A stretch of 54,448 bases of DNA from Lachnospiraceae bacterium (GTDB lineage Bacteria; Bacillota; Clostridia; Lachnospirales; Lachnospiraceae): the NCBI GenBank assembly GCA_017624835.1, contig JAGAMG010000041.1:1-54448 (forward strand), written 5' to 3'. The position numbers and the translations under genes were made by a program. This document shows, in pieces, positions 1 through 54,448 of this stretch. The notes beneath the pieces were generated by a model that worked only from the letters and a program-made list of their open reading frames with translations, did no database searches and was not told where the DNA came from. Within the stretch, counting starts at the first letter, position 1; every line of letters begins with the position of its first letter.

Positions 1-57
1 GAAATTCAAAAAAATAGCAAAGGGAGATAAATTACTACATTGTAAAACGAAACCCAA

Positions 58-103
58 AATCGCTACAGACCTTGAATTTAAAGGCTTGTAGCGATTATTT
101 TGT
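58..103 (+). terminator. Stem-loop terminator of a gene upstream of the window
   Basis: A 10-bp perfect inverted repeat (58-67 with 87-96, AATCGCTACA/TGTAGCGATT) is followed by ATTTTGT. It probably ends a transcript entering from the left. The gene it serves is outside the window. Confidence 0.6.
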
Positions 104-125
104 CTATCAAACTGTCAAAGACGGG

Positions 126-177
126 ATTATATCAATTTCTTGTAAATAACACAATTTCAAATGAGAGCAGTAGGAGT
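126..177. repeat. Left copy of a ~51-bp direct repeat flanking the NTase/YhcG cassette
   Basis: This stretch recurs almost identically at 2115-2165. The last ~33 bases, ending in GAGAGCAGTAGGAGT, are exact; the front differs by one indel and one or two bases. The pair encloses the two accessory genes, about 1.99 kb apart. Confidence 0.85.
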
Positions 178-193
178 TCCTTCTTTGAAATAA

Positions 194-222
194 TTGAATA
201 AATCAAATGTCAATAGTATAAT
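194..222 (+). promoter_or_regulatory. Putative sigma-A promoter of the nucleotidyltransferase gene
   Basis: TTGAAT (194-199) and TATAAT (217-222) are separated by 17 bases. The start codon at 286 lies ~57 nt past the expected transcription start and has GAGG at 277-280. The promoter lies just inside the left direct repeat, so the cassette carries its own expression signal. Confidence 0.6.
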
Positions 223-285
223 TGATTTGTTCGGTATGGTTAAATTTTTTAATGAATTGAAATTCAAAGAAAGCAGAGGAATTCT

Positions 286-1359
286 ATGACTAAGCGAAAA
301 GAAATAAATGATAAAATAGTCGAATGGATTACTAATAAAGCAAAACAGGAGTATGCTGATGATATCAGTCTTGTTTTACTTTATGGTTCATATATTAATG
401 GAACAGCAAATAGTAAATCGGATGTAGATTGTTATTATATCCCGAAAACAGAACGTGGATATAAATTAGGCGTAGGTTTTATTATAGATGGCGTTGGATA
501 CGATTTGTTTCCTATATCATGGGAGAGAGTTGCACGAATTGCAGACTTACAGGAATGCTTGTTGCCATTAGTGGGAGATGTTCAAGTAATTTATTGTGGA
601 GATTCGAGCGATTTAGAACATTTTAAAGATATACAATCTAAATTACAAAGCAATCTTGCTAATGACAAATATGTAAAAAGTATCGCTGAAAAGAGATGTC
701 TTGATGCATATAAAATGTGTGAGCAGATGAAGTTGGATTGTAATTTATCAGAGGTTCGTAAAATAGCTGGACATGTAATAATGACACTTGCAGATGCTGT
801 TGCAATATATAATCATGATTATTTTCATTTTGGACTAAAGAAACAGTATGAGAATTTAAAAAGTAATTTCCCTGATATTCCGCGAAATATTGTGACCGGA
901 TATAAGAAAGTAGTTACTTCTTTAAGCGAAAATGATGTAAAAAATAACACTATTGATTTATTAAAGAATGTATGCGATTACATGCATATCACGATAGAAT
1001 CGCAAGTAGATACTATACCCAATAAAGTTATTAAGGCAGAACATGTTAATGCATCTTGGCTTGCTGGATTATATGAAGAAATCAGTTCGACATTTAATAA
1101 AATTTATGTTTGTTGTGAAAATGACAACTATATACTTGCATTTCTTACAGCAGTGTGTTTGCAACGTGAATTAGATGATGCAAAGGAAGCAGGCTGCCCA
1201 TCATATGATTTGTTAAGCTATTATGATTACAGACAGTTAAGTAAATTCGCTGAAAAAACTCGAATGATCGAAACTGATTTTATAGAATTGATTACTAACA
1301 ATGGTGGTATTATCAAGTCATATGAGAATTATGAGCAGTTTATTCAAGCAAGGTTATAA
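286..1359 (+). CDS. Nucleotidyltransferase domain protein
   Basis: 357 aa. Residues 34-48 carry the polymerase-beta-like nucleotidyltransferase signature: GS at 34-35, then G39 and D46-x-D48, with metal-binding aspartates in the spacing seen in MNT/KNTase-type enzymes. The rest is mostly helical and polar and I do not recognise a named subfamily. The family transfers a nucleoside monophosphate to a protein, RNA or small molecule; the substrate cannot be read here. No membrane segment or signal peptide is visible, so it is cytoplasmic. It is AT-richer than later genes and lies inside a direct-repeat-flanked cassette, which fits acquired DNA. It could be an MNT-type antitoxin/toxin-modifying enzyme or an antibiotic-nucleotidyltransferase relative, but no HEPN partner is adjacent. 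Confidence 0.75.
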   Translation: MTKRKEINDKIVEWITNKAKQEYADDISLVLLYGSYINGTANSKSDVDCYYIPKTERGYKLGVGFIIDGVGYDLFPISWERVARIADLQECLLPLVGDVQVIYCGDSSDLEHFKDIQSKLQSNLANDKYVKSIAEKRCLDAYKMCEQMKLDCNLSEVRKIAGHVIMTLADAVAIYNHDYFHFGLKKQYENLKSNFPDIPRNIVTGYKKVVTSLSENDVKNNTIDLLKNVCDYMHITIESQVDTIPNKVIKAEHVNASWLAGLYEEISSTFNKIYVCCENDNYILAFLTAVCLQRELDDAKEAGCPSYDLLSYYDYRQLSKFAEKTRMIETDFIELITNNGGIIKSYENYEQFIQARL

Positions 1360-1377
1360 AATTTAAATATATGTGAA

Positions 1378-2064
1378 TTGATTACCATTGATGATGATTT
1401 GGAGCGACAGTTTTATGAAAACGAGTGCATAAAGGAAAAATGGGATGTCCGAACATTAAGACGGGAAAAAGATGCTGCTTTATTTCTTAGGCTGGCTTCC
1501 AGCAAAGATAAAGAGGGAATATTAGCTCTTGTCCAAAACGGAATTACCTACCAGACGCCAGAGGATGTTATCAAAAGTACTTATACCCTTGATTTCTTAA
1601 ATATTCCACAGATGGCTATGTACAGCGAAGCTGAGCTTGAACAGAAAATCATTGATAATCTGCAACAATTTCTGATGGAACTTGGCAAAGGCTTTACCTT
1701 TGTCGGCAGACAATATCCGATGACAATAAGCAATGTCACTTACCATTGTGATTTGGTATTCTATCACAGAATTTTAAAGTGCTTCGTGCTGATAGACCTT
1801 AAAACAAATGCCGTGAAGCATCGTGATATCGGTCAAATGAATATGTATATGGGATATATTGCAACGGAAGAAAATATGCCAGATGACAATCCGCCGATTG
1901 GCATTATTCTTAGCAAAGAAAAGGATGAACTGCTTGTAGAATATGTCACCTACGGTATGGACAGCAACTTATTCGTTTCAAAATATGAGTTGTATTTGCC
2001 AAATCGGGATGAATTAAAGCGTTTAGTTGACAGAATTATCGAAGAAGATATTCGGCAAGGGTAA
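1378..2064 (+). pseudogene. PDDEXK nuclease, YhcG/DUF1016 family, N-terminally truncated
   Basis: 228 aa that match the C-terminal nuclease part of YhcG/DUF1016 proteins. Recognisable blocks are EDVIKSTYTLDFL, the YSEAELEQKIIDNLQQFLMELG helix region, HCDLVFYH, and the catalytic-type LIDLK followed by HRDIGQMNMY. Full-length family members are roughly 340-380 aa with an N-terminal DUF1016_N domain; that domain is absent and the preceding gene ends only 18 nt upstream. The only upstream initiator is a TTG (1378) without a visible ribosome binding site. The nuclease core reads intact, so a shortened but expressed protein is possible; a gene remnant is more likely. The family is associated with restriction-modification and defence regions. 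Confidence 0.75.
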
Positions 2065-2114
2065 TCAGCGTTATGCGCTTGGTGTCTGCTTCCACAGACT
2101 GTTTACTCACGTAC

Positions 2115-2165
2115 ATTATATCAATTTTTGTTAATAACACAATTTCAAATGAGAGCAGTAGGAGT
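2115..2165. repeat. Right copy of the ~51-bp direct repeat
   Basis: Same orientation as 126-177 and nearly identical to it. It abuts the hairpin at the 3' end of the convergent flavodoxin gene, so the cassette ends exactly where the flavodoxin transcription unit ends. Confidence 0.85.
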
Positions 2166-2192
2166 GGGGGAGGAAATCACTTCCTCCCCCAC
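2164..2192 (-). terminator. Hairpin overlapping the flavodoxin stop codon
   Basis: A perfect 12-bp inverted repeat (GTGGGGGAGGAA / TTCCTCCCCCAC) has a 5-nt loop. It overlaps the last codons and stop of the flavodoxin gene. There is no clear T-run on either strand, so termination would rely on stem strength. Confidence 0.5.
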
Positions 2193-2719
2193 GCAACCAC
2201 ATCTCCAATACTCTCTTTATTACAGAAATCAACCATCCCACCGTAGGTAGACAATAACTGCTTATCTTCCGAGGTTAATTCTTTTTCAGGTTTTTTCAGC
2301 AACATTTTTCGCAACATTCCCATCATGGCTTTATGAACCAGACTGAGTCTGGAATAATCGATTCCTCCTTGCAGGTGAAACAGCGTGATTTTTTCAAGCA
2401 TATCTGCCGGAATCACCTGCGCAATAGCTTCTCTTATGTGGGCTACATTTGCCTGTTCACTGGGACTTGCAAGACCACAGGTGAAAACGGCAATTTTCTT
2501 ATTACATATCAATTCCCAATTTTCCATCAAAAGCTTAATACCGCTTACGCCTCCGGCATAAAGTCCACCGCCGTAAATAATGGTATCGGCATTTTCCAAG
2601 GCAGAAGAAGTTACTTTTTTGCGCTCTATCAAAGGACAGGAAAGGCTTTCTGCAATCCAGGTTGCGTAGCGTGCAGTATGCCCGTATTTGGATTCATAGA
2701 TTACAATTGTATTGTTCAT
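2177..2719 (-). CDS. Flavodoxin-domain protein
   Basis: 180 aa of the flavodoxin/HemG-like fold, binding FMN and shuttling electrons in the cytoplasm. The N-terminal strand and phosphate loop (YESKYGHTARYA, residues 8-19) and the second flavin loop (GGGLYAGG, around 50-57) are clear. The length fits the flavodoxin_5-type group annotated as flavodoxin or protoporphyrinogen-oxidase-like; a haem role is not supported by neighbours. It is divergent from the TetR regulator at 2898, a common arrangement for a regulator controlling its neighbour. It ends convergently against the accessory cassette. Confidence 0.85.
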   Translation of the reverse strand: MNNTIVIYESKYGHTARYATWIAESLSCPLIERKKVTSSALENADTIIYGGGLYAGGVSGIKLLMENWELICNKKIAVFTCGLASPSEQANVAHIREAIAQVIPADMLEKITLFHLQGGIDYSRLSLVHKAMMGMLRKMLLKKPEKELTSEDKQLLSTYGGMVDFCNKESIGDVVAWGRK

Positions 2720-2765
2720 ATCTCATTAGTTCCTTTGCTATATAAATTTATCTAAAATGTCACAG

Positions 2766-2794
2766 TTGCGCCATATGTAATTGTATAGTATACT
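2766..2794 (+). promoter_or_regulatory. Putative promoter of the TetR gene
   Basis: TTGCGC and TATACT are separated by 17 bases. The -10 lies in AGTATACT, a small palindrome that could be an operator in the flavodoxin/TetR divergent region. Confidence 0.4.
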
Positions 2795-2897
2795 GATTAA
2801 AATAAAAATGCAATAGATTCACCGAAAGTGCTACAAAACAAAGGATTTGTGCCAAAAAGTTACGGAGAATGTTTACAATAAAGATGAGGTTAACGAG

Positions 2898-3467
2898 ATG
2901 GAAATTTCGAAAATGAATGGTCATGCCAGACAACGGGAACAGTCAGGGCAAATGATTGAAACTGCTTTGTTTGAATTGTTAAAAGAAAAGGAATATACAC
3001 AGATTTCCGTTTCTGAAATTGTGGAAAAAGCCGGAGTTGCCAGAAGAACCTTTTATCGTTTGTATGATAATAAGGAAGGAGTAATTGAACAATATTTTAG
3101 GCGCTTGTGCAGTGTTTACAAGAATTCCTATACGGCATTAAAAGGCTATGATTTGCAGCAAATAGCCAAGGATTATTTTTCTTTTTGGTATGAGCAGCGG
3201 GAAAGGCTATTGATTTTGCATCAATCCGGGTTAAGCCATATGCTTTATTATGGAATTAACAGTGCCTCCACAGCGGTTATCCGAGGACGCATAGGGGATG
3301 AGGCGTTGTATCAGCTACCGGAGCTGGAATACTTTGCAACTTATTCTGTGGGGGGCTTTATAAATTTACTTTTGTTGTGGATAGAGAAGGGGATGGAAGA
3401 AAATGCGGAGCAGTATTCTAGGCGTGTAGGCAGTGCCATAGAAAAGTTTGTGAAGGAACGTTTATGA
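2898..3467 (+). CDS. TetR/AcrR family transcriptional regulator
   Basis: 189 aa from the ATG at 2898. I prefer that start over a TTG 51 nt upstream because GAGG at 2886-2889 is correctly spaced. The N-terminal helix-turn-helix is typical: ISVSEIVEKAGVARRTFYRLYDNK (about residues 36-59) with the recognition-helix pattern ARRTFYRLY. The C-terminal helical part resembles the clostridial TetR_C_7-like ligand domain. The stop overlaps the hydrolase start (ATGA), so the two are translationally coupled and probably share control. Candidate targets are this operon and the divergent flavodoxin. Confidence 0.88.
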   Translation: MEISKMNGHARQREQSGQMIETALFELLKEKEYTQISVSEIVEKAGVARRTFYRLYDNKEGVIEQYFRRLCSVYKNSYTALKGYDLQQIAKDYFSFWYEQRERLLILHQSGLSHMLYYGINSASTAVIRGRIGDEALYQLPELEYFATYSVGGFINLLLLWIEKGMEENAEQYSRRVGSAIEKFVKERL

Positions 3468-4675
3468 AGAAGAAAGGGAAGGTTATAGCTATGAATATTA
3501 AAGAAAATCATTTTACATGTAAACGGGATGACTTAACAATTCAAGGAATGGAATATCTGCCGGTTGATTTTGATGAAAACAAAAAATATCCGGTTATAAT
3601 TGTAAGTCATGGTTTTACGGGAAATTATACTACAATGGCAGTTTATTGCAGAGAATTTGCAAGAATGGGTTATGTGGCATTTTGCTTTAGTTTTTGTGGA
3701 GGCGGAAGACTAGGGGAAGAGGACTCCACTAAAAGTGAGGGGAAGACTACAGATATGACGATTGCTACTGAGGTGGCAGATTTATGTGCGGTAATAGATT
3801 TGGCAAAAAGTAAAGCCTATGCAGACCCAGAAAATATAATACTGTTAGGAGAAAGTCAGGGGGGATTTGTGTCAGGATTAACCGCTGCAAAATGTGGTGA
3901 TGCAATTAAGAAGCTGATTATGATATATCCTGCACTATGTATTCCCGACCATGCCAGAAGAGGTTGTCTTGGTGGAGGGAGTTACAATCCGCAGAATGTT
4001 CCGGAAACTATTGATTGTGGGGCATCTGTATTGGGGAAGGCATTTCACGATGAGGTAGTTGATATGGATCCTTATTTGGAGCTTGCAGCATACAAAGGCC
4101 CCGTTTTAATTTTACAGGGATTAAATGATACAATTGTGAATTATTCCTATGCAATTAAGGCAAAGGAAAGCTACCGCGAAGGACAATGTCATTTGATGCT
4201 TGTCAGAGATTTAGGTCATGGATTCAATGAAATGCAACAGGAGAGTGCACTTGCAGCTATTAGACAATTCTTGCAAGAAAAGGAAGAAATACTGACGATT
4301 CGTGTAATCATTACCGGGCAGGAGTATGCTAGGGAAGGTGAAGTGCAGAAAAATACTTACTTCTTTACAGGGTATTGTGAAACAGAATATTTTCAGGGAA
4401 CCATTTTGTCGGAAGGCTGTGATGTACAGGAATATCATCCTGAGACGGGATGGGAAATCAGAGCAGAATATACTTTGGTCGGATTAGACTGTAATGGAGA
4501 GAAATGTTCCATACATATCATAAACCAGAGAAAAGGAGAGGATTGGAAGCCTGTTATTAAGACGGATAGTGCCGCACTTAAATGGCTGAATGGTGCTGAC
4601 TTGACAGCAATACTTGAAGGCGGAAGTGGTGGACCAACAGTCAGGATTTTTGCACATACGGAGAGGAAAGTGTAA
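3464..4675 (+). CDS. Alpha/beta hydrolase fused to a C-terminal DUF3237-like domain
   Basis: 403 aa. Residues ~40-272 are a serine alpha/beta hydrolase: oxyanion region SHGFTG (48-53), nucleophile elbow GESQGG with S131, acid D222 (LNDTIV) and H252 (DLGHGF). It resembles acyl-peptide-hydrolase/dienelactone-hydrolase-type esterases; the substrate is unknown. Residues ~278-403 look like a DUF3237 domain (AEYTLVGLDCNGEKCSIHIIN, then KTDSAALKWLNG), which is normally a separate ~150-aa protein, so this is a fusion. No signal peptide is seen. The start overlaps the TetR stop by 4 nt; an internal ATG at 3491 with a good GGGAAGG is an alternative start. Confidence 0.82.
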   Translation: MKKKGKVIAMNIKENHFTCKRDDLTIQGMEYLPVDFDENKKYPVIIVSHGFTGNYTTMAVYCREFARMGYVAFCFSFCGGGRLGEEDSTKSEGKTTDMTIATEVADLCAVIDLAKSKAYADPENIILLGESQGGFVSGLTAAKCGDAIKKLIMIYPALCIPDHARRGCLGGGSYNPQNVPETIDCGASVLGKAFHDEVVDMDPYLELAAYKGPVLILQGLNDTIVNYSYAIKAKESYREGQCHLMLVRDLGHGFNEMQQESALAAIRQFLQEKEEILTIRVIITGQEYAREGEVQKNTYFFTGYCETEYFQGTILSEGCDVQEYHPETGWEIRAEYTLVGLDCNGEKCSIHIINQRKGEDWKPVIKTDSAALKWLNGADLTAILEGGSGGPTVRIFAHTERKV

Positions 4676-4680
4676 GAAAA

Positions 4681-5556
4681 ATGGAGTTTTACCAAATTTA
4701 CAATCCCCTCACAGCACATCCTTTCGAGTGCTCTCAAAACTACATGGAATTCATCCCATGTCATGCCCTAAAACCCTATATAAAATGCTTTTGGGGAACC
4801 CCAAAGCCCATAGTCAGCAAAGTGGAAAATGCGGAAAATCAGGAGAATTCAACTAGGGAAATCATAACACCCGACACTTGCATGGACATTATATTTCGTG
4901 TAAATTTCACTGAAAACAGGATACAAAGCAGCTTTTGTGGAATTGATGACAGGACATTTTCAGGGGGAAGCAAAAATGATAAGGAAGAAGTGATATTCAC
5001 TTTTGGCATACGTTTTTATGCATGGAGTGGAATTCTTTTTGCGGAGGAGTCCATGCGTAACACGCGGAATCAATTTTTTGATGCAGGGTATCATTTTGAC
5101 AAAATAAAAAGAAAAATAGAAGCCATGCTTTTTGATGTGAAGGACATGGAAGAATTGATTGCAGTTTCAGAAAAAATATTGCTTGAACAACTGAAAGAGT
5201 CAAGGAAAAATTCGCTTGTTACGGAAGCCGTTGGTATCATTCTTGCAAATAAAGGCCGATTGCAGGCGGAGCAGCTTTCAAAGGAGTTACATATCAGCAA
5301 TCGTCAATTGGAAAGGGTATTTCAAGAATATATAGGAATATCCCCCAAAAGTTTATCAGCAATGGTTAGGTATCAGTATTTGTGGAATGATATACTTTTT
5401 ACGCCCCAATTTAACATATTGGATGGAGTTCATAAATATGGCTACACAGACCAATCCCATCTGCTCCGTGATTTTAAGAAATTTCATTCTATAAATATTG
5501 CAGAAGCCAAGCGGTATGCAATGAAGGATGTCGCATTTTTACAAGATAAAATATAA
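4681..5556 (+). CDS. AraC family transcriptional regulator
   Basis: 291 aa. The N-terminal part (FIPCHALKPYIKCFWG, then TPDTCMDIIFRV) matches the sensor domain of the DUF6597-containing AraC group. The C-terminal ~100 residues form the double helix-turn-helix: LQAEQLSKELHISNRQLERVF and the second helix pair ending in GYTDQSHLLRDFKKFHSI. It begins 5 nt after the hydrolase stop and may belong to the same transcript. Its own ribosome binding site is poor, which fits coupling. The first ~20 residues may be an upstream extension; M22 is an alternative start. Confidence 0.85.
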   Translation: MEFYQIYNPLTAHPFECSQNYMEFIPCHALKPYIKCFWGTPKPIVSKVENAENQENSTREIITPDTCMDIIFRVNFTENRIQSSFCGIDDRTFSGGSKNDKEEVIFTFGIRFYAWSGILFAEESMRNTRNQFFDAGYHFDKIKRKIEAMLFDVKDMEELIAVSEKILLEQLKESRKNSLVTEAVGIILANKGRLQAEQLSKELHISNRQLERVFQEYIGISPKSLSAMVRYQYLWNDILFTPQFNILDGVHKYGYTDQSHLLRDFKKFHSINIAEAKRYAMKDVAFLQDKI

Positions 5557-5595
5557 TTTTTATATTATTCTGGTAAAAAACAAGGAGGCAGGAAC

Positions 5596-6501
5596 ATGGA
5601 ATTAACATATAAGAAAGCACGAGAGTTTATTTATCGAAATGCCAGACCCATTGATTTAGCAAGATGGCAATATCATTTTGAGGATGGGAAAAAGGAAGAG
5701 GTACTCAAGGTATTAGCATACTATCAAAATGAGGATGGTGGATTTGGGCATGCCCTGGAAGCGGATTCGTGGAATCCCCATTCTACACCGATTCAAACAT
5801 GGACTGCTACGGAAATTTTAAGAGAGATTGGGTTCGCGGATAGAGAACATCCGATTATGCAAGGAATTTTAAAATATCTGGATAGCGGAGCATGCTTTGA
5901 TGGGCATTTCTGGTATGCCAGTATTGTGAGTAACAATGATTATCCACATGCTCCATGGTGGCATACGGAGGAAAGTAGCATCTGGGGTTATAATCCTACA
6001 GCATGTCTTGCGGGATTTGTCATCCGGTTTGCGGACAGGGAAAGTGAGCTTTATGAAAAAGGGTGCCAAATTGCCAGAGAAGCTTTTGAATCTCTTAGGC
6101 AGGAGCATAGAGTGGAAGGAGAAACCCTTTGTTATATCCGGCTTTTGCAATATTGCAGGGAGGCAAATGTAACAAATTTGATAGATTTGGATTGGCTTGA
6201 AGAAAAAATGCGTGAGGCAGTAAAAAAGAATATCTGCCCCCGGAAAGAGGATTGGGAATTCAAATATGTTTGCAGACCTTCCCAATATGTTGAGGGGAAA
6301 GAGTGCATTTTTTATGAAGACAATAAGGAATTGGCAGATTATGAGTGTGAATTTATTGCAAATACCCAGTTGGAGGATGGCTCCTGGAATCTGAATTGGC
6401 AATGGAAGGATTATCCTGAGGAATGGACAATTGCAAGAAATTGGTGGAAGGCGGACAGAGCCATTCATAATTTGTTGTATATGCGGGGAATGGGTGTATA
6501 A
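5596..6501 (+). CDS. Prenyltransferase/squalene-oxidase-repeat-like protein (alpha/alpha toroid)
   Basis: 301 aa with aromatic-rich repeats of the terpene-cyclase-like alpha/alpha toroid: YYQNEDGGFGHALEAD (residues ~43-58) and NTQLEDGSWNLNWQW (~256-270). These QxxDGxF/W motifs are the family mark. No signal peptide or membrane segment. The function in Firmicutes is unclear; it lacks the DxDD motif of squalene-hopene cyclases, so isoprenoid cyclisation is not supported. It has a strong AAGGAGG site. It ends against the GH5 gene at a 22-bp perfect palindrome. Confidence 0.7.
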   Translation: MELTYKKAREFIYRNARPIDLARWQYHFEDGKKEEVLKVLAYYQNEDGGFGHALEADSWNPHSTPIQTWTATEILREIGFADREHPIMQGILKYLDSGACFDGHFWYASIVSNNDYPHAPWWHTEESSIWGYNPTACLAGFVIRFADRESELYEKGCQIAREAFESLRQEHRVEGETLCYIRLLQYCREANVTNLIDLDWLEEKMREAVKKNICPRKEDWEFKYVCRPSQYVEGKECIFYEDNKELADYECEFIANTQLEDGSWNLNWQWKDYPEEWTIARNWWKADRAIHNLLYMRGMGV

Positions 6502-6514
6502 GGTTGTGTATATT

Positions 6515-6564
6515 ATGAGAAGCTGTTGGAGTGTTTCATTACAAACACTCCAACAGCTTCTCAT
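6515..6564. repeat. 22-bp perfect inverted repeat between convergent genes
   Basis: Arms 6515-6536 and 6543-6564 are exact reverse complements with a 6-nt loop. The right arm encodes the last residues of the GH5 gene (YEKLLECL) and its stop. The left arm is a second copy placed in inverse orientation after the toroid gene. It should form a very stable hairpin on either strand, although neither side has a T-run. It probably works as a bidirectional 3'-end structure. Confidence 0.85.
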
Positions 6565-7567
6565 AAATTGACTGATAATGCGTTCCAATAATTCCAAAAT
6601 CCATCTCCTTATAACTCCATACAGCTCTGGAGATACCATGCATCTCAAAGACAGCATGAATATCTTCAAACCAACGTAAGGTTGCCTCAGGACAAGCCTG
6701 GTCGATGACACCATATTCACCACAGTATAATGGAACATCATACTTTTCTGCAATTTCCAAGGCTTCTTGAAAGAATTGTTCAAAGAATTCCTTGCCGCAT
6801 TCCAGATTGGATAAATGTTCAATAGGATATGCATGATGCGGGGCAATCAGGCGGTGTGTTTCATCCAGATAGTGGCTTACAGATTCCGGATAATTTACAC
6901 GAAAATCGGAAGGCATGTTTTCAATCCAACCTGCTGCCTGGTGGGTAAAAATCAAAGGCTCATAACAATGAAAATTGTAGACAATTTTATTATCATAGGG
7001 AGCACCCAACTCTTTTACGGAAATGACACTGTTGTTGCGGGTGCCGCCTAAAATCAGCCATGTATCCGGTGCAATGGCTCGAATTGCTTCAATGGCATGT
7101 TTGGCGATTTCATTCCACTTATCAGCGCAGGAAGGATCTACTACCTCATTCAGCAGTTCAAATGCAACATGCTTGCTGTGCTTACCAAAACGATTTGCCA
7201 GTCTGATCCATAGATTAATAAAACGTTCCTGCAATTGTTCATTGTGGAAAAAATCGGAGGAATAAGCACTGTCATCAAATACATATCCGGCAGTTTTGTG
7301 GAGGTCAAGCACCACATTCAACCCATATTCAAGACACCAGTTGATACCCCGCTCAATATATTCATAACCTTTTTCAATAGGGTTTCCCATTTCATCTTCA
7401 AGTAGTTCAAAATCCACAGGAATACGGATATGGTCAACGCCCATATTGCTAATAAATTCAATATCTTTTTTGACAATGAAGGTGTCCAGATGCTCTTTAT
7501 TTAAATCATGCTGTGATAACCAGCCCCCCAAGTTGATTCCTTTTGTAAAGCCTTCAAATTTTCTCAT
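6539..7567 (-). CDS. Glycoside hydrolase family 5 (cellulase superfamily), intracellular
   Basis: 342 aa TIM-barrel glycosidase. Visible GH5 landmarks are GINLGGWL (10-17), HIRIPVDF (47-54), DLHK (88-91, H90), the acid/base in FELLNEV (E141), NFHCYEP (H200) and the nucleophile in YCGEYG (E284). No signal peptide, so it probably cleaves imported oligosaccharides, as a beta-glucosidase or beta-glucanase-like exo-enzyme. GH5 covers many activities and I cannot name the linkage. Translation starts behind GGAGGG. The AraC gene at 7725 is divergent and is a candidate regulator. Confidence 0.9.
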   Translation of the reverse strand: MRKFEGFTKGINLGGWLSQHDLNKEHLDTFIVKKDIEFISNMGVDHIRIPVDFELLEDEMGNPIEKGYEYIERGINWCLEYGLNVVLDLHKTAGYVFDDSAYSSDFFHNEQLQERFINLWIRLANRFGKHSKHVAFELLNEVVDPSCADKWNEIAKHAIEAIRAIAPDTWLILGGTRNNSVISVKELGAPYDNKIVYNFHCYEPLIFTHQAAGWIENMPSDFRVNYPESVSHYLDETHRLIAPHHAYPIEHLSNLECGKEFFEQFFQEALEIAEKYDVPLYCGEYGVIDQACPEATLRWFEDIHAVFEMHGISRAVWSYKEMDFGIIGTHYQSIYEKLLECL

Positions 7568-7649
7568 TTTGCTATCCCTCCGTTATAAATTACGTTTGCT
7601 TCTATTAAAAGTAATAACATGATAGGATGCTGAATATATATTGCGTTTG

Positions 7650-7678
7650 TTGTATTTTTATGGTAAATGTGTCATAAT
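7650..7678 (+). promoter_or_regulatory. Putative promoter of the AraC gene at 7725
   Basis: TTGTAT and CATAAT are separated by 17 bases, in the divergent region between the GH5 and AraC genes. Confidence 0.4.
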
Positions 7679-7724
7679 CATATATACTTTTAGTGAAGTA
7701 ATTTGATGGAAAGATGTGGACAAA

Positions 7725-8477
7725 ATGAAAAAGGAATTTGTATATAAAGAATTTTTAAGAAAAGAAGAAAATATATTGAGAGCTCCCTACAATCCTGAAC
7801 TGGAATTTTATGCTGTGATTAAGTCCGGTGATATCAAAAAGACCAGAGCATTATGTGAAGAACCTTTGACCAAGAAGAAGGGATTGGGAGTCCTTTCCCA
7901 TAATCCATTACAGAATATGCGCTATCATTTTGCAATAACCATTGCCCTGATAGCAAGATATTGTATTGAGGGTGGCATGGATGTGTCTACCTCATATGCT
8001 CTTAGTGATTTTTATATTCAAAAGGCAGATGTCTGTAATAGTCTCGATGAACTGGATTATTTGCATCAAAAAGCGGCTCTGGAATATGCAACTCACATGC
8101 ATAAGCTGCGAAAGCATAAGATATCCTCCATCCATATAGTGAAATGTATTGAGTATATACAAGATAATTTACATACCAGAATAACGATTGACGAGCTTGC
8201 AGAGTATGTGGAGTTAAATAGGTCCTATTTATCTAAACTATTCAAAAAAGAGACAGGCGTATCAGCCAGCGAATATATCAAACAACTGAAAATAGATGCG
8301 GCAAAAAATATGCTTATCTATTCCAATTTCACACCCTCTGAAATTGCATGTATTCTGGCGTTTGCTGACCAGAGCCATTTTACCGAAGTGTTTCGACAAA
8401 TGGTAGGTGTTACCCCCAAAAAGTATCAGTCCATGCACTTGCGTGAGATTTCTTTGAAGCAAAAAGATTTCTTGTAG
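7725..8477 (+). CDS. AraC family transcriptional regulator
   Basis: 250 aa from the ATG at 7725; a GTG three codons upstream is an alternative. The N-terminal ~140 residues have the layout of the YSIRK/Rgg-like 'AraC without cupin' group (phospho-sensor-like helices, NMRYHFAITIALIARYCIEGGM). The C-terminal ~100 residues are the double HTH: ITIDELAEYVELNRSYLSKLFKKETGVSASEYI and ACILAFADQSHFTEVFRQMVGVTPKKY. It is divergent from GH5 and probably controls it. Confidence 0.87.
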   Translation: MKKEFVYKEFLRKEENILRAPYNPELEFYAVIKSGDIKKTRALCEEPLTKKKGLGVLSHNPLQNMRYHFAITIALIARYCIEGGMDVSTSYALSDFYIQKADVCNSLDELDYLHQKAALEYATHMHKLRKHKISSIHIVKCIEYIQDNLHTRITIDELAEYVELNRSYLSKLFKKETGVSASEYIKQLKIDAAKNMLIYSNFTPSEIACILAFADQSHFTEVFRQMVGVTPKKYQSMHLREISLKQKDFL

Positions 8478-8510
8478 TGTCTTCGCACGTAAGATTCCCA
8501 CGATTTTTCA

Positions 8511-8540
8511 TTGACACACCCCCGCTTCCTAATCTATAAT
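8511..8540 (+). promoter_or_regulatory. Consensus sigma-A promoter of the ABC-F gene
   Basis: TTGACA (8511-8516) and TATAAT (8535-8540) are both perfect hexamers with an 18-base spacer. Transcription should start near 8547, ~235 nt before the ABC-F start codon. Confidence 0.85.
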
Positions 8541-8546
8541 AGACCC

Positions 8547-8781
8547 AGACAAAACAAGAGAGAGGTGAAAGGATGAGAAGATAATCGACTTTTGAAGACA
8601 TAAAACGTTTTGATGTATCTTCCTGTTAAGGCAGGGAGTACTTGTTTTTGTGTTGCCAAAAGTGGATTATGTTCTCATAACCTCTCTTTTTTGGTGGAAA
8701 AATTTAAGCTTTCTATAATGATAAACGAGGTTATTTTACGGGCATAGACTCCTTTGGCAACGACGGAGAGGAGGAATTTGA
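8547..8781 (+). promoter_or_regulatory. Attenuator-like leader of the ABC-F resistance gene
   Basis: AAGAGAGAGGT (8556-8566) can pair with ACCTCTCTTTT (8680-8690), and ATGAGAA (8573-8579) with TTCTCAT (8672-8678). The stem is followed by a six-T run (8687-8692), giving a terminator whose 5' side contains the ribosome binding site and start codon of a three-codon ORF. Competing pairings exist: ATAACCTC (8677-8684) with GAGGTTAT (8727-8734), and GTTGCCAAA (8652-8660) with TTTGGCAAC (8753-8761), the latter just before the gene's GGAGAGGAGG. This is the layout of ribosome-mediated attenuation, known ahead of several antibiotic-inducible ABC-F genes. The switching itself is inferred. Confidence 0.7.
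8573..8584 (+). CDS. Three-codon leader ORF (Met-Arg-Arg)
   Basis: ATG AGA AGA TAA behind GAGAGGTGAAAGG. The ribosome binding site is stronger than needed for a chance ORF, and both site and start codon sit in the 5' arm of the leader terminator. A ribosome held on this ORF would block the stem and favour read-through. Function inferred from layout only. Confidence 0.45.
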   Translation: MRR

Positions 8782-10320
8782 ATGGCACAAATCAACGTAA
8801 ATAATCTCACTTTTTATTATGAGACAAGTTTTGATAATATATTTGAAAATGTGTCTTTTTCTATTGATACAGATTGGAAGCTGGGATTTGTTGGGAGAAA
8901 TGGAAAGGGAAAAACCACATTTTTTAATTTACTGCTTGGTAAGTACGAATATACAGGTTCTATCAGCACTAATACAGTATTTGATTATTTCCCATATCAG
9001 ATAAAAAGCGAATATCTGAATCAACCGGCAGCAGAATTCATGGAAGAACTGAAAGGCGGAGTGGAGCAATGGCGTGTCATATGCGAATTGGACAAGCTGG
9101 GATTGGATGCGGAAATATTGTATCGCCCTTTTGCTACCTTAAGCTTTGGAGAGCGGACTAAGGTTATGCTGGCAGTTTTGTTTTCCGGGGAAAATGACTT
9201 TCTGCTAATTGACGAGCCCACCAATCATCTGGATAGGGAAGCCAGAGAAATTGTAAAAACATATCTGGCAGGAAAAAAAGGATTTATTCTGGTATCCCAT
9301 GACAGGGATTTTCTGGATGCCTGCATTGACCATGTGTTGGTGTTAAATCGACAGTCCATCGAGGTGCAGTCCGGCAATTTTTCCGGTTGGTGGGAGAATA
9401 AGAGCAGGAAGGATGCCTTTGCCCAAGTGGAAAATGAGAAGCATAAGAGAGAAATCTCCAAGTTGAAAGCAGCATCGGAACGAACCAGGCAGTGGGCAGA
9501 AAAAAGCGAGAGCACGAAGATTGGATATGACCCTATAAAGGAGCACGACCGTTCTAAGTCTACAAGGGCCTACATCGGTTCCAAGACTAAGAAAATGCAA
9601 AGCAGAGTGAAACAGATGGAAGCCCGCATTGACCAAGAAATCCTGGAAAAGGAAGGACTGCTTCAGGATATTGAAAATCCGGTGGATTTAAAAATAATGC
9701 CGCTGGAACATCACAAGAAAACTTTGCTTACAGCAAATAAATACAGTCTCCAATATACGGATGCACAGGAACCTCTATTTGAAAATCTAAGCCTCGAAAT
9801 CAATCAGGGCGACCGGGTATTTTTGAATGGGGCAAATGGCTGCGGCAAATCCAGCCTGATAAAAAGTATCCTGCAAAAGGCGTCAGAAAAAGATGCAAAA
9901 TCGGAGGATATCAACCTGACAGAAAGCGGAATGCTACAGCTTGCATCTGGACTAATTATCTCCTATATCAATCAGGACACTTCTTTTTTGCATGGTAATA
10001 TCAAGGAATTTTGCAGGAAGCGAAATCTGGAGGAGAGCCTATTTTGTGCAATACTGCGACAACTGGATATGGAGAGGGTTCAGTTTGGAAAAAACATGGA
10101 AGATTTTTCGGAAGGTCAGAAAAAGAAAATTCTGATAGCAGCCAGTATTCTGACGCCTGCCCACTTGTACATATGGGATGAACCACTGAATTATATTGAT
10201 GTGTTTTCAAGGATGCAGATTGAAAAGTTGCTGCTTACCTATCAGCCCACAATGCTGGTAGTGGAGCATGACGTAAAATTTCGGCAGCAGATTGCGACGA
10301 AGACGATAGAACTGTATTGA
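8782..10320 (+). CDS. Lsa-type ABC-F ribosomal protection protein
   Basis: 512 aa with two ATP-binding cassettes and no membrane segments, the ABC-F plan. NBD1: Walker A GRNGKGKT (38-45), signature LSFGE, Walker B LLIDEPTNHLD. A charged linker of ~100 residues rich in KSESTK/SKTKKMQSR follows, then NBD2 with GANGCGKSS and a weaker signature FSEGQKKK with WDEPLNYID. The N-terminus (INVNNLTFYY, then NIFENVSFSIDTDWKLGF) is close to Lsa proteins, which displace lincosamides, pleuromutilins and streptogramin A from the ribosome. Length fits (Lsa ~495 aa). Resistance is inferred from family. Expression is probably inducible through the leader upstream. Confidence 0.9.
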   Translation: MAQINVNNLTFYYETSFDNIFENVSFSIDTDWKLGFVGRNGKGKTTFFNLLLGKYEYTGSISTNTVFDYFPYQIKSEYLNQPAAEFMEELKGGVEQWRVICELDKLGLDAEILYRPFATLSFGERTKVMLAVLFSGENDFLLIDEPTNHLDREAREIVKTYLAGKKGFILVSHDRDFLDACIDHVLVLNRQSIEVQSGNFSGWWENKSRKDAFAQVENEKHKREISKLKAASERTRQWAEKSESTKIGYDPIKEHDRSKSTRAYIGSKTKKMQSRVKQMEARIDQEILEKEGLLQDIENPVDLKIMPLEHHKKTLLTANKYSLQYTDAQEPLFENLSLEINQGDRVFLNGANGCGKSSLIKSILQKASEKDAKSEDINLTESGMLQLASGLIISYINQDTSFLHGNIKEFCRKRNLEESLFCAILRQLDMERVQFGKNMEDFSEGQKKKILIAASILTPAHLYIWDEPLNYIDVFSRMQIEKLLLTYQPTMLVVEHDVKFRQQIATKTIELY

Positions 10321-10378
10321 AACTATTGCAGGATTTACAGCAATCTCGTAAAATATTTTTAGAAGGAGGGTTACGTCT

Positions 10379-12154
10379 ATGAGAAGAATGAATGTTTTTA
10401 GTATTGTAACGGATAGTCTTGAGGATTTTCGTAACATGGCGGTAAAGGCAAAAGAGATGGGGGCTACCCATATTATGGCAGCGGATATGCCTCGCAGTCG
10501 CTGGATGTGGGAACAGGATTTGAGCGACCCCTATCCCAATTGGAGTATGGGACATGCTCAGATTTTCAAATTAGTGTGCCCTCCTGAGTTAAAGGAATTT
10601 TTACCCCAGGAGCATATTGAGGAATGCTTTGAATTGTTGAAGGCAAGATGTGATATTTTAAAGGAAGTGGGATTAAAGCCGGCACTTTTTAGCAATGAGC
10701 CTTTTTGGCTGCCGGAGGAGGTTTATCGTGCCCATCCTGCCTGGCGTGGGGCGAGATGTGATCATCCCAGACGTTCCAGAAAGCCCTATTACAGTCCCTG
10801 CATTGACAATCCTGAGGTGCTGGCAATGTACAAACATGCTGTGAAGGTGCTGTGTCAGGAGACGGGCATTGATTACATTAACTTTATGAGTAACGACAGT
10901 GGCGGTGGCTTGTGCTGGAGTACCGGAACCTATGTGGGACCCAATGGACCGGAAAGCTGTAGAGAAAGAAGCATGGCGGATCGAGTTGCTGGATTTGTGG
11001 ATGCACTGACAGAAGGAGCAGCAGAAGCCGGCGTTGATATGGTGGTTCATTTTTGTTCTGAAATTGACTTTAAGGCAAAGGAAATTTCAGTTTCAACAGC
11101 ATGCCCCAAGCTGAAGGACAATCAGATTGTGAATAAAATGAACAATAAGAGTGAAGTGGTAGTGACTTCCATTATAGATGTGGGAGTTCCGGGGAAGCCT
11201 GTTAAGAAAATTCCCCATATGGTAAAATTTGTAAAGTTTGCCATGAAGGCAGCTGCTTTGGACACTCCTATTGTCATGAGGGATATTCCTCGTTCGGATT
11301 TGGATGAGGCATGGGAAGTGTTTGCCCAGATTAAAAAACAGAATCCCACCGGCATCGATGAATGCTTTAAGGTGTTGAAGGATGCGGCTGTAAACATTGT
11401 AGGTGAGGAAGCGGCCGGTAGGCTGGTGGATGTATGGTATCAGATTGACGAGGCATATAACCATCTTTCCCATACAGGCTTGGATTTGGTTATGTATGGA
11501 TGCCAGCATCAAAGGTGGATTAATCGTCCGTTCGTGTTATTCCCCATGGAGCTTGCGGAGGAAGACCGAGCCTATTACAGAAAGTTCCAGTTTCAGGCAT
11601 TGACTGAGGAGAATACCAATGACTTAATGAATCTTCAGGGAATCGAAGGGGTAAGAGGATTTACTGCCACCTTTATGCTTGGAGAAACCATGAAAAAGGC
11701 AATAGCAAGTCTGGAATTGGCAATTGCAGGAATAGAAAGTATTCAGGAAATCCTTAAGGATGAAGAAAAGTGTAGCAAGCTTACTCTGATGAAGAAGCGT
11801 TTGCTGGCAGAAAGGTGCTTCTATAGAAATATTATTCATGCTGCACGTTTTCAGGAATTGGTGGACAGGACGGATTTTGAAAATCAGCCAACCTGTGAAT
11901 TGCGTTGGCCTACCAGAAATGATTCCCGCATTGAGGAATTCCAGAATATTACCAGAGCGGAGATTGATAATACCTATGAATTGATTGATATTTTGGAAGG
12001 AAATCTGGAGGAGATTATTCTGTGTACCACACCGGAAAAAGAGGATATTTTCCTGTATAGTACGGAATTTATTAATCAGTTGAAGCGAAAAGCGGAAATT
12101 ATGCTGGAGCATATGAATGATGGCATCAGAGTATATGAGACACATAATATTTAA
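10379..12154 (+). CDS. Uncharacterised 591-aa protein, probable TIM-barrel enzyme
   Basis: I do not recognise a named family. The N-terminal ~330 residues have alternating hydrophobic strands and helices with a conserved-looking cluster DYINFMSNDSGGGLCWSTG (about 165-183) and HFCSEIDF, as in (beta/alpha)8 glycosidase-like enzymes related to alpha-glucuronidase or hexosaminidase folds. The C-terminal third is helical with many acidic and aromatic residues. No signal peptide, so cytoplasmic. It has a strong AAGGAGGG site, 58 nt after the ABC-F gene; TTGCAG-17-TAAAAT at 10326-10354 could be its own promoter. With the toroid protein at 12359 and esterase at 15042 it suggests carbohydrate degradation. 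The assignment is tentative. Confidence 0.5.
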   Translation: MRRMNVFSIVTDSLEDFRNMAVKAKEMGATHIMAADMPRSRWMWEQDLSDPYPNWSMGHAQIFKLVCPPELKEFLPQEHIEECFELLKARCDILKEVGLKPALFSNEPFWLPEEVYRAHPAWRGARCDHPRRSRKPYYSPCIDNPEVLAMYKHAVKVLCQETGIDYINFMSNDSGGGLCWSTGTYVGPNGPESCRERSMADRVAGFVDALTEGAAEAGVDMVVHFCSEIDFKAKEISVSTACPKLKDNQIVNKMNNKSEVVVTSIIDVGVPGKPVKKIPHMVKFVKFAMKAAALDTPIVMRDIPRSDLDEAWEVFAQIKKQNPTGIDECFKVLKDAAVNIVGEEAAGRLVDVWYQIDEAYNHLSHTGLDLVMYGCQHQRWINRPFVLFPMELAEEDRAYYRKFQFQALTEENTNDLMNLQGIEGVRGFTATFMLGETMKKAIASLELAIAGIESIQEILKDEEKCSKLTLMKKRLLAERCFYRNIIHAARFQELVDRTDFENQPTCELRWPTRNDSRIEEFQNITRAEIDNTYELIDILEGNLEEIILCTTPEKEDIFLYSTEFINQLKRKAEIMLEHMNDGIRVYETHNI

Positions 12155-12160
12155 AAGTGT

Positions 12161-12200
12161 AATCACCCGGAGTAAATGTAAGCCCCGGGTGATTTTTATT
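12161..12200 (+). terminator. Rho-independent terminator
   Basis: AATCACCCGG (12161-12170) pairs exactly with CCGGGTGATT (12185-12194), followed by TTTATT. It ends the transcript of the 591-aa protein. Confidence 0.85.
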
Positions 12201-12358
12201 CCCTTTTCTAAAATGTATAATAATTGATTCTGCATAGTTTTTATGTGATTTTGGATAAGAAATTTGCAGAAATGCCTGTTATGATAAAAGTGAGGCAAAA
12301 TGCCTTTTGGTATGGAAAGCAAGGAACATAATGTGAAAACAAGGAGAGGAGAACGCTT

Positions 12359-13351
12359 ATGTATGATTTAAGACCTTTTATTTCAGAAATTAAGAAAATT
12401 GTGGAACGCCATTATCTTGGTGAGCCCGGAAAATATGCAAGATGGATTACCCAGGATGAAAAGAACAGTCGAGATCTTGGTTTTATACCCTACGGCTGTG
12501 CTAATGCTGTGAATATTTTATATACCATAAATGAACTGCCCACGGACATAAATGAGCGGGAGCAAATGGTGAAGGTTTTACAGGAATTTCAGAATGAGGA
12601 TAATGGTCTTTTTGAAAATCCGGGAAATTTTGCAACTCATACAACTGCTTTTGTAAGCGGTACCCTGAATTTGTTGGATGCAAAGCCACTTTATCAGGCA
12701 AAGGAATTTGAAAAGTACATCACGAAAGAAGCTCTGTTTGCGTTTATGGATAGTATTGATTGGGCAAAGGCACCTTGGCTGGGAGCCCATCTGGGAGCCG
12801 GAATTTATGCATCCATGCTGCTCACAGAAACTGCTTCCGATGAATGGGAGGATTACTATTTTGAGTGGCTGGATAAGAATGCGGATGCAGATACCGGGCT
12901 TTGGAAAAAGGGAGCTTTAGAAGGCGCAGAGGCTTTCCATTACCTTGCCAGCACCTTCCATTATGTGTTTAATTACGAATATGCAAAGCGTGAGCTTCCT
13001 TATCCGAAGGCACTGTTAGATACTTGTATTAAGGCATATTATGACGGAGTTTGCATGGATTTTTCGAAGTCCGTGGGTTGGCAGGATATTGATTTTACTT
13101 ATCTGCTTGCCAGAGTACAGCGCCGTGCCGGAACACGATATGAAGAAACACAAAAGATTCTAAAGGAAATAGCGGACGGATTAATCACGCAGCTTCTTCA
13201 AATGAACCCGGAGGAATCTGAGACGCTGAATGACTTAAATACTCTTTTTGCCATTGTATGTGCTTTGGCTGTTTTACAGGATGCCTTGCCGGGGCACATC
13301 AGAACCTCTAAGCCGTTGAGATTAGTTTTGGATAGAAGACCGTTTTTATAG
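12359..13351 (+). CDS. Uncharacterised 330-aa protein, alpha/alpha-toroid-like
   Basis: Helix-rich soluble protein with the look of an (alpha/alpha) toroid: VLQEFQNEDNGLFENPGNFATHTTAF (around residues 75-100), repeated aromatic and acidic stretches (WAKAPWLGAHLGAG, AEAFHYLASTFHYVFNYEYAKRELPYP) and SVGWQDIDFTYLLARV. The N(E)DNGLF pattern resembles the QxxDGxF motif of the toroid at 5596, suggesting distant relation. No signal peptide. Strong GGAGAGGA site. The function is unknown; a glycosidase, lyase or epimerase is possible. It follows the terminator at 12161 and forms its own unit. Confidence 0.5.
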   Translation: MYDLRPFISEIKKIVERHYLGEPGKYARWITQDEKNSRDLGFIPYGCANAVNILYTINELPTDINEREQMVKVLQEFQNEDNGLFENPGNFATHTTAFVSGTLNLLDAKPLYQAKEFEKYITKEALFAFMDSIDWAKAPWLGAHLGAGIYASMLLTETASDEWEDYYFEWLDKNADADTGLWKKGALEGAEAFHYLASTFHYVFNYEYAKRELPYPKALLDTCIKAYYDGVCMDFSKSVGWQDIDFTYLLARVQRRAGTRYEETQKILKEIADGLITQLLQMNPEESETLNDLNTLFAIVCALAVLQDALPGHIRTSKPLRLVLDRRPFL

Positions 13352-13492
13352 AATGGAAAAGAGCTATATATAGTACAAAAGTCTTAGTGCATTCCCTGCC
13401 ACGCCTATGGTATACTTAAAAACAGTGAACCTATTAATGTATTTAAACATATAAATTCGTTAGGATAAAAGGCAGCAGAGGATACAGAAGTT

Positions 13493-14128
13493 ATGGGAGA
13501 TATGTTTTACAACAGCTATAAAAGAAGATTTATAGGGGCAGATAAGAAGCGAACCAGGCTTTTTGCCGGGAAACTTTATGTGGTGATAGGAATACTTCTG
13601 TTGGTATGGGCTCTTATTTCCATTCCTTATCATGCGGAGTTTGTAAGTGAGATAAGCGGGGATATGATGCAGGATGGAAAGGTCTACTATATAGAGAGTT
13701 TACAGATTTTGGATGCGAAAGTGGATGATGATGACCAGAAAATTTTTTGTATAGGAAAGTTTCAGGATAAGAATGGGAAGGATTGGATTATCTCCTTTAA
13801 TCCCGGGAATGATGAGCTTGTGGCAAAGCAAATTTTGTTAGCAACAGGTCTTGGAACAAAAATCGATGTAAAAACAAGCGGATATGTGTATGTGGATGAT
13901 AACCTGGGAGATGCAGGAACTTTCTATTCCATACACAGCAAAAATTACGGAGATTTGGATCAAGGGAACATACTGAAGCTGCAGGCGGATTATCTCTGTG
14001 ATATCAGTGGTAATTTTACGGTAGCCACAATTTTGTATCCGGGGTATATAAGAGGTGCATTTTTTGTTGGAATAGCCGGCTTACTATATGGGGGATTTTT
14101 GTTGTTTAAATATCGCACGGAAAAGTAA
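13493..14128 (+). CDS. Two-pass membrane protein of unknown function
   Basis: 211 aa. Transmembrane segments lie near residues 26-46 (LYVVIGILLLVWALISIP) and 187-205 (IRGAFFVGIAGLLYGGFLLF). Between them is a ~135-residue hydrophilic domain with a YYIESLQILDAKVDDDDQKIFCIGKF strand-rich start. Topology suggests an extracytoplasmic central domain. It is followed 41 nt later by a second membrane protein and the two probably form an operon. Not recognised; seems typical of Lachnospiraceae. Confidence 0.65.
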   Translation: MGDMFYNSYKRRFIGADKKRTRLFAGKLYVVIGILLLVWALISIPYHAEFVSEISGDMMQDGKVYYIESLQILDAKVDDDDQKIFCIGKFQDKNGKDWIISFNPGNDELVAKQILLATGLGTKIDVKTSGYVYVDDNLGDAGTFYSIHSKNYGDLDQGNILKLQADYLCDISGNFTVATILYPGYIRGAFFVGIAGLLYGGFLLFKYRTEK

Positions 14129-14169
14129 AGGGCGTATTTATAAATACAAAACAAGAGGAGGAGTAGAGC

Positions 14170-14919
14170 ATGATTGCATCTGCAGAAAACAAGTATTATC
14201 AGAGCTTATTAAAGAAAGGAAACGGAAGTATCTTAAAGGCTATCCGGGCGGATAAAGGTGCCGGAAGAGGATTGATTGCCGGAGGTATTGTGCTTTTAGG
14301 TTTTGCGGTGATGTTAGGGCTTCCTTGCGTATTCTTTGCAGCATCCAGGCTGGCAGGACTTGGGCTTTTTGGATTGATGCTTTTGCCCGGGATTTTAATG
14401 ATTATCCTTGGTATTATCTTGAAAAATAAGAGAGAAGCAAATTGGCTTTCCTATTATCAGAAGGAGTATGGTTATACAGAAGAGGATTTGTTACAGGCTG
14501 ATAAGGAACTTTCGTCCGATTCTGTAAAATTGGTGCTTTGTAGAGCAGTCAATGCTACAATAGAGGCTTTTGTTTATGGTTTTATTACAGAAAATTATGT
14601 GCTGATAAATGGTGTATATCCTTATCTGAAGAAATTGGATGATGTTATTGCGGTGGCATTCTCTGACAGTACTCTTCAGTGGTGCATGGTTTGCATTACC
14701 AAGCAGGACAAGGATGTGATGGCGATTCCTTTGCATACGGATACTGACAGAAAACCTCTTCTTTGTCAGGAGGTTATGCAGGAGATGTGTCGCAGCAATC
14801 CTAATATTCTCTGTGGACAGCAAATTGTGTGTGAAGATAAGTTCTATATCTTAGAGAAAGATGGAGCAGAGCTGATTCGTTTATATAATGAAGGACGTAA
14901 GCTGGAAGTTGTAAAATAA
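14170..14919 (+). CDS. Membrane protein of unknown function
   Basis: 249 aa with two adjacent hydrophobic helices (about residues 35-60 and 63-83, GLIAGGIVLLGFAVMLGLP and LGLFGLMLLPGILMIILGIIL) and a ~165-residue cytosolic-type domain. That domain (VYPYLKKLDDVIAVAFSD, WCMVCITKQDKDVMAIPL) resembles a PH-like or DUF6709-type fold, but this is only a similarity of pattern. Strong GAGGAGG site; partner of the preceding gene. Confidence 0.6.
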   Translation: MIASAENKYYQSLLKKGNGSILKAIRADKGAGRGLIAGGIVLLGFAVMLGLPCVFFAASRLAGLGLFGLMLLPGILMIILGIILKNKREANWLSYYQKEYGYTEEDLLQADKELSSDSVKLVLCRAVNATIEAFVYGFITENYVLINGVYPYLKKLDDVIAVAFSDSTLQWCMVCITKQDKDVMAIPLHTDTDRKPLLCQEVMQEMCRSNPNILCGQQIVCEDKFYILEKDGAELIRLYNEGRKLEVVK

Positions 14920-14970
14920 TAGTTGCGTATGATATTTAATTTTTTTTAATAGGATGTTAAGAATCCTTAA

Positions 14971-15000
14971 TTGGACAATGATGAGAAGCTGTGCTAGAAT
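14971..15000 (+). promoter_or_regulatory. Putative promoter of the SGNH lipoprotein gene
   Basis: TTGGAC and TAGAAT are separated by 18 bases, 42 nt before the ATG at 15042. Confidence 0.5.
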
Positions 15001-15041
15001 ACATTCTTATCAAACGAAACTGATTAAGGAGGAATGTACCT

Positions 15042-16376
15042 ATGAAAATGAAATATAGAAACAATATATTTTTTACAGTTATATTAAGTTGTGCCATTTT
15101 CTTGGCAGGCTGTGGTGCTATGCCGGGTACAACTGAATCCCCAATAATAGAGTTGACACCGGAACCAATACCGGAGCAAATGATAGAGCCTGTGCCGGAA
15201 CCTACACCGAAGCCTGAACCGGAATCAACACCACAACCCACACCAATACCCACAGCGGAACCTACCACAGAACCCGACAGTGAAAATGGTGCCTCGGGAT
15301 TAGTAGGAGAATTGACCACCAAAACCATAATACCCAATGAAAGCAACGTAAAGACTCTGGGAAGAACGGAATGGGTGGATGATACCCTGTGGATGGTACT
15401 CCCCGGTACCGGTGCAGAGTTTACTTTTGTAGGAACGAAATTGGAATTAACCCTGCAAGCGGATGAAAGTACATATTTAGGGGACGTAAACAGTCAGGCG
15501 CGAATTGCAATTTATGTGAATGGTGAGTGTACTATTGATGATATGATTGATAATCTGGAGGGAACCTATCAGGTTTTTGAAAGTGAGGAGGTTCAGGAGT
15601 GTACCATAAAAGTTGTGAAGCTGTCAGAAGCGGTATACTCCAGTGTTGGCATTAAAAGCATGAATGTGACCTGCATCGGAGACATTAAGCCTACAGAACC
15701 AAAGGAACATTTGATTGAATTTGTTGGAGACTCCCTTATTTGTGGATTTGGAGTTGAGGATGAGGATGTACATAATCCTTTCTCTACAGCTATGGAAAAC
15801 GTAACCATGGCTTATGCATACAAGACGGCGGAGGCATTGAATGCTGATTATAGTATGGTGGCATACAGTGGCTATGGGGTGATATCCGGCTTCACGTTTG
15901 GCGAAAAGGTGGAAGCTCAGCAGTTGCCCACTTATTATAGTAAGCTTGGAATTACCAATGTTCCCTATCTGGGTAGAAATGCAGTAGATATAGAATGGGA
16001 TTTTTCTAAGAGACAACCGGATTTAATCGTGGTAAACTTAGGAAGTAATGACTATAGCTATACAGGAGATGATGGCGAAAAGCAGCAAGAGTTTGCAAAT
16101 GGTTATGTGGAATTTTTGAAGCAGATTCGCTCCTTAAATCCCAATGCAACGATTCTGTGTACGCTGGGAATTATGGAAACGGAATTATTTGATGATGTGC
16201 AAATGGCTGTGCAGGATTACACCATGGAGACGGGGGATTCCAATATTCATACTTTTGAATTTACTGTGAACCCGGAGGAAGATGGTTTGATGGCAGGAGG
16301 ACATCCCTGTGAGGAGAGCTATGGAAAGGCAGCAGGACAGCTGACAGCAAAAATTCAAGAGATTATGGGATGGTAA
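15042..16376 (+). CDS. SGNH esterase lipoprotein, CE2-like carbohydrate esterase
   Basis: 444 aa. Signal peptide ends in LAGC (lipidated C24), so it is anchored on the outer face of the membrane. A Pro/Glu/Thr-rich spacer (about 30-85) follows, then a beta-sandwich domain (~90-220) and an SGNH hydrolase domain with GDS (S231), GSND (N336) and GGHP (H421). The beta-sandwich plus SGNH order is that of carbohydrate esterase family 2, which removes O-acetyl groups from plant polysaccharides. That activity fits the pectin genes nearby, since pectin and hemicellulose are acetylated. The Pro-rich spacer is repetitive (PEPTPKPEPE-like) and would project the enzyme through the wall. Confidence 0.85.
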   Translation: MKMKYRNNIFFTVILSCAIFLAGCGAMPGTTESPIIELTPEPIPEQMIEPVPEPTPKPEPESTPQPTPIPTAEPTTEPDSENGASGLVGELTTKTIIPNESNVKTLGRTEWVDDTLWMVLPGTGAEFTFVGTKLELTLQADESTYLGDVNSQARIAIYVNGECTIDDMIDNLEGTYQVFESEEVQECTIKVVKLSEAVYSSVGIKSMNVTCIGDIKPTEPKEHLIEFVGDSLICGFGVEDEDVHNPFSTAMENVTMAYAYKTAEALNADYSMVAYSGYGVISGFTFGEKVEAQQLPTYYSKLGITNVPYLGRNAVDIEWDFSKRQPDLIVVNLGSNDYSYTGDDGEKQQEFANGYVEFLKQIRSLNPNATILCTLGIMETELFDDVQMAVQDYTMETGDSNIHTFEFTVNPEEDGLMAGGHPCEESYGKAAGQLTAKIQEIMGW

Positions 16377-16396
16377 AACTAAATAAAGAGTAGAGG

Positions 16397-16430
16397 AAAG
16401 CCCGGAGCAAGCGTGTCAGCTTCGGGCTTT
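16397..16430. terminator. Bidirectional hairpin between SGNH and AraC genes
   Basis: AAAGCCCG (16397-16404) pairs with CGGGCTTT (16423-16430), with GAGC/GCTT extending the stem. It overlaps the stop codon of the convergent AraC gene and has short T/A runs on both sides. Confidence 0.75.
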
Positions 16431-17267
16431 CTGTATTCCGTTTTCTTTGCGGAATTTCAATGGAGATATGCCGGTGTGCTTTTTAAAACAGTCGCTAAAG
16501 TAGGCATTGCTGGAAAAACCGGATTCCAGGGCAATATCCGTCATGCTAAGCTTCGTGTCTACCAATAACTTGGTTGCACAACTCATTTTTTCATTTAAAA
16601 TAAATTCTGAGAAGGAGGTGTGCAAATGATGGATAAATAGTTTTGACAAGTAAGATGCGGATATGTTTACATGTCTTGCTGTTTCTTCTAAGGAAGGATT
16701 TTCGCGCAGATGTGCTTTTATGTACTGAATGGCATCTGCCAGAAAATCATTCTTTTTTTCCAAACTCAAGATATGGGCTCCGTTTATAATACGTTCCCTT
16801 AAGCAAGTGATAATCAATTGGTTTAGAAGTCCCTTTAACAGCAATTCAGAATAAGCGTTATAGGAATGCCACTCTTCTTCCATTTCCATTAAAATCTTCA
16901 TGATTTTAGTCTGTGTAGACTCATCAAAGCGAAGCACATGTTCTTCACAGAGCATGTTGAAAGTACCCGTGCCGATGATTTTCAATAAATCAGCAATCAT
17001 ATTGTCCGTGAATTTCAGTAGAATGCGCTCGTAGGGTTCCGGGGAGATGTAGGTAGTGCGACGGTAAACATTCTTTGGGATGAAAGATAATTCACCTGCT
17101 TGAATAATAGTAGTAGAATCCTGGGAGTAAATCAGGCGGTCACCACTTACCATGTATGAAATGCCATAAAAGTCTGTGTAAGCATCTGCAGTGGGCATTT
17201 CATAATAGGGGGGACGAATCTGACGGTCAAAATTAAAGTTATAGCCTTGTTTTAATGGACGGGGCAT
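16416..17267 (-). CDS. AraC family transcriptional regulator (cupin sensor)
   Basis: 283 aa. Residues ~25-120 are a cupin-like sugar-sensing domain (SYMVSGDRLIYSQDSTTIIQAGELSFIPKNVYRRT). Residues ~180-275 hold the double HTH: SLEETARHVNISASYLSKLFIHHLHTSF and MTDIALESGFSSNAYFSDCFKKHTGISPLKFR. Good site (AGGAG) before the ATG. It converges on the esterase gene; the target is not evident from position. Confidence 0.88.
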   Translation of the reverse strand: MPRPLKQGYNFNFDRQIRPPYYEMPTADAYTDFYGISYMVSGDRLIYSQDSTTIIQAGELSFIPKNVYRRTTYISPEPYERILLKFTDNMIADLLKIIGTGTFNMLCEEHVLRFDESTQTKIMKILMEMEEEWHSYNAYSELLLKGLLNQLIITCLRERIINGAHILSLEKKNDFLADAIQYIKAHLRENPSLEETARHVNISASYLSKLFIHHLHTSFSEFILNEKMSCATKLLVDTKLSMTDIALESGFSSNAYFSDCFKKHTGISPLKFRKENGIQKARS

Positions 17268-17459
17268 AATGTTCTCCTAATCAAAAAAATAGTAGACGAA
17301 ATCTTAAAAATTGCTCTGATTATACCATGTTTCAATAAAAATATAAATGCTTGAAATCTAAAAAAATAATATAATTGTATTTCTGGAAAGAAGAAATTTA
17401 CAAGGCTATTATGATAAGATATGTTCACGCTAATGAGAAAACGCGGTTGAGGTGATGAT

Positions 17460-17624
17460 ATGAAAATGGATGCGAAGTGGGTGATGTGCCCCAATTGTCA
17501 CAACAAAACAAGGCTACAGGTAAGGAGGGTTACGGTTATTATTCATTTGATGCTGTATTGTCCTAAATGTAGGCAGGAAAAGCTTGTGAATATCAGAAAT
17601 TACTGTGTGGAGGTTGTGGGATAA
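17460..17624 (+). CDS. Cysteine-rich KTR-family small protein
   Basis: 54 aa. Two CPxC knuckles (CPNC, residues 10-13; CPKC, 34-37) frame the diagnostic NKTRLQVR (15-22) and QEKLVNIR (39-46), matching the Cys_rich_KTR family of ~60-aa zinc-ribbon-like proteins. A GAGGTG site precedes the ATG. Relatives include a small ORF of Tn916-type conjugative elements, but no other mobile-element gene is visible here. The C-terminal tail usual in the family (PDAKTQSR-like) is missing, so it may be a diverged or shortened copy. Confidence 0.75.
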   Translation: MKMDAKWVMCPNCHNKTRLQVRRVTVIIHLMLYCPKCRQEKLVNIRNYCVEVVG

Positions 17625-17813
17625 CCTGAATTAGTTTTCTTTCTGGCACAGGAACAGTCTGTGGAGGAAATTTCTGCAGGCGGAGTAAAAGGTTAGGGAT
17701 TAAGGGGGAACAGGTATGTTAAATAAAATTTTTGTACGGATAATACTATTTATAACTTTTTCTGTTTCTTTAAGGAATCCTGTTCCTCTTTTCCTAATTA
17801 TAGGTACGAGCAA

Positions 17814-17842
17814 TTGACTTTTTCATCTGAAATTTATATACT
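17814..17842 (+). promoter_or_regulatory. Promoter of the HAD phosphatase gene
   Basis: TTGACT and TATACT are separated by 17 bases. The expected start near 17849 lies only 3 nt before a strong hairpin. Confidence 0.65.
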
Positions 17843-17851
17843 AATAAACAG

Positions 17852-17881
17852 GGACGGCGTTTCGACGGCGTCCTATTTTTC
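17852..17881 (+). promoter_or_regulatory. 5' stem-loop with UUCG loop and T-run
   Basis: GGACG/CGTCC and CGT/ACG stack around a TTCG tetraloop with one G-G mismatch, then TATTTTTC. It looks like a terminator, but it directly follows the promoter at 17814 and precedes the HAD start by 19 nt. It could be an mRNA 5' stabiliser, a premature terminator, or the end of the KTR transcript. Confidence 0.65.
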
Positions 17882-17899
17882 TAAAAGGATAATAGATAC

Positions 17900-18706
17900 A
17901 TGAAAAAGAAAAAACTTCTCTTCCTGGATGCCGACGGCACCATCTTGGACATTAAGCGGGGCGTAGCCCCGGATATACCCAATGCTATCAAACAGCTTAC
18001 TGAAAATGGACACATGGTCTTTTTGTGTACGGGAAGAAGCCGTGCCTTTGTGCCCCGTGAATTGGAAAAATTGCCTTTCACAGGCATGATTACCAATCTT
18101 GGCGCTTATATAGAATATCAAGGAAAGCCGGTATATGAAAAGGAAATATCTCTTGCAGATGCGGCATATGCAATGAAAACCTTGCGAAAATATGGCTTAG
18201 TACCTGTTATGGAAGGAAATACCCATATGTACTATGATAAGGCGGAATATCACACAGGAGTGGATTGGTATGCGGATTTGATTACTCAGGAGATAGGGGA
18301 GCGGTGGCGTCCTATTTTAGGAAATGAAGATAGTCTACATATCAACAAAATAAGTGCGAAACGCTTGCCGGGATGCAATGCGGAAGCTGCCTGCCGAGAA
18401 CTTTCCTATTTATTTGATTTTATTTGGCATGAGGGAGCTTTTGTGGGAAGTACCATAGAAATGATTGCCAAAGGACATTCCAAAGGGTTGGCAATAGCTA
18501 TTATGTGTGGGGTATTGGGAGTGGATAAGCAGGATACGTTTGCTTTTGGTGATAGCAATAATGATTTAACCATGTTCCAGGTAGCAGGAAATAAAATCGC
18601 CATGGGGGATGCTTCCTCTGAACTGATGTCAGCAGCGGATTATGTGACTGCAACTGCGTTTGAGGGGGGAATTACAAAGGCGTTAAAATATTATGATTTA
18701 ATTTAA
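17900..18706 (+). CDS. HAD superfamily hydrolase, Cof/IIB type
   Basis: 268 aa. Motif I DADGT (10-14, nucleophile D10), motif II TGR (44-46), and motif IV GDSNND (217-222) are intact, with K201/K205 in the motif III region. The cap insertion between ~85 and 185 marks the Cof-type group that removes phosphate from sugar phosphates, FMN or PLP. Cytoplasmic. Single-gene unit with its own promoter and terminator. Confidence 0.9.
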   Translation: MKKKKLLFLDADGTILDIKRGVAPDIPNAIKQLTENGHMVFLCTGRSRAFVPRELEKLPFTGMITNLGAYIEYQGKPVYEKEISLADAAYAMKTLRKYGLVPVMEGNTHMYYDKAEYHTGVDWYADLITQEIGERWRPILGNEDSLHINKISAKRLPGCNAEAACRELSYLFDFIWHEGAFVGSTIEMIAKGHSKGLAIAIMCGVLGVDKQDTFAFGDSNNDLTMFQVAGNKIAMGDASSELMSAADYVTATAFEGGITKALKYYDLI

Positions 18707-18750
18707 AACAAATTATATACGAAGGAAATATACCAAGAGCCATATATACA

Positions 18751-18802
18751 AAGAACCATCTGGGTAGTGATAAAAAATTGCTACCCGGATGGTTCTTTTT
18801 TT
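18751..18802 (+). terminator. Rho-independent terminator after the HAD gene
   Basis: AGAACCATC-T-GGGTAG pairs with CTACCC-G-GATGGTTCT, followed by seven T. It lies between convergent genes. Confidence 0.9.
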
Positions 18803-18816
18803 GTGTTGTCCTCGCG

Positions 18817-21800
18817 TTAAAGTGCCTTTTGTTTAATTAACTGAATCATAGCTTCTGCCACGTCCGCATCAAACTGGCTGCCTTTTCCATTCTCCAATTC
18901 CTGAAGAATATAATCTATAGGCAGTACATCACGGTAACTACGCTTGGAGGTCATGGCGTCATAGGAATCCGCTACGCTGATAAGACGAACCAGATAGGGA
19001 ATTTCATCCCCCTTAATTCCATCGGGATAGCCGCTTCCATCCATTTTTTCATGATGCCATCTTGCACCCTGTTCGATATTGGCGATACCCTTGAAGTTTT
19101 TCAGAATATCATAACCGATTTCGGGATGCTTTTTCACTAAGGCGAATTCTTCCTCTGTAAGCTTTTGCGGCTTGTTGATAATAGTATCGGGAACACCTAT
19201 TTTTCCGATGTCATGAAGTAGTCCCATAAAGTAAACGGTATCCTGATCAGCAGCGGATAAGCCCAGCTTCTTTGCCAGCTTCTTGGAATATCTTGCTACT
19301 CGGATGGAGTGTCCCTTGGTGTAGGCATCCTTGGCATCGATGGTTTGAGCTAAAGTTGTCATTGCCTGTAAGGATAACATTTCCATTTCGCTGGTCTTGG
19401 TTGCTACCTCGCCCTGCAAATAGCTTTGTAGCTGGTCTGATTCCATAATACGGTTGATTCGCTCCAGCATGATATCCGGTACAAAGGGTTTGCGGATGAA
19501 GTCCATTGCACCTGCCTTCAGACCATTCAGTTCTGTTTCTGTATCAATATCCGCGGATAAGAATACCACCGGAATATTTCGGGTACGTCTTTTGCTTTTC
19601 AGATGCTCTAAAACTTCAAAACCGCTCATGCCGGGCATGTGAATATCCATTAAAATCAAGTCCGGTAGTGCTTCTGCAATAATGGCAAGAGCCTCCGGAC
19701 CACTGCCGGCGCAGGTTACGCGATAATATTTCTCCAAAATCTTCTTGGCAGTTTTTAGACTGCTCTTATCATCATCCACAATCAGTAAGCTATAAATCTC
19801 CGGTGTTTCCGGCTGATTCTGTGCATCCTTGGCTTTGATAAACAGGGTACTGATATTGTCTAAAAGCTCTCCATATACATTCATCGCATGGTCGTGGTTG
19901 GCTCGGATGTATTTGATATCCTCTTCCTTGGCGGCATTTTCCAAGTTCTTTGCAAGGGCGGAAAGCTCTTCCGCACCGATGGATTTGGCAGTGCTCTTCA
20001 AGGTATGTGCAAAAATTTGATAATTTGCCCAATCCTGGCTTTGGAAAAATTCTTCCATGGAATGTCTGCAGTCGGATTCTAAAAAGGTTTTTACAATATC
20101 CAAATAAAAATCCTTGTCCCCACCATAGAAGGAAAGCCCCAGCTTAGTGTTCAGGAAGTTAATACTTTCAATATTGTTGATACTGCCTGTGTTCTTAATT
20201 TCTCCGCTGGATAGAATTAAATCCTCCGGCAGATATTGTTTCAAAAGCTTTAAGAGCTTATTTTTTTGAATGGGCTTGGACAGATAATCCGTAAATCCAT
20301 ATTGCAGATATTCCTCTTTGGCGCCCATAACTGCATTGGCAGTAAGGGCGATAATGGGCATATCCTGTGATTTGCCATCAGCCATTTCCTGAATGTGACG
20401 AAGGGTTTCGATACCATCCATTTCCGGCATCATATGATCCAAAAAGACGATATCATAATGACTCATGCGCAGTCTCTTAAGACATTCCCTGCCACTGGTA
20501 GCGGTATCTACACGAATAAGTGTATTTTTCAAAAGTCCGGAGAATACCTTCAAATTCATGGGCACATCGTCCACCATAAGAATGCGGGCATTGGGAGCAA
20601 AGATGGAGGTTTCCATATCCGATGTATGCTGCTCAAAATCCTTTGACAGGCTGCCAATAGGAGTATCAATCACAATTTGCTGGGGAAGGGTTACCGTAAA
20701 GGTGGAACCGCTTCCGTAACGGCTTTTAACAGAAATATTGCCGTTCATTAAGGTTACCAGATTGTGCACGATGCTAAGTCCCAGTCCGGAGCCTTCAATA
20801 TGATGGGTCTTGGAATCTTCAATGCGGCTAAAGGATTTAAAAAGTAAGGGAAGGGCTTCTTCGCGAATACCCATGCCGGTGTCTTCCACGGTTAATTCCA
20901 AGAGTAATTCATTGGCACCTGTTTTGGTGCCATCAACCTTTAATGTCACTGTACCGGTGTTGGTATATTTGATGGCATTGGTTAGCAGGTTAATCAAAAT
21001 CTGGCGAATACGCACCTCATCACCGTGCAGGCGATTGGGAAGGGATTCTTTACAATGAATCACTAAAAGAAGATCCTTTTGATCCGCTTTGCTTTTCACA
21101 ATGCTGCAGCTGTCATTAATGACGGAAGCAAGGTCATAATCCATTGGTACAATACGCATTTTTCCGGCTTCAATCTTGGAATAATCCAAAATGTCGTTTA
21201 CAGTAGCTAAAAGGCTTTTGCCGGCTGTCTGGATTTCCTCAGTATATTCCCGAATATTGTTTTCAGCAGTTTCCTCAGCAATCATTTCCGTAATACCCAA
21301 AACGGCATTGATGGGGGTTCTGATTTCATGGGACATTGCAGTCAGGAATTGAGCCTTTGCTTCGCTGGCATACAGGGCTTTTCGGCGAGAGTGCTCCGTA
21401 CGCAATACATCAGTCAGAGCCTGCGCTGATGCTGCCAATAGCAGAATGATTAAGCCGTAGCAGAGGATTCCGCCGCTGGAAAGTCTTGTTTTATTTAAAG
21501 CACTGATAAGCTGTATGCTGGATGCCAAAGCAACACCGCAGATTCCATAGGCTATAATGCGATAACTTTGAATGTGCTTATTTTTGAAATCCAAGAGTAT
21601 GGTAATAATAGTCAAAAGAATCAGTAAGGCAAATATAAGGTAGGTGGTTCCATGCATATCTGCCTGATCTTTTTTGTTTGTAATAATACAAAATGTAGTA
21701 AATACAAAATTAAAAATGGTTGCAATTTCAAGAGCTACATAATAAATATGGTAGCGTTTATTTTGCACATTGTTAAGATAGATGGCAAAAGGAATGGGTA

Positions 21801-22560
21801 TCAGGGCTAATAGGAAGCCTGAAAAGGCACTTGTAGCTGATACATTGGGAAAGAATGCCTGTCGGATTTTGGTCTGGGTAATAATCCACATGGATGTGGC
21901 AATAACGCACCAGCCCAAATAGGGCAGATGGCTTTGGGATTTAAATTTGTATTCCAGCACCCAGCTGACAAATAAGCTTCCTAAACCTAAAAACAGCATA
22001 AATACAGCAGGAATTAAAGTGTGTAAATTTTCGTAAAAAAGCCCATATACGATGCCAAGCTTATCGCCGTATAATACACTGCGCATAACACCCTTATAGG
22101 AGGAGTTGGTGCAGATGTTTACACGAAGCGTTTGACCGGAATCGGAGGGCTCCAAGGGCACAAAGATGTATGTGCTGGCACTGGAAAGTCCAAAGGGTCT
22201 TGTATCCTCGGTAGAAAAGCTTGTCCGAAGGGTATCTCCGATATAAATCTCCATGTCCTGCTTAGAGGTTCGAAAGCACAGCCACATATGAGAAGGAAGT
22301 GCTTCGGGCAGTACTTTTTCCAATATGGCAGTTTCCCCGGCCTCCACATCACAGGTGCCGGGAAGCTCAATGGGCACTTTTTCACCGGTATAGAGAACCT
22401 GTGTCCAGCCGGTGTCAAAGCTTTCGGAAAAATAATCCTGAGGATTACGTTCGCTGGGTAAAAATATCTGGGAAAGAATAAACCAGAGACAGAGAGCAAA
22501 AAACATGCTCAGATATATGATTTTGATGGTAAATGCCAATTTTTCGTTGTTCTTTTTCAT
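18817..22560 (-). CDS. Hybrid sensor histidine kinase with REC, HPt, REC and HD-GYP domains
   Basis: 1247 aa from the ATG at 22560 (a GTG three codons upstream is possible; GGTGAT precedes the ATG). Order: N-terminal membrane helix; extracellular jelly-roll-like sensor (~35-165); about seven membrane helices (~175-385), a 7TMR-DISM-like layout; HisKA with MSHEIRTP (H411); HATPase_c with DTGMGI and GSGLGLSI; REC1 (D708, FLDHMMPEMDG); HPt (H852, AHTLKSTAKSIG); REC2 (D972, LMDIHMPGMSG); HD-GYP (HD at 1116-1117, later HHEKMDGSGYP). A whole phosphorelay and a probable cyclic-di-GMP phosphodiesterase are thus on one chain. HD-GYP output is inferred from intact motifs. The ligand is unknown. It is transcribed alone. 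Confidence 0.92.
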   Translation of the reverse strand: MKKNNEKLAFTIKIIYLSMFFALCLWFILSQIFLPSERNPQDYFSESFDTGWTQVLYTGEKVPIELPGTCDVEAGETAILEKVLPEALPSHMWLCFRTSKQDMEIYIGDTLRTSFSTEDTRPFGLSSASTYIFVPLEPSDSGQTLRVNICTNSSYKGVMRSVLYGDKLGIVYGLFYENLHTLIPAVFMLFLGLGSLFVSWVLEYKFKSQSHLPYLGWCVIATSMWIITQTKIRQAFFPNVSATSAFSGFLLALIPIPFAIYLNNVQNKRYHIYYVALEIATIFNFVFTTFCIITNKKDQADMHGTTYLIFALLILLTIITILLDFKNKHIQSYRIIAYGICGVALASSIQLISALNKTRLSSGGILCYGLIILLLAASAQALTDVLRTEHSRRKALYASEAKAQFLTAMSHEIRTPINAVLGITEMIAEETAENNIREYTEEIQTAGKSLLATVNDILDYSKIEAGKMRIVPMDYDLASVINDSCSIVKSKADQKDLLLVIHCKESLPNRLHGDEVRIRQILINLLTNAIKYTNTGTVTLKVDGTKTGANELLLELTVEDTGMGIREEALPLLFKSFSRIEDSKTHHIEGSGLGLSIVHNLVTLMNGNISVKSRYGSGSTFTVTLPQQIVIDTPIGSLSKDFEQHTSDMETSIFAPNARILMVDDVPMNLKVFSGLLKNTLIRVDTATSGRECLKRLRMSHYDIVFLDHMMPEMDGIETLRHIQEMADGKSQDMPIIALTANAVMGAKEEYLQYGFTDYLSKPIQKNKLLKLLKQYLPEDLILSSGEIKNTGSINNIESINFLNTKLGLSFYGGDKDFYLDIVKTFLESDCRHSMEEFFQSQDWANYQIFAHTLKSTAKSIGAEELSALAKNLENAAKEEDIKYIRANHDHAMNVYGELLDNISTLFIKAKDAQNQPETPEIYSLLIVDDDKSSLKTAKKILEKYYRVTCAGSGPEALAIIAEALPDLILMDIHMPGMSGFEVLEHLKSKRRTRNIPVVFLSADIDTETELNGLKAGAMDFIRKPFVPDIMLERINRIMESDQLQSYLQGEVATKTSEMEMLSLQAMTTLAQTIDAKDAYTKGHSIRVARYSKKLAKKLGLSAADQDTVYFMGLLHDIGKIGVPDTIINKPQKLTEEEFALVKKHPEIGYDILKNFKGIANIEQGARWHHEKMDGSGYPDGIKGDEIPYLVRLISVADSYDAMTSKRSYRDVLPIDYILQELENGKGSQFDADVAEAMIQLIKQKAL

Positions 22561-22590
22561 AGGTATCACCGTATCTTTCGAATTTGGGTA

Positions 22591-22704
22591 GTTTCAACTC
22601 GCAAACCCGCGCTTCGCGCTTATTGTCTGCTGCGCAGACGGTTTGCTCGTTGAACGTGCAAGAAAAACAAATGCCGCTGCGCGTCGCTTGTTTTTCTTTT
22701 GCAC
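22591..22704. repeat. Compound foldback in the kinase 5' leader
   Basis: GTTTCAAC..GCAAACC (22591-22607) pairs with GGTTTGC..GTTGAAC (22640-22655), enclosing two small hairpins: GCGC-TTC-GCGC (22609-22619) and GTCTGC-TGC-GCAGAC (22625-22639). Next to it, GTGCAAGAAAAACAA (22656-22670) pairs with TTGTTTTTCTTTTGCAC (22688-22704). The block lies between the kinase start and the divergent promoter at 22750. It could be a structured 5' UTR or a small dispersed foldback element. Confidence 0.7.
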
Positions 22705-22749
22705 TGTCCACATTATAACATTTGTATTACACTTTTTCTAGTATCTTAC

Positions 22750-22778
22750 TTGTCAAAAATGGGGGAGAGTATTATAAT
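22750..22778 (+). promoter_or_regulatory. Promoter of the 79-aa gene
   Basis: TTGTCA and TATAAT are separated by 17 bases. The ATG at 22828 is ~44 nt past the expected start. Confidence 0.7.
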
Positions 22779-22827
22779 TGTAGCGAAATTTAAGTTTTAT
22801 TGTATGATAGGAAAGGAGATAGGGACG

Positions 22828-23067
22828 ATGAAGATTTATAATGTAAAAGATGTGGACGGATTTTTTAAAGTGATTGATAGCTGTGAAGGCAAGGTTGAGT
22901 TAATTACAGGTGAAGGTGACCGCCTGAATTTAAAGTCCAAGCTTTGTCAGTATGTTTCTTTGACCAGCCTTTTAAAGTCCGATGTGGAAATCCCTGAGTT
23001 GGAAGTAGTGGCTTATGAAGCCGGTGATACGGAGAAGCTGATTCGATTCCTGATGGAGAATCAATAA
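22828..23067 (+). CDS. Small conserved protein of unknown function (79 aa)
   Basis: Start at 22828 is chosen because AAAGGAG is placed correctly; an upstream extension to 22699 would cross the promoter. The sequence (MKIYNVKDVDGFFKVIDSC, then VELITGEGDRLNLKSKLCQY) is acidic and soluble. I recall close relatives in many Lachnospiraceae, sometimes labelled 'polyA polymerase' without visible basis; no catalytic motif is seen. Monocistronic with its own promoter and terminator. Confidence 0.8.
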   Translation: MKIYNVKDVDGFFKVIDSCEGKVELITGEGDRLNLKSKLCQYVSLTSLLKSDVEIPELEVVAYEAGDTEKLIRFLMENQ

Positions 23068-23094
23068 ACAGGGTCTATAATATTAAGAAGAAAG

Positions 23095-23148
23095 AGGACT
23101 GAATCCGGTGTTCATGTAATGATGAGTAAGCCGGAATCAGTCCTTTTT
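23095..23148. terminator. Bidirectional terminator
   Basis: AGGACTGAATCCGG pairs with CCGGAATCAGTCCT (one mismatch), followed by TTTTT. It separates the 79-aa gene from the convergent AraC gene. Confidence 0.85.
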
Positions 23149-23167
23149 GTGTGAAGCTTGTTCTGGT

Positions 23168-24043
23168 TTATCTGGATTCCTTTGCAGATTTATCCGGTTG
23201 CATGGATTGACGGTATTTTAATGGAGTAACGCCGGTGGTCTGTCGGAATATTTTCTCAAAATAAGTGATGCTTTCAAAGCCTGAATTGCCTGCAATGTCG
23301 GTAATACTGTCATCGGAATTGGCAAGCAGCTCTTTGGCATGATTAATACGTTGAATATTAATATATTCAGTCAGCTTAAAACCGGTTACTTCATTAAAAA
23401 TATTACTAAGATATCCTCGGCTTACAAAAATATGGTCTGCTACCTGCTGCAAGGATATGGGCTCCATGAAATGCTCTTTAATATACATGGTTGCTTCATT
23501 TACCTTTGTATGCTTGGCGGATTTGGATACTACAGTGGAGGTGGTTTTGGCGGCAATTGTGCTGCATCTGGAAATCAGGATGAGTATTTCCGTCAATTTC
23601 ATTTTTATTGCAACCTCGTAATTGGCCTGTTTTGTAGCCATCTCCTGATAAATATCGTCGTATAGTCTGCGTAGATACTTTTGCTTGTAGGAATCCAATT
23701 GGATTACCGGTTGATTAAAATAAGAGTCCAGGGGGGGCATCCCGGTCTGGCGAAGAAAAGGATTTAGCCATTCTTCGTTCAATATAAGTAGAATTCGCTC
23801 ATGGCTGTCAGTGGAAATGACGCTGGAGGTTCGGTGGATAGTTCCGGAAGGAACTAGTACCAGAGAACCCGGGTTAACATGATAAGTCTGCCCGTCAATA
23901 AAGTAAAAACGTTCTCCCTGTATTAAATAATATATCTCATATTCTCTATGTAAATGCTGCTTTTTCATGTTGTAGGAGTTCTTTTGTACAATATGTGATA
24001 TGCGAAAATTCTTTGTTCTTTCTTCAAAGATAATATTTTTCAT
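23168..24043 (-). CDS. AraC family regulator, probable activator of the pectin locus
   Basis: 291 aa from the ATG at 24043, chosen over a start 42 nt upstream because AAGGAG is 7 nt before it. The N-terminal cupin (HLHREYEIYYLIQGERFYFIDGQTYHVNPGSLVLVPSGTIHRT) is a sugar-sensor type. The C-terminal double HTH is clear (ISLQQVADHIFVSRGYLSNIFNEVTGF; ITDIAGNSGFESITYFEKIFRQTTGVTPLKYR). It is divergent from GH28 and the long operon, the usual place for a local activator responding to pectin oligosaccharides. Confidence 0.88.
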   Translation of the reverse strand: MKNIIFEERTKNFRISHIVQKNSYNMKKQHLHREYEIYYLIQGERFYFIDGQTYHVNPGSLVLVPSGTIHRTSSVISTDSHERILLILNEEWLNPFLRQTGMPPLDSYFNQPVIQLDSYKQKYLRRLYDDIYQEMATKQANYEVAIKMKLTEILILISRCSTIAAKTTSTVVSKSAKHTKVNEATMYIKEHFMEPISLQQVADHIFVSRGYLSNIFNEVTGFKLTEYINIQRINHAKELLANSDDSITDIAGNSGFESITYFEKIFRQTTGVTPLKYRQSMQPDKSAKESR

Positions 24044-24136
24044 GAAATACTCCTTGTAACATGGTTTTTTGTTAAAAGTGCACAAAAAATGGCGTGATTT
24101 TTTTAACGTGCCCGTGCACCGTATGATAAATAAAAG

Positions 24137-24166
24137 TTGAAAACCGAAATATTTGGTGGATATATT
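24137..24166 (+). promoter_or_regulatory. Putative promoter of the GH28 operon
   Basis: TTGAAA and TATATT are separated by 18 bases. The -10 is imperfect, as expected for an activator-dependent promoter facing an AraC gene. Confidence 0.5.
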
Positions 24167-24247
24167 TGTAGATTATTATATAAGATTCGAGTAAAATTTG
24201 CAATGTGATGTGAAAAAGTTATAAAGGAACGAGGATGAACACAACAA

Positions 24248-25813
24248 ATGGAAGGGAAAATTCTATTTACCACCGCCAGAAGCTTTGGGGTAGAGCTTGT
24301 GGATGATAATGCGGATTACAGAGCGGAAAGCTATGATATCTATATAGATGGTGTCAAAAGAATGACAACCGAAAAAACCATTGAGTCCGTGTACGGATTA
24401 AAGCCTGATACAGATTATGTGGTACAGCTGGCAAGAGGAACGGATTTTTCAGAAAAAATCTCCGTACATACTGATTATGAATTTGTTACCTTAAATGTAA
24501 AGGAGTTTGGAGCAAAGGGAGACGGCGAGACAAATGATACAGCTGCCTTACAGGCGGCAATTCTCAGTTGTCCCGAGCACAGCCGTGTTTATGTGCCGGA
24601 GGGTGTATATCGATTTACCCATCTGTTTCTAAAGAGTCATTTAAAGCTGGAGCTTGCAGAGGGTGCAACCCTGTTGGCAATTCCTGATAAGACCTTGTTG
24701 CCCATACTTCCGGGCAGAATTGAAAGCTATGATGAAATCGGTGAATATCTTCCGGGTACCTGGGAGGGAAGTCCCTTAGATTCCTTTGCGAGTATTTTGA
24801 CAGGTATGTATATAGAAGATGTTGTGATTTGCGGAAATGGAATCATTGATGGAAATGCAAGCTTTGATAACTGGTGGGATAAGGAAAAGAGAAAGAACGA
24901 CCCGGCAAGACCGAGGATGTTATTTTTAAATCACTGTAAGAATGTGACCATTCAGGGTGTGACCATAAGAAATTCACCATCCTGGAATTTACATCCCTAC
25001 TTTTCAGAGAACATTCGGTTTTTAGATATTAAATTACAGTCACCTTTCAACTCCCACAATACGGACGGCATTGACCCGGAATCCTGCACGGATGTGGAAA
25101 TTGCCGGTGTGTACTTTACGGTGGGCGATGACTGTATCGCCATCAAGTCCGGCAAGATGTATATGGGGAAGACCTACCTGACTCCATCCAAGAATATTGT
25201 AGTTCGCAATTGTCTGATGGAAAGCGGTCACGGTGGCGTGACAATCGGCAGTGAGATTGCAGCCGGTGTGGACAATATTCTGGTAAAGAATTGCTTCTTC
25301 TTAAATACGGACAGAGGTCTTAGGGTAAAGACCAGAAGAGGCAGAGGAAAGGATTCCTATTTATCGGGAATTACCTTTGAAAAGGTAGTTATGGATGGTG
25401 TGAGAAGCCCTTTTGTGATTAATTGTTTCTACTATTGCGGTACGGATGGAAAGTCCGAGTATGTAGGTACCAAAGAGGCTTTGCCGGTGGATGACAGAAC
25501 GCCAAGAGTTGGTAAAATCAGGATTCGTAATGTGGAATGTCGAAACTGCCATGTGGCAGGGCTGTACTTCTACGGTTTACCGGAATCCAAGATTGAATGT
25601 GTTGAAATGACTAATGTTCATATTTCCTATGCAGAGGATGCCAAGCCCGGAAGAGCAGCCATGATGACGGGCTGTGAGACGGTTAGCAAAAAGGGTATCT
25701 TCGTGCGAAACGCTGATAAGGTTATCTTGAGAAATGTTACGCTGGAGGGCAACGAAGGCGAGGCAGTGGATCTTGATGGTGTAGAAGAGTGGAAATGGGT
25801 AGCAGATTTCTAA
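24248..25813 (+). CDS. Glycoside hydrolase family 28 (polygalacturonase-like), intracellular
   Basis: 521 aa. An N-terminal FN3-like domain (~1-78) is followed by the right-handed beta-helix. All GH28 catalytic motifs are present: NTDG (D273), GDDC (D294, D295), GHGG (H328) and RGLRVKT (R359, K361). There is no signal peptide, so it acts in the cytoplasm on imported oligosaccharides; an exo-polygalacturonase or rhamnogalacturonan-oligomer hydrolase role is likely. It heads the pectin operon, 36 nt before the binding-protein gene. The start codon is ~15 nt from AAGGAACGAGG, longer than ideal. Confidence 0.93.
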   Translation: MEGKILFTTARSFGVELVDDNADYRAESYDIYIDGVKRMTTEKTIESVYGLKPDTDYVVQLARGTDFSEKISVHTDYEFVTLNVKEFGAKGDGETNDTAALQAAILSCPEHSRVYVPEGVYRFTHLFLKSHLKLELAEGATLLAIPDKTLLPILPGRIESYDEIGEYLPGTWEGSPLDSFASILTGMYIEDVVICGNGIIDGNASFDNWWDKEKRKNDPARPRMLFLNHCKNVTIQGVTIRNSPSWNLHPYFSENIRFLDIKLQSPFNSHNTDGIDPESCTDVEIAGVYFTVGDDCIAIKSGKMYMGKTYLTPSKNIVVRNCLMESGHGGVTIGSEIAAGVDNILVKNCFFLNTDRGLRVKTRRGRGKDSYLSGITFEKVVMDGVRSPFVINCFYYCGTDGKSEYVGTKEALPVDDRTPRVGKIRIRNVECRNCHVAGLYFYGLPESKIECVEMTNVHISYAEDAKPGRAAMMTGCETVSKKGIFVRNADKVILRNVTLEGNEGEAVDLDGVEEWKWVADF

Positions 25814-25849
25814 ATAAACATTGCAGATTACGGAGGGAAAGCAAACAGT

Positions 25850-28837
25850 ATGCTTAGGAAATTAAAAGAAAATTGGAAAAGCTGGGCGATATATATAGTG
25901 TTAATTATTGCTGCCGGCATTTGGATTGCGGTAAGTAATCCGGACAACAGCTCGCCAGAGGATAAGGAATATTTGGAATCCTTAATGGCTAAGGAGTATA
26001 TTGAATTTGAGTCCTTTGGAGAGGTATCCATTTCCTATTCCAAGCTGGCTGCATCCTATGAGGAACAGGGCTATACAGGTACGGATGAAGTGATTGCTCT
26101 GGCACCGGGAGAGGCAGAAACAGACGGCGTGTTGGAAAAAGGAATTTATGGATATGATGGAGACGCTTTGGTGTTAGGTGAAAATACCAATGCTGAATGG
26201 AACTTTCAGGTAAAGGAAGCCGGTCTTTACGGTATTACCGTAGATTATGCCGGAGTGGATGGTGACGGTTCCAAGATTCAGAGAGAACTTCGCATTGACG
26301 GAGAACTTCCCTGTGAGGAAGCTACCAATATTTACTTCTACAGACAGTTTGTAGAAGCTGAGGATGTGAAGATTAACGAAATCGGTGATGAGGTATGGCC
26401 CTCCCAGGAAGAGGTATCTACCTGGCTAACCCGTGAAATTCATGATTCCAAGGGCTTTGACCCGGAACCCATGTATTTTTATTTGACAGAAGGAAAACAC
26501 AGCCTGTCCTTTGGCTATGTGGATCAGCCCATTGCTATCCGTGAGGTAAGAGTGGAAGGTAAGCAGGAGATTCCTTCTTACGAAGAAATGAAGCAGGTTT
26601 ATGAGACAAACGGCTACAAGAAAGCCGGCTCAGGAATGGGAGCTTTCATGGAAGGTGAGGAATCCTCCTGGAGAAGCGACTCTATTATTAGAAGAGAGAG
26701 CAGCGCTAACCCTAAGATGTCCCCCTTTAACCTCTATCATCGTGTACTCAATAACGTGGGCGGAAGCCGTTGGAACCGTGGAGAGCAGAGTGTAAACTGG
26801 ACCTTTGAGGTTGCAGAGGACGGTCTCTACGAAATTGGAGTAAAGCTGCGTCAGAATAAAACAGAGGGTATGCCTGTTTACCGACAGATTCTGGTGGATG
26901 GCGAAGTACCCTTTGAGGAATTTTTGGAATACAAATTTGAATATGGGGATGATTGGTATGGTACCACATTGGCAAATCAGGATGGTGAGCCCTATCTGAT
27001 TTATTTGGAGAAGGGTGTCCATGAGCTGACCTTTACGGCGCAGATTGGTCCCATCCATGGGGTAATCCAGAGAGCTACCAATGATGTTTCCGTATTATCC
27101 GATATTACCAGAGACATTACCAAGATTACAGGTCCGGAACCTGACCCTAACTATGAATATAATTTATACAGATTGATGCCGGAATTGTCAGGAGAATTGG
27201 CAGAATTGGCAGATAGCATCGAAGTGGATGCAGAGATTTTGCATCAGATTACCAATCGTACCACTTCTGCTGAAAATAGTATCCGTTCTATCGTAGATAC
27301 CTTAAGAGAATTCTCAGCAGATGTGGATACCATTCCTAAGGCACTTGGAGAATTGGAAAATGCCCAGACCAGCTTGGGTAGCTATATTACAAGCTTGAAT
27401 ACCTCACCTATGTCCATTGATTATATTGAGGTACTGTCCCCTGAGGATGAGTTTGTGGCTGAGGATGCTACCTTCTTTGAAACATTTTATGTATCCACCG
27501 TTAACTTCCTGTTATCCTTTGTAAAGGATTACGATGCAGTAGGTATGACTGAGGAAGACGGTGAAAACGTAGTTCTTGAGGTATGGATTGGCCGAGGTTC
27601 TGAGTGGGGCGAAATTCTGAAAGAAATGATTGATGAGAAATTCACTCCCGAAACAGGCATTCATGTAAACTTGAACGTAATGCCCAGTGGTCAGCTGAGT
27701 ACCGGTGGTGTCAATGTATTGATGCTGTCCTTAAACTCAGGAACTGCACCGGATGTTGGTTTGTCAGTTGATTATAACTTGCCCTCCGAATTTGCATTCC
27801 GTGATGCGGCAGTGGATTTGACACAGTTTGAAGATTATGAAGAAGTGGAATCCTGGTTCTATGATGCCAGCATGATTCCCTACAGATTTGGCGATGGCGT
27901 GTACGCATTACCTGAGACCATGAACTTTACGGCAATGTTCTATCGTAAAGATATTGTTCAGGAGCTTGGAATTAAGCTTCCCGATACTTGGACGGAGCTG
28001 TATGAGGACGTATTACCTGTTCTCTATGAAAACAGTATGTCCTTTAATATGTCCGTGGATACCTCCGTATCCTCCAGCTCACCTGCGGCATTAAGTGGTT
28101 TTACCATGATGCTTTTGCAGAATGGCGGTTCCTATTACAGCCCGGACGGAAAGTCCAGTGCAGTAGGTTCTCCGGAATCCTACAAGGCATTTAAGGATTG
28201 GACCAATCTGTACAGCCAGTATGAGGTAGATGAGGAGTCCAACCTGTTTACACGAATGAGAACCGGTGAGACACCTATTGGTATTGGCGGATACTCTGCA
28301 TACATCCAGTTCCTTACATCTGCACCTGAATTATATGGACGATGGGGTATTGTTCCGGTACCCGGAATACAGAATCCGGATGGCACTATCAACAGAAAGA
28401 CAGGTTCCATTTCCAATACAGCGAACGTAATTTTAGCGCAGTCCGACAAGCAGGAGGCTGCATGGAAATTCCTGAAATGGTGGATGTCTGAGGAAACACA
28501 GACAGAGTACGGAAGACAGCTTGAGGCAATTATCGGTGAGTCTGCCCGTTGGAACACAGCAAACGTTGAAGCATTTTACAATCTGCCTTGGAAGACCGAG
28601 GATAAGAATACCATTCAGGGAATTTTGGCTGAGGCTGATGAGCAATACATCGTTCCTGGTGGTTACTTTACCTGTAGACATTTGATTAATGCATGGAACA
28701 GCGTAGTTGTTGATATGGAAAATGCCCGTGATGCATTGGAGAAGGCTGTTAAGGATATTGACAAGGAGTTGAATGCTAAGATAGAAGAATTCAGCTTGCA
28801 GGATGTAGAGATTATTCCACAGGAGGATGGAGAATGA
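25850..28837 (+). CDS. Giant membrane-anchored solute-binding protein with two jelly-roll modules
   Basis: 995 aa, about twice the size of normal CUT1 binding proteins. A membrane helix at ~12-30 has no lipobox, so it is an uncleaved anchor. Two related beta-sandwich, CBM-like modules follow (~100-240 and ~290-425; both carry a WNFQV/WTFEV..GLY(G/E)I..(L/I)xxDGExPxEE pattern). A helical stalk (~440-530) leads to the family 1 extracellular solute-binding domain (~570-960: VWIGRGSEWGE, ALPETMNFTAMFYRKDI, WKFLKWW). It probably captures long oligosaccharides and delivers them to the permeases that follow, whose first gene overlaps its stop by 4 nt. Confidence 0.87.
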   Translation: MLRKLKENWKSWAIYIVLIIAAGIWIAVSNPDNSSPEDKEYLESLMAKEYIEFESFGEVSISYSKLAASYEEQGYTGTDEVIALAPGEAETDGVLEKGIYGYDGDALVLGENTNAEWNFQVKEAGLYGITVDYAGVDGDGSKIQRELRIDGELPCEEATNIYFYRQFVEAEDVKINEIGDEVWPSQEEVSTWLTREIHDSKGFDPEPMYFYLTEGKHSLSFGYVDQPIAIREVRVEGKQEIPSYEEMKQVYETNGYKKAGSGMGAFMEGEESSWRSDSIIRRESSANPKMSPFNLYHRVLNNVGGSRWNRGEQSVNWTFEVAEDGLYEIGVKLRQNKTEGMPVYRQILVDGEVPFEEFLEYKFEYGDDWYGTTLANQDGEPYLIYLEKGVHELTFTAQIGPIHGVIQRATNDVSVLSDITRDITKITGPEPDPNYEYNLYRLMPELSGELAELADSIEVDAEILHQITNRTTSAENSIRSIVDTLREFSADVDTIPKALGELENAQTSLGSYITSLNTSPMSIDYIEVLSPEDEFVAEDATFFETFYVSTVNFLLSFVKDYDAVGMTEEDGENVVLEVWIGRGSEWGEILKEMIDEKFTPETGIHVNLNVMPSGQLSTGGVNVLMLSLNSGTAPDVGLSVDYNLPSEFAFRDAAVDLTQFEDYEEVESWFYDASMIPYRFGDGVYALPETMNFTAMFYRKDIVQELGIKLPDTWTELYEDVLPVLYENSMSFNMSVDTSVSSSSPAALSGFTMMLLQNGGSYYSPDGKSSAVGSPESYKAFKDWTNLYSQYEVDEESNLFTRMRTGETPIGIGGYSAYIQFLTSAPELYGRWGIVPVPGIQNPDGTINRKTGSISNTANVILAQSDKQEAAWKFLKWWMSEETQTEYGRQLEAIIGESARWNTANVEAFYNLPWKTEDKNTIQGILAEADEQYIVPGGYFTCRHLINAWNSVVVDMENARDALEKAVKDIDKELNAKIEEFSLQDVEIIPQEDGE

Positions 28838-29748
28838 ATGCCAAAGTAAAAAGACAAAAGAGTAAAATGGATACTCGTAAGTCAATCACCGGATACCTGT
28901 TTTTGGCACCGTTTTTGATACTGTTTATTACCTTTACCATGATACCTATAGCGGTAGCAATGGGATTGAGTCTGACCAACTATAATCTGGTTCAGACCCC
29001 TGAGTTTGTAGGACTTACCAATTACCGAAATTTGATTTTGGAGGATGATGTCTTCCTGAAATCACTTTCCAATACCATTATTTTTGCAATTTTAACCGGT
29101 CCTACCGGATACCTTGCCTCTTTCATGATGGCATGGCTGATTACCTTGATGAATAAAGGACGTGGCGCATTTGCTCTTGCATTTTATGCGCCCTCCCTTA
29201 CCAGTGGTATTGCCATGTCAACCATCTGGCTGATTATCTTCTCCGGTGACCGTAATGGTTACTTAAATAACTTCCTGATGAATCTGGGAGTTATTGTAGA
29301 ACCTATTTTGTGGACCAAGGATGCAGATTTCCTGAAATGGGTTATCGTAATTATCTCCGTATGGATGAGTATGGGTACCGGATTTTTGGTATTCCTGGCA
29401 GGTTTACAGAATATTGACCCTTCCCTTTATGAAGCAGCTAAGGTGGATGGTATGAAGAGCAGACTTCAGGAGCTGCGTTACATTACTCTCCCTTTGATGA
29501 AGCCCCAGCTTCTCTTTGGTGCGGTTAATGCGGTTGTAGGTGCTTTCGGTATCTTTGATGTTGCCACATCCGTTGCCGGTATGCCCAGCCCCAACTATGC
29601 GGCACATACCATTGTTGCACACCTTTATGACTATGCGTTCATCCGAATGAACATGGGATATGCTTCTGCGGTAGCTATGATACTGTTCCTTATGACATTT
29701 GTTATCGGACGTATCTGTTTCTATGTATTTCGGTCAGAGGAGGAATAA
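28834..29748 (+). CDS. Sugar ABC transporter permease, MalF/UgpA type
   Basis: 304 aa, six membrane helices. The cytoplasmic EAA loop (YEAAKVDGMKSRLQELRYITLPLMKP, ~200-225) that contacts the ATPase is intact. The N-terminus is preceded by a Lys-rich stretch (KVKRQKSKMDTRKS). CUT1 family, importing oligosaccharides. ATGA overlap with the binding-protein gene and 1-nt overlap with the next permease indicate tight coupling. Confidence 0.93.
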   Translation: MNAKVKRQKSKMDTRKSITGYLFLAPFLILFITFTMIPIAVAMGLSLTNYNLVQTPEFVGLTNYRNLILEDDVFLKSLSNTIIFAILTGPTGYLASFMMAWLITLMNKGRGAFALAFYAPSLTSGIAMSTIWLIIFSGDRNGYLNNFLMNLGVIVEPILWTKDADFLKWVIVIISVWMSMGTGFLVFLAGLQNIDPSLYEAAKVDGMKSRLQELRYITLPLMKPQLLFGAVNAVVGAFGIFDVATSVAGMPSPNYAAHTIVAHLYDYAFIRMNMGYASAVAMILFLMTFVIGRICFYVFRSEEE

Positions 29749-30626
29749 TGATGGCAGCGATAAAAAAACCAAGAATCCGATTGAAAAAAATAAAATTCGG
29801 CCATACATGTCTGGTAATCGGAATGCTTGCCCTGGTATGCTTTACCGCATTGCCCATGGTTGCAATGATTTGCCGTGCATTTATGCCCCTGGATGAGTTA
29901 TATCTGTACCCTCCCAGAATTATTGTACAGAAGCCCACTCTTTCCAACTTCTCAGATTTGCTGACATCCCTCAGTGCTTCTGAGGTACCCTTTACAAGGT
30001 ACATATTCAATAGTATTTTTACCACGGTAGTAACCGTATTTTTAAGTATTTTTGTATGCTGTGCAGGTGCTTACGGACTTGCAAAGTTTAAGCCCAAGGG
30101 TTCCAGTACAATCTTTGCGGTTATCACAGCAGCGTTGATGTTCTCCAGCTATGTAACACAGATTCCTAACTACCTGATTGTAACAGAGCTTGGACTTGTA
30201 AATAGTTATTGGGCGCTTATTTTACCTAAGATAGCAGTGGCGTATAACTTCTTTTTGGTAAAGCAGTTTGCAGAGCAGTTGCCGGATGCGGTGTTGGAGG
30301 CAGCGAGAATCGATGGGGCAAATGAGTTGTATACCTTCTGGAAAATTGCAATGCCCCTTTTGAAGCCCGCATGGAGTACCTTGGCAGTATTCTCCTTTGT
30401 AAATAACTGGAACGATTATTTCTCAGCACTTGTTTATATCAACAAGGATGCAATGAAGACCCTGCCTCTTGCGTTACAGACTCTTGCAGGTGGTGCAGGT
30501 GTTGTTGCAAGATCCGGTTCCGTAGGTGCCGCTACATTGTTGACTACGCTTCCTACAATCATCGTATTCTGTATCATGCGTGGTCGAGTAATGCAGACAA
30601 TGACATATTCCGGTATTAAGAGTTAA
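29748..30626 (+). CDS. Sugar ABC transporter permease, MalG/UgpE type
   Basis: 292 aa, six membrane helices with the EAA loop LEAARIDGANELYTFWKIAMPLLKPAW. Partner of the preceding MalF-type permease, sharing one base with its stop codon (TAATG). No ATPase gene follows, so an MsmK-type shared ATPase encoded elsewhere is needed. Confidence 0.93.
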   Translation: MMAAIKKPRIRLKKIKFGHTCLVIGMLALVCFTALPMVAMICRAFMPLDELYLYPPRIIVQKPTLSNFSDLLTSLSASEVPFTRYIFNSIFTTVVTVFLSIFVCCAGAYGLAKFKPKGSSTIFAVITAALMFSSYVTQIPNYLIVTELGLVNSYWALILPKIAVAYNFFLVKQFAEQLPDAVLEAARIDGANELYTFWKIAMPLLKPAWSTLAVFSFVNNWNDYFSALVYINKDAMKTLPLALQTLAGGAGVVARSGSVGAATLLTTLPTIIVFCIMRGRVMQTMTYSGIKS

Positions 30627-30640
30627 GACGGAGGAAACAT

Positions 30641-32080
30641 ATGAAGCGAATGACCAAAATAATTACATATTTATTGTCGGTGCTGGTGCTTAGCTGTTCC
30701 TTCGGGAATGTGGCTATGGCAGCAAACGGCGTATCCATCGTACAGGATGCGGATATGCGTTTTGTGACGATTCCCACAACCTATGAGGTGGAAACCACCT
30801 ATAAAAATCTGGAGGAATATGGTTTCCTGAACCATGCAGAGGATTTGTTCATGGATAAGCAGGATAATCTGTATGTAGCAGACTCCGGTAACAATCGTGT
30901 TCTGAAAATTTCTCCTCAGGGAGAGGTTGTGGCAGAATACACAGAGGCCTTTGGTGTAGCATTAAAAAATCCTAAGGGAGTGTATGTACACGATGATGAC
31001 GAAACCATATGGATTGCAGACACCGATAACTACCGTGTAGCTGTAATTAATCAGGATGGCAGTGATGCACAGGTATTTTACAGACCGGAAAGTGAATTGC
31101 TGGAGGAAAGCTTTACTTTTGCGGCACAGAAGATTTATATGTCCAATACAGGCTATATGTATGTATTATCCGGTACTAACCTGATGAAGATGGACTCTAA
31201 GAATGATTTCCGTGGTTATGTAGGTGCAGCTACCGTACCCTTTAGCTTATCCAGACTTTTAATCAGAATGTTTGGTACCCAGTCCCAGATTGAAAGAACT
31301 GTTAAGCAGGAGCCTTCTGCATATGATAATTTCATGATTGCATCGGACGGAATGATTTACGGATTGATGTCCAATGAAAAGACCGGTCAGATCAGACGTC
31401 TGAATTCCGTAGGTACCAATACCTATCCGGATTTGGTTTACGGTTTTGAAATCACATTGGATGATAAAAATTATACCGGAATGAAATTTTCCGACATCAC
31501 CGTAATGGATAACGGTATTATTACCTTATGTGACAGAAATACAGGTCTGATTTACCAATATGATCAGGATGGTGATTTGCTGGCAGTATTTGGTGGAACC
31601 GGTGATAAGCAGGGTGTTTATACCAATCTGGTAAGTATTGTACATGACAGTCAGGGTCGTTTATATGCTCTTGACTACACCGCAAACAATATTACAGTAT
31701 TGGCACCTACCAAGTTTATTGAGCTGGTTCATCAGGCGGTTGCCCTGTATCAGGCAGGTGACTACGCCGGTGCAAAGTCTTATTGGGAGCAGGTGTTGGA
31801 AATTGATTCCAACTATGCGTTGGCACGTTCCGGTTATGGAAAGGTCTTGTTTAAGGAAGGTCGTTACAAGGAAGCAATGGATCAGTACACCTTAGGTGGT
31901 GACAGAGAGGGTTATTCCGATGCCTTTGCAGAATACAGACATGATTTATTCCGTAATTATTTCGGATGGGTATGTCTGGCTGTGGTAGTGCTTTTGGGTG
32001 GCTTCTGGTTCGGCTTTAAGAGAGTGAAGAAATATATCGACGGTGTTGCTCACCGGATAGAATACGGAGGATGGTTATAA
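30641..32080 (+). CDS. NHL-repeat and TPR membrane-anchored protein
   Basis: 479 aa. Signal peptide (~1-28, ending AMA). NHL beta-propeller repeats (~65-355: LYVADSGNNRVLKI, IWIADTDNYRVAVI, LYALDYTANNITVL). Two TPR-like helical repeats (~365-430: ALYQAGDYAGAKSYWEQVLEIDSNYALARSGYGKVLFKEGRYKEAMDQY). One C-terminal membrane helix (~447-466). The propeller faces outside, anchored at its C-terminus. The role is unknown; co-occurrence with the giant binding protein suggests a scaffold or oligosaccharide-handling part. Confidence 0.8.
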   Translation: MKRMTKIITYLLSVLVLSCSFGNVAMAANGVSIVQDADMRFVTIPTTYEVETTYKNLEEYGFLNHAEDLFMDKQDNLYVADSGNNRVLKISPQGEVVAEYTEAFGVALKNPKGVYVHDDDETIWIADTDNYRVAVINQDGSDAQVFYRPESELLEESFTFAAQKIYMSNTGYMYVLSGTNLMKMDSKNDFRGYVGAATVPFSLSRLLIRMFGTQSQIERTVKQEPSAYDNFMIASDGMIYGLMSNEKTGQIRRLNSVGTNTYPDLVYGFEITLDDKNYTGMKFSDITVMDNGIITLCDRNTGLIYQYDQDGDLLAVFGGTGDKQGVYTNLVSIVHDSQGRLYALDYTANNITVLAPTKFIELVHQAVALYQAGDYAGAKSYWEQVLEIDSNYALARSGYGKVLFKEGRYKEAMDQYTLGGDREGYSDAFAEYRHDLFRNYFGWVCLAVVVLLGGFWFGFKRVKKYIDGVAHRIEYGGWL

Positions 32081-32694
32081 TGAAAGTATTGAAAATGTCA
32101 TTATTGGTTTTATTTCATCCGGTTGTAGCATTTACCTATATCCAGAAGGAAAGAGAAAATTTTAAGTGGTATCCGGTAGCAGTGCTTTTGGGGCTTGCGG
32201 TTCTGGTAAAGCTGTTTTCTTTACAGTTTACCCACTATCCCTTGTCCAATCTGGGAACACGTCCTAACCTGTTGTTTGAATGTGCAACCTTGTTTGTACC
32301 TTTGATTTCCTGGGCGGTGGCTTCTTATCTGATGACCACAATTATGGATGGTGAGACCATGTTTAGAGAGTCCATGCTGGCAGCATCCTATGCATTGGTT
32401 CCTTACATATTGATAACAGTGCCTCTTACATTGTTATCCCGAATTTTGGAATTAAATCAGGGTGGATTGTTCTATAGCGTGGAAGCCATTGCATTAGGCT
32501 GGGTGGTCGTATTAATTATTATCAGCCTGAAGGTAATGAATCATTTTTCAGGTGGTAAAACCCTGGTAATTATTCTGTTATCCCTGTTCACAGTAGCAAT
32601 TTTGTGGGTTGCGGTAGCTTTGCTATATACTCTTTGTGCGCAGTTCATTGACTTTTTGGTACAGGTGTTTACAGAAATCAGATACAGATTTTAA
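32080..32694 (+). CDS. Yip1-family integral membrane protein
   Basis: 204 aa from the ATG at 32080, chosen because ACGGAGG lies 9 nt before it and TAATG overlaps the NHL gene stop. Five membrane helices and the Yip1-type start (HPVVAFTYIQKERENFKWYPVAVLLGLAVLV; then ESMLAASYALVPYILITVPL). The biochemical role of Yip1 proteins in bacteria is not known. Between the NHL and DUF5696 genes it probably forms part of the same membrane complex. Confidence 0.78.
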   Translation: MKVLKMSLLVLFHPVVAFTYIQKERENFKWYPVAVLLGLAVLVKLFSLQFTHYPLSNLGTRPNLLFECATLFVPLISWAVASYLMTTIMDGETMFRESMLAASYALVPYILITVPLTLLSRILELNQGGLFYSVEAIALGWVVVLIIISLKVMNHFSGGKTLVIILLSLFTVAILWVAVALLYTLCAQFIDFLVQVFTEIRYRF

Positions 32695-32709
32695 GAAAGG
32701 AAGAAGACA

Positions 32710-34851
32710 ATGGGAAAATCAAAAATATTATTACCCATACTGGCTGTGGTGTTGTGCATAAGCTTATGGTTCGGCTTTGGTGCACAGGCAGAGGCGAGCA
32801 CTTCTTCCGCAGTGCTTGAGAATGAGCATTTCAAGCTACAGTTAGTAAATGATTATTCAGAATTACAGCTTACTGACAAACAGACGGGAACTATTTGGTC
32901 CTCCTCTATGACGGATCCCACCTTTGCAATTGATAAAGTCAGTGCAAAGTGGAAACAGAAGATGCAGTCTCTGTTTACGGTAAGTGTAACAAATTTAAAA
33001 AGAGGTTTCGGTACCGTAGCGACCTTTGATTTAAGTGGAACTCCTTATACAGCTGAGGAATATAAGACGGAGAACGGTATCGGTGTTAAGTATGATTTGA
33101 GTGATCCCGGCATCAGATTGGCAGTGGAATTTACATTAACTGAGGATGGGGTATCCATCAAAATTCCCAATCAGGGCATTGAGGAATATGGAGAGACCTT
33201 TAGTATTACTTCCATAGATTTGCTGATGTTCTTTGGTGCCAGAACGGATAATCAGGAGGGATACTTCTTCTATCCCGATGGCAGTGGTGCCATCATGAGA
33301 TTTGATGATCAGTCCCATATGAGTGAGACCGCAGTCATTTATGATGTGTATGGCGATATTACTGCCAATGAGGAGCTGCTTGGATTGTTTGAAAATGCAG
33401 ACCCGGTAGTGCTGTTACCGGTATTTGGCGGTAACTATGGCAAAGAAGGTTATGTTGCTTATGTAACACAAGGAGCAGAAAGCTCCAGAATTACCGTGAC
33501 TCCTTCCGGAAAGATTATTCAGGCTAACTATATGTATCCCAGCTTTATTTACAGAAGAAGCTTTTTGGATCCCAGAGTAACGGCAAAGACAGTGCAGACC
33601 TTTGATGCCGACAGGATTACCAGGGATTATGAAATTCATTATTCCATTCTGCCGGAGGGAAAAGCAGAGTATGCGGATATGGCTTCTGTATACAGAAATT
33701 ATCTGGTGGAAAGTGGTGCGATGGAAAAAGCACCGGTAAAGGATAATTATACTATTGCCCTTGATTTATTTATGGGAATCAAGGAGGAGGGCTTAATCTT
33801 TGATACCTTCCAGAGTGTAACGGACTTTGCTCAGGCACAGGAAATTCTTGCAGATTTAAAGAGCAGTATTCCCGGAGAAATCGATGCAACCTTAGTGGGA
33901 TGGACCAAGGGTGGCTTTGGCTCTGAACCGAAATTCTTCCCTGCAAATCGTCAGCTTGGCGGAAACAGCGGTTTGAAGAAGCTGGCGCAGTATACTAATG
34001 AAAATGGAATTAAATTGTCATTGGCAGCCAATTTCTTAACGGTAGCTGAAGAGGCATCCGGTTATTCTAAGAATAATGATATCGTATTCTTAAGTAACTA
34101 TCAGGCATTAACCAATAAAAGAGAATCTGTTTACATGATTAGCCCCAATGTGGCATTGGAAAATTTCAATCAGTTTATGAAAAAGGCTAATCAGTATCCG
34201 GTGTCCGGTATTAAGCTGGATAATCTGGGTAACATGATGTATTACAATTACACGGAGAAGAATGTAGTGACATCTGAACAGTGTCAGCAGTATTGGAAGG
34301 ATATGCTGAAAATGGCGAAGGATACGGTAGGAAGTGTTACTGCAGAGGGTGGAAACGGATATGTATTAGGACTTGCGGATAAGGTAACACAGATTCCTAT
34401 AGCTGATTGTGGTTATCAGATGACCACGGAAGCAGTTCCTTTTTATCAGATTGTAGCCCATGGTTATGCGGATTATACCGGTGAAGCATTAAACTTAAGC
34501 AGTGATGCCCAGAGACAATTGTTAAAGTGGATTGAATACGGCTATCTTCCTTACTTTGAGGTTACTTATGAATCCGCAGAAAAGCTGATAAATACAGAAT
34601 ACAGTGAGTTGTTCAGTTCTGCATATTCCGCATGGAAGGAAGAAATGGTAGAAGCCTATACCATGCTGGAGGATGCGCTTAAGGATGTGCGTAATGAGGA
34701 AATCATTTCCCACGAAAAGGTAGCTGAGGATGTGTACCGTACCGGATATGCAAACGGAATCGCTGTTTATGTAAATTATAATAATGTTGCAGTATCTGTT
34801 GACGGTGTCGATGTTGATGCTTACAGCTACAAGGTAATGGGAGGCAACTAA
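32710..34851 (+). CDS. DUF5696 protein, exported or membrane-anchored
   Basis: 713 aa. N-terminal hydrophobic helix ending at AQAEAS (~8-29) acts as signal or anchor. A beta-rich N-terminal half (~35-300; FYPDGSGAIMRFDD) is followed by a probable TIM-barrel half (~350-600; DATLVGWTKGGFGSEP, GIKLSLAANFLTV, GIKLDNLGNMMYYNY, TAEGGNGY). This matches DUF5696, a family found next to CUT1 transporters in Paenibacillus and Clostridia. A glycosidase-like fold is inferred; catalytic residues cannot be assigned. The next permease starts directly at its stop. Confidence 0.8.
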   Translation: MGKSKILLPILAVVLCISLWFGFGAQAEASTSSAVLENEHFKLQLVNDYSELQLTDKQTGTIWSSSMTDPTFAIDKVSAKWKQKMQSLFTVSVTNLKRGFGTVATFDLSGTPYTAEEYKTENGIGVKYDLSDPGIRLAVEFTLTEDGVSIKIPNQGIEEYGETFSITSIDLLMFFGARTDNQEGYFFYPDGSGAIMRFDDQSHMSETAVIYDVYGDITANEELLGLFENADPVVLLPVFGGNYGKEGYVAYVTQGAESSRITVTPSGKIIQANYMYPSFIYRRSFLDPRVTAKTVQTFDADRITRDYEIHYSILPEGKAEYADMASVYRNYLVESGAMEKAPVKDNYTIALDLFMGIKEEGLIFDTFQSVTDFAQAQEILADLKSSIPGEIDATLVGWTKGGFGSEPKFFPANRQLGGNSGLKKLAQYTNENGIKLSLAANFLTVAEEASGYSKNNDIVFLSNYQALTNKRESVYMISPNVALENFNQFMKKANQYPVSGIKLDNLGNMMYYNYTEKNVVTSEQCQQYWKDMLKMAKDTVGSVTAEGGNGYVLGLADKVTQIPIADCGYQMTTEAVPFYQIVAHGYADYTGEALNLSSDAQRQLLKWIEYGYLPYFEVTYESAEKLINTEYSELFSSAYSAWKEEMVEAYTMLEDALKDVRNEEIISHEKVAEDVYRTGYANGIAVYVNYNNVAVSVDGVDVDAYSYKVMGGN

Positions 34852-35736
34852 ATGAAGAAAGAAAAAGCAAAACAGAAACGAAAATTCCTGACCATGGAGA
34901 AGCGCAGGGTTGTGGAAGCATATATGTTCATATCCCCCTGGATTATCGGTACGGCTGTATTTTTCGTAAATGCGATTATATCCTCCATAAAATTGAGCTT
35001 TAGTGATATCGTTCAGTTGAAGGGTTTTGTAATGGAATATGTTGGTCTTGCCAACTATGAGCATATTTTCATGTTCGATATTAACTTTATGCCAACCTTT
35101 ATTGAAGTAGTTGTGGATACCTTGATTAATACACCACTGACTTTGGTATTCTCATTGATTATTGCAATGCTGATTAATCGTAAGGCACCCGGACGTGGTT
35201 TCTTTAGAACCACCTTCTTCCTTCCCGTACTTTTGGGAAGCGGTTATGTAATGGAACAGCTTTTGCAGATTGATGCAACCGGTGCAGTAGGTGTTGGTAT
35301 TACCCTTCCTGCTATGTTCCAAGGAATTTTGGGAAATACCTTTGCGCCCCTGATTCAGGCGGTGCTGGATAGAATTACAGTTATCCTGTGGAGATCCGGT
35401 GTACAGATTATTTTATTCCTGGCAGGTTTGCAGGGAATTTCATCCTCACTGTATGAGGCGGCTAAATGTGACGGTGCAACCCAATGGGAGGTATTCTGGA
35501 AGATTACACTGCCTATGATATCCCCCATTATCCTGTTGAACTTTGTATATACCATGGTAACTTACTTTGCAGCAGCGGATAATGCTCTGGTAAAATACAT
35601 TATCAAGTCGGTATTTACGGATAAGCAGTTTGCCCGAGGCGCTGCAATGGGCTGGGTATATTTTGCCTTTGCCTTTGTAATGTGTGGTGTGGTGTTTGTG
35701 GCAGCAGCAGGATTATCCAAGAAGGAGGAAAGATAA
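34852..35736 (+). CDS. Sugar ABC transporter permease, YteP/LplB type
   Basis: 294 aa, six membrane helices. EAA loop YEAAKCDGATQWEVFWKITLPMISPI. It follows the DUF5696 stop with no gap. In Bacillus, YteP and YtcP import rhamnogalacturonan disaccharides with YtcQ; the same gene order here (permease, permease, binding protein) and the GH105 downstream support that role. Confidence 0.9.
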   Translation: MKKEKAKQKRKFLTMEKRRVVEAYMFISPWIIGTAVFFVNAIISSIKLSFSDIVQLKGFVMEYVGLANYEHIFMFDINFMPTFIEVVVDTLINTPLTLVFSLIIAMLINRKAPGRGFFRTTFFLPVLLGSGYVMEQLLQIDATGAVGVGITLPAMFQGILGNTFAPLIQAVLDRITVILWRSGVQIILFLAGLQGISSSLYEAAKCDGATQWEVFWKITLPMISPIILLNFVYTMVTYFAAADNALVKYIIKSVFTDKQFARGAAMGWVYFAFAFVMCGVVFVAAAGLSKKEER

Positions 35737-35737
35737 T

Positions 35738-36718
35738 ATGAACGCTTCGACCAAAAAGAAGGGCTTATGCCTTTGCTCAATTATGTTCCCGAAAAGGGTC
35801 GATAGGCTGGTGGCTACAACTAAATTAAAAAAGTTCATAGTTACATTTGCATATTATCTGGTGCTTTGCAGCTTGGCATTTGTATTTGTCTATCCTTTTT
35901 TGAAAATGTTGGTAACTTCAGTAATGTCTGACTCGGATTTGGTAAATATTACAGTTACCTGGTTGCCCAGTGAAATTGTATGGGAAAATTATAAGGTTGC
36001 TTTTAAGCAGTTGGGTTATAAATCCTACTTTATCAATTCCCTGCAGATTACTCTGATTGGAACATTGGGACATTTATTATCCTGCTCTTTGGCAGGCTAT
36101 GGCTTTGCAAGATATAAGTTTAAGTTAAACGGTGTCCTGTTTGCAGTGGTGGTGCTGTCCATGCTTGTGCCCGTGCAAACCCTCATTTTCCCTCTGTACA
36201 TTCAGTACAGTAAGATGGGATTGATTAAGGTATTGAAAGGGTACGTGCCCATTCTCCTGCCTTGCTTCTTTGGATATGGCTTAAACGGTGCGTTTTTTAT
36301 CTTCCTGTTTAGACAGTTCTTTTCGGGATTGCCTAAGGAAATGGAAGAGGCAGCCAGAATTGACGGTTGTGGAGCATTGATGACCTTCTTTAGAATTATG
36401 CTTCCTATGTCAAAGGCATCCATTCTGGTATCCACCGTATTATCAGTAGTGTGGCATTGGAATGATTATTTCGAGCCCAATATTTATATTACTAATGGCG
36501 GAGACCAAGTATTGCCCAGCCGATTGCCCGCCCTGTATAAGCTGTTAAATATGGAAGAAACCATGGACTTGGTAGAAGAAATGGGTGGATTTTTGTTTAA
36601 CAACGGTATGCTGATGGCAGGTACATTTTTGGTAGTATTACCCATCCTGATTATCTATGCTTTCTTGCAGAAGCAATTTATGGAAGGTGTAGAACGTTCC
36701 GGTTTGACAGGTATGTAA
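35738..36718 (+). CDS. Sugar ABC transporter permease, YtcP/LplC type
   Basis: 326 aa from the ATG at 35738, preceded by AAGGAGGA; an upstream in-frame ATG at 35684 lies inside the previous gene and is unlikely. Six membrane helices and EAA loop EEAARIDGCGALMTFFRIMLPMSKAS. Its last codons contain the -35 of the promoter for the next gene. Confidence 0.9.
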   Translation: MNASTKKKGLCLCSIMFPKRVDRLVATTKLKKFIVTFAYYLVLCSLAFVFVYPFLKMLVTSVMSDSDLVNITVTWLPSEIVWENYKVAFKQLGYKSYFINSLQITLIGTLGHLLSCSLAGYGFARYKFKLNGVLFAVVVLSMLVPVQTLIFPLYIQYSKMGLIKVLKGYVPILLPCFFGYGLNGAFFIFLFRQFFSGLPKEMEEAARIDGCGALMTFFRIMLPMSKASILVSTVLSVVWHWNDYFEPNIYITNGGDQVLPSRLPALYKLLNMEETMDLVEEMGGFLFNNGMLMAGTFLVVLPILIIYAFLQKQFMEGVERSGLTGM

Positions 36719-36732
36719 AAAAAGGGTATAAT
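36704..36732 (+). promoter_or_regulatory. Consensus sigma-A promoter of the binding-protein gene
   Basis: TTGACA (36704-36709) and TATAAT (36727-36732) are perfect hexamers with a 17-base spacer. The -35 lies in the last codons of the permease. This gives the binding protein extra, probably high, expression. Confidence 0.8.
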
Positions 36733-36815
36733 TGGAATGTGCCCGAGCAAATTTAATGGATATATGCGCGTGACGCTATATTATAAAAAACTATATATTT
36801 TTTAGGAGGAAAGAA

Positions 36816-38582
36816 ATGAAAAAGAAAGTATTATCTTTACTTTTAGCTTCTACTATGGTTCTGTCCATGGCAGCATGTGGAAGCTCCGAAGAAGCTCCTG
36901 CAGCTAATGATAATAGCGCAGCAGCACCTGCAGCAAGCAGCGATGCAGCACCTGCAGCAAGCAGTGAAGCAGCACCTGAAGCTGAAAAGCTTGATTTTGG
37001 CGGACAGGTAATTACCTGGTTGATTCGTGACCAGCAGGTAGACCCCGCAACAGGTGATTCCCGTATGAATTATCTTTACACCATCGAAATGATTGAGAAA
37101 GAACTGAATGTTGATATTCAGTGGGAAGTTCTGGATGATGACGATGCTGTATTAACTAAATTAACCTCCGGTGAGCTTCCTGACCTGATTTCCTGGAAGT
37201 GGAATGATCTTTACCGTGAGCAGGGTGGTATCCCCGGACTTTACAATGATGGTATCTGTATTGATTTGACAGAGATGATTGAGACCAAGATGCCCAATCT
37301 TCAGGCTGTATTTGCAAAGCATCCCAATGTTGCTAAGGATATGAAGAACTCTGATGGTCAGTATTTGTACTTCCAGAGAATCAATCCTTTGGAAACTGTA
37401 GATGATATTATGGCATCTACCTCTACCGGTATCATTATCCGTCAGGACTGGTTGGATAATGTAGGTATGGATGTTCCTACTGATATCGCTAGCTGGTATG
37501 AAGTTCTTACTGCTTTCAAGACCATGGATCCTAACGGAAATGGTGAGCTTGATGAGCTTCCTTTCGATGGCTCAGCAGATGGTTTGAGATTGTTTGAAGC
37601 TGCATTTGGTATGGATCAGGCAGCGTATATTGACCCTGCTACAGGTAAGGTTGAGTATGGTGCAAGAAGTCAGGCATACAAGGCATTTTTGGAAGAAATG
37701 AACAAGTGGTACAGCGAAGGTCTGATTGTAAACGTATATGCTAAGGATGATAGCGGCAATCTTACCGTAAACACAGTAAAGGATAAAGATCCCGGCGGAT
37801 CTAACGAAAACATCGGTGCTGACCTTGCAGGTAGCTGGAAGGGTCTGTCCAATGCTAATGGTAAGGACTTTGTTAAGACCTTGAAGGAGAAGAAGCCCGA
37901 AGCTTCCATTACTCCTTGTCCTTGGCCTGCAACTGCAGATGGCAAGGTTTACTCTGAGAGAACCGTATCCTCTGTACAGGCTGAAACCACTTTGGTTACT
38001 ACCGACTGTGAATGCTTAGATGCAGTAGCTGCAGTTATTGACTGGATGTACTCCGAAAAAGGCTCCGAGCTTATCTGCTGGGGTGAAGAAGGTGTTTCCT
38101 TCGAGTATGATGCAGATGGCAAGAGAAAGCTTATCTATGTACAGGATCCTGAAACCGGCAAGGATGTGACTCCTAAGGCTGAGCTTCCTTACGATAAGGA
38201 CGGCGATGGTGTAAACGATTTACTTGATGTTTACAAGATGTATGGTAACACCAGTACTTACCTTCCTTCCTATGGTTGCTTCGATATCAACCTTGCAACC
38301 CGTGATGAGTGGTACAAGAACTCCTCCAAGGTTTGGGCTGAGTGTAGCTTTGATATCCGTTATCCCGGTGCAATTACCCTTTCTGCTGAGCAGGCTGATA
38401 AGGTAAGTGTTGCTAACAACCAGGCTCTGTTTGATTACATTGCAGAGATGAGGATGAAGTTCATTACCGGTGAAGAGCCTCTGTCCGGATTCGATAACTA
38501 TGTAGCACAGTTAGAGACTATGGGTATGTCCGATATCGTAGCTGTATATCAGGAAGCATATGATGAGTATATGTCCAGATAA
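36816..38582 (+). CDS. Extracellular solute-binding lipoprotein, YtcQ/LplA type
   Basis: 588 aa. Signal peptide with lipobox SMAAC (C21), followed by an Ala/Pro/Ser-rich flexible linker (~24-55). The rest is a large two-lobed family 1 binding protein (IIRQDWLDNVGMDVPTDIASWYEVL). Two EF-hand-like calcium loops are visible: DPNGNGELDE (around 232-241) and DKDGDGVND (around 462-470), as in alginate-binding AlgQ proteins. It should bind oligosaccharides for the permeases at 34852 and 35738. Own consensus promoter and AGGAGG site; terminated at 38597. Confidence 0.9.
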   Translation: MKKKVLSLLLASTMVLSMAACGSSEEAPAANDNSAAAPAASSDAAPAASSEAAPEAEKLDFGGQVITWLIRDQQVDPATGDSRMNYLYTIEMIEKELNVDIQWEVLDDDDAVLTKLTSGELPDLISWKWNDLYREQGGIPGLYNDGICIDLTEMIETKMPNLQAVFAKHPNVAKDMKNSDGQYLYFQRINPLETVDDIMASTSTGIIIRQDWLDNVGMDVPTDIASWYEVLTAFKTMDPNGNGELDELPFDGSADGLRLFEAAFGMDQAAYIDPATGKVEYGARSQAYKAFLEEMNKWYSEGLIVNVYAKDDSGNLTVNTVKDKDPGGSNENIGADLAGSWKGLSNANGKDFVKTLKEKKPEASITPCPWPATADGKVYSERTVSSVQAETTLVTTDCECLDAVAAVIDWMYSEKGSELICWGEEGVSFEYDADGKRKLIYVQDPETGKDVTPKAELPYDKDGDGVNDLLDVYKMYGNTSTYLPSYGCFDINLATRDEWYKNSSKVWAECSFDIRYPGAITLSAEQADKVSVANNQALFDYIAEMRMKFITGEEPLSGFDNYVAQLETMGMSDIVAVYQEAYDEYMSR

Positions 38583-38596
38583 GTAATAAATGTAAA

Positions 38597-38638
38597 CGGG
38601 TACAAGGTGTCGCAGGGCATTTTGTACCCGCTTTTTAT
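38597..38638 (+). terminator. Rho-independent terminator after the binding-protein gene
   Basis: CGGGTACAA pairs with TTGTACCCG, followed by CTTTTTATT. It may be partial, since GH105 follows in the same direction. Confidence 0.85.
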
Positions 38639-38680
38639 TCTAAAATAAGTCTTTATAAGGTTGTTATGGAGGAATTAGGG

Positions 38681-39808
38681 ATGCTGAAACAGCAGAATGT
38701 TGAGAAGTTGGAAAAGTTTATTGCTGACTTTTATCAGGATTTAAGTAAATGTAATCTGAACAAATGGAATTATGAGGATGGTTGCATTTTATTGGCAGCC
38801 ATTCAATTATATGAAGTTACGGGTGTAGAGAGATACCGGGATTTTGTATTGGAATTTTTGAATGAATATATCACTCCTCAGGGCGAAATTAAAAATTATC
38901 ACCGGGAGAATTATAAGCTGGATGATATAGCGCCGGGGCGTGCTTTGATTTTTGCCTATGAGCAGACCGGGGAGGAGTGTTACAGAAGAGCCATAGATGT
39001 GCTTTTGAAGCAGTTGGAGGAACAGCCTAGAATCAAGGAGGGGAATTTCTGGCATAAAAAGATATATCCTAATCAGGTATGGCTGGATGGTTTGTTTATG
39101 GCATTGCCCTTTTATATGGCATGTGATACCAAGCTGGGCAAGAATGAGCATTATGTGGATATTTGCAAGCAATATCAGCTTGTTGTGGATAAAATGTTTG
39201 ATAAGGAAAAAGAACTTTTCTATCATGGCTATGATGAATCCAAAGAGGTATTTTGGGCAGATAAGGAAAGCGGCTGTTCTGCTAATTTCTGGCTACGGGC
39301 AATTGGCTGGTTTTTGGTGGGCTGTGTGGATACCATGGAAGAGATGGACAGAAAGCTCTATGATGATTTCCGTCAGCTGGCTGATATTTATAAACAAGGT
39401 ATCAGAGGAGTTCTAAAGTATCGTGATGCTGAGAGTGGATTATTCTATCAGGTGGTAGATGGAGCGGCTATTGACGGAAATTATCTTGAAACATCAGGTT
39501 CTGCCATGATTGCAGCTTCTATTTTGAAAGCATGCAGACTGAAGGTATTATTACGTGAAAAATATCAGGAAATCGGAGAAGGTATTCTGGAGAATATCAT
39601 AGAACAGAAGCTTCAGGAGGTAGAGGGTGTGTTAACACTCAAGGATAACTGCAGTGTGGCAGGCTTGGGACCGGAAGGTGACACCGGAAGAGATGGTTCT
39701 GTAGCATATTATTTATCCGAAAAAGTGATTTCTAATGATAAAAAAGGAATGGCTGCATTATTTATGGCATATGCGCAATATTTGAAGTTGAAAGAGGCGA
39801 CGGTGTGA
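38681..39808 (+). CDS. Glycoside hydrolase family 105, unsaturated rhamnogalacturonyl hydrolase
   Basis: 375 aa from the ATG at 38681, which has GGAGG 7 nt upstream; the ATG at 38666 sits in that site's own sequence. An (alpha/alpha)6 barrel with YteR-type motifs: WLDGLFMALPFYM, FYHGYDES, FWLRAIGWFLVG, ETSGSAM, and RDGSVAYYLSE..NDKKG near the end. It hydrates the unsaturated uronate left by pectate or rhamnogalacturonan lyases, in the cytoplasm. It follows the YtcQ-type gene across a terminator. Confidence 0.92.
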   Translation: MLKQQNVEKLEKFIADFYQDLSKCNLNKWNYEDGCILLAAIQLYEVTGVERYRDFVLEFLNEYITPQGEIKNYHRENYKLDDIAPGRALIFAYEQTGEECYRRAIDVLLKQLEEQPRIKEGNFWHKKIYPNQVWLDGLFMALPFYMACDTKLGKNEHYVDICKQYQLVVDKMFDKEKELFYHGYDESKEVFWADKESGCSANFWLRAIGWFLVGCVDTMEEMDRKLYDDFRQLADIYKQGIRGVLKYRDAESGLFYQVVDGAAIDGNYLETSGSAMIAASILKACRLKVLLREKYQEIGEGILENIIEQKLQEVEGVLTLKDNCSVAGLGPEGDTGRDGSVAYYLSEKVISNDKKGMAALFMAYAQYLKLKEATV

Positions 39809-39823
39809 AACCGCCGCTTTTTT
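39797..39823 (+). terminator. Terminator overlapping the GH105 stop
   Basis: GCG-A-CGGT pairs with ACCG-C-CGC and six T follow. The stem begins in the last codons. Confidence 0.75.
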
Positions 39824-39828
39824 GACTG

Positions 39829-40371
39829 TTAATTGTTGTTATTCAGGGGATTAACATAAGCAATTTGTAATGCCTTGTTGGTATTGGTAAGCATCACACT
39901 TAAAATAATATGTCCTTCATCCAATTTCCAGACATCTCCGTAATTAGTGGCATTTTCCGTATTATAACCACTTTTGCCGTGAGTGGCTTCCAAATCGGAG
40001 TGAATTTCGTTATAAAGTGTGAGAAGAGAAGCTTCGTCCGGTGCACTGTATGCCCACGCAACACTCATCAGGATACCCTTGTCATTGTACATATACTTTA
40101 TGGTTCCATCTTTATCATAATAGCTGCCGGTATAGGTGTAGGTAGCACCTCCATAGGTGGAGGCATAGGAGGAAGTATATTCGCCTAAGGAATCAAAGAG
40201 TTCCGATTCTGTAGTTTCCCAGCCTAAATCCGTAAAGGGACAATCGATGGGAGTAATAGTTTTGGTGCAAGCGGTAAAATGCATGCATAGCAGTAGACAC
40301 AGGAGTAGATAAGTTATAGCGTTAAAAGTTTTATGATAATGTGTTTTGAAAATATAAGTTGGTTTTTGCAT
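39829..40371 (-). CDS. Putative lipoprotein of unknown function
   Basis: 180 aa. A hydrophobic segment (ITYLLLCLLLCMHF) leads to FTAC, a lipobox with C35. The mature part is small, soluble and Tyr/Thr-rich (SSYASTYGGATYTYTGSYYDKDG). Not recognised. It is followed on the minus strand by no other gene, and precedes the pectin terminator convergently. It lies 30 nt downstream of the AraC gene and may be co-transcribed with it. Confidence 0.65.
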   Translation of the reverse strand: MQKPTYIFKTHYHKTFNAITYLLLCLLLCMHFTACTKTITPIDCPFTDLGWETTESELFDSLGEYTSSYASTYGGATYTYTGSYYDKDGTIKYMYNDKGILMSVAWAYSAPDEASLLTLYNEIHSDLEATHGKSGYNTENATNYGDVWKLDEGHIILSVMLTNTNKALQIAYVNPLNNNN

Positions 40372-40401
40372 AATTTTTATGTCCTTTATGGAGTAAATAT
40401 T

Positions 40402-41259
40402 TTATTTGAATTCCGTCTTGGTAAACTGCTTGGGAGTAATTCCCTTGTACTTGTGAAAGGTCTTGATAAAGTAACTTTCGTCATTAAAACCGCAGGAGAT
40501 AGCCACCTCTTTTATGGAAATATCCTTGGTGGACAGTAGCTCACAGGCACATTCAATACGGTAATAATTTAAGTAATCAATGGGGGTGCGCTCCGTCATT
40601 CCCTTAAAATAACGGCAGAAGTATTTAGGATTCATGCCTGCTATTTTTGACAAATCATCCAGACTAATGGGATTGGCGTAATTGTCGGAGATATAGGATA
40701 ATACATTCTTTATAGAAGTAATGCGGCTGGCAGCGGCACTGTCATAGACACATTCTTTATATAAATGATTCTCTATAATAATACTCATGAGCAAATAAAG
40801 ATAACCCTGAGTGGCAAATTCGTATCCGGGCTTTTTTTCTGCCAATGTATGACATAATTTTCTGATAACCGGAAGAATATTTTCGTTATAATCTGTTAGA
40901 AACGGGAAAATGGTAATCTTTTGGGTCATAATATCATGCACTGTCTTTGCACAGGCATGATTTTCTTTTTCCAAAAGCTGAAAATCAAAAACGATGCATT
41001 CATAGGTGCCATTATCATGGGGGATTCCGCCGTGAAGGGTACCGCCTGTGATGAGCACACATTCTCCGGGATTCAGGATACGGGTTTCATTGCCCAAGGT
41101 CAAATGAAAGGTGCCGGAAATAATACGGATAATTTCATAATGTGTATGCCAATGATGGTGCATATGATATCTGGGTGCATGATGGGTCAGGTGGTAAAAA
41201 CCAATAGGGAAATTAAAGGTTCCCTGTTCCTTGCGTTCCTTGTAGTCTATATATTTCAT
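40402..41259 (-). CDS. AraC family transcriptional regulator (cupin sensor)
   Basis: 285 aa. Cupin sensor with a His-rich metal/sugar motif (HMHHHWHTHYEIIRIISGTFHLTLG, ~32-56; GTLHGGIPH). Double HTH: ISLDDLSKIAGMNPKYFCRYFKGMTERTPIDYL and IKEVAISCGFNDESYFIKTFHKYKGITPKQF. It is divergent from fucI and may activate fucose genes, or control the lipoprotein downstream. GAAAGG precedes the start. Confidence 0.88.
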   Translation of the reverse strand: MKYIDYKERKEQGTFNFPIGFYHLTHHAPRYHMHHHWHTHYEIIRIISGTFHLTLGNETRILNPGECVLITGGTLHGGIPHDNGTYECIVFDFQLLEKENHACAKTVHDIMTQKITIFPFLTDYNENILPVIRKLCHTLAEKKPGYEFATQGYLYLLMSIIIENHLYKECVYDSAAASRITSIKNVLSYISDNYANPISLDDLSKIAGMNPKYFCRYFKGMTERTPIDYLNYYRIECACELLSTKDISIKEVAISCGFNDESYFIKTFHKYKGITPKQFTKTEFK

Positions 41260-41302
41260 AAGTAGCCTTTCAAAAGAAGTGAATATTTTACTATTTTTTT
41301 AT

Positions 41303-41331
41303 ATTATATCACTTTTGTTTTTATATTCCAA
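41303..41331 (-). promoter_or_regulatory. Promoter of the AraC gene at 40402
   Basis: On the minus strand, TTGGAA (41331-41326) and TATAAT (41308-41303) are 17 bases apart, giving a ~38-nt leader. Confidence 0.6.
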
Positions 41332-41351
41332 TGATTAAAATAAAAACAACA

Positions 41352-41369
41352 GCGCGAAACGTTACGCGC
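41352..41369. promoter_or_regulatory. Candidate operator upstream of fucI
   Basis: GCGCGAAACGTTACGCGC is an 18-bp near-perfect palindrome centred on AACGTT, 36 nt before the fucI ATG. The centre matches the LacI-type operator at 44328, so the LacI repressor next to fucI is the likely ligand. Confidence 0.6.
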
Positions 41370-41404
41370 AAAATGATAAGTAAAAAATAATGGGAGGTTT
41401 TAAA

Positions 41405-43207
41405 ATGGCAGAAAACAGATTAGTTGGTGATTATCCCGTAATTGGCATCAGACCTACAATTGATGGACGCAGAGGCGTTTTGAAGGTTCGTGAGTCTTTG
41501 GAAGTGCAGACCATGAATATGGCAAAGTCCGCAGCAAAATTATTTGAAGAAAATTTAAGATATTCCAATGGCGAGCCTGTAAAGGTTGTTATTGCAGATA
41601 CTACTATCGGTCGTGTAGGTGAGGCAGCTGCCTGTGCAGCTAAATTTAAAAAAGAAGGGGTTGATATTACCCTGACTGTAACTCCCTGCTGGTGTTATGG
41701 TGCAGAAACCATGGATATGGATCCTATGACTATTAAGGGGGTTTGGGGCTTTAACGGAACTGAGAGACCCGGTGCTGTTTACCTGGCATCCGTTTTGGCT
41801 ACACATGCACAAAAGGGACTTCCTGCATTTGGTATTTATGGTACTGACGTACAGGATGCAACGGATACTACCATCCCTGAGGATGTAAAAGAAAAATTAT
41901 TAAGATTCGGACGAGCAGCAGTGGCAGCAGCTACCATGAGAGGCAAATCCTACTTACAGATTGGTTCCATTTGTATGGGTATCGGCGGCTCCATTATCAG
42001 TCCTGAATTTATTGAGGAATACTTAGGCATGCGTGTGGAATCCGTTGACGAGGTAGAAATCATCCGTCGTATGACAGAAGGTATCTACGATAAGGCTGAA
42101 TATGAAAAGGCTCTTGCATGGGCAAAAGAAAAATGTATTGAAGGCTTCGACAAGAATCCGGAAGAATTACAGAAGACCCGTGAGCAGAAGGATGGCGATT
42201 GGGAATTCGTAGTGAAGATGATGTGTATTATCAAAGACCTGATGAATGGTAATCAGAATCTTCCTGAAGGCTGTGAAGAGGAAATGGTAGGACATAATGC
42301 TATCGCAGCAGGCTTCCAGGGTCAGAGACAGTGGACGGATTTCTATCCTAACTGTGACTTCCCTGAGGCAATGCTGAATTCCTCCTTCGACTGGAACGGA
42401 GCAAGAGAGCCTTATATTCTTGCTACTGAGAATGACGTATTAAATGGTCTCGGTATGTTATTTATGAAGCTGCTCACCAACCGTCCTCAGATGTTTGCAG
42501 ATGTTCGTACCTATTGGAGTCCGGATGCAGTTAAGAAGGCTACCGGCTATGATGTGGAAGGTAAGGCAAAGGATGCAGGCGGATTTATTCATCTGATTAA
42601 CTCCGGTGCGTGCTGTCTGGATGCAAACGGTGCTGCCAAGGATGCAGAGGGCAATGCAGTAATGAAGCCCTGGTATGAAGTAACCGAAGCGGATCAGGAT
42701 GCTATTATGAAGAATACTACATGGAACTATGCCGACTTGGGATACTTCCGTGGCGGCGGATATTCTTCCAGATTTGAGACCAAGGATGAAATGCCTGTTA
42801 CCATGATTCGTCTGAATCTGGTTAAGAACTTAGGACCCGTTCTTCAGATTGCTGAAGGTTGGACTGTTGGATTGCCTGAGGATGTTTCCGATACTCTTTG
42901 GAAACGTACTGACTATACATGGCCTTGTACCTGGTTTGCTCCCAGAGTAACCGGAGAAGGTGCATTTAAGACTGCTTATGATGTAATGAATAACTGGGGT
43001 GCTAACCACGGTGCTATTTCCTACGGACATATCGGAGCAGATTTGATTACCCTTTGCTCCATCCTCAGAATTCCTGTATGTATGCACAATGTTCCGGAAG
43101 AGAAGATTTTCAGACCTTCCGCTTGGAATGCATTCGGCATGGATAAAGAGGGTCAGGACTACAGAGCTTGTGAAGCATATGGCCCTATGTATAAAACAAT
43201 CAAGTAG
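41405..43207 (+). CDS. fucI: L-fucose isomerase
   Basis: 600 aa from the ATG at 41405 behind GGGAGG (E. coli FucI 591 aa). Converts L-fucose to L-fuculose in the cytoplasm with Mn2+. Clear landmarks: [61 protein letters not shown] (metal-ligand region) and [17 protein letters not shown] near the end (metal-binding His). D-arabinose isomerisation is a family side activity. First gene of the fucose locus, with a LacI-type operator in front and a terminator behind. Confidence 0.96.
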
Positions 43208-43227
43208 TATTTGTATAAAATGAATCA

Positions 43228-43273
43228 AGGCTGAGTGGCTGCCGTGCCGGGAGCACGGCAGTCCGGCTTTTTG
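43228..43273 (+). terminator. Rho-independent terminator after fucI
   Basis: CTGCCGTGC (43239-43247) pairs with GCACGGCAG (43253-43261), extended by AGGCTG/CCGGCTT-type outer pairs, then TTTTT. Confidence 0.85.
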
Positions 43274-43302
43274 AAAAAACGTCAGGATGAATAGGGGATT
43301 TT

Positions 43303-44310
43303 ATGGCGGCAACGATAAGAGATATTAAAGAAAAGACTGGATTATCCCTTGCTACAATTTCCAAATACATCAATGGCGGTCATGTTTTACCTGAAAATAA
43401 AGAAAAAATAGAAGCGGCAATAGAAGAACTTCATTATGAAGTAAATGAAATTGCCAGAGGACTTGTAACCAATAAAACCAAAACCATAGGCATTGTAGTA
43501 TTTCGAATTGAAAGTCTCTTTAACGGAACCTTACTTCATTATATCGGTAATATTCTCCGTGAAAAAGGCTATGGGCTATTAATTTGTGATTCCTGTGATG
43601 ATGAGCAGATAGAAGTCGACAATGTAAAATTCCTGATTGGAAAAAAGGTAGATGGTATTTTAGCCATTCCGGTATCTGATAATTTTTCATTTTTGGAAAG
43701 TGCAAGGCAAAGAAATATTCCGGTGGTACTGATTGACCGTTCCATTAAGGATGCCGCCTGTGACTGTGTTAAGATTGATAATCGAAATGTGGCAAGGCAA
43801 GCTGTGGAATATCTGATTGGAAAGCACCATGAAAAGATTGCAGTGATTTGCTCCGGTAAGGAATATACGGGAATCGAACGTTACAAAGGATTTATGGATG
43901 CCATGAATGCAGCAGGGTATAAGGTTCCGGAAAATTATTATAAACCGGGAATGCATTGTGTGGAGCATGGTTATGAAAGCATGAAAGCATTGTTGGAGCT
44001 GGAAGAAAGACCAACGGCTGTTTTCATGACCAATTATGAAATTACATTGGGAGCAGTTATGGCATTACAGGAATCGAAATACAGTTGCCCCAAAGATATT
44101 TCCGTGTTAGGCTTTGATAATTTGCTGCTGACCCATCTGGTAGAGCCCAGGATGTGCATGGTAGTACAGCCAATGCAGGAATTGGCGGAAAAGGCTGCGG
44201 AAATTATTTTACAAAGAATTGAAGGTAAAGCAGAAGAGAAGCCCATTGAGATTGTATTGAATACCCAAATGGCAGAAGGGGATTCGGTCAGGGATTTATG
44301 GGAAAATTGA
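43303..44310 (+). CDS. LacI family transcriptional repressor of the fucose locus
   Basis: 335 aa. N-terminal HTH (ATIRDIKEKTGLSLATISKYINGGHVLPENKEKI) with hinge helix, then a periplasmic-binding-protein-like sensor domain (TKTIGIVVFRIESLFNGTLLHYI; VDGILAIPVSDN; FMTNYEITLGAVMALQE; ISVLGFDNLLL). It sits between fucI and the ABC importer; two LacI-type operators lie just downstream and a related palindrome precedes fucI. Effector probably fucose or fuculose (inferred). Confidence 0.9.
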   Translation: MAATIRDIKEKTGLSLATISKYINGGHVLPENKEKIEAAIEELHYEVNEIARGLVTNKTKTIGIVVFRIESLFNGTLLHYIGNILREKGYGLLICDSCDDEQIEVDNVKFLIGKKVDGILAIPVSDNFSFLESARQRNIPVVLIDRSIKDAACDCVKIDNRNVARQAVEYLIGKHHEKIAVICSGKEYTGIERYKGFMDAMNAAGYKVPENYYKPGMHCVEHGYESMKALLELEERPTAVFMTNYEITLGAVMALQESKYSCPKDISVLGFDNLLLTHLVEPRMCMVVQPMQELAEKAAEIILQRIEGKAEEKPIEIVLNTQMAEGDSVRDLWEN

Positions 44311-44327
44311 TTTTTTTTTAATTGATG

Positions 44328-44343
44328 AGTGAAACGTTTCACT
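44328..44343. promoter_or_regulatory. LacI-type operator 1
   Basis: AGTGAAACGTTTCACT is a perfect 16-bp palindrome, upstream of the importer promoter. Its centre is 116 bp from the centre of the second operator. Confidence 0.75.
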
Positions 44344-44404
44344 GTAAAAACTATAATTGTGAATATTGTACCATTTTTTTACATGATGTTGCATAGATAA
44401 GTTG

Positions 44405-44433
44405 TTGACGGTGTGAAGTTATTATGGCATAAT
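44405..44433 (+). promoter_or_regulatory. Promoter of the fucose ABC importer operon
   Basis: TTGACG and CATAAT are 17 bases apart. Expected start near 44440, immediately before operator 2. Confidence 0.7.
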
Positions 44434-44443
44434 AAACACATAG

Positions 44444-44459
44444 AGTGAACCGTTTCGTT
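44444..44459. promoter_or_regulatory. LacI-type operator 2
   Basis: AGTGAACCGTTTCGTT shares the left half and centre of operator 1 (13 of 16 bases). It overlaps the start of transcription, where a bound repressor blocks polymerase. Confidence 0.65.
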
Positions 44460-44534
44460 TTAAGGATTTTTAGGGTTATTCGCTAACAATCCAAAGGATG
44501 AGACAATATTAATTTGTAGTTGGGAGGAAGAAAA

Positions 44535-45506
44535 TTGGAAAAGATTAAACAGAATCCACTTGTGAAAAAAGTAGGATTTAACAGAGTTGTATTATGTTGT
44601 GTACTGATACTGATGTATGTGCTGTTTTGTATTGCATCACCCAACTTTGTGGGTTTACCCCGTATCTTAAGCGCATTAAATTATGCATACTTTCTTGGAT
44701 TTTTATCCTTGGGCGTAACCTTTGTTATTGCAACCGGAGGAATTGATTTCTCCATCGGACCGGTAATGTTCTGTTCCGCATTGGTATCCGGTTATTGCCT
44801 GACCTCTTATGGGATGCCTGTTGGAGTAAGCTTAATAATCAGTATTGCCGTAGGCTTACTGTTTGGTATTTTTAACGGCTATTTGGTAGCCTATTGGTCA
44901 GTACCTCCTTTTATTGTATCCATGGCAAGTATGAACATTGCAAAGGGTGTTGCTTCCGTATTTACCAAGACCCAGTCCGTAAGCTGGCCTCAGGGAGCTT
45001 CCGACCAAGGATGGTTTCGAAAACTAGTAAAGATAGGAAATATTCCGGTAGGTCTATTTATCTTCATTGCAGTGGCTATTATCTGTGCAATGATATTAAA
45101 TAAGACCAAGGCAGGACGTTACATATTAAGCTTAGGTAGCAATAAAGAAGCAGTGAGATTATCCGGTGTTGATGTTAAGAAGTGGGAGATGCTGGCATAT
45201 GTCATTTGTGGAATCTTAGTAGGAATAGCAGCAATCTTCTTTGTAGGCGCATATACCACTGTACAGCCCGGATATGGCGACCAGTACAATAATGAAGCAA
45301 TTGCAGGCTGTGTAATGGGAGGAACCTCCATGGCTGGTGGTCTTGCTTCCATCGCAGGAACCGTAATCGGTGTGTTTATCATCGCTCTTTTGCAGGAAGG
45401 TATTCTGGCTCTTGGCTTCACCAAGGATTACCAGTTGATTATCACTGGTATCATCGTAATCGTAGCAGTTTATGCAGACGTAGTTGCAAGACGCAGAAAG
45501 AACTAG
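44535..45506 (+). CDS. Sugar ABC transporter permease, RbsC-like (CUT2)
   Basis: 323 aa from a TTG at 44535 with GGGAGGAAG upstream; the in-frame TTG at 44520 would place the ribosome site inside the gene. Eight or more membrane helices (BPD_transp_2 family), with SLGVTFVIATGGIDFSIGPVMF and LSLGSNKEAVRLSGVDVKKWE, the loop contacting the ATPase. It is a paralogue of the permease at 47064, so the importer channel is probably a heterodimer. Confidence 0.9.
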   Translation: MEKIKQNPLVKKVGFNRVVLCCVLILMYVLFCIASPNFVGLPRILSALNYAYFLGFLSLGVTFVIATGGIDFSIGPVMFCSALVSGYCLTSYGMPVGVSLIISIAVGLLFGIFNGYLVAYWSVPPFIVSMASMNIAKGVASVFTKTQSVSWPQGASDQGWFRKLVKIGNIPVGLFIFIAVAIICAMILNKTKAGRYILSLGSNKEAVRLSGVDVKKWEMLAYVICGILVGIAAIFFVGAYTTVQPGYGDQYNNEAIAGCVMGGTSMAGGLASIAGTVIGVFIIALLQEGILALGFTKDYQLIITGIIVIVAVYADVVARRRKN

Positions 45507-45556
45507 TGAACAGGAGTAAGCAGAGAATATTTTAGTAGAAAGGTGAAGGTAAGACA

Positions 45557-47053
45557 ATGGGCGAAGTAATCTTAACCATGAAAGACATAGATAAATCTTT
45601 CCCGGGCGTACATGCTTTGGATCATGTAAGCTTTGAGGTACAAAAGGGCGAAGTACATGCGCTGATGGGAGAGAACGGAGCAGGAAAATCCACCCTGATG
45701 AAGGTGCTCACAGGTATTTATACCAAGGATTCCGGTTCCATTATATTTGAAGGCAAGGAAGTAGAGTTCCATAATGCAAGAGAGGCTCAGGATGCAGGTG
45801 TGGTAATTGTACACCAGGAGCTGAACATGTTAGGTCATCTGACCGTGGCTCAGAATATATTTATTGGCCGGGAGTTCAAGAAGGGCATCAAGATTGATGA
45901 CAAGAAAATGAACGAAGAGGCAAAGAAGCTTTTTGATAAGCTGAATATTGATATTGATCCTACAGAAACCATGAGTAATCTGACCGTAGGAAAGCAGCAG
46001 ATGTGTGAAATTGCCAAGGCAATCTCACATGATGCCAAGGTAATTGTATTTGATGAGCCCTCTGCAGCGTTGACCGAGGCTGAGATTCAGGAGTTATTTA
46101 AGATTATCAATGACCTTAGAAAGCAGAATTTGGGTATCGTTTATATCTCTCATCGTATGGATGAGATTAAGGTAATCACAGACCGAGTAACTGTAATGCG
46201 TGATGGTACTTATGTAGGAACCTTAATTACCAAGGATTGTACCAAGGATGATATCATCAACATGATGGTAGGTCGTGTAATTTATGAAGACCCTAAGTCC
46301 AAGAGTATGGTGGCACCGGATGCCCCTGTGGTACTAAAGGTAGAGCACCTGAATGCAGGAAAGATGGTACAGGATGTTAGCTTTGAGCTTCGTAAGGGTG
46401 AAATCCTTGGCTTCTCCGGACTGATGGGTGCAGGACGTACCGAGACCGCAAGAGCTATCTTTGGAGCAGACCCGAAACAGAGTGGTAAGATTTATGTAAA
46501 CGGCAAGGAAGTAACCATCAATTCTCCCGAGGATGCAGTAAAATGTGGTATTGGTTATCTGTCTGAGGATCGTAAGCGTTATGGTATCGTAGTACAAAAG
46601 ACGGTTGCTGAGAACTCCACCATGGCATTCCTTGAGAATTTCGTGAAGGGACTCTTTATTGATAAGAAGGCTGAGAAGGATATTGCACAGAAATATGTTG
46701 ACTCTCTTGCAACCAAGACTCCCAGTGTGGATCAGTTGGTAGTAAATCTGTCCGGTGGTAACCAGCAGAAAGTGGTTATTGCCAAGTGGCTGGTAAGAGA
46801 CTGTGATATCTTAATCTTTGATGAACCTACCAGAGGTATTGACGTAGGTGCAAAGAATGAGATTTACAAGCTGATGAACAAGCTGGCAGAGGAAGGAAAA
46901 TCCATTATCATGATTTCCTCAGAAATGACTGAAATATTGCGTATGAGTGACCGTATCGTAGTTATGTGCGAGGGTAAGAAGACCGGTGAAATCGGTATTG
47001 AAGAGGCTAAGCAGGAAACTATTATGAATATGGCAACACGAGAGATTAAGTAA
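45557..47053 (+). CDS. Sugar ABC transporter ATPase, RbsA/MglA type
   Basis: 498 aa with two fused cassettes. N-terminal half: Walker A GENGAGKS (38-45), signature LTVGKQQ, Walker B VIVFDEPSAAL. C-terminal half: degenerate Walker A GLMGAGRTE, signature LSGGNQQ, Walker B ILIFDEPTRGID, as usual for RbsA. Cytoplasmic engine of a CUT2 monosaccharide importer, here probably for L-fucose. Lies between the two permease genes. Confidence 0.94.
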   Translation: MGEVILTMKDIDKSFPGVHALDHVSFEVQKGEVHALMGENGAGKSTLMKVLTGIYTKDSGSIIFEGKEVEFHNAREAQDAGVVIVHQELNMLGHLTVAQNIFIGREFKKGIKIDDKKMNEEAKKLFDKLNIDIDPTETMSNLTVGKQQMCEIAKAISHDAKVIVFDEPSAALTEAEIQELFKIINDLRKQNLGIVYISHRMDEIKVITDRVTVMRDGTYVGTLITKDCTKDDIINMMVGRVIYEDPKSKSMVAPDAPVVLKVEHLNAGKMVQDVSFELRKGEILGFSGLMGAGRTETARAIFGADPKQSGKIYVNGKEVTINSPEDAVKCGIGYLSEDRKRYGIVVQKTVAENSTMAFLENFVKGLFIDKKAEKDIAQKYVDSLATKTPSVDQLVVNLSGGNQQKVVIAKWLVRDCDILIFDEPTRGIDVGAKNEIYKLMNKLAEEGKSIIMISSEMTEILRMSDRIVVMCEGKKTGEIGIEEAKQETIMNMATREIK

Positions 47054-47063
47054 GGAGGAAACC

Positions 47064-48044
47064 ATGAATAAGAAAAATAACGTTTTATCAAAGTTTAATA
47101 ACCAAAAATTCATTGTACTCCTGGTGGTAATTGCACTGTTCATTTTCTTTAGTATAATGAGCCCGAACTTTAGAAAGTACACCACAGTCCTAAGTATTTT
47201 GGATTATTCCTACTATATTATTTTGATGGCAATCGGTGTTACTTTCCCTTTGATTACCGGAGGTGTAGACCTTTCCATCGGTACCGGACTTATTTGCTAT
47301 TCTTTGGCAGGCGGTTATCTGATTGTACATTGTGGTTGGCCGACCTGGGCAGGAATGCTGGTATCCGTATTGTTTGGTGTATTAATCGGACTTTTAAATG
47401 GCTGTCTGGTATCCTTGATGAACCTGCCACCTTTCCTGGCAACGCTGTGTACCTGTATGATAACCAGAGGACTTGGTTCCCTGTGTTCTAAGGGATTTGG
47501 TATTCCTTGGCCTACCGCCGGTACGGAAGGAAGCTGGTTTAGAAATATCTTCAAGATTACAGTGGGTGAGACCAAATATCCTATCGGATTTATCTGGATG
47601 ATTTTGTTGGTAATCGTTATGGGATTTGTTTTGAATCATACCAAGATTGGTCGTTATACAATAGCAATCGGAAGTAATAAGGAAGCAGCAATGCTCTCCG
47701 GTATTAACGTAAAGTTTTATCATACCATGGCATATGTGATTTCCGGTTTCTTTGCAGGACTTGCAGCAATTGCATACTCCGCAGTATTTGCAACTGTACA
47801 GCCCGGTAGTGGTGCAGGCTTTGAGCTGGAAGCAATCGGTGGTGCTATCATCGGTGGTGTATCCGCAAGTGGTGGTGTAGGAAGTATCAGCGGTTCCTTA
47901 ATCGGTGTATTCGTAATCTGTTTGTTAAAGACAGGACTTCCTTACATTGGCTTACAGGCAAACTGGCAGCAGATTATCACAGGTCTTGTACTGATTGGTG
48001 CAGTATTGGTAGATATTCTGAAAAAGAAGAAAGCAGTAAAATAA
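47064..48044 (+). CDS. Sugar ABC transporter permease, RbsC-like (CUT2)
   Basis: 326 aa, multi-pass. IGVTFPLITGGVDLSIGTGLICY and AIGSNKEAAMLSGINVKFYH mirror the permease at 44535. AAGGAGG before the ATG, 10 nt after the ATPase stop. Typical importers of this type use a single permease gene; the two divergent paralogues are notable. Confidence 0.92.
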   Translation: MNKKNNVLSKFNNQKFIVLLVVIALFIFFSIMSPNFRKYTTVLSILDYSYYIILMAIGVTFPLITGGVDLSIGTGLICYSLAGGYLIVHCGWPTWAGMLVSVLFGVLIGLLNGCLVSLMNLPPFLATLCTCMITRGLGSLCSKGFGIPWPTAGTEGSWFRNIFKITVGETKYPIGFIWMILLVIVMGFVLNHTKIGRYTIAIGSNKEAAMLSGINVKFYHTMAYVISGFFAGLAAIAYSAVFATVQPGSGAGFELEAIGGAIIGGVSASGGVGSISGSLIGVFVICLLKTGLPYIGLQANWQQIITGLVLIGAVLVDILKKKKAVK

Positions 48045-48060
48045 AACGAAACAGGTATGT

Positions 48061-48080
48061 AAACCGCAAAGGGACGGTTT
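48061..48080 (+). promoter_or_regulatory. Small hairpin between permease and binding-protein genes
   Basis: AAACCG and CGGTTT enclose an 8-nt loop. With no T-run, it is more likely an mRNA-processing or stability stem that raises the level of the downstream binding-protein message. Confidence 0.4.
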
Positions 48081-48126
48081 CATATAAAGCGCGTTAAGCG
48101 ACAACTTTTCTTAAGGAGGAAAAAAG

Positions 48127-49215
48127 ATGAAAAAGAAGGTATTAGCATTACTTACAAGTGTAGCATTGGTGGCTACTATGTTAACAGCATGTGGTTCTGA
48201 ATCCGCAGGTTCTAAGGGTAGTGGGGACTTAAATTTTGAAATTATCGTTAAGTCTTATCAGTCTTCCTATTGGCAGGCAGCTGTTACCGGTGTTAACCAG
48301 AAGGCTGGAGAGCTTGGTGTAAAGGTTAACTGTACAGGTCCTAACGCTGAGTCTGATATTGCAGATCAGGTTAATATGTTAAACAATGCAATTAATAATA
48401 AACCCGATGGTATCGGTCTTGCAGCTTGTGATCAGGACGCATGTCTTGACTCCCTGCAGACAGCTATGGACGCAGGAATCCCCGTAGTATGTTTCGACTC
48501 CGGTATTCCTAATGCTCCCGCAGGTTCCGTATTATCCACTGTTGCTACTGACAACTATGCAGCAGGCGCAACCGCAGCAGATAATCTTTACGCAGCATTA
48601 AAGGATACCATCGCAAGTGCAACTGCACCTGTTCGTGTTGGTGAAGTTAACCAGGAAGCTACTTCCGAATCCATTACCAGCCGTGGTTTAGGATTTATTG
48701 ATAAGTTTACTGAGCTGGCTAAGGCTGATGGCAAGAGCGTAGCAGTTATTGGTAATGAGTATTTCGTAAACAACTGTAAAGAAGCCGGTTCAGAAGCAGA
48801 TGCAGACATCATCATCGAAGTTGCAGTTCCTGCACAGACCACCGTTGAGCTTTGTGCTACCGCAGCAGCTACTATCCTGAATAAGGACGACACCATTGGT
48901 ATGTTCGGTTCTAACCAGGTTGCAGCAGAAGGTATCTTAAGTGCAAATGAAAACCTTGGCGTTTTGGGAACAACCCCCGGCGAAACCATCTTAGCAGCAG
49001 GCTTTGATGCAGGTTCCGTTATTAAGTCCGCAATTAAGGGCGGTACCATGTATGGTGCAGTTACCCAGTCTCCTTTAGCAATGGGTCAGACAACTGTTGA
49101 AACTCTATATAAGATTGCTAACGGTGAAAAGGTATCCGATATTCCTACTCAGGGTTACTGGTACAATGCAGACAATATGGAAGATGCTTCCATCGCTCCT
49201 AACCTTTACGACTAA
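48127..49215 (+). CDS. Sugar-binding lipoprotein, RbsB-like (periplasmic binding protein 4 group)
   Basis: 362 aa. Signal peptide with lipobox LTAC (C22). Mature domain is a CUT2 monosaccharide-binding fold: NFEIIVKSYQSSYWQAAVTGVNQKAGELGVKVNCTGP, INNKPDGIGLAACDQDACLDSLQTAMDAGIPVVCFDSGIP. Strong AAGGAGG site. Ligand probably L-fucose by context (inferred). Confidence 0.93.
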   Translation: MKKKVLALLTSVALVATMLTACGSESAGSKGSGDLNFEIIVKSYQSSYWQAAVTGVNQKAGELGVKVNCTGPNAESDIADQVNMLNNAINNKPDGIGLAACDQDACLDSLQTAMDAGIPVVCFDSGIPNAPAGSVLSTVATDNYAAGATAADNLYAALKDTIASATAPVRVGEVNQEATSESITSRGLGFIDKFTELAKADGKSVAVIGNEYFVNNCKEAGSEADADIIIEVAVPAQTTVELCATAAATILNKDDTIGMFGSNQVAAEGILSANENLGVLGTTPGETILAAGFDAGSVIKSAIKGGTMYGAVTQSPLAMGQTTVETLYKIANGEKVSDIPTQGYWYNADNMEDASIAPNLYD

Positions 49216-49253
49216 TTATGAAACTGTATAGTATATAGGAACAAATAATAAGA

Positions 49254-49278
49254 GGGACTGGGATAATATCCCGGTCCC
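49254..49278 (+). terminator. Partial terminator before fucU
   Basis: GGGACTGGGA pairs with TCCCGGTCCC (one G-T wobble) around a 5-nt loop, then CCTTTC. The weak T-run suggests partial termination, lowering expression of the downstream enzyme genes. Confidence 0.65.
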
Positions 49279-49310
49279 CTTTCACAGTATGAAAAATGGA
49301 GGATTTAAAA

Positions 49311-49751
49311 ATGTTAAAAGGTATTCCTAAAATTCTTTCCCCTGAATTATTAAAGGTATTGGCTGAAATGGGTCACAGTGACAGACTTGTTATTTCCGAT
49401 GGTAATTTTCCTGCTGAGTCCATGGGAAAAAATGCCATTGTAATCCGTTGTGACGGACATGGTGTGCCTGAACTTTTGGATGCAATTTTACAGGTATTCC
49501 CTCTGGATACTTACGTAGAGAAGCCTGTGAATCTCATGGAGGTTATGCCCGGGGATAATGTGGAGACCCCTATCTGGGATGTTTATAAAGAGATTATCGC
49601 TAAGTATGATGACAGAGGGGCGGATGCAGTAGGAAATATTGAACGTTTTAAATTTTATGACGAAGCAAAGACAGTTTATGCTATAATAGCAACAGGTGAG
49701 TCCGCACTGTATGCAAATGTGATGCTGCAGAAGGGTGTTGTGGTAGAGTAG
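49311..49751 (+). CDS. fucU: L-fucose mutarotase
   Basis: 146 aa from the ATG at 49311 (GGAGG at 49298-49302). Matches the RbsD/FucU family: MLKGIPKILSPELLKVLAEMGHSD with H22 and D24, and the C-terminal GESALYANVMLQKGVV (E. coli has GERAPYGNIILKKGVV). Interconverts fucose anomers so that the isomerase receives its substrate. Its last codons are the beginning of the left arm of a long foldback element. Confidence 0.92.
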   Translation: MLKGIPKILSPELLKVLAEMGHSDRLVISDGNFPAESMGKNAIVIRCDGHGVPELLDAILQVFPLDTYVEKPVNLMEVMPGDNVETPIWDVYKEIIAKYDDRGADAVGNIERFKFYDEAKTVYAIIATGESALYANVMLQKGVVVE

Positions 49752-50097
49752 GTTTGTATTGAAGAAGTGTGCTTTGACACAAAAGGATGCATAGTTTTTG
49801 GTGCCGGGGAGGGGGCAAATATATTTTTGCCTCTCGGAACTGCGGACTTAAGAAACACTATATGTTCTGCGCGAAGGTTGAGGTTGGCAACGCACACGGT
49901 GCAAATGCGCGTCCGTGCGCAGTTGCACCTTAGCGCCCCGTCCGTGGAGCGCTAGTGCTGGGTATTCGAGGCAGAACATAAGAGTTTCTAAAGTCCTCCG
50001 TAACGTTCAGAAAAAATATATTTGCGCCCTCCCCGGAGCGAAGTTTATGTATCCCCTTTTTGTCAAAGAAATAATATTTCAATACAAATTACTCTAC
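49743..50097. repeat. 355-bp foldback element with ~130-bp imperfect arms
   Basis: The two ends are reverse complements: 49743-49763 with 50078-50097, 49773-49793 with 50046-50068, CCGGGGAGGGGGCAAATAT (49804-49822) with 50017-50035, and 49831-49870 with 49971-50010. The ~90-nt centre contains two GC-rich hairpins: GGTGCAA-A-TGCGC with GCGCA-G-TTGCACC (49898-49929), and AGCGC/GCGCT (49932-49953). No ORF of note. A structured RNA or a MITE-like element. Confidence 0.85.
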
Positions 50098-50139
50098 TTA
50101 AAATAATAAATGTATGATGGGACAGCCCGGAGGTTGAGT

Positions 50140-50583
50140 ATGTTAGAGCAAGTGGTTAGTATGTTTGATGATTATGAGAATATGCTGAAGAAACTGAAGA
50201 AGAAATCTTATGAAGAGAGAATGAAGGGATTCAGGGAGAAGTATGGGCATTATTTCACGGAAATGACTGCGTATGTGGAAAATACGGATTCTGATAAGAG
50301 GAATACTGCATGTCTGGAGATTGCAGAGGCTTTTATTGGAGCCGTGCAGGAGAAATTTCAGGTGAATGGTAAAATGAAAGGACGTACCCAGGCGGACTTG
50401 AATTTCTTTATGATTTATTATGTGTTCCCTGCAATTTTGTTGACTGAGCATGAGAGTGCGAAGGAAATTGCAGATGCTATCTGTAATAAGTGGGGAGCAA
50501 GTTTTAAGGATAGTAAGATTGGTTATACAACATACGATAGTCTGTATGGGGCGTTTCGGGAGAAGATATTTGGAATTTTCTAG
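50140..50583 (+). CDS. Small helical protein of unknown function (147 aa)
   Basis: Start at 50140 is preferred because GGAGG is 5 nt upstream; an ATG at 50110 lacks a site. Mostly alpha-helical, charged, no membrane segment or signal. Contains MLKKLKKKSYEERMKGFREKYGHYFTEM and AKEIADAICNKWGASFKDSKIGYTTYDSLYGAFREKIFGIF. Not recognised. It is 11 nt before the kinase gene and so is part of the fucose operon or introduced with the foldback. Confidence 0.7.
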   Translation: MLEQVVSMFDDYENMLKKLKKKSYEERMKGFREKYGHYFTEMTAYVENTDSDKRNTACLEIAEAFIGAVQEKFQVNGKMKGRTQADLNFFMIYYVFPAILLTEHESAKEIADAICNKWGASFKDSKIGYTTYDSLYGAFREKIFGIF

Positions 50584-50594
50584 GAGGAAAGCTT

Positions 50595-51992
50595 ATGGGT
50601 AAGTATTTTCTTGCAATTGATATTGGGGCTTCCAGCGGCAGGCATATCTTAGGCAGTGTGGAAAATGGCAAAATGGTGCTGGAAGAGGTTTATCGTTTTT
50701 GGAACGGTATGGATAATGTGGACGGAACCCTTTGCTGGGATGTGGACAGACTGTTTAGGGAAATCATCGAAGGCATGAAGAAATGTAAGGAACTGGGGAA
50801 AATCCCTGTAAGTGTGGGAATTGATACCTGGGGTGTGGATTTTGTGTTGCTGGATAAGGATGATAAGATTATCGGAAAAACGGTGGGCTACCGTGACCAT
50901 AGAACCGATGGCATGGATGAAGAGGTTTATAAAATTGTAAGCCAGGATGAATTGTATGAAAGAACCGGTATCCAGAAGGCAATATATAATACCATTTATC
51001 AGTTGATGGCAGTAAAATTAAATGCGCCTGAGGATATGGAGAATGCGGCGGCAATGTTGATGATTCCGGATTATTTCCATTATAAGCTTTCCGGCAAGAA
51101 GGTGCAGGAGTATTCAGAGGCAACCACTGCACAGTTAGTAAATCCTGCAACCAAGGATTGGGATTATGAGCTGATTGAAAAATTAGGCTTTAATAAGGAG
51201 ATGTTCCAGAAAATCCTGATGCCGGGAACTAAGATTGGAAATCTGACCCAAGAGGTGCAGGAATTGGTTGGCTATGATTGTAATGTAATTTTGCCTCCTA
51301 CTCATGATACTGCATCTGCCGTGATGGCAGTGCCTACCAATGAGGAGGATACCTGTTACATTAGTTCGGGAACCTGGTCGCTGATGGGAGTGGAGCGTGC
51401 TGATGCGGATTGCTCCAAGGCTAGTGAAATTGCTAACTTTACCAATGAGGGCGGCTACAATGGAAGAATCACTTACCTTGCCAATATCATGGGACTTTGG
51501 ATGATTCAGTCCGTGCGCAATCAGTTGGCACCGGATATGTCCTATGGGGATTTGTGTGAGCAGGCGGCTAAGGAAACCATTTCTACAGTGGTGGATTGTC
51601 AGGATTCTAGTTTCCTGTCACCGGACGATATGGTGGTGGCAGTGAAGGATTACTGCAAGGCGTCCGGGCAGCAGGTACCGGAAACCTTACCTGAATTGGC
51701 ATCTGTAATTTACAACAGTTTGGCAAAGTGCTATGCAGAAAAACTGAAAGAGATTGAGAAGCTGACCGGAAAGAAATATGACAAAATTAATATTATCGGC
51801 GGTGGTTCCAATGCCAAATACTTGAATGAGCTGACTGCAAAGTATACCGGTGTGGAGGTTCATGCAGGTCCCGGGGAAGCGACGGCAATCGGTAATATTC
51901 TTGCCCAGATGATTGAAGAGGGAGTGTTTGCAAATCTTGTGGAAGCAAGACGGTGCGTGGCAGATTCCTTTGAGATTCAGATTTATAAGTAA
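50595..51992 (+). CDS. Rhamnulokinase-family sugar kinase, probable L-fuculokinase
   Basis: 465 aa FGGY kinase. Phosphate loop FLAIDIGASSGRHILG (5-20), SVGIDTWGVDFVLLD, HDTASAVMAVP, ISSGTWSLMG and adenosine motif IIGGGSNAKYLNEL are intact. The sequence is RhaB-like, and no rhamnose isomerase is in the window; next to fucI and fucU it most likely phosphorylates L-fuculose, as reported for RhaB-like kinases in Roseburia fucose loci. Substrate is inferred. AGGAGG before the ATG. Confidence 0.88.
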   Translation: MGKYFLAIDIGASSGRHILGSVENGKMVLEEVYRFWNGMDNVDGTLCWDVDRLFREIIEGMKKCKELGKIPVSVGIDTWGVDFVLLDKDDKIIGKTVGYRDHRTDGMDEEVYKIVSQDELYERTGIQKAIYNTIYQLMAVKLNAPEDMENAAAMLMIPDYFHYKLSGKKVQEYSEATTAQLVNPATKDWDYELIEKLGFNKEMFQKILMPGTKIGNLTQEVQELVGYDCNVILPPTHDTASAVMAVPTNEEDTCYISSGTWSLMGVERADADCSKASEIANFTNEGGYNGRITYLANIMGLWMIQSVRNQLAPDMSYGDLCEQAAKETISTVVDCQDSSFLSPDDMVVAVKDYCKASGQQVPETLPELASVIYNSLAKCYAEKLKEIEKLTGKKYDKINIIGGGSNAKYLNELTAKYTGVEVHAGPGEATAIGNILAQMIEEGVFANLVEARRCVADSFEIQIYK

Positions 51993-52020
51993 AAGGGTCG
52001 GTTAGTATTAAGCACAATAA

Positions 52021-52068
52021 AAAACGTCACGGAAGAGAATATATTGAATTCTCATATCGTGACGTTTT
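52021..52068. terminator. Bidirectional terminator between the kinase gene and purC
   Basis: AAAACGTCACG pairs exactly with CGTGACGTTTT; GAGAAT/ATTCTC adds an inner stem. T-runs follow on both strands, longer for purC. Confidence 0.85.
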
Positions 52069-52098
52069 GTACTTGTACAATTTTTGTTTACTATAATA

Positions 52099-52785
52099 TT
52101 ATCTATTCAGAATCAGCTTGGTCAATTCAACAGGCTCAACAATCTTGCCGTCTTTGTAAACACGCATGTTTCCGGAAGCGATTTCATCGATAAGGATTAC
52201 TTCGTCGTTGTTGTAACCGAACTCGAATTTGATATCCCAAAGATCAAGACCGATGGACTTCAAATCATCAGAAACAATCTTGGTAATCTTTAAGGTCTGT
52301 TCCTTCATGCTTTCGAACATTGCAGGAGTCATGATGCCTAATGCTGCAAGACCTTCACCGGTAACAAGAGGATCGCCCAGAGCATCATTCTTGAAAGTAC
52401 ACTCTACGTAACCACCTTCTAAAACAGTACCGTCAGCTATGTACTCGCCATATCTGCGGATAAAGCTTCCGGTAGCAACCTGACGGCAGATAACTTCCAA
52501 ACCGTGACCAAATACGGTAGCAGGAAGAACTTCCATGGTAGCATTCTCAACATCAGCACTTACATAGTGAGTCTTGATGCCGGCAGCTTTTAATAATTCA
52601 AAATAGTGAATGGATGTCTCGAGATTTGCTTTGCCGATTCCTTCGATGGTCAGACCTACACTGTTTTCACCGGGATCGAAAACACCGTCTTTGCCGGTAC
52701 AATCATCTTTGAACTTCAGCATTACATTTCCATTGTCGAGGCTGAATACGTCTTTGGTTTTACCTTCATAAATTTTTTTCATCAT
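52099..52785 (-). CDS. purC: Phosphoribosylaminoimidazole-succinocarboxamide synthase
   Basis: 228 aa. Makes SAICAR from CAIR and aspartate with ATP in purine synthesis. Motifs: [13 protein letters not shown] (nucleotide loop), [30 protein letters not shown] and [16 protein letters not shown]. It starts ATGATG, so the first Met may be one codon later. Divergent from guaA, the pair sharing a region with tandem palindromes. Confidence 0.96.
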
Positions 52786-52812
52786 TGAGTCTCCTTCAAT
52801 TTAAAAGATGAG

Positions 52813-52846
52813 TGTTAATAAAATTAACATGTTAATTGGATTAACA
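52813..52846. promoter_or_regulatory. Tandem 17-bp palindromes upstream of purC
   Basis: TGTTAAT-AAA-ATTAACA (52813-52829) is directly followed by TGTTAAT-TGG-ATTAACA (52830-52846). Both have perfect 7-bp arms and a 3-bp centre, 17-bp period. They lie 27 nt before the purC start and ~160 nt before guaA, the place of an operator. The regulator is unknown. Confidence 0.75.
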
Positions 52847-53006
52847 TCATTACTTTAGCACAAAACATTCTCCATGAAAATATTTTTTTTGAAAAATGAA
52901 AAATTTTTTTTCTACTACTTTTCTATCAGAAAAAATTGGTATATAATAGGGATGTCTTTTTTGAGACGACACTGATACATTCTAAATTATCAAAGGAGAA
53001 ATGTTA

Positions 53007-54299
53007 ATGAAACAGGATATGATTGTAATTCTGGACTTAGGAAGTACAGAGAACACAGTGATTGCCAGACAGATTCGTGACATGGGCGTATACAGTGAGA
53101 TTCATCCTCATGATATCACTCCCGATGAACTGAAGGCATTAAATAATGTAAAGGGTATTATTTTAAACGGTGGTGAGAACAGAGTAGTTGACGGAGCCCC
53201 TGTTGATGTAAGTCCTGCAATTTATGAATGCGGATATCCTGTTATATCCATAGATCATCCCACTGCAAAGTGCGAGAAGCAGTATGCAGAGATTCCCGGT
53301 GAGGATGTTATCAAGGCATTCGTTTTTGACGAGTGTAAGGCAGAAGCTAATTGGAATATGAAGAACTTCATTGAGGATCAGGTAGAGCTGGTTCGTCGTC
53401 AGGTTGGTGATAAGAAGGTTCTGCTGGCATTATCCGGTGGTGTGGATTCTTCCGTTGTTGCAGCTCTGTTATTAAAGGCTATCGGTGACCAGTTGACCTG
53501 CGTACATGTTAACCATGGTCTGATGCGTAAGAATGAGTCTGAGAACGTAGTGGAGGTATTTAAGAATCAGTTAAATGCTAACCTTGTATATGTAGATGCT
53601 ACCGACAGATTCCTGGACAAGCTTGCAGGTGTAGCAGACCCTGAGCAGAAGAGAAAGATTATCGGCGGTGAATTTATCCGCGTATTTGAAGAAGAAGCAA
53701 GAAAGCTGGAGGGTATTGATTTCCTGGGACAGGGTACCATTTATCCTGATATCATCGAATCCGGTACCAAGACCGCTAAATGCGTAAAGTCCCACCACAA
53801 TGTAGGCGGACTTCCTGAGGATTTACAGTTTGAATTGGTAGAGCCCCTTGCACAGCTTTTCAAGGACGAAGTACGTGCCTGTGGTGTAGAGCTTGGTTTA
53901 CCTGCTGAGATGGTATACCGTCAGCCCTTCCCCGGTCCCGGACTTGGTGTTCGTTGCCTGGGTGCCATTACCAGAGAACGTCTTGCAGCATTGAGAGAGT
54001 CCGATGCAATCCTGCGCGAAGAGTTTGCGAAGGCAGGTCTTGACAAAAAGGTATGGCAGTACTTCACCGTAATCCCTGATTTCAAGGCAGTAGGTGTAAG
54101 AGACAACGCCAGAAGCATGGGCTATATGGTAGTAATCCGTGCCGTAAACACCGTTGATGCAATGACTGCTACTATTGAAAGAATTGACTATGATATTTTG
54201 GAAAGAATCGTAGACAGAATTACCGCCGAGGTTCCCAGCGTGAACAGAGTTTGCTATGAACTTACAAAAAAACCTGTTGCAACGATAGAGTTTGAGTAA
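53007..54299 (+). CDS. guaA: GMP synthase with shortened, probably inactive glutaminase domain
   Basis: 430 aa from the ATG at 53007, 8 nt past AAAGGAG; an ATG at 53001 is too close to that site. Usual GuaA is ~510-525 aa. The C-terminal part is intact: ATP-pyrophosphatase LALSGGVDSSVVAALL (141-156), dimerisation motif PFPGPGLGVRCLGA and end TKKPVATIEFE. The N-terminal glutamine amidotransferase part is cut: ILNGGENRVVDGAP and GYPVISIDHPTAKCEKQ align with the region that should read GICYG, so the catalytic Cys is replaced (D83), and ~85 residues with the catalytic His and Glu are missing. It would need free ammonia or another subunit. TATAAT at 52942-52947 is a likely -10. Confidence 0.93.
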   Translation: MKQDMIVILDLGSTENTVIARQIRDMGVYSEIHPHDITPDELKALNNVKGIILNGGENRVVDGAPVDVSPAIYECGYPVISIDHPTAKCEKQYAEIPGEDVIKAFVFDECKAEANWNMKNFIEDQVELVRRQVGDKKVLLALSGGVDSSVVAALLLKAIGDQLTCVHVNHGLMRKNESENVVEVFKNQLNANLVYVDATDRFLDKLAGVADPEQKRKIIGGEFIRVFEEEARKLEGIDFLGQGTIYPDIIESGTKTAKCVKSHHNVGGLPEDLQFELVEPLAQLFKDEVRACGVELGLPAEMVYRQPFPGPGLGVRCLGAITRERLAALRESDAILREEFAKAGLDKKVWQYFTVIPDFKAVGVRDNARSMGYMVVIRAVNTVDAMTATIERIDYDILERIVDRITAEVPSVNRVCYELTKKPVATIEFE

Positions 54300-54385
54300 G
54301 CTACGAGTGTACAAAGGCACACCCAATTATCCCCAAAGGGCAAGAATTGGCAGCCTGAGAAGAGAATATCGAGATAAGCAAGAAT

Positions 54386-54428
54386 AGACCTTGTGTAGAG
54401 GAAAAGTCCTCTGCATGGGGTCTTTTTA
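54386..54428 (+). terminator. Rho-independent terminator downstream of guaA
   Basis: AGACC with GGTCT and an inner AGAGGA/TCCTCT stem, followed by TTTTT. Confidence 0.8.
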
Positions 54429-54448
54429 AATGCAAGAGACCTTGAAAA

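Follow-up and report, generated by a model that had tools for sequence, protein, structure and literature searches.

A GMP synthase without a working glutaminase domain, most likely ammonia-dependent, in Clostridia and in records of Bacteroidota

GMP synthase (GuaA) is presented in reviews as a two-domain enzyme in bacteria (PMC9312489, PMC10526850), and in a 2012 survey of 730 genomes GuaA is listed as 100% fused to its glutaminase, with none without it (PMC3376133, Table 1). In the GMP synthases (GMPSs) covered by PMC10526850, helix α1 of the glutaminase (GATase) domain packs on two synthetase helices, α11 with the motif DXXES and α12 with the motif KD(D/E)V(K/R); these helices bear the catalytic lid or lie next to it. 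According to the same review, the ATP pyrophosphatase (ATPPase) module of every GMPS studied does not need the GATase for its own activity and accepts external ammonia; the Km values that it gives for NH4Cl vary and can be as high as 174 mM (human enzyme). Free ammonia in cells is described as usually low (PMC3376133).

The short GuaA described here differs from each of its closest known counterparts. Compared to glutamine-hydrolysing GuaA (NF000848; E. coli 1gpm/9kpv), it is without the elbow Cys, the His/Glu block and about 85 residues. Unlike subunit B of the archaeal two-subunit GMPS (6jp9, 2dpl), its 430-aa form keeps a GATase remnant, and no separate subunit A was found. It resembles short NadE, a type N amidoligase which, in the account of PMC3376133, is an N-type ATPPase without the glutaminase of its long relatives and uses ammonia. 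However, NadE acts on another substrate, its long relatives carry a nitrilase-like glutaminase, and its short form consists of the core synthetase only. PurF' of Crenarchaeota is likewise described as a purine amidotransferase relative without the glutaminase nucleophile and proposed to be ammonia-dependent (PMC3261824), but there the nucleophile is absent while the domain is not cut, the enzyme is a different one and its function is a proposal only. No description of a GATase-less bacterial GuaA was found in the literature searched by title and abstract opening, which is no proof of its being unpublished.

Architecture of the short GuaA

The window, i.e., the whole stretch of 54,448 nucleotides that was analyzed, is contig 35 of the assembly of a gut Lachnospiraceae bacterium, with an estimated completeness of 84.81%. 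The GATase-less guaA (mini-GuaA, 430 aa) was delimited by its open reading frame and by profile searches at 53007..54299 on the forward strand, on which all features of the protein named below are located as well. Its conserved start is the ATG at 53007; an alternative in-frame ATG is present two codons upstream, at 53001. The protein gives a full match to the guaA_Cterm profile (459.2 bits, cut-off 338.75), which also matches 50/50 aligned short-GuaA members at E 1e-5, and residues 338-430 (54018..54296) form the GMP_synt_C dimerisation domain (121.9 bits, cut-off 27). The sequence-only reading of this DNA was thus right to take the ATPPase and C-terminal parts as intact. The P-loop SGGVDSS (residues 143-149; 53433..53453) is invariant in all 50 aligned members. 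Alignment further identified DIIES, the DXXES motif of helix α11 (residues 248-252; 53748..53762), the catalytic lid loop VKSHHN (residues 260-265; 53784..53801) and KDEVR, the motif of helix α12 (residues 286-290; 53862..53876), all three being motifs named in PMC10526850. With the P-loop, a lid of the form (I/V)K(S/T/A)HHN, DXXES, KDEVR and the dimerisation domain all present, the short GuaA belongs, as judged from its synthetase sequence, to the GMP synthetase family.

Among 37 aligned rows of the Lachnospiraceae type, the P-loop, KDEVR, PFPGPGLG and DI(I/V)ES are kept in all and the lid VKSHHN in 36, the remaining one reading VKAHHN. The C-terminal motifs PFPGPGLG and KPxxTIE[FW]E are retained in the short forms. 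Group-specific changes of the Lachnospiraceae type are HVNHGL for FVDHGL and a SVGVRDNAR-type loop. Among the 16 distant short rows, KNEVR replaces KDEVR in two and the P-loop is altered in several. The D/E of KDEVR is kept even in 21/21 stand-alone synthetase rows without any GATase. An AF2 model of the whole 430-aa protein has pLDDT values below 50 at residues 242-269 (the lid), 306-317, 382-389 and 422-430.

The glutaminase part is cut in half. The short GuaA covers only positions 1-76 of the 188 of the guaA_Nterm profile (49.5 bits, cut-off 172.15). It retains the first half of the GATase domain (four strands and the associated helices) as well as the final helix, which leads into the linker. 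After strand 4 it reads ISIDHPTAKC and then rejoins at that final helix; alignment with the full-length GuaA of its own genome shows the loss of three elements, namely the nucleophile-bearing GICYG elbow, the strands in the centre of the domain and the HPE block. The earlier claims that the domain is some 85 residues short, that ISIDHP stands where GICYG is expected, and that the nucleophile Cys and the His/Glu block are gone are all borne out by these alignments, and the protein is without the Cys-His-Glu triad of the two-domain glutamine-hydrolysing enzyme. The DHP of ISIDHPTAKC may be a vestige of FHPEV. The sequence-only reading had named a catalytic Cys and His elsewhere in the protein as an outcome that would speak against it. 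In a 50-member alignment of short forms C89 is conserved in 98% and C110 in 100%, but no relocated triad was seen, since the position of C110 is a Cys in full-length enzymes too and C89 is missing from some members (L118, L190).

The remnant (residues 1-113; 53007..53345), made up of the first half-domain and the last helix, is predicted to fold as one compact α/β domain, and in the model of the 430-aa form it sits on the GATase docking face. Its helix 1 (residues 16-25; 53052..53081) is, by alignment and model, the counterpart of GATase α1. In this helix R21 and R24 are invariant, whereas the second basic residue of the (K/R)(K/R)XRE motif is a Q. The first Arg of α1 is present in 37/37 Lachnospiraceae-type short rows and is Arg or Lys in 16/16 distant short rows; the last Arg occurs in 53/53 short rows. 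The second basic residue, found in 26/26 full-length rows, is kept in only 2/37 Lachnospiraceae-type and 10/16 distant short rows. Judged from these alignments, the cross-talk helix α1 has drifted in the short forms of the Lachnospiraceae type.

A pattern scan of the genome collection returned at least 594 matches, at least 589 of which encode a relative. The best 80 loci (79-94% identity to the window's gene, mostly Lachnospiraceae by title) include named isolates, e.g., Blautia caecimuris DSM 29492 and [Ruminococcus] torques ATCC 27756. Exactly 430 stop-free codons are found in the window and in 75 of these 80 loci, the other five either lacking one codon or running into a contig end. Median dN/dS values, calculated from 74-150 of 2850 pairs with a dS of 0.1-1.2 (the others being saturated or too close), are 0.054 for the synthetase, 0.072 for the dimerisation domain, 0.127 for residues 1-81 of the remnant and 0.334 for residues 82-113. 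The deletion junction proper (residues 82-97; 53250..53297) is the least conserved stretch of the protein. Given the ratio of 0.127 in the remnant compared to 0.334 at the junction, the remnant is maintained, and the scar drifts most. A deletion error in the reads is excluded by the shared stop-free frame, and the proposal of an evolved reduction with a clean frame holds: it is a conserved form subject to purifying selection and is found in many genera and several families.

Distribution and descent

Among 397 genomes of the family, 57 contain the 430-aa form (cut by a contig end in one), 54 have a synthetase-only match and one (G254) has a further short form. The synthetase-only matches start at query residue 113-121 and run to residue 430, with open frames mostly of 326-370 aa. 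Inspection of 20 loci revealed in most of them (L120-L128, L130, L139-L142, L144, L146, L150-L153) a synthetase-only GMPS of about 326-337 aa with no GATase remnant. A GuaA match besides the GATase-less form is absent in 11 of the 57 and in 9 of the 54 genomes. By match counts, a further GuaA match is present in 46 of the 57, and in G064 this is a second short copy. A second survey, of 398 genomes of the phylum, identified the same type in at least eight genomes outside the family (G719, G771, G565, G763, G697, G679, G761, G708), together with at least one synthetase-only form near the Lachnospiraceae type (G639), at least one other synthetase-only form (G577) and at least 15 short forms that are more distant (about 407-438 aa). 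In both surveys at most four GuaA candidates were scored per genome, and the genomes are partly MAGs.

The guaA_Nterm profile, which is over cut-off in 14/14 control genomes (M. jannaschii included), was used to search for glutaminases of the GMPS type. It is over cut-off in one of 21 genomes (20 single-copy genomes of the family and the window's own), namely the window's own, and in 4 of 20 phylum genomes with a GATase-less GuaA, 16 staying below. In 36 genomes altogether, the GATase-less GuaA is the sole GuaA match and no glutaminase of the GMPS type reaches the cut-off. As the absence of a glutaminase or of a second GuaA leans on estimates of genome completeness, it is relevant that 27 of these 36 are of high quality (at least 90% complete, at most 5% contaminated). 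A guaB-like gene, searched for in 29 of the 36 and in the window's own genome, has a match in 27/27 high-quality sole-copy genomes, over cut-off in 24 and below it in three (G326, G368 and, with a partial match, G109); the lower-quality genome G767 has none. Since all high-quality sole-copy genomes have such a gene, XMP should be made there and need aminating. These related bacteria seem to rely on a GATase-less GMP synthase alone, and genomes with such a GuaA contradict the 100% fusion stated in Table 1 of PMC3376133.

In the window's own genome the short guaA is an extra copy, because a full-length GuaA is encoded on contig 23 (guaA_Nterm 257.9 bits, over cut-off). A second full guaA had been put forward in the sequence-only reading as one of three possible implications. 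It does exist, but it does not compete with ammonia dependence, as the 36 sole-copy genomes combine a GATase-less GuaA with the absence of any over-cut-off glutaminase of the GMPS type.

The number of times that the glutaminase was lost was addressed with a quick tree and with a careful tree of the synthetase part (100 rows). In the careful tree, G254 groups with seven full-length enzymes of Lachnospiraceae (100/99) and G713 with a full-length enzyme of its own family (100/94). A single clade for all 74 GATase-less rows is rejected by the AU test (p 2.2e-8). With G254 removed it is no longer rejected (p 0.44 in the quick tree, p 0.21 in the careful tree), and with both G254 and G713 removed the tree constrained to one clade scores even better. 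The quick tree had suggested about four independent origins, of which the AU tests leave only that of G254 firm. By these trees at least two losses, perhaps three, ended in the same half-domain, and one large class may be single. The separately derived short guaA of G254 (L129, 5786-7015) shares 84% identity in its synthetase part with a full-length Lachnospiraceae enzyme and is possibly an early stage of the same reduction.

The short gene has likely also been transferred between phyla. Named records of Parabacteroides distasonis and Bacteroides finegoldii contain short genes 78% identical to that of the window, and the phylogenetic placement speaks for transfer, because the Bacteroidota short genes fall inside the Clostridia short clade (SH-aLRT 85 for the 5-row group, 96 for the 39-row group) and the full-length GuaA of P. 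distasonis, on a long branch, falls among the full-length rows. In P. distasonis the short gene follows the native guaA after 51 nt, and similar full-then-short pairs occur in L079, L111, L190 and L214. Both records are labelled plasmids yet carry chromosome-like genes, so that the label is doubtful. Plasmid records in general gave 276 matches at E 1e-60, and of the 10 listed only three cover residues 1-430. Phage records gave 16 matches; the 10 listed cover only residues 84/96/98-430.

Ammonia dependence and alternative readings

Being a synthetase without a functional glutaminase domain, the short GuaA has the make-up of a type N amidoligase, and by analogy it most likely works like an ammonia-dependent one. 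The most probable product of the short guaA is a GMP synthetase that uses free ammonia for the amination of XMP. Its strongest support comes from the 36 genomes in which a GATase-less GuaA stands alone. The intact ATPPase and dimerisation domain would activate XMP as adenyl-XMP, and ammonia would enter from solution rather than through an intramolecular channel, the GATase active site being deleted. The 113-residue remnant, in which the strands and helix α1 docking on α11 and α12 are retained, most likely acts as a fixed scaffold or static dock beside the catalytic lid loop, steadying the lid. The advantage could be the sparing of one glutamine where ammonium is plentiful. We infer ammonia as the donor, GMP as the product, the scaffold role and the glutamine-sparing advantage from the features described above. 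Given the high Km values and the low cellular ammonia, use of ammonia in vivo needs either an improved Km or an ammonium-rich habitat. The remnant is not indispensable in all lineages, since synthetase-only forms exist. The retention of cross-talk residues in the GATase-free forms (the D/E of KDEVR) might mean that these still have a docking partner. A bolder extension, to which we give a low probability, concerns a class of GMP synthetases in Clostridia and gut Bacteroidota that would have switched their nitrogen donor from glutamine to free ammonium. In these the glutaminase domain would have collapsed, more than once, to one and the same stable half-domain of CheY-like topology, reused as a new control module on the α11/α12 lid that couples the supply of GMP (GTP, ppGpp) to ammonium or another ligand.

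Other readings of the short protein have to be weighed against ammonia dependence. The synthetase might borrow a class-I GATase in trans (TrpG/PabA, HisH, CarA or PurQ-like), in the manner of the archaeal two-subunit GMPS, and the kept α12 cross-talk motif would fit such a partner. Some guaA_Nterm match, at the thresholds used, is present in 19/21 and 20/20 of the genomes searched; in most genomes these are below cut-off, some being the GuaA remnant itself and others separate frames that may be other GATases. Against this, no stand-alone glutaminase of the GMPS type over cut-off was found by the guaA_Nterm search in the window's genome or in the 36 sole-copy genomes, so that the separate archaeal-type subunit envisaged in the sequence-only reading finds no counterpart there, and two sole-copy genomes of 98% completeness (G109 and G326) lack any guaA_Nterm match at E 0.001. 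Moreover, none of the seven gene clusters common to at least six of the 121 stretches compared around short guaA genes (some of which repeat a contig, the distant short forms being left out) is a recognisable GATase, one of them (c5) being without Pfam match, and in the 430-aa form the modelled remnant itself fills the docking face. A borrowed GATase is therefore considered unlikely. The idea that, where both genes are present, the short protein pairs with full-length GuaA or regulates it, e.g., in a mixed dimer via the dimerisation domain, draws on loci in which a full-length guaA lies directly upstream on the same strand with gaps of about 50-150 nt (L079, L111, L190, L213, L214) or about 2-7 kb upstream (L091, L113, L212). 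It is very improbable: such linkage occurs in only four of the 80 best loci within the flank examined, the 36 genomes have the GATase-less form without a full-length partner, and the synthetase motifs look like those of an active enzyme.

A shift of the synthetase to an acceptor other than XMP might be read from the long branch (0.5 changes per column in the quick tree) that parts the Lachnospiraceae-type short forms from the full-length enzymes, and from the group-specific changes in the HVNHGL and SVGVRDNAR-type segments. However, the short forms retain catalytic as well as C-terminal motifs (PFPGPGLG, KPxxTIE[FW]E), and the GATase-less form is the sole GMPS candidate in the 36 genomes, with a guaB-like gene in 27/27 of high quality (among the 29 searched for it), which makes such a shift very improbable. 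Finally, the full-length copy in the same genome and the contig end 149 nt from the gene might raise suspicion of a decaying pseudogene or an assembly error. This is ruled out for practical purposes by the 430 open codons shared by the window and 75/80 loci, the dN/dS far below 1 and the occurrence in named isolates.

If GMP is indeed made from ammonia by the short GuaA, the two-domain rule is broken for an enzyme of a central pathway, and the enzyme should be insensitive to glutamine analogues that act through the GATase. Records called "glutamine-hydrolyzing GMP synthase" would then be misnamed: the NF000848 model ("glutamine-hydrolyzing") passes the short GuaA at 555.6 bits (cut-off 400) and matches 50/50 aligned members, and the short copy of Parabacteroides carries this annotation. 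The short forms, including those without the helix, would also be natural experiments on the GATase docking helix without catalysis.

Surroundings of the gene

A purC-like gene (SAICAR synthetase; 52099..52785, reverse strand) is the divergent neighbour of the short guaA. This purine gene belongs to a cluster found in 12 of the 121 stretches and lies beside the short guaA only in nearer relatives. Inspection of the sequence and reading frames between both genes revealed no missing gene piece, and Rfam at gathering thresholds gave no riboswitch at the short guaA in the window and 11 further loci. The intergenic stretch contains two tandem palindromes, GTTAATNNNATTAAC, at 52814-52845 (0.29 expected; two reached in 4/100 shuffles). 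They are operator-like in appearance; upstream of the gene in 80 related loci 0 sites were found. In five of seven sole-copy loci (G522, G497, G785, G403, G649) a profile-confirmed hypoxanthine phosphoribosyltransferase gene is located directly upstream. The other two have groEL upstream, as judged by eye (G498), or end with the contig (G713).

Downstream, tyrosine-recombinase genes of one cluster, one member of which was profile-checked, occur in 18/121 stretches, two of them beside synthetase-only forms. The sequence ends within 400 nt downstream of the short guaA in 19/80 loci, compared to 0/80 upstream, and the window's contig ends 149 nt past the stop codon (54300-54448). The 3' end of the gene has the look of a hot spot for insertions. 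A search for copies of this end that could serve as attachment sites gave one chance-like 14-nt match in 60 loci, and the idea was dropped.

Two further observations concern neighbouring genes. A gene of the F420-0:gamma-glutamyl ligase family (PF01996, 191.8 bits for the L040 member) is present in 15/121 stretches. In L048, L058, L060, L061, L096, L115, L117 and L119 it immediately precedes the short guaA in the same orientation, at about 70 nt or less; loci with this gene just upstream include those of the sole-copy genomes G096 and G087. In the window itself, a fucose-type catabolism cluster (41390-51992) encodes an L-fucose isomerase, a LacI regulator, an ABC sugar transporter, an RbsD/FucU-like protein and an FGGY kinase. 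It contains a TwoAYGGAY RNA (Rfam RF01731; 49837-50003, reverse strand; 107 bits, cut-off 43), located between the RbsD/FucU-like gene and an open reading frame without Pfam match at 50110-50583.
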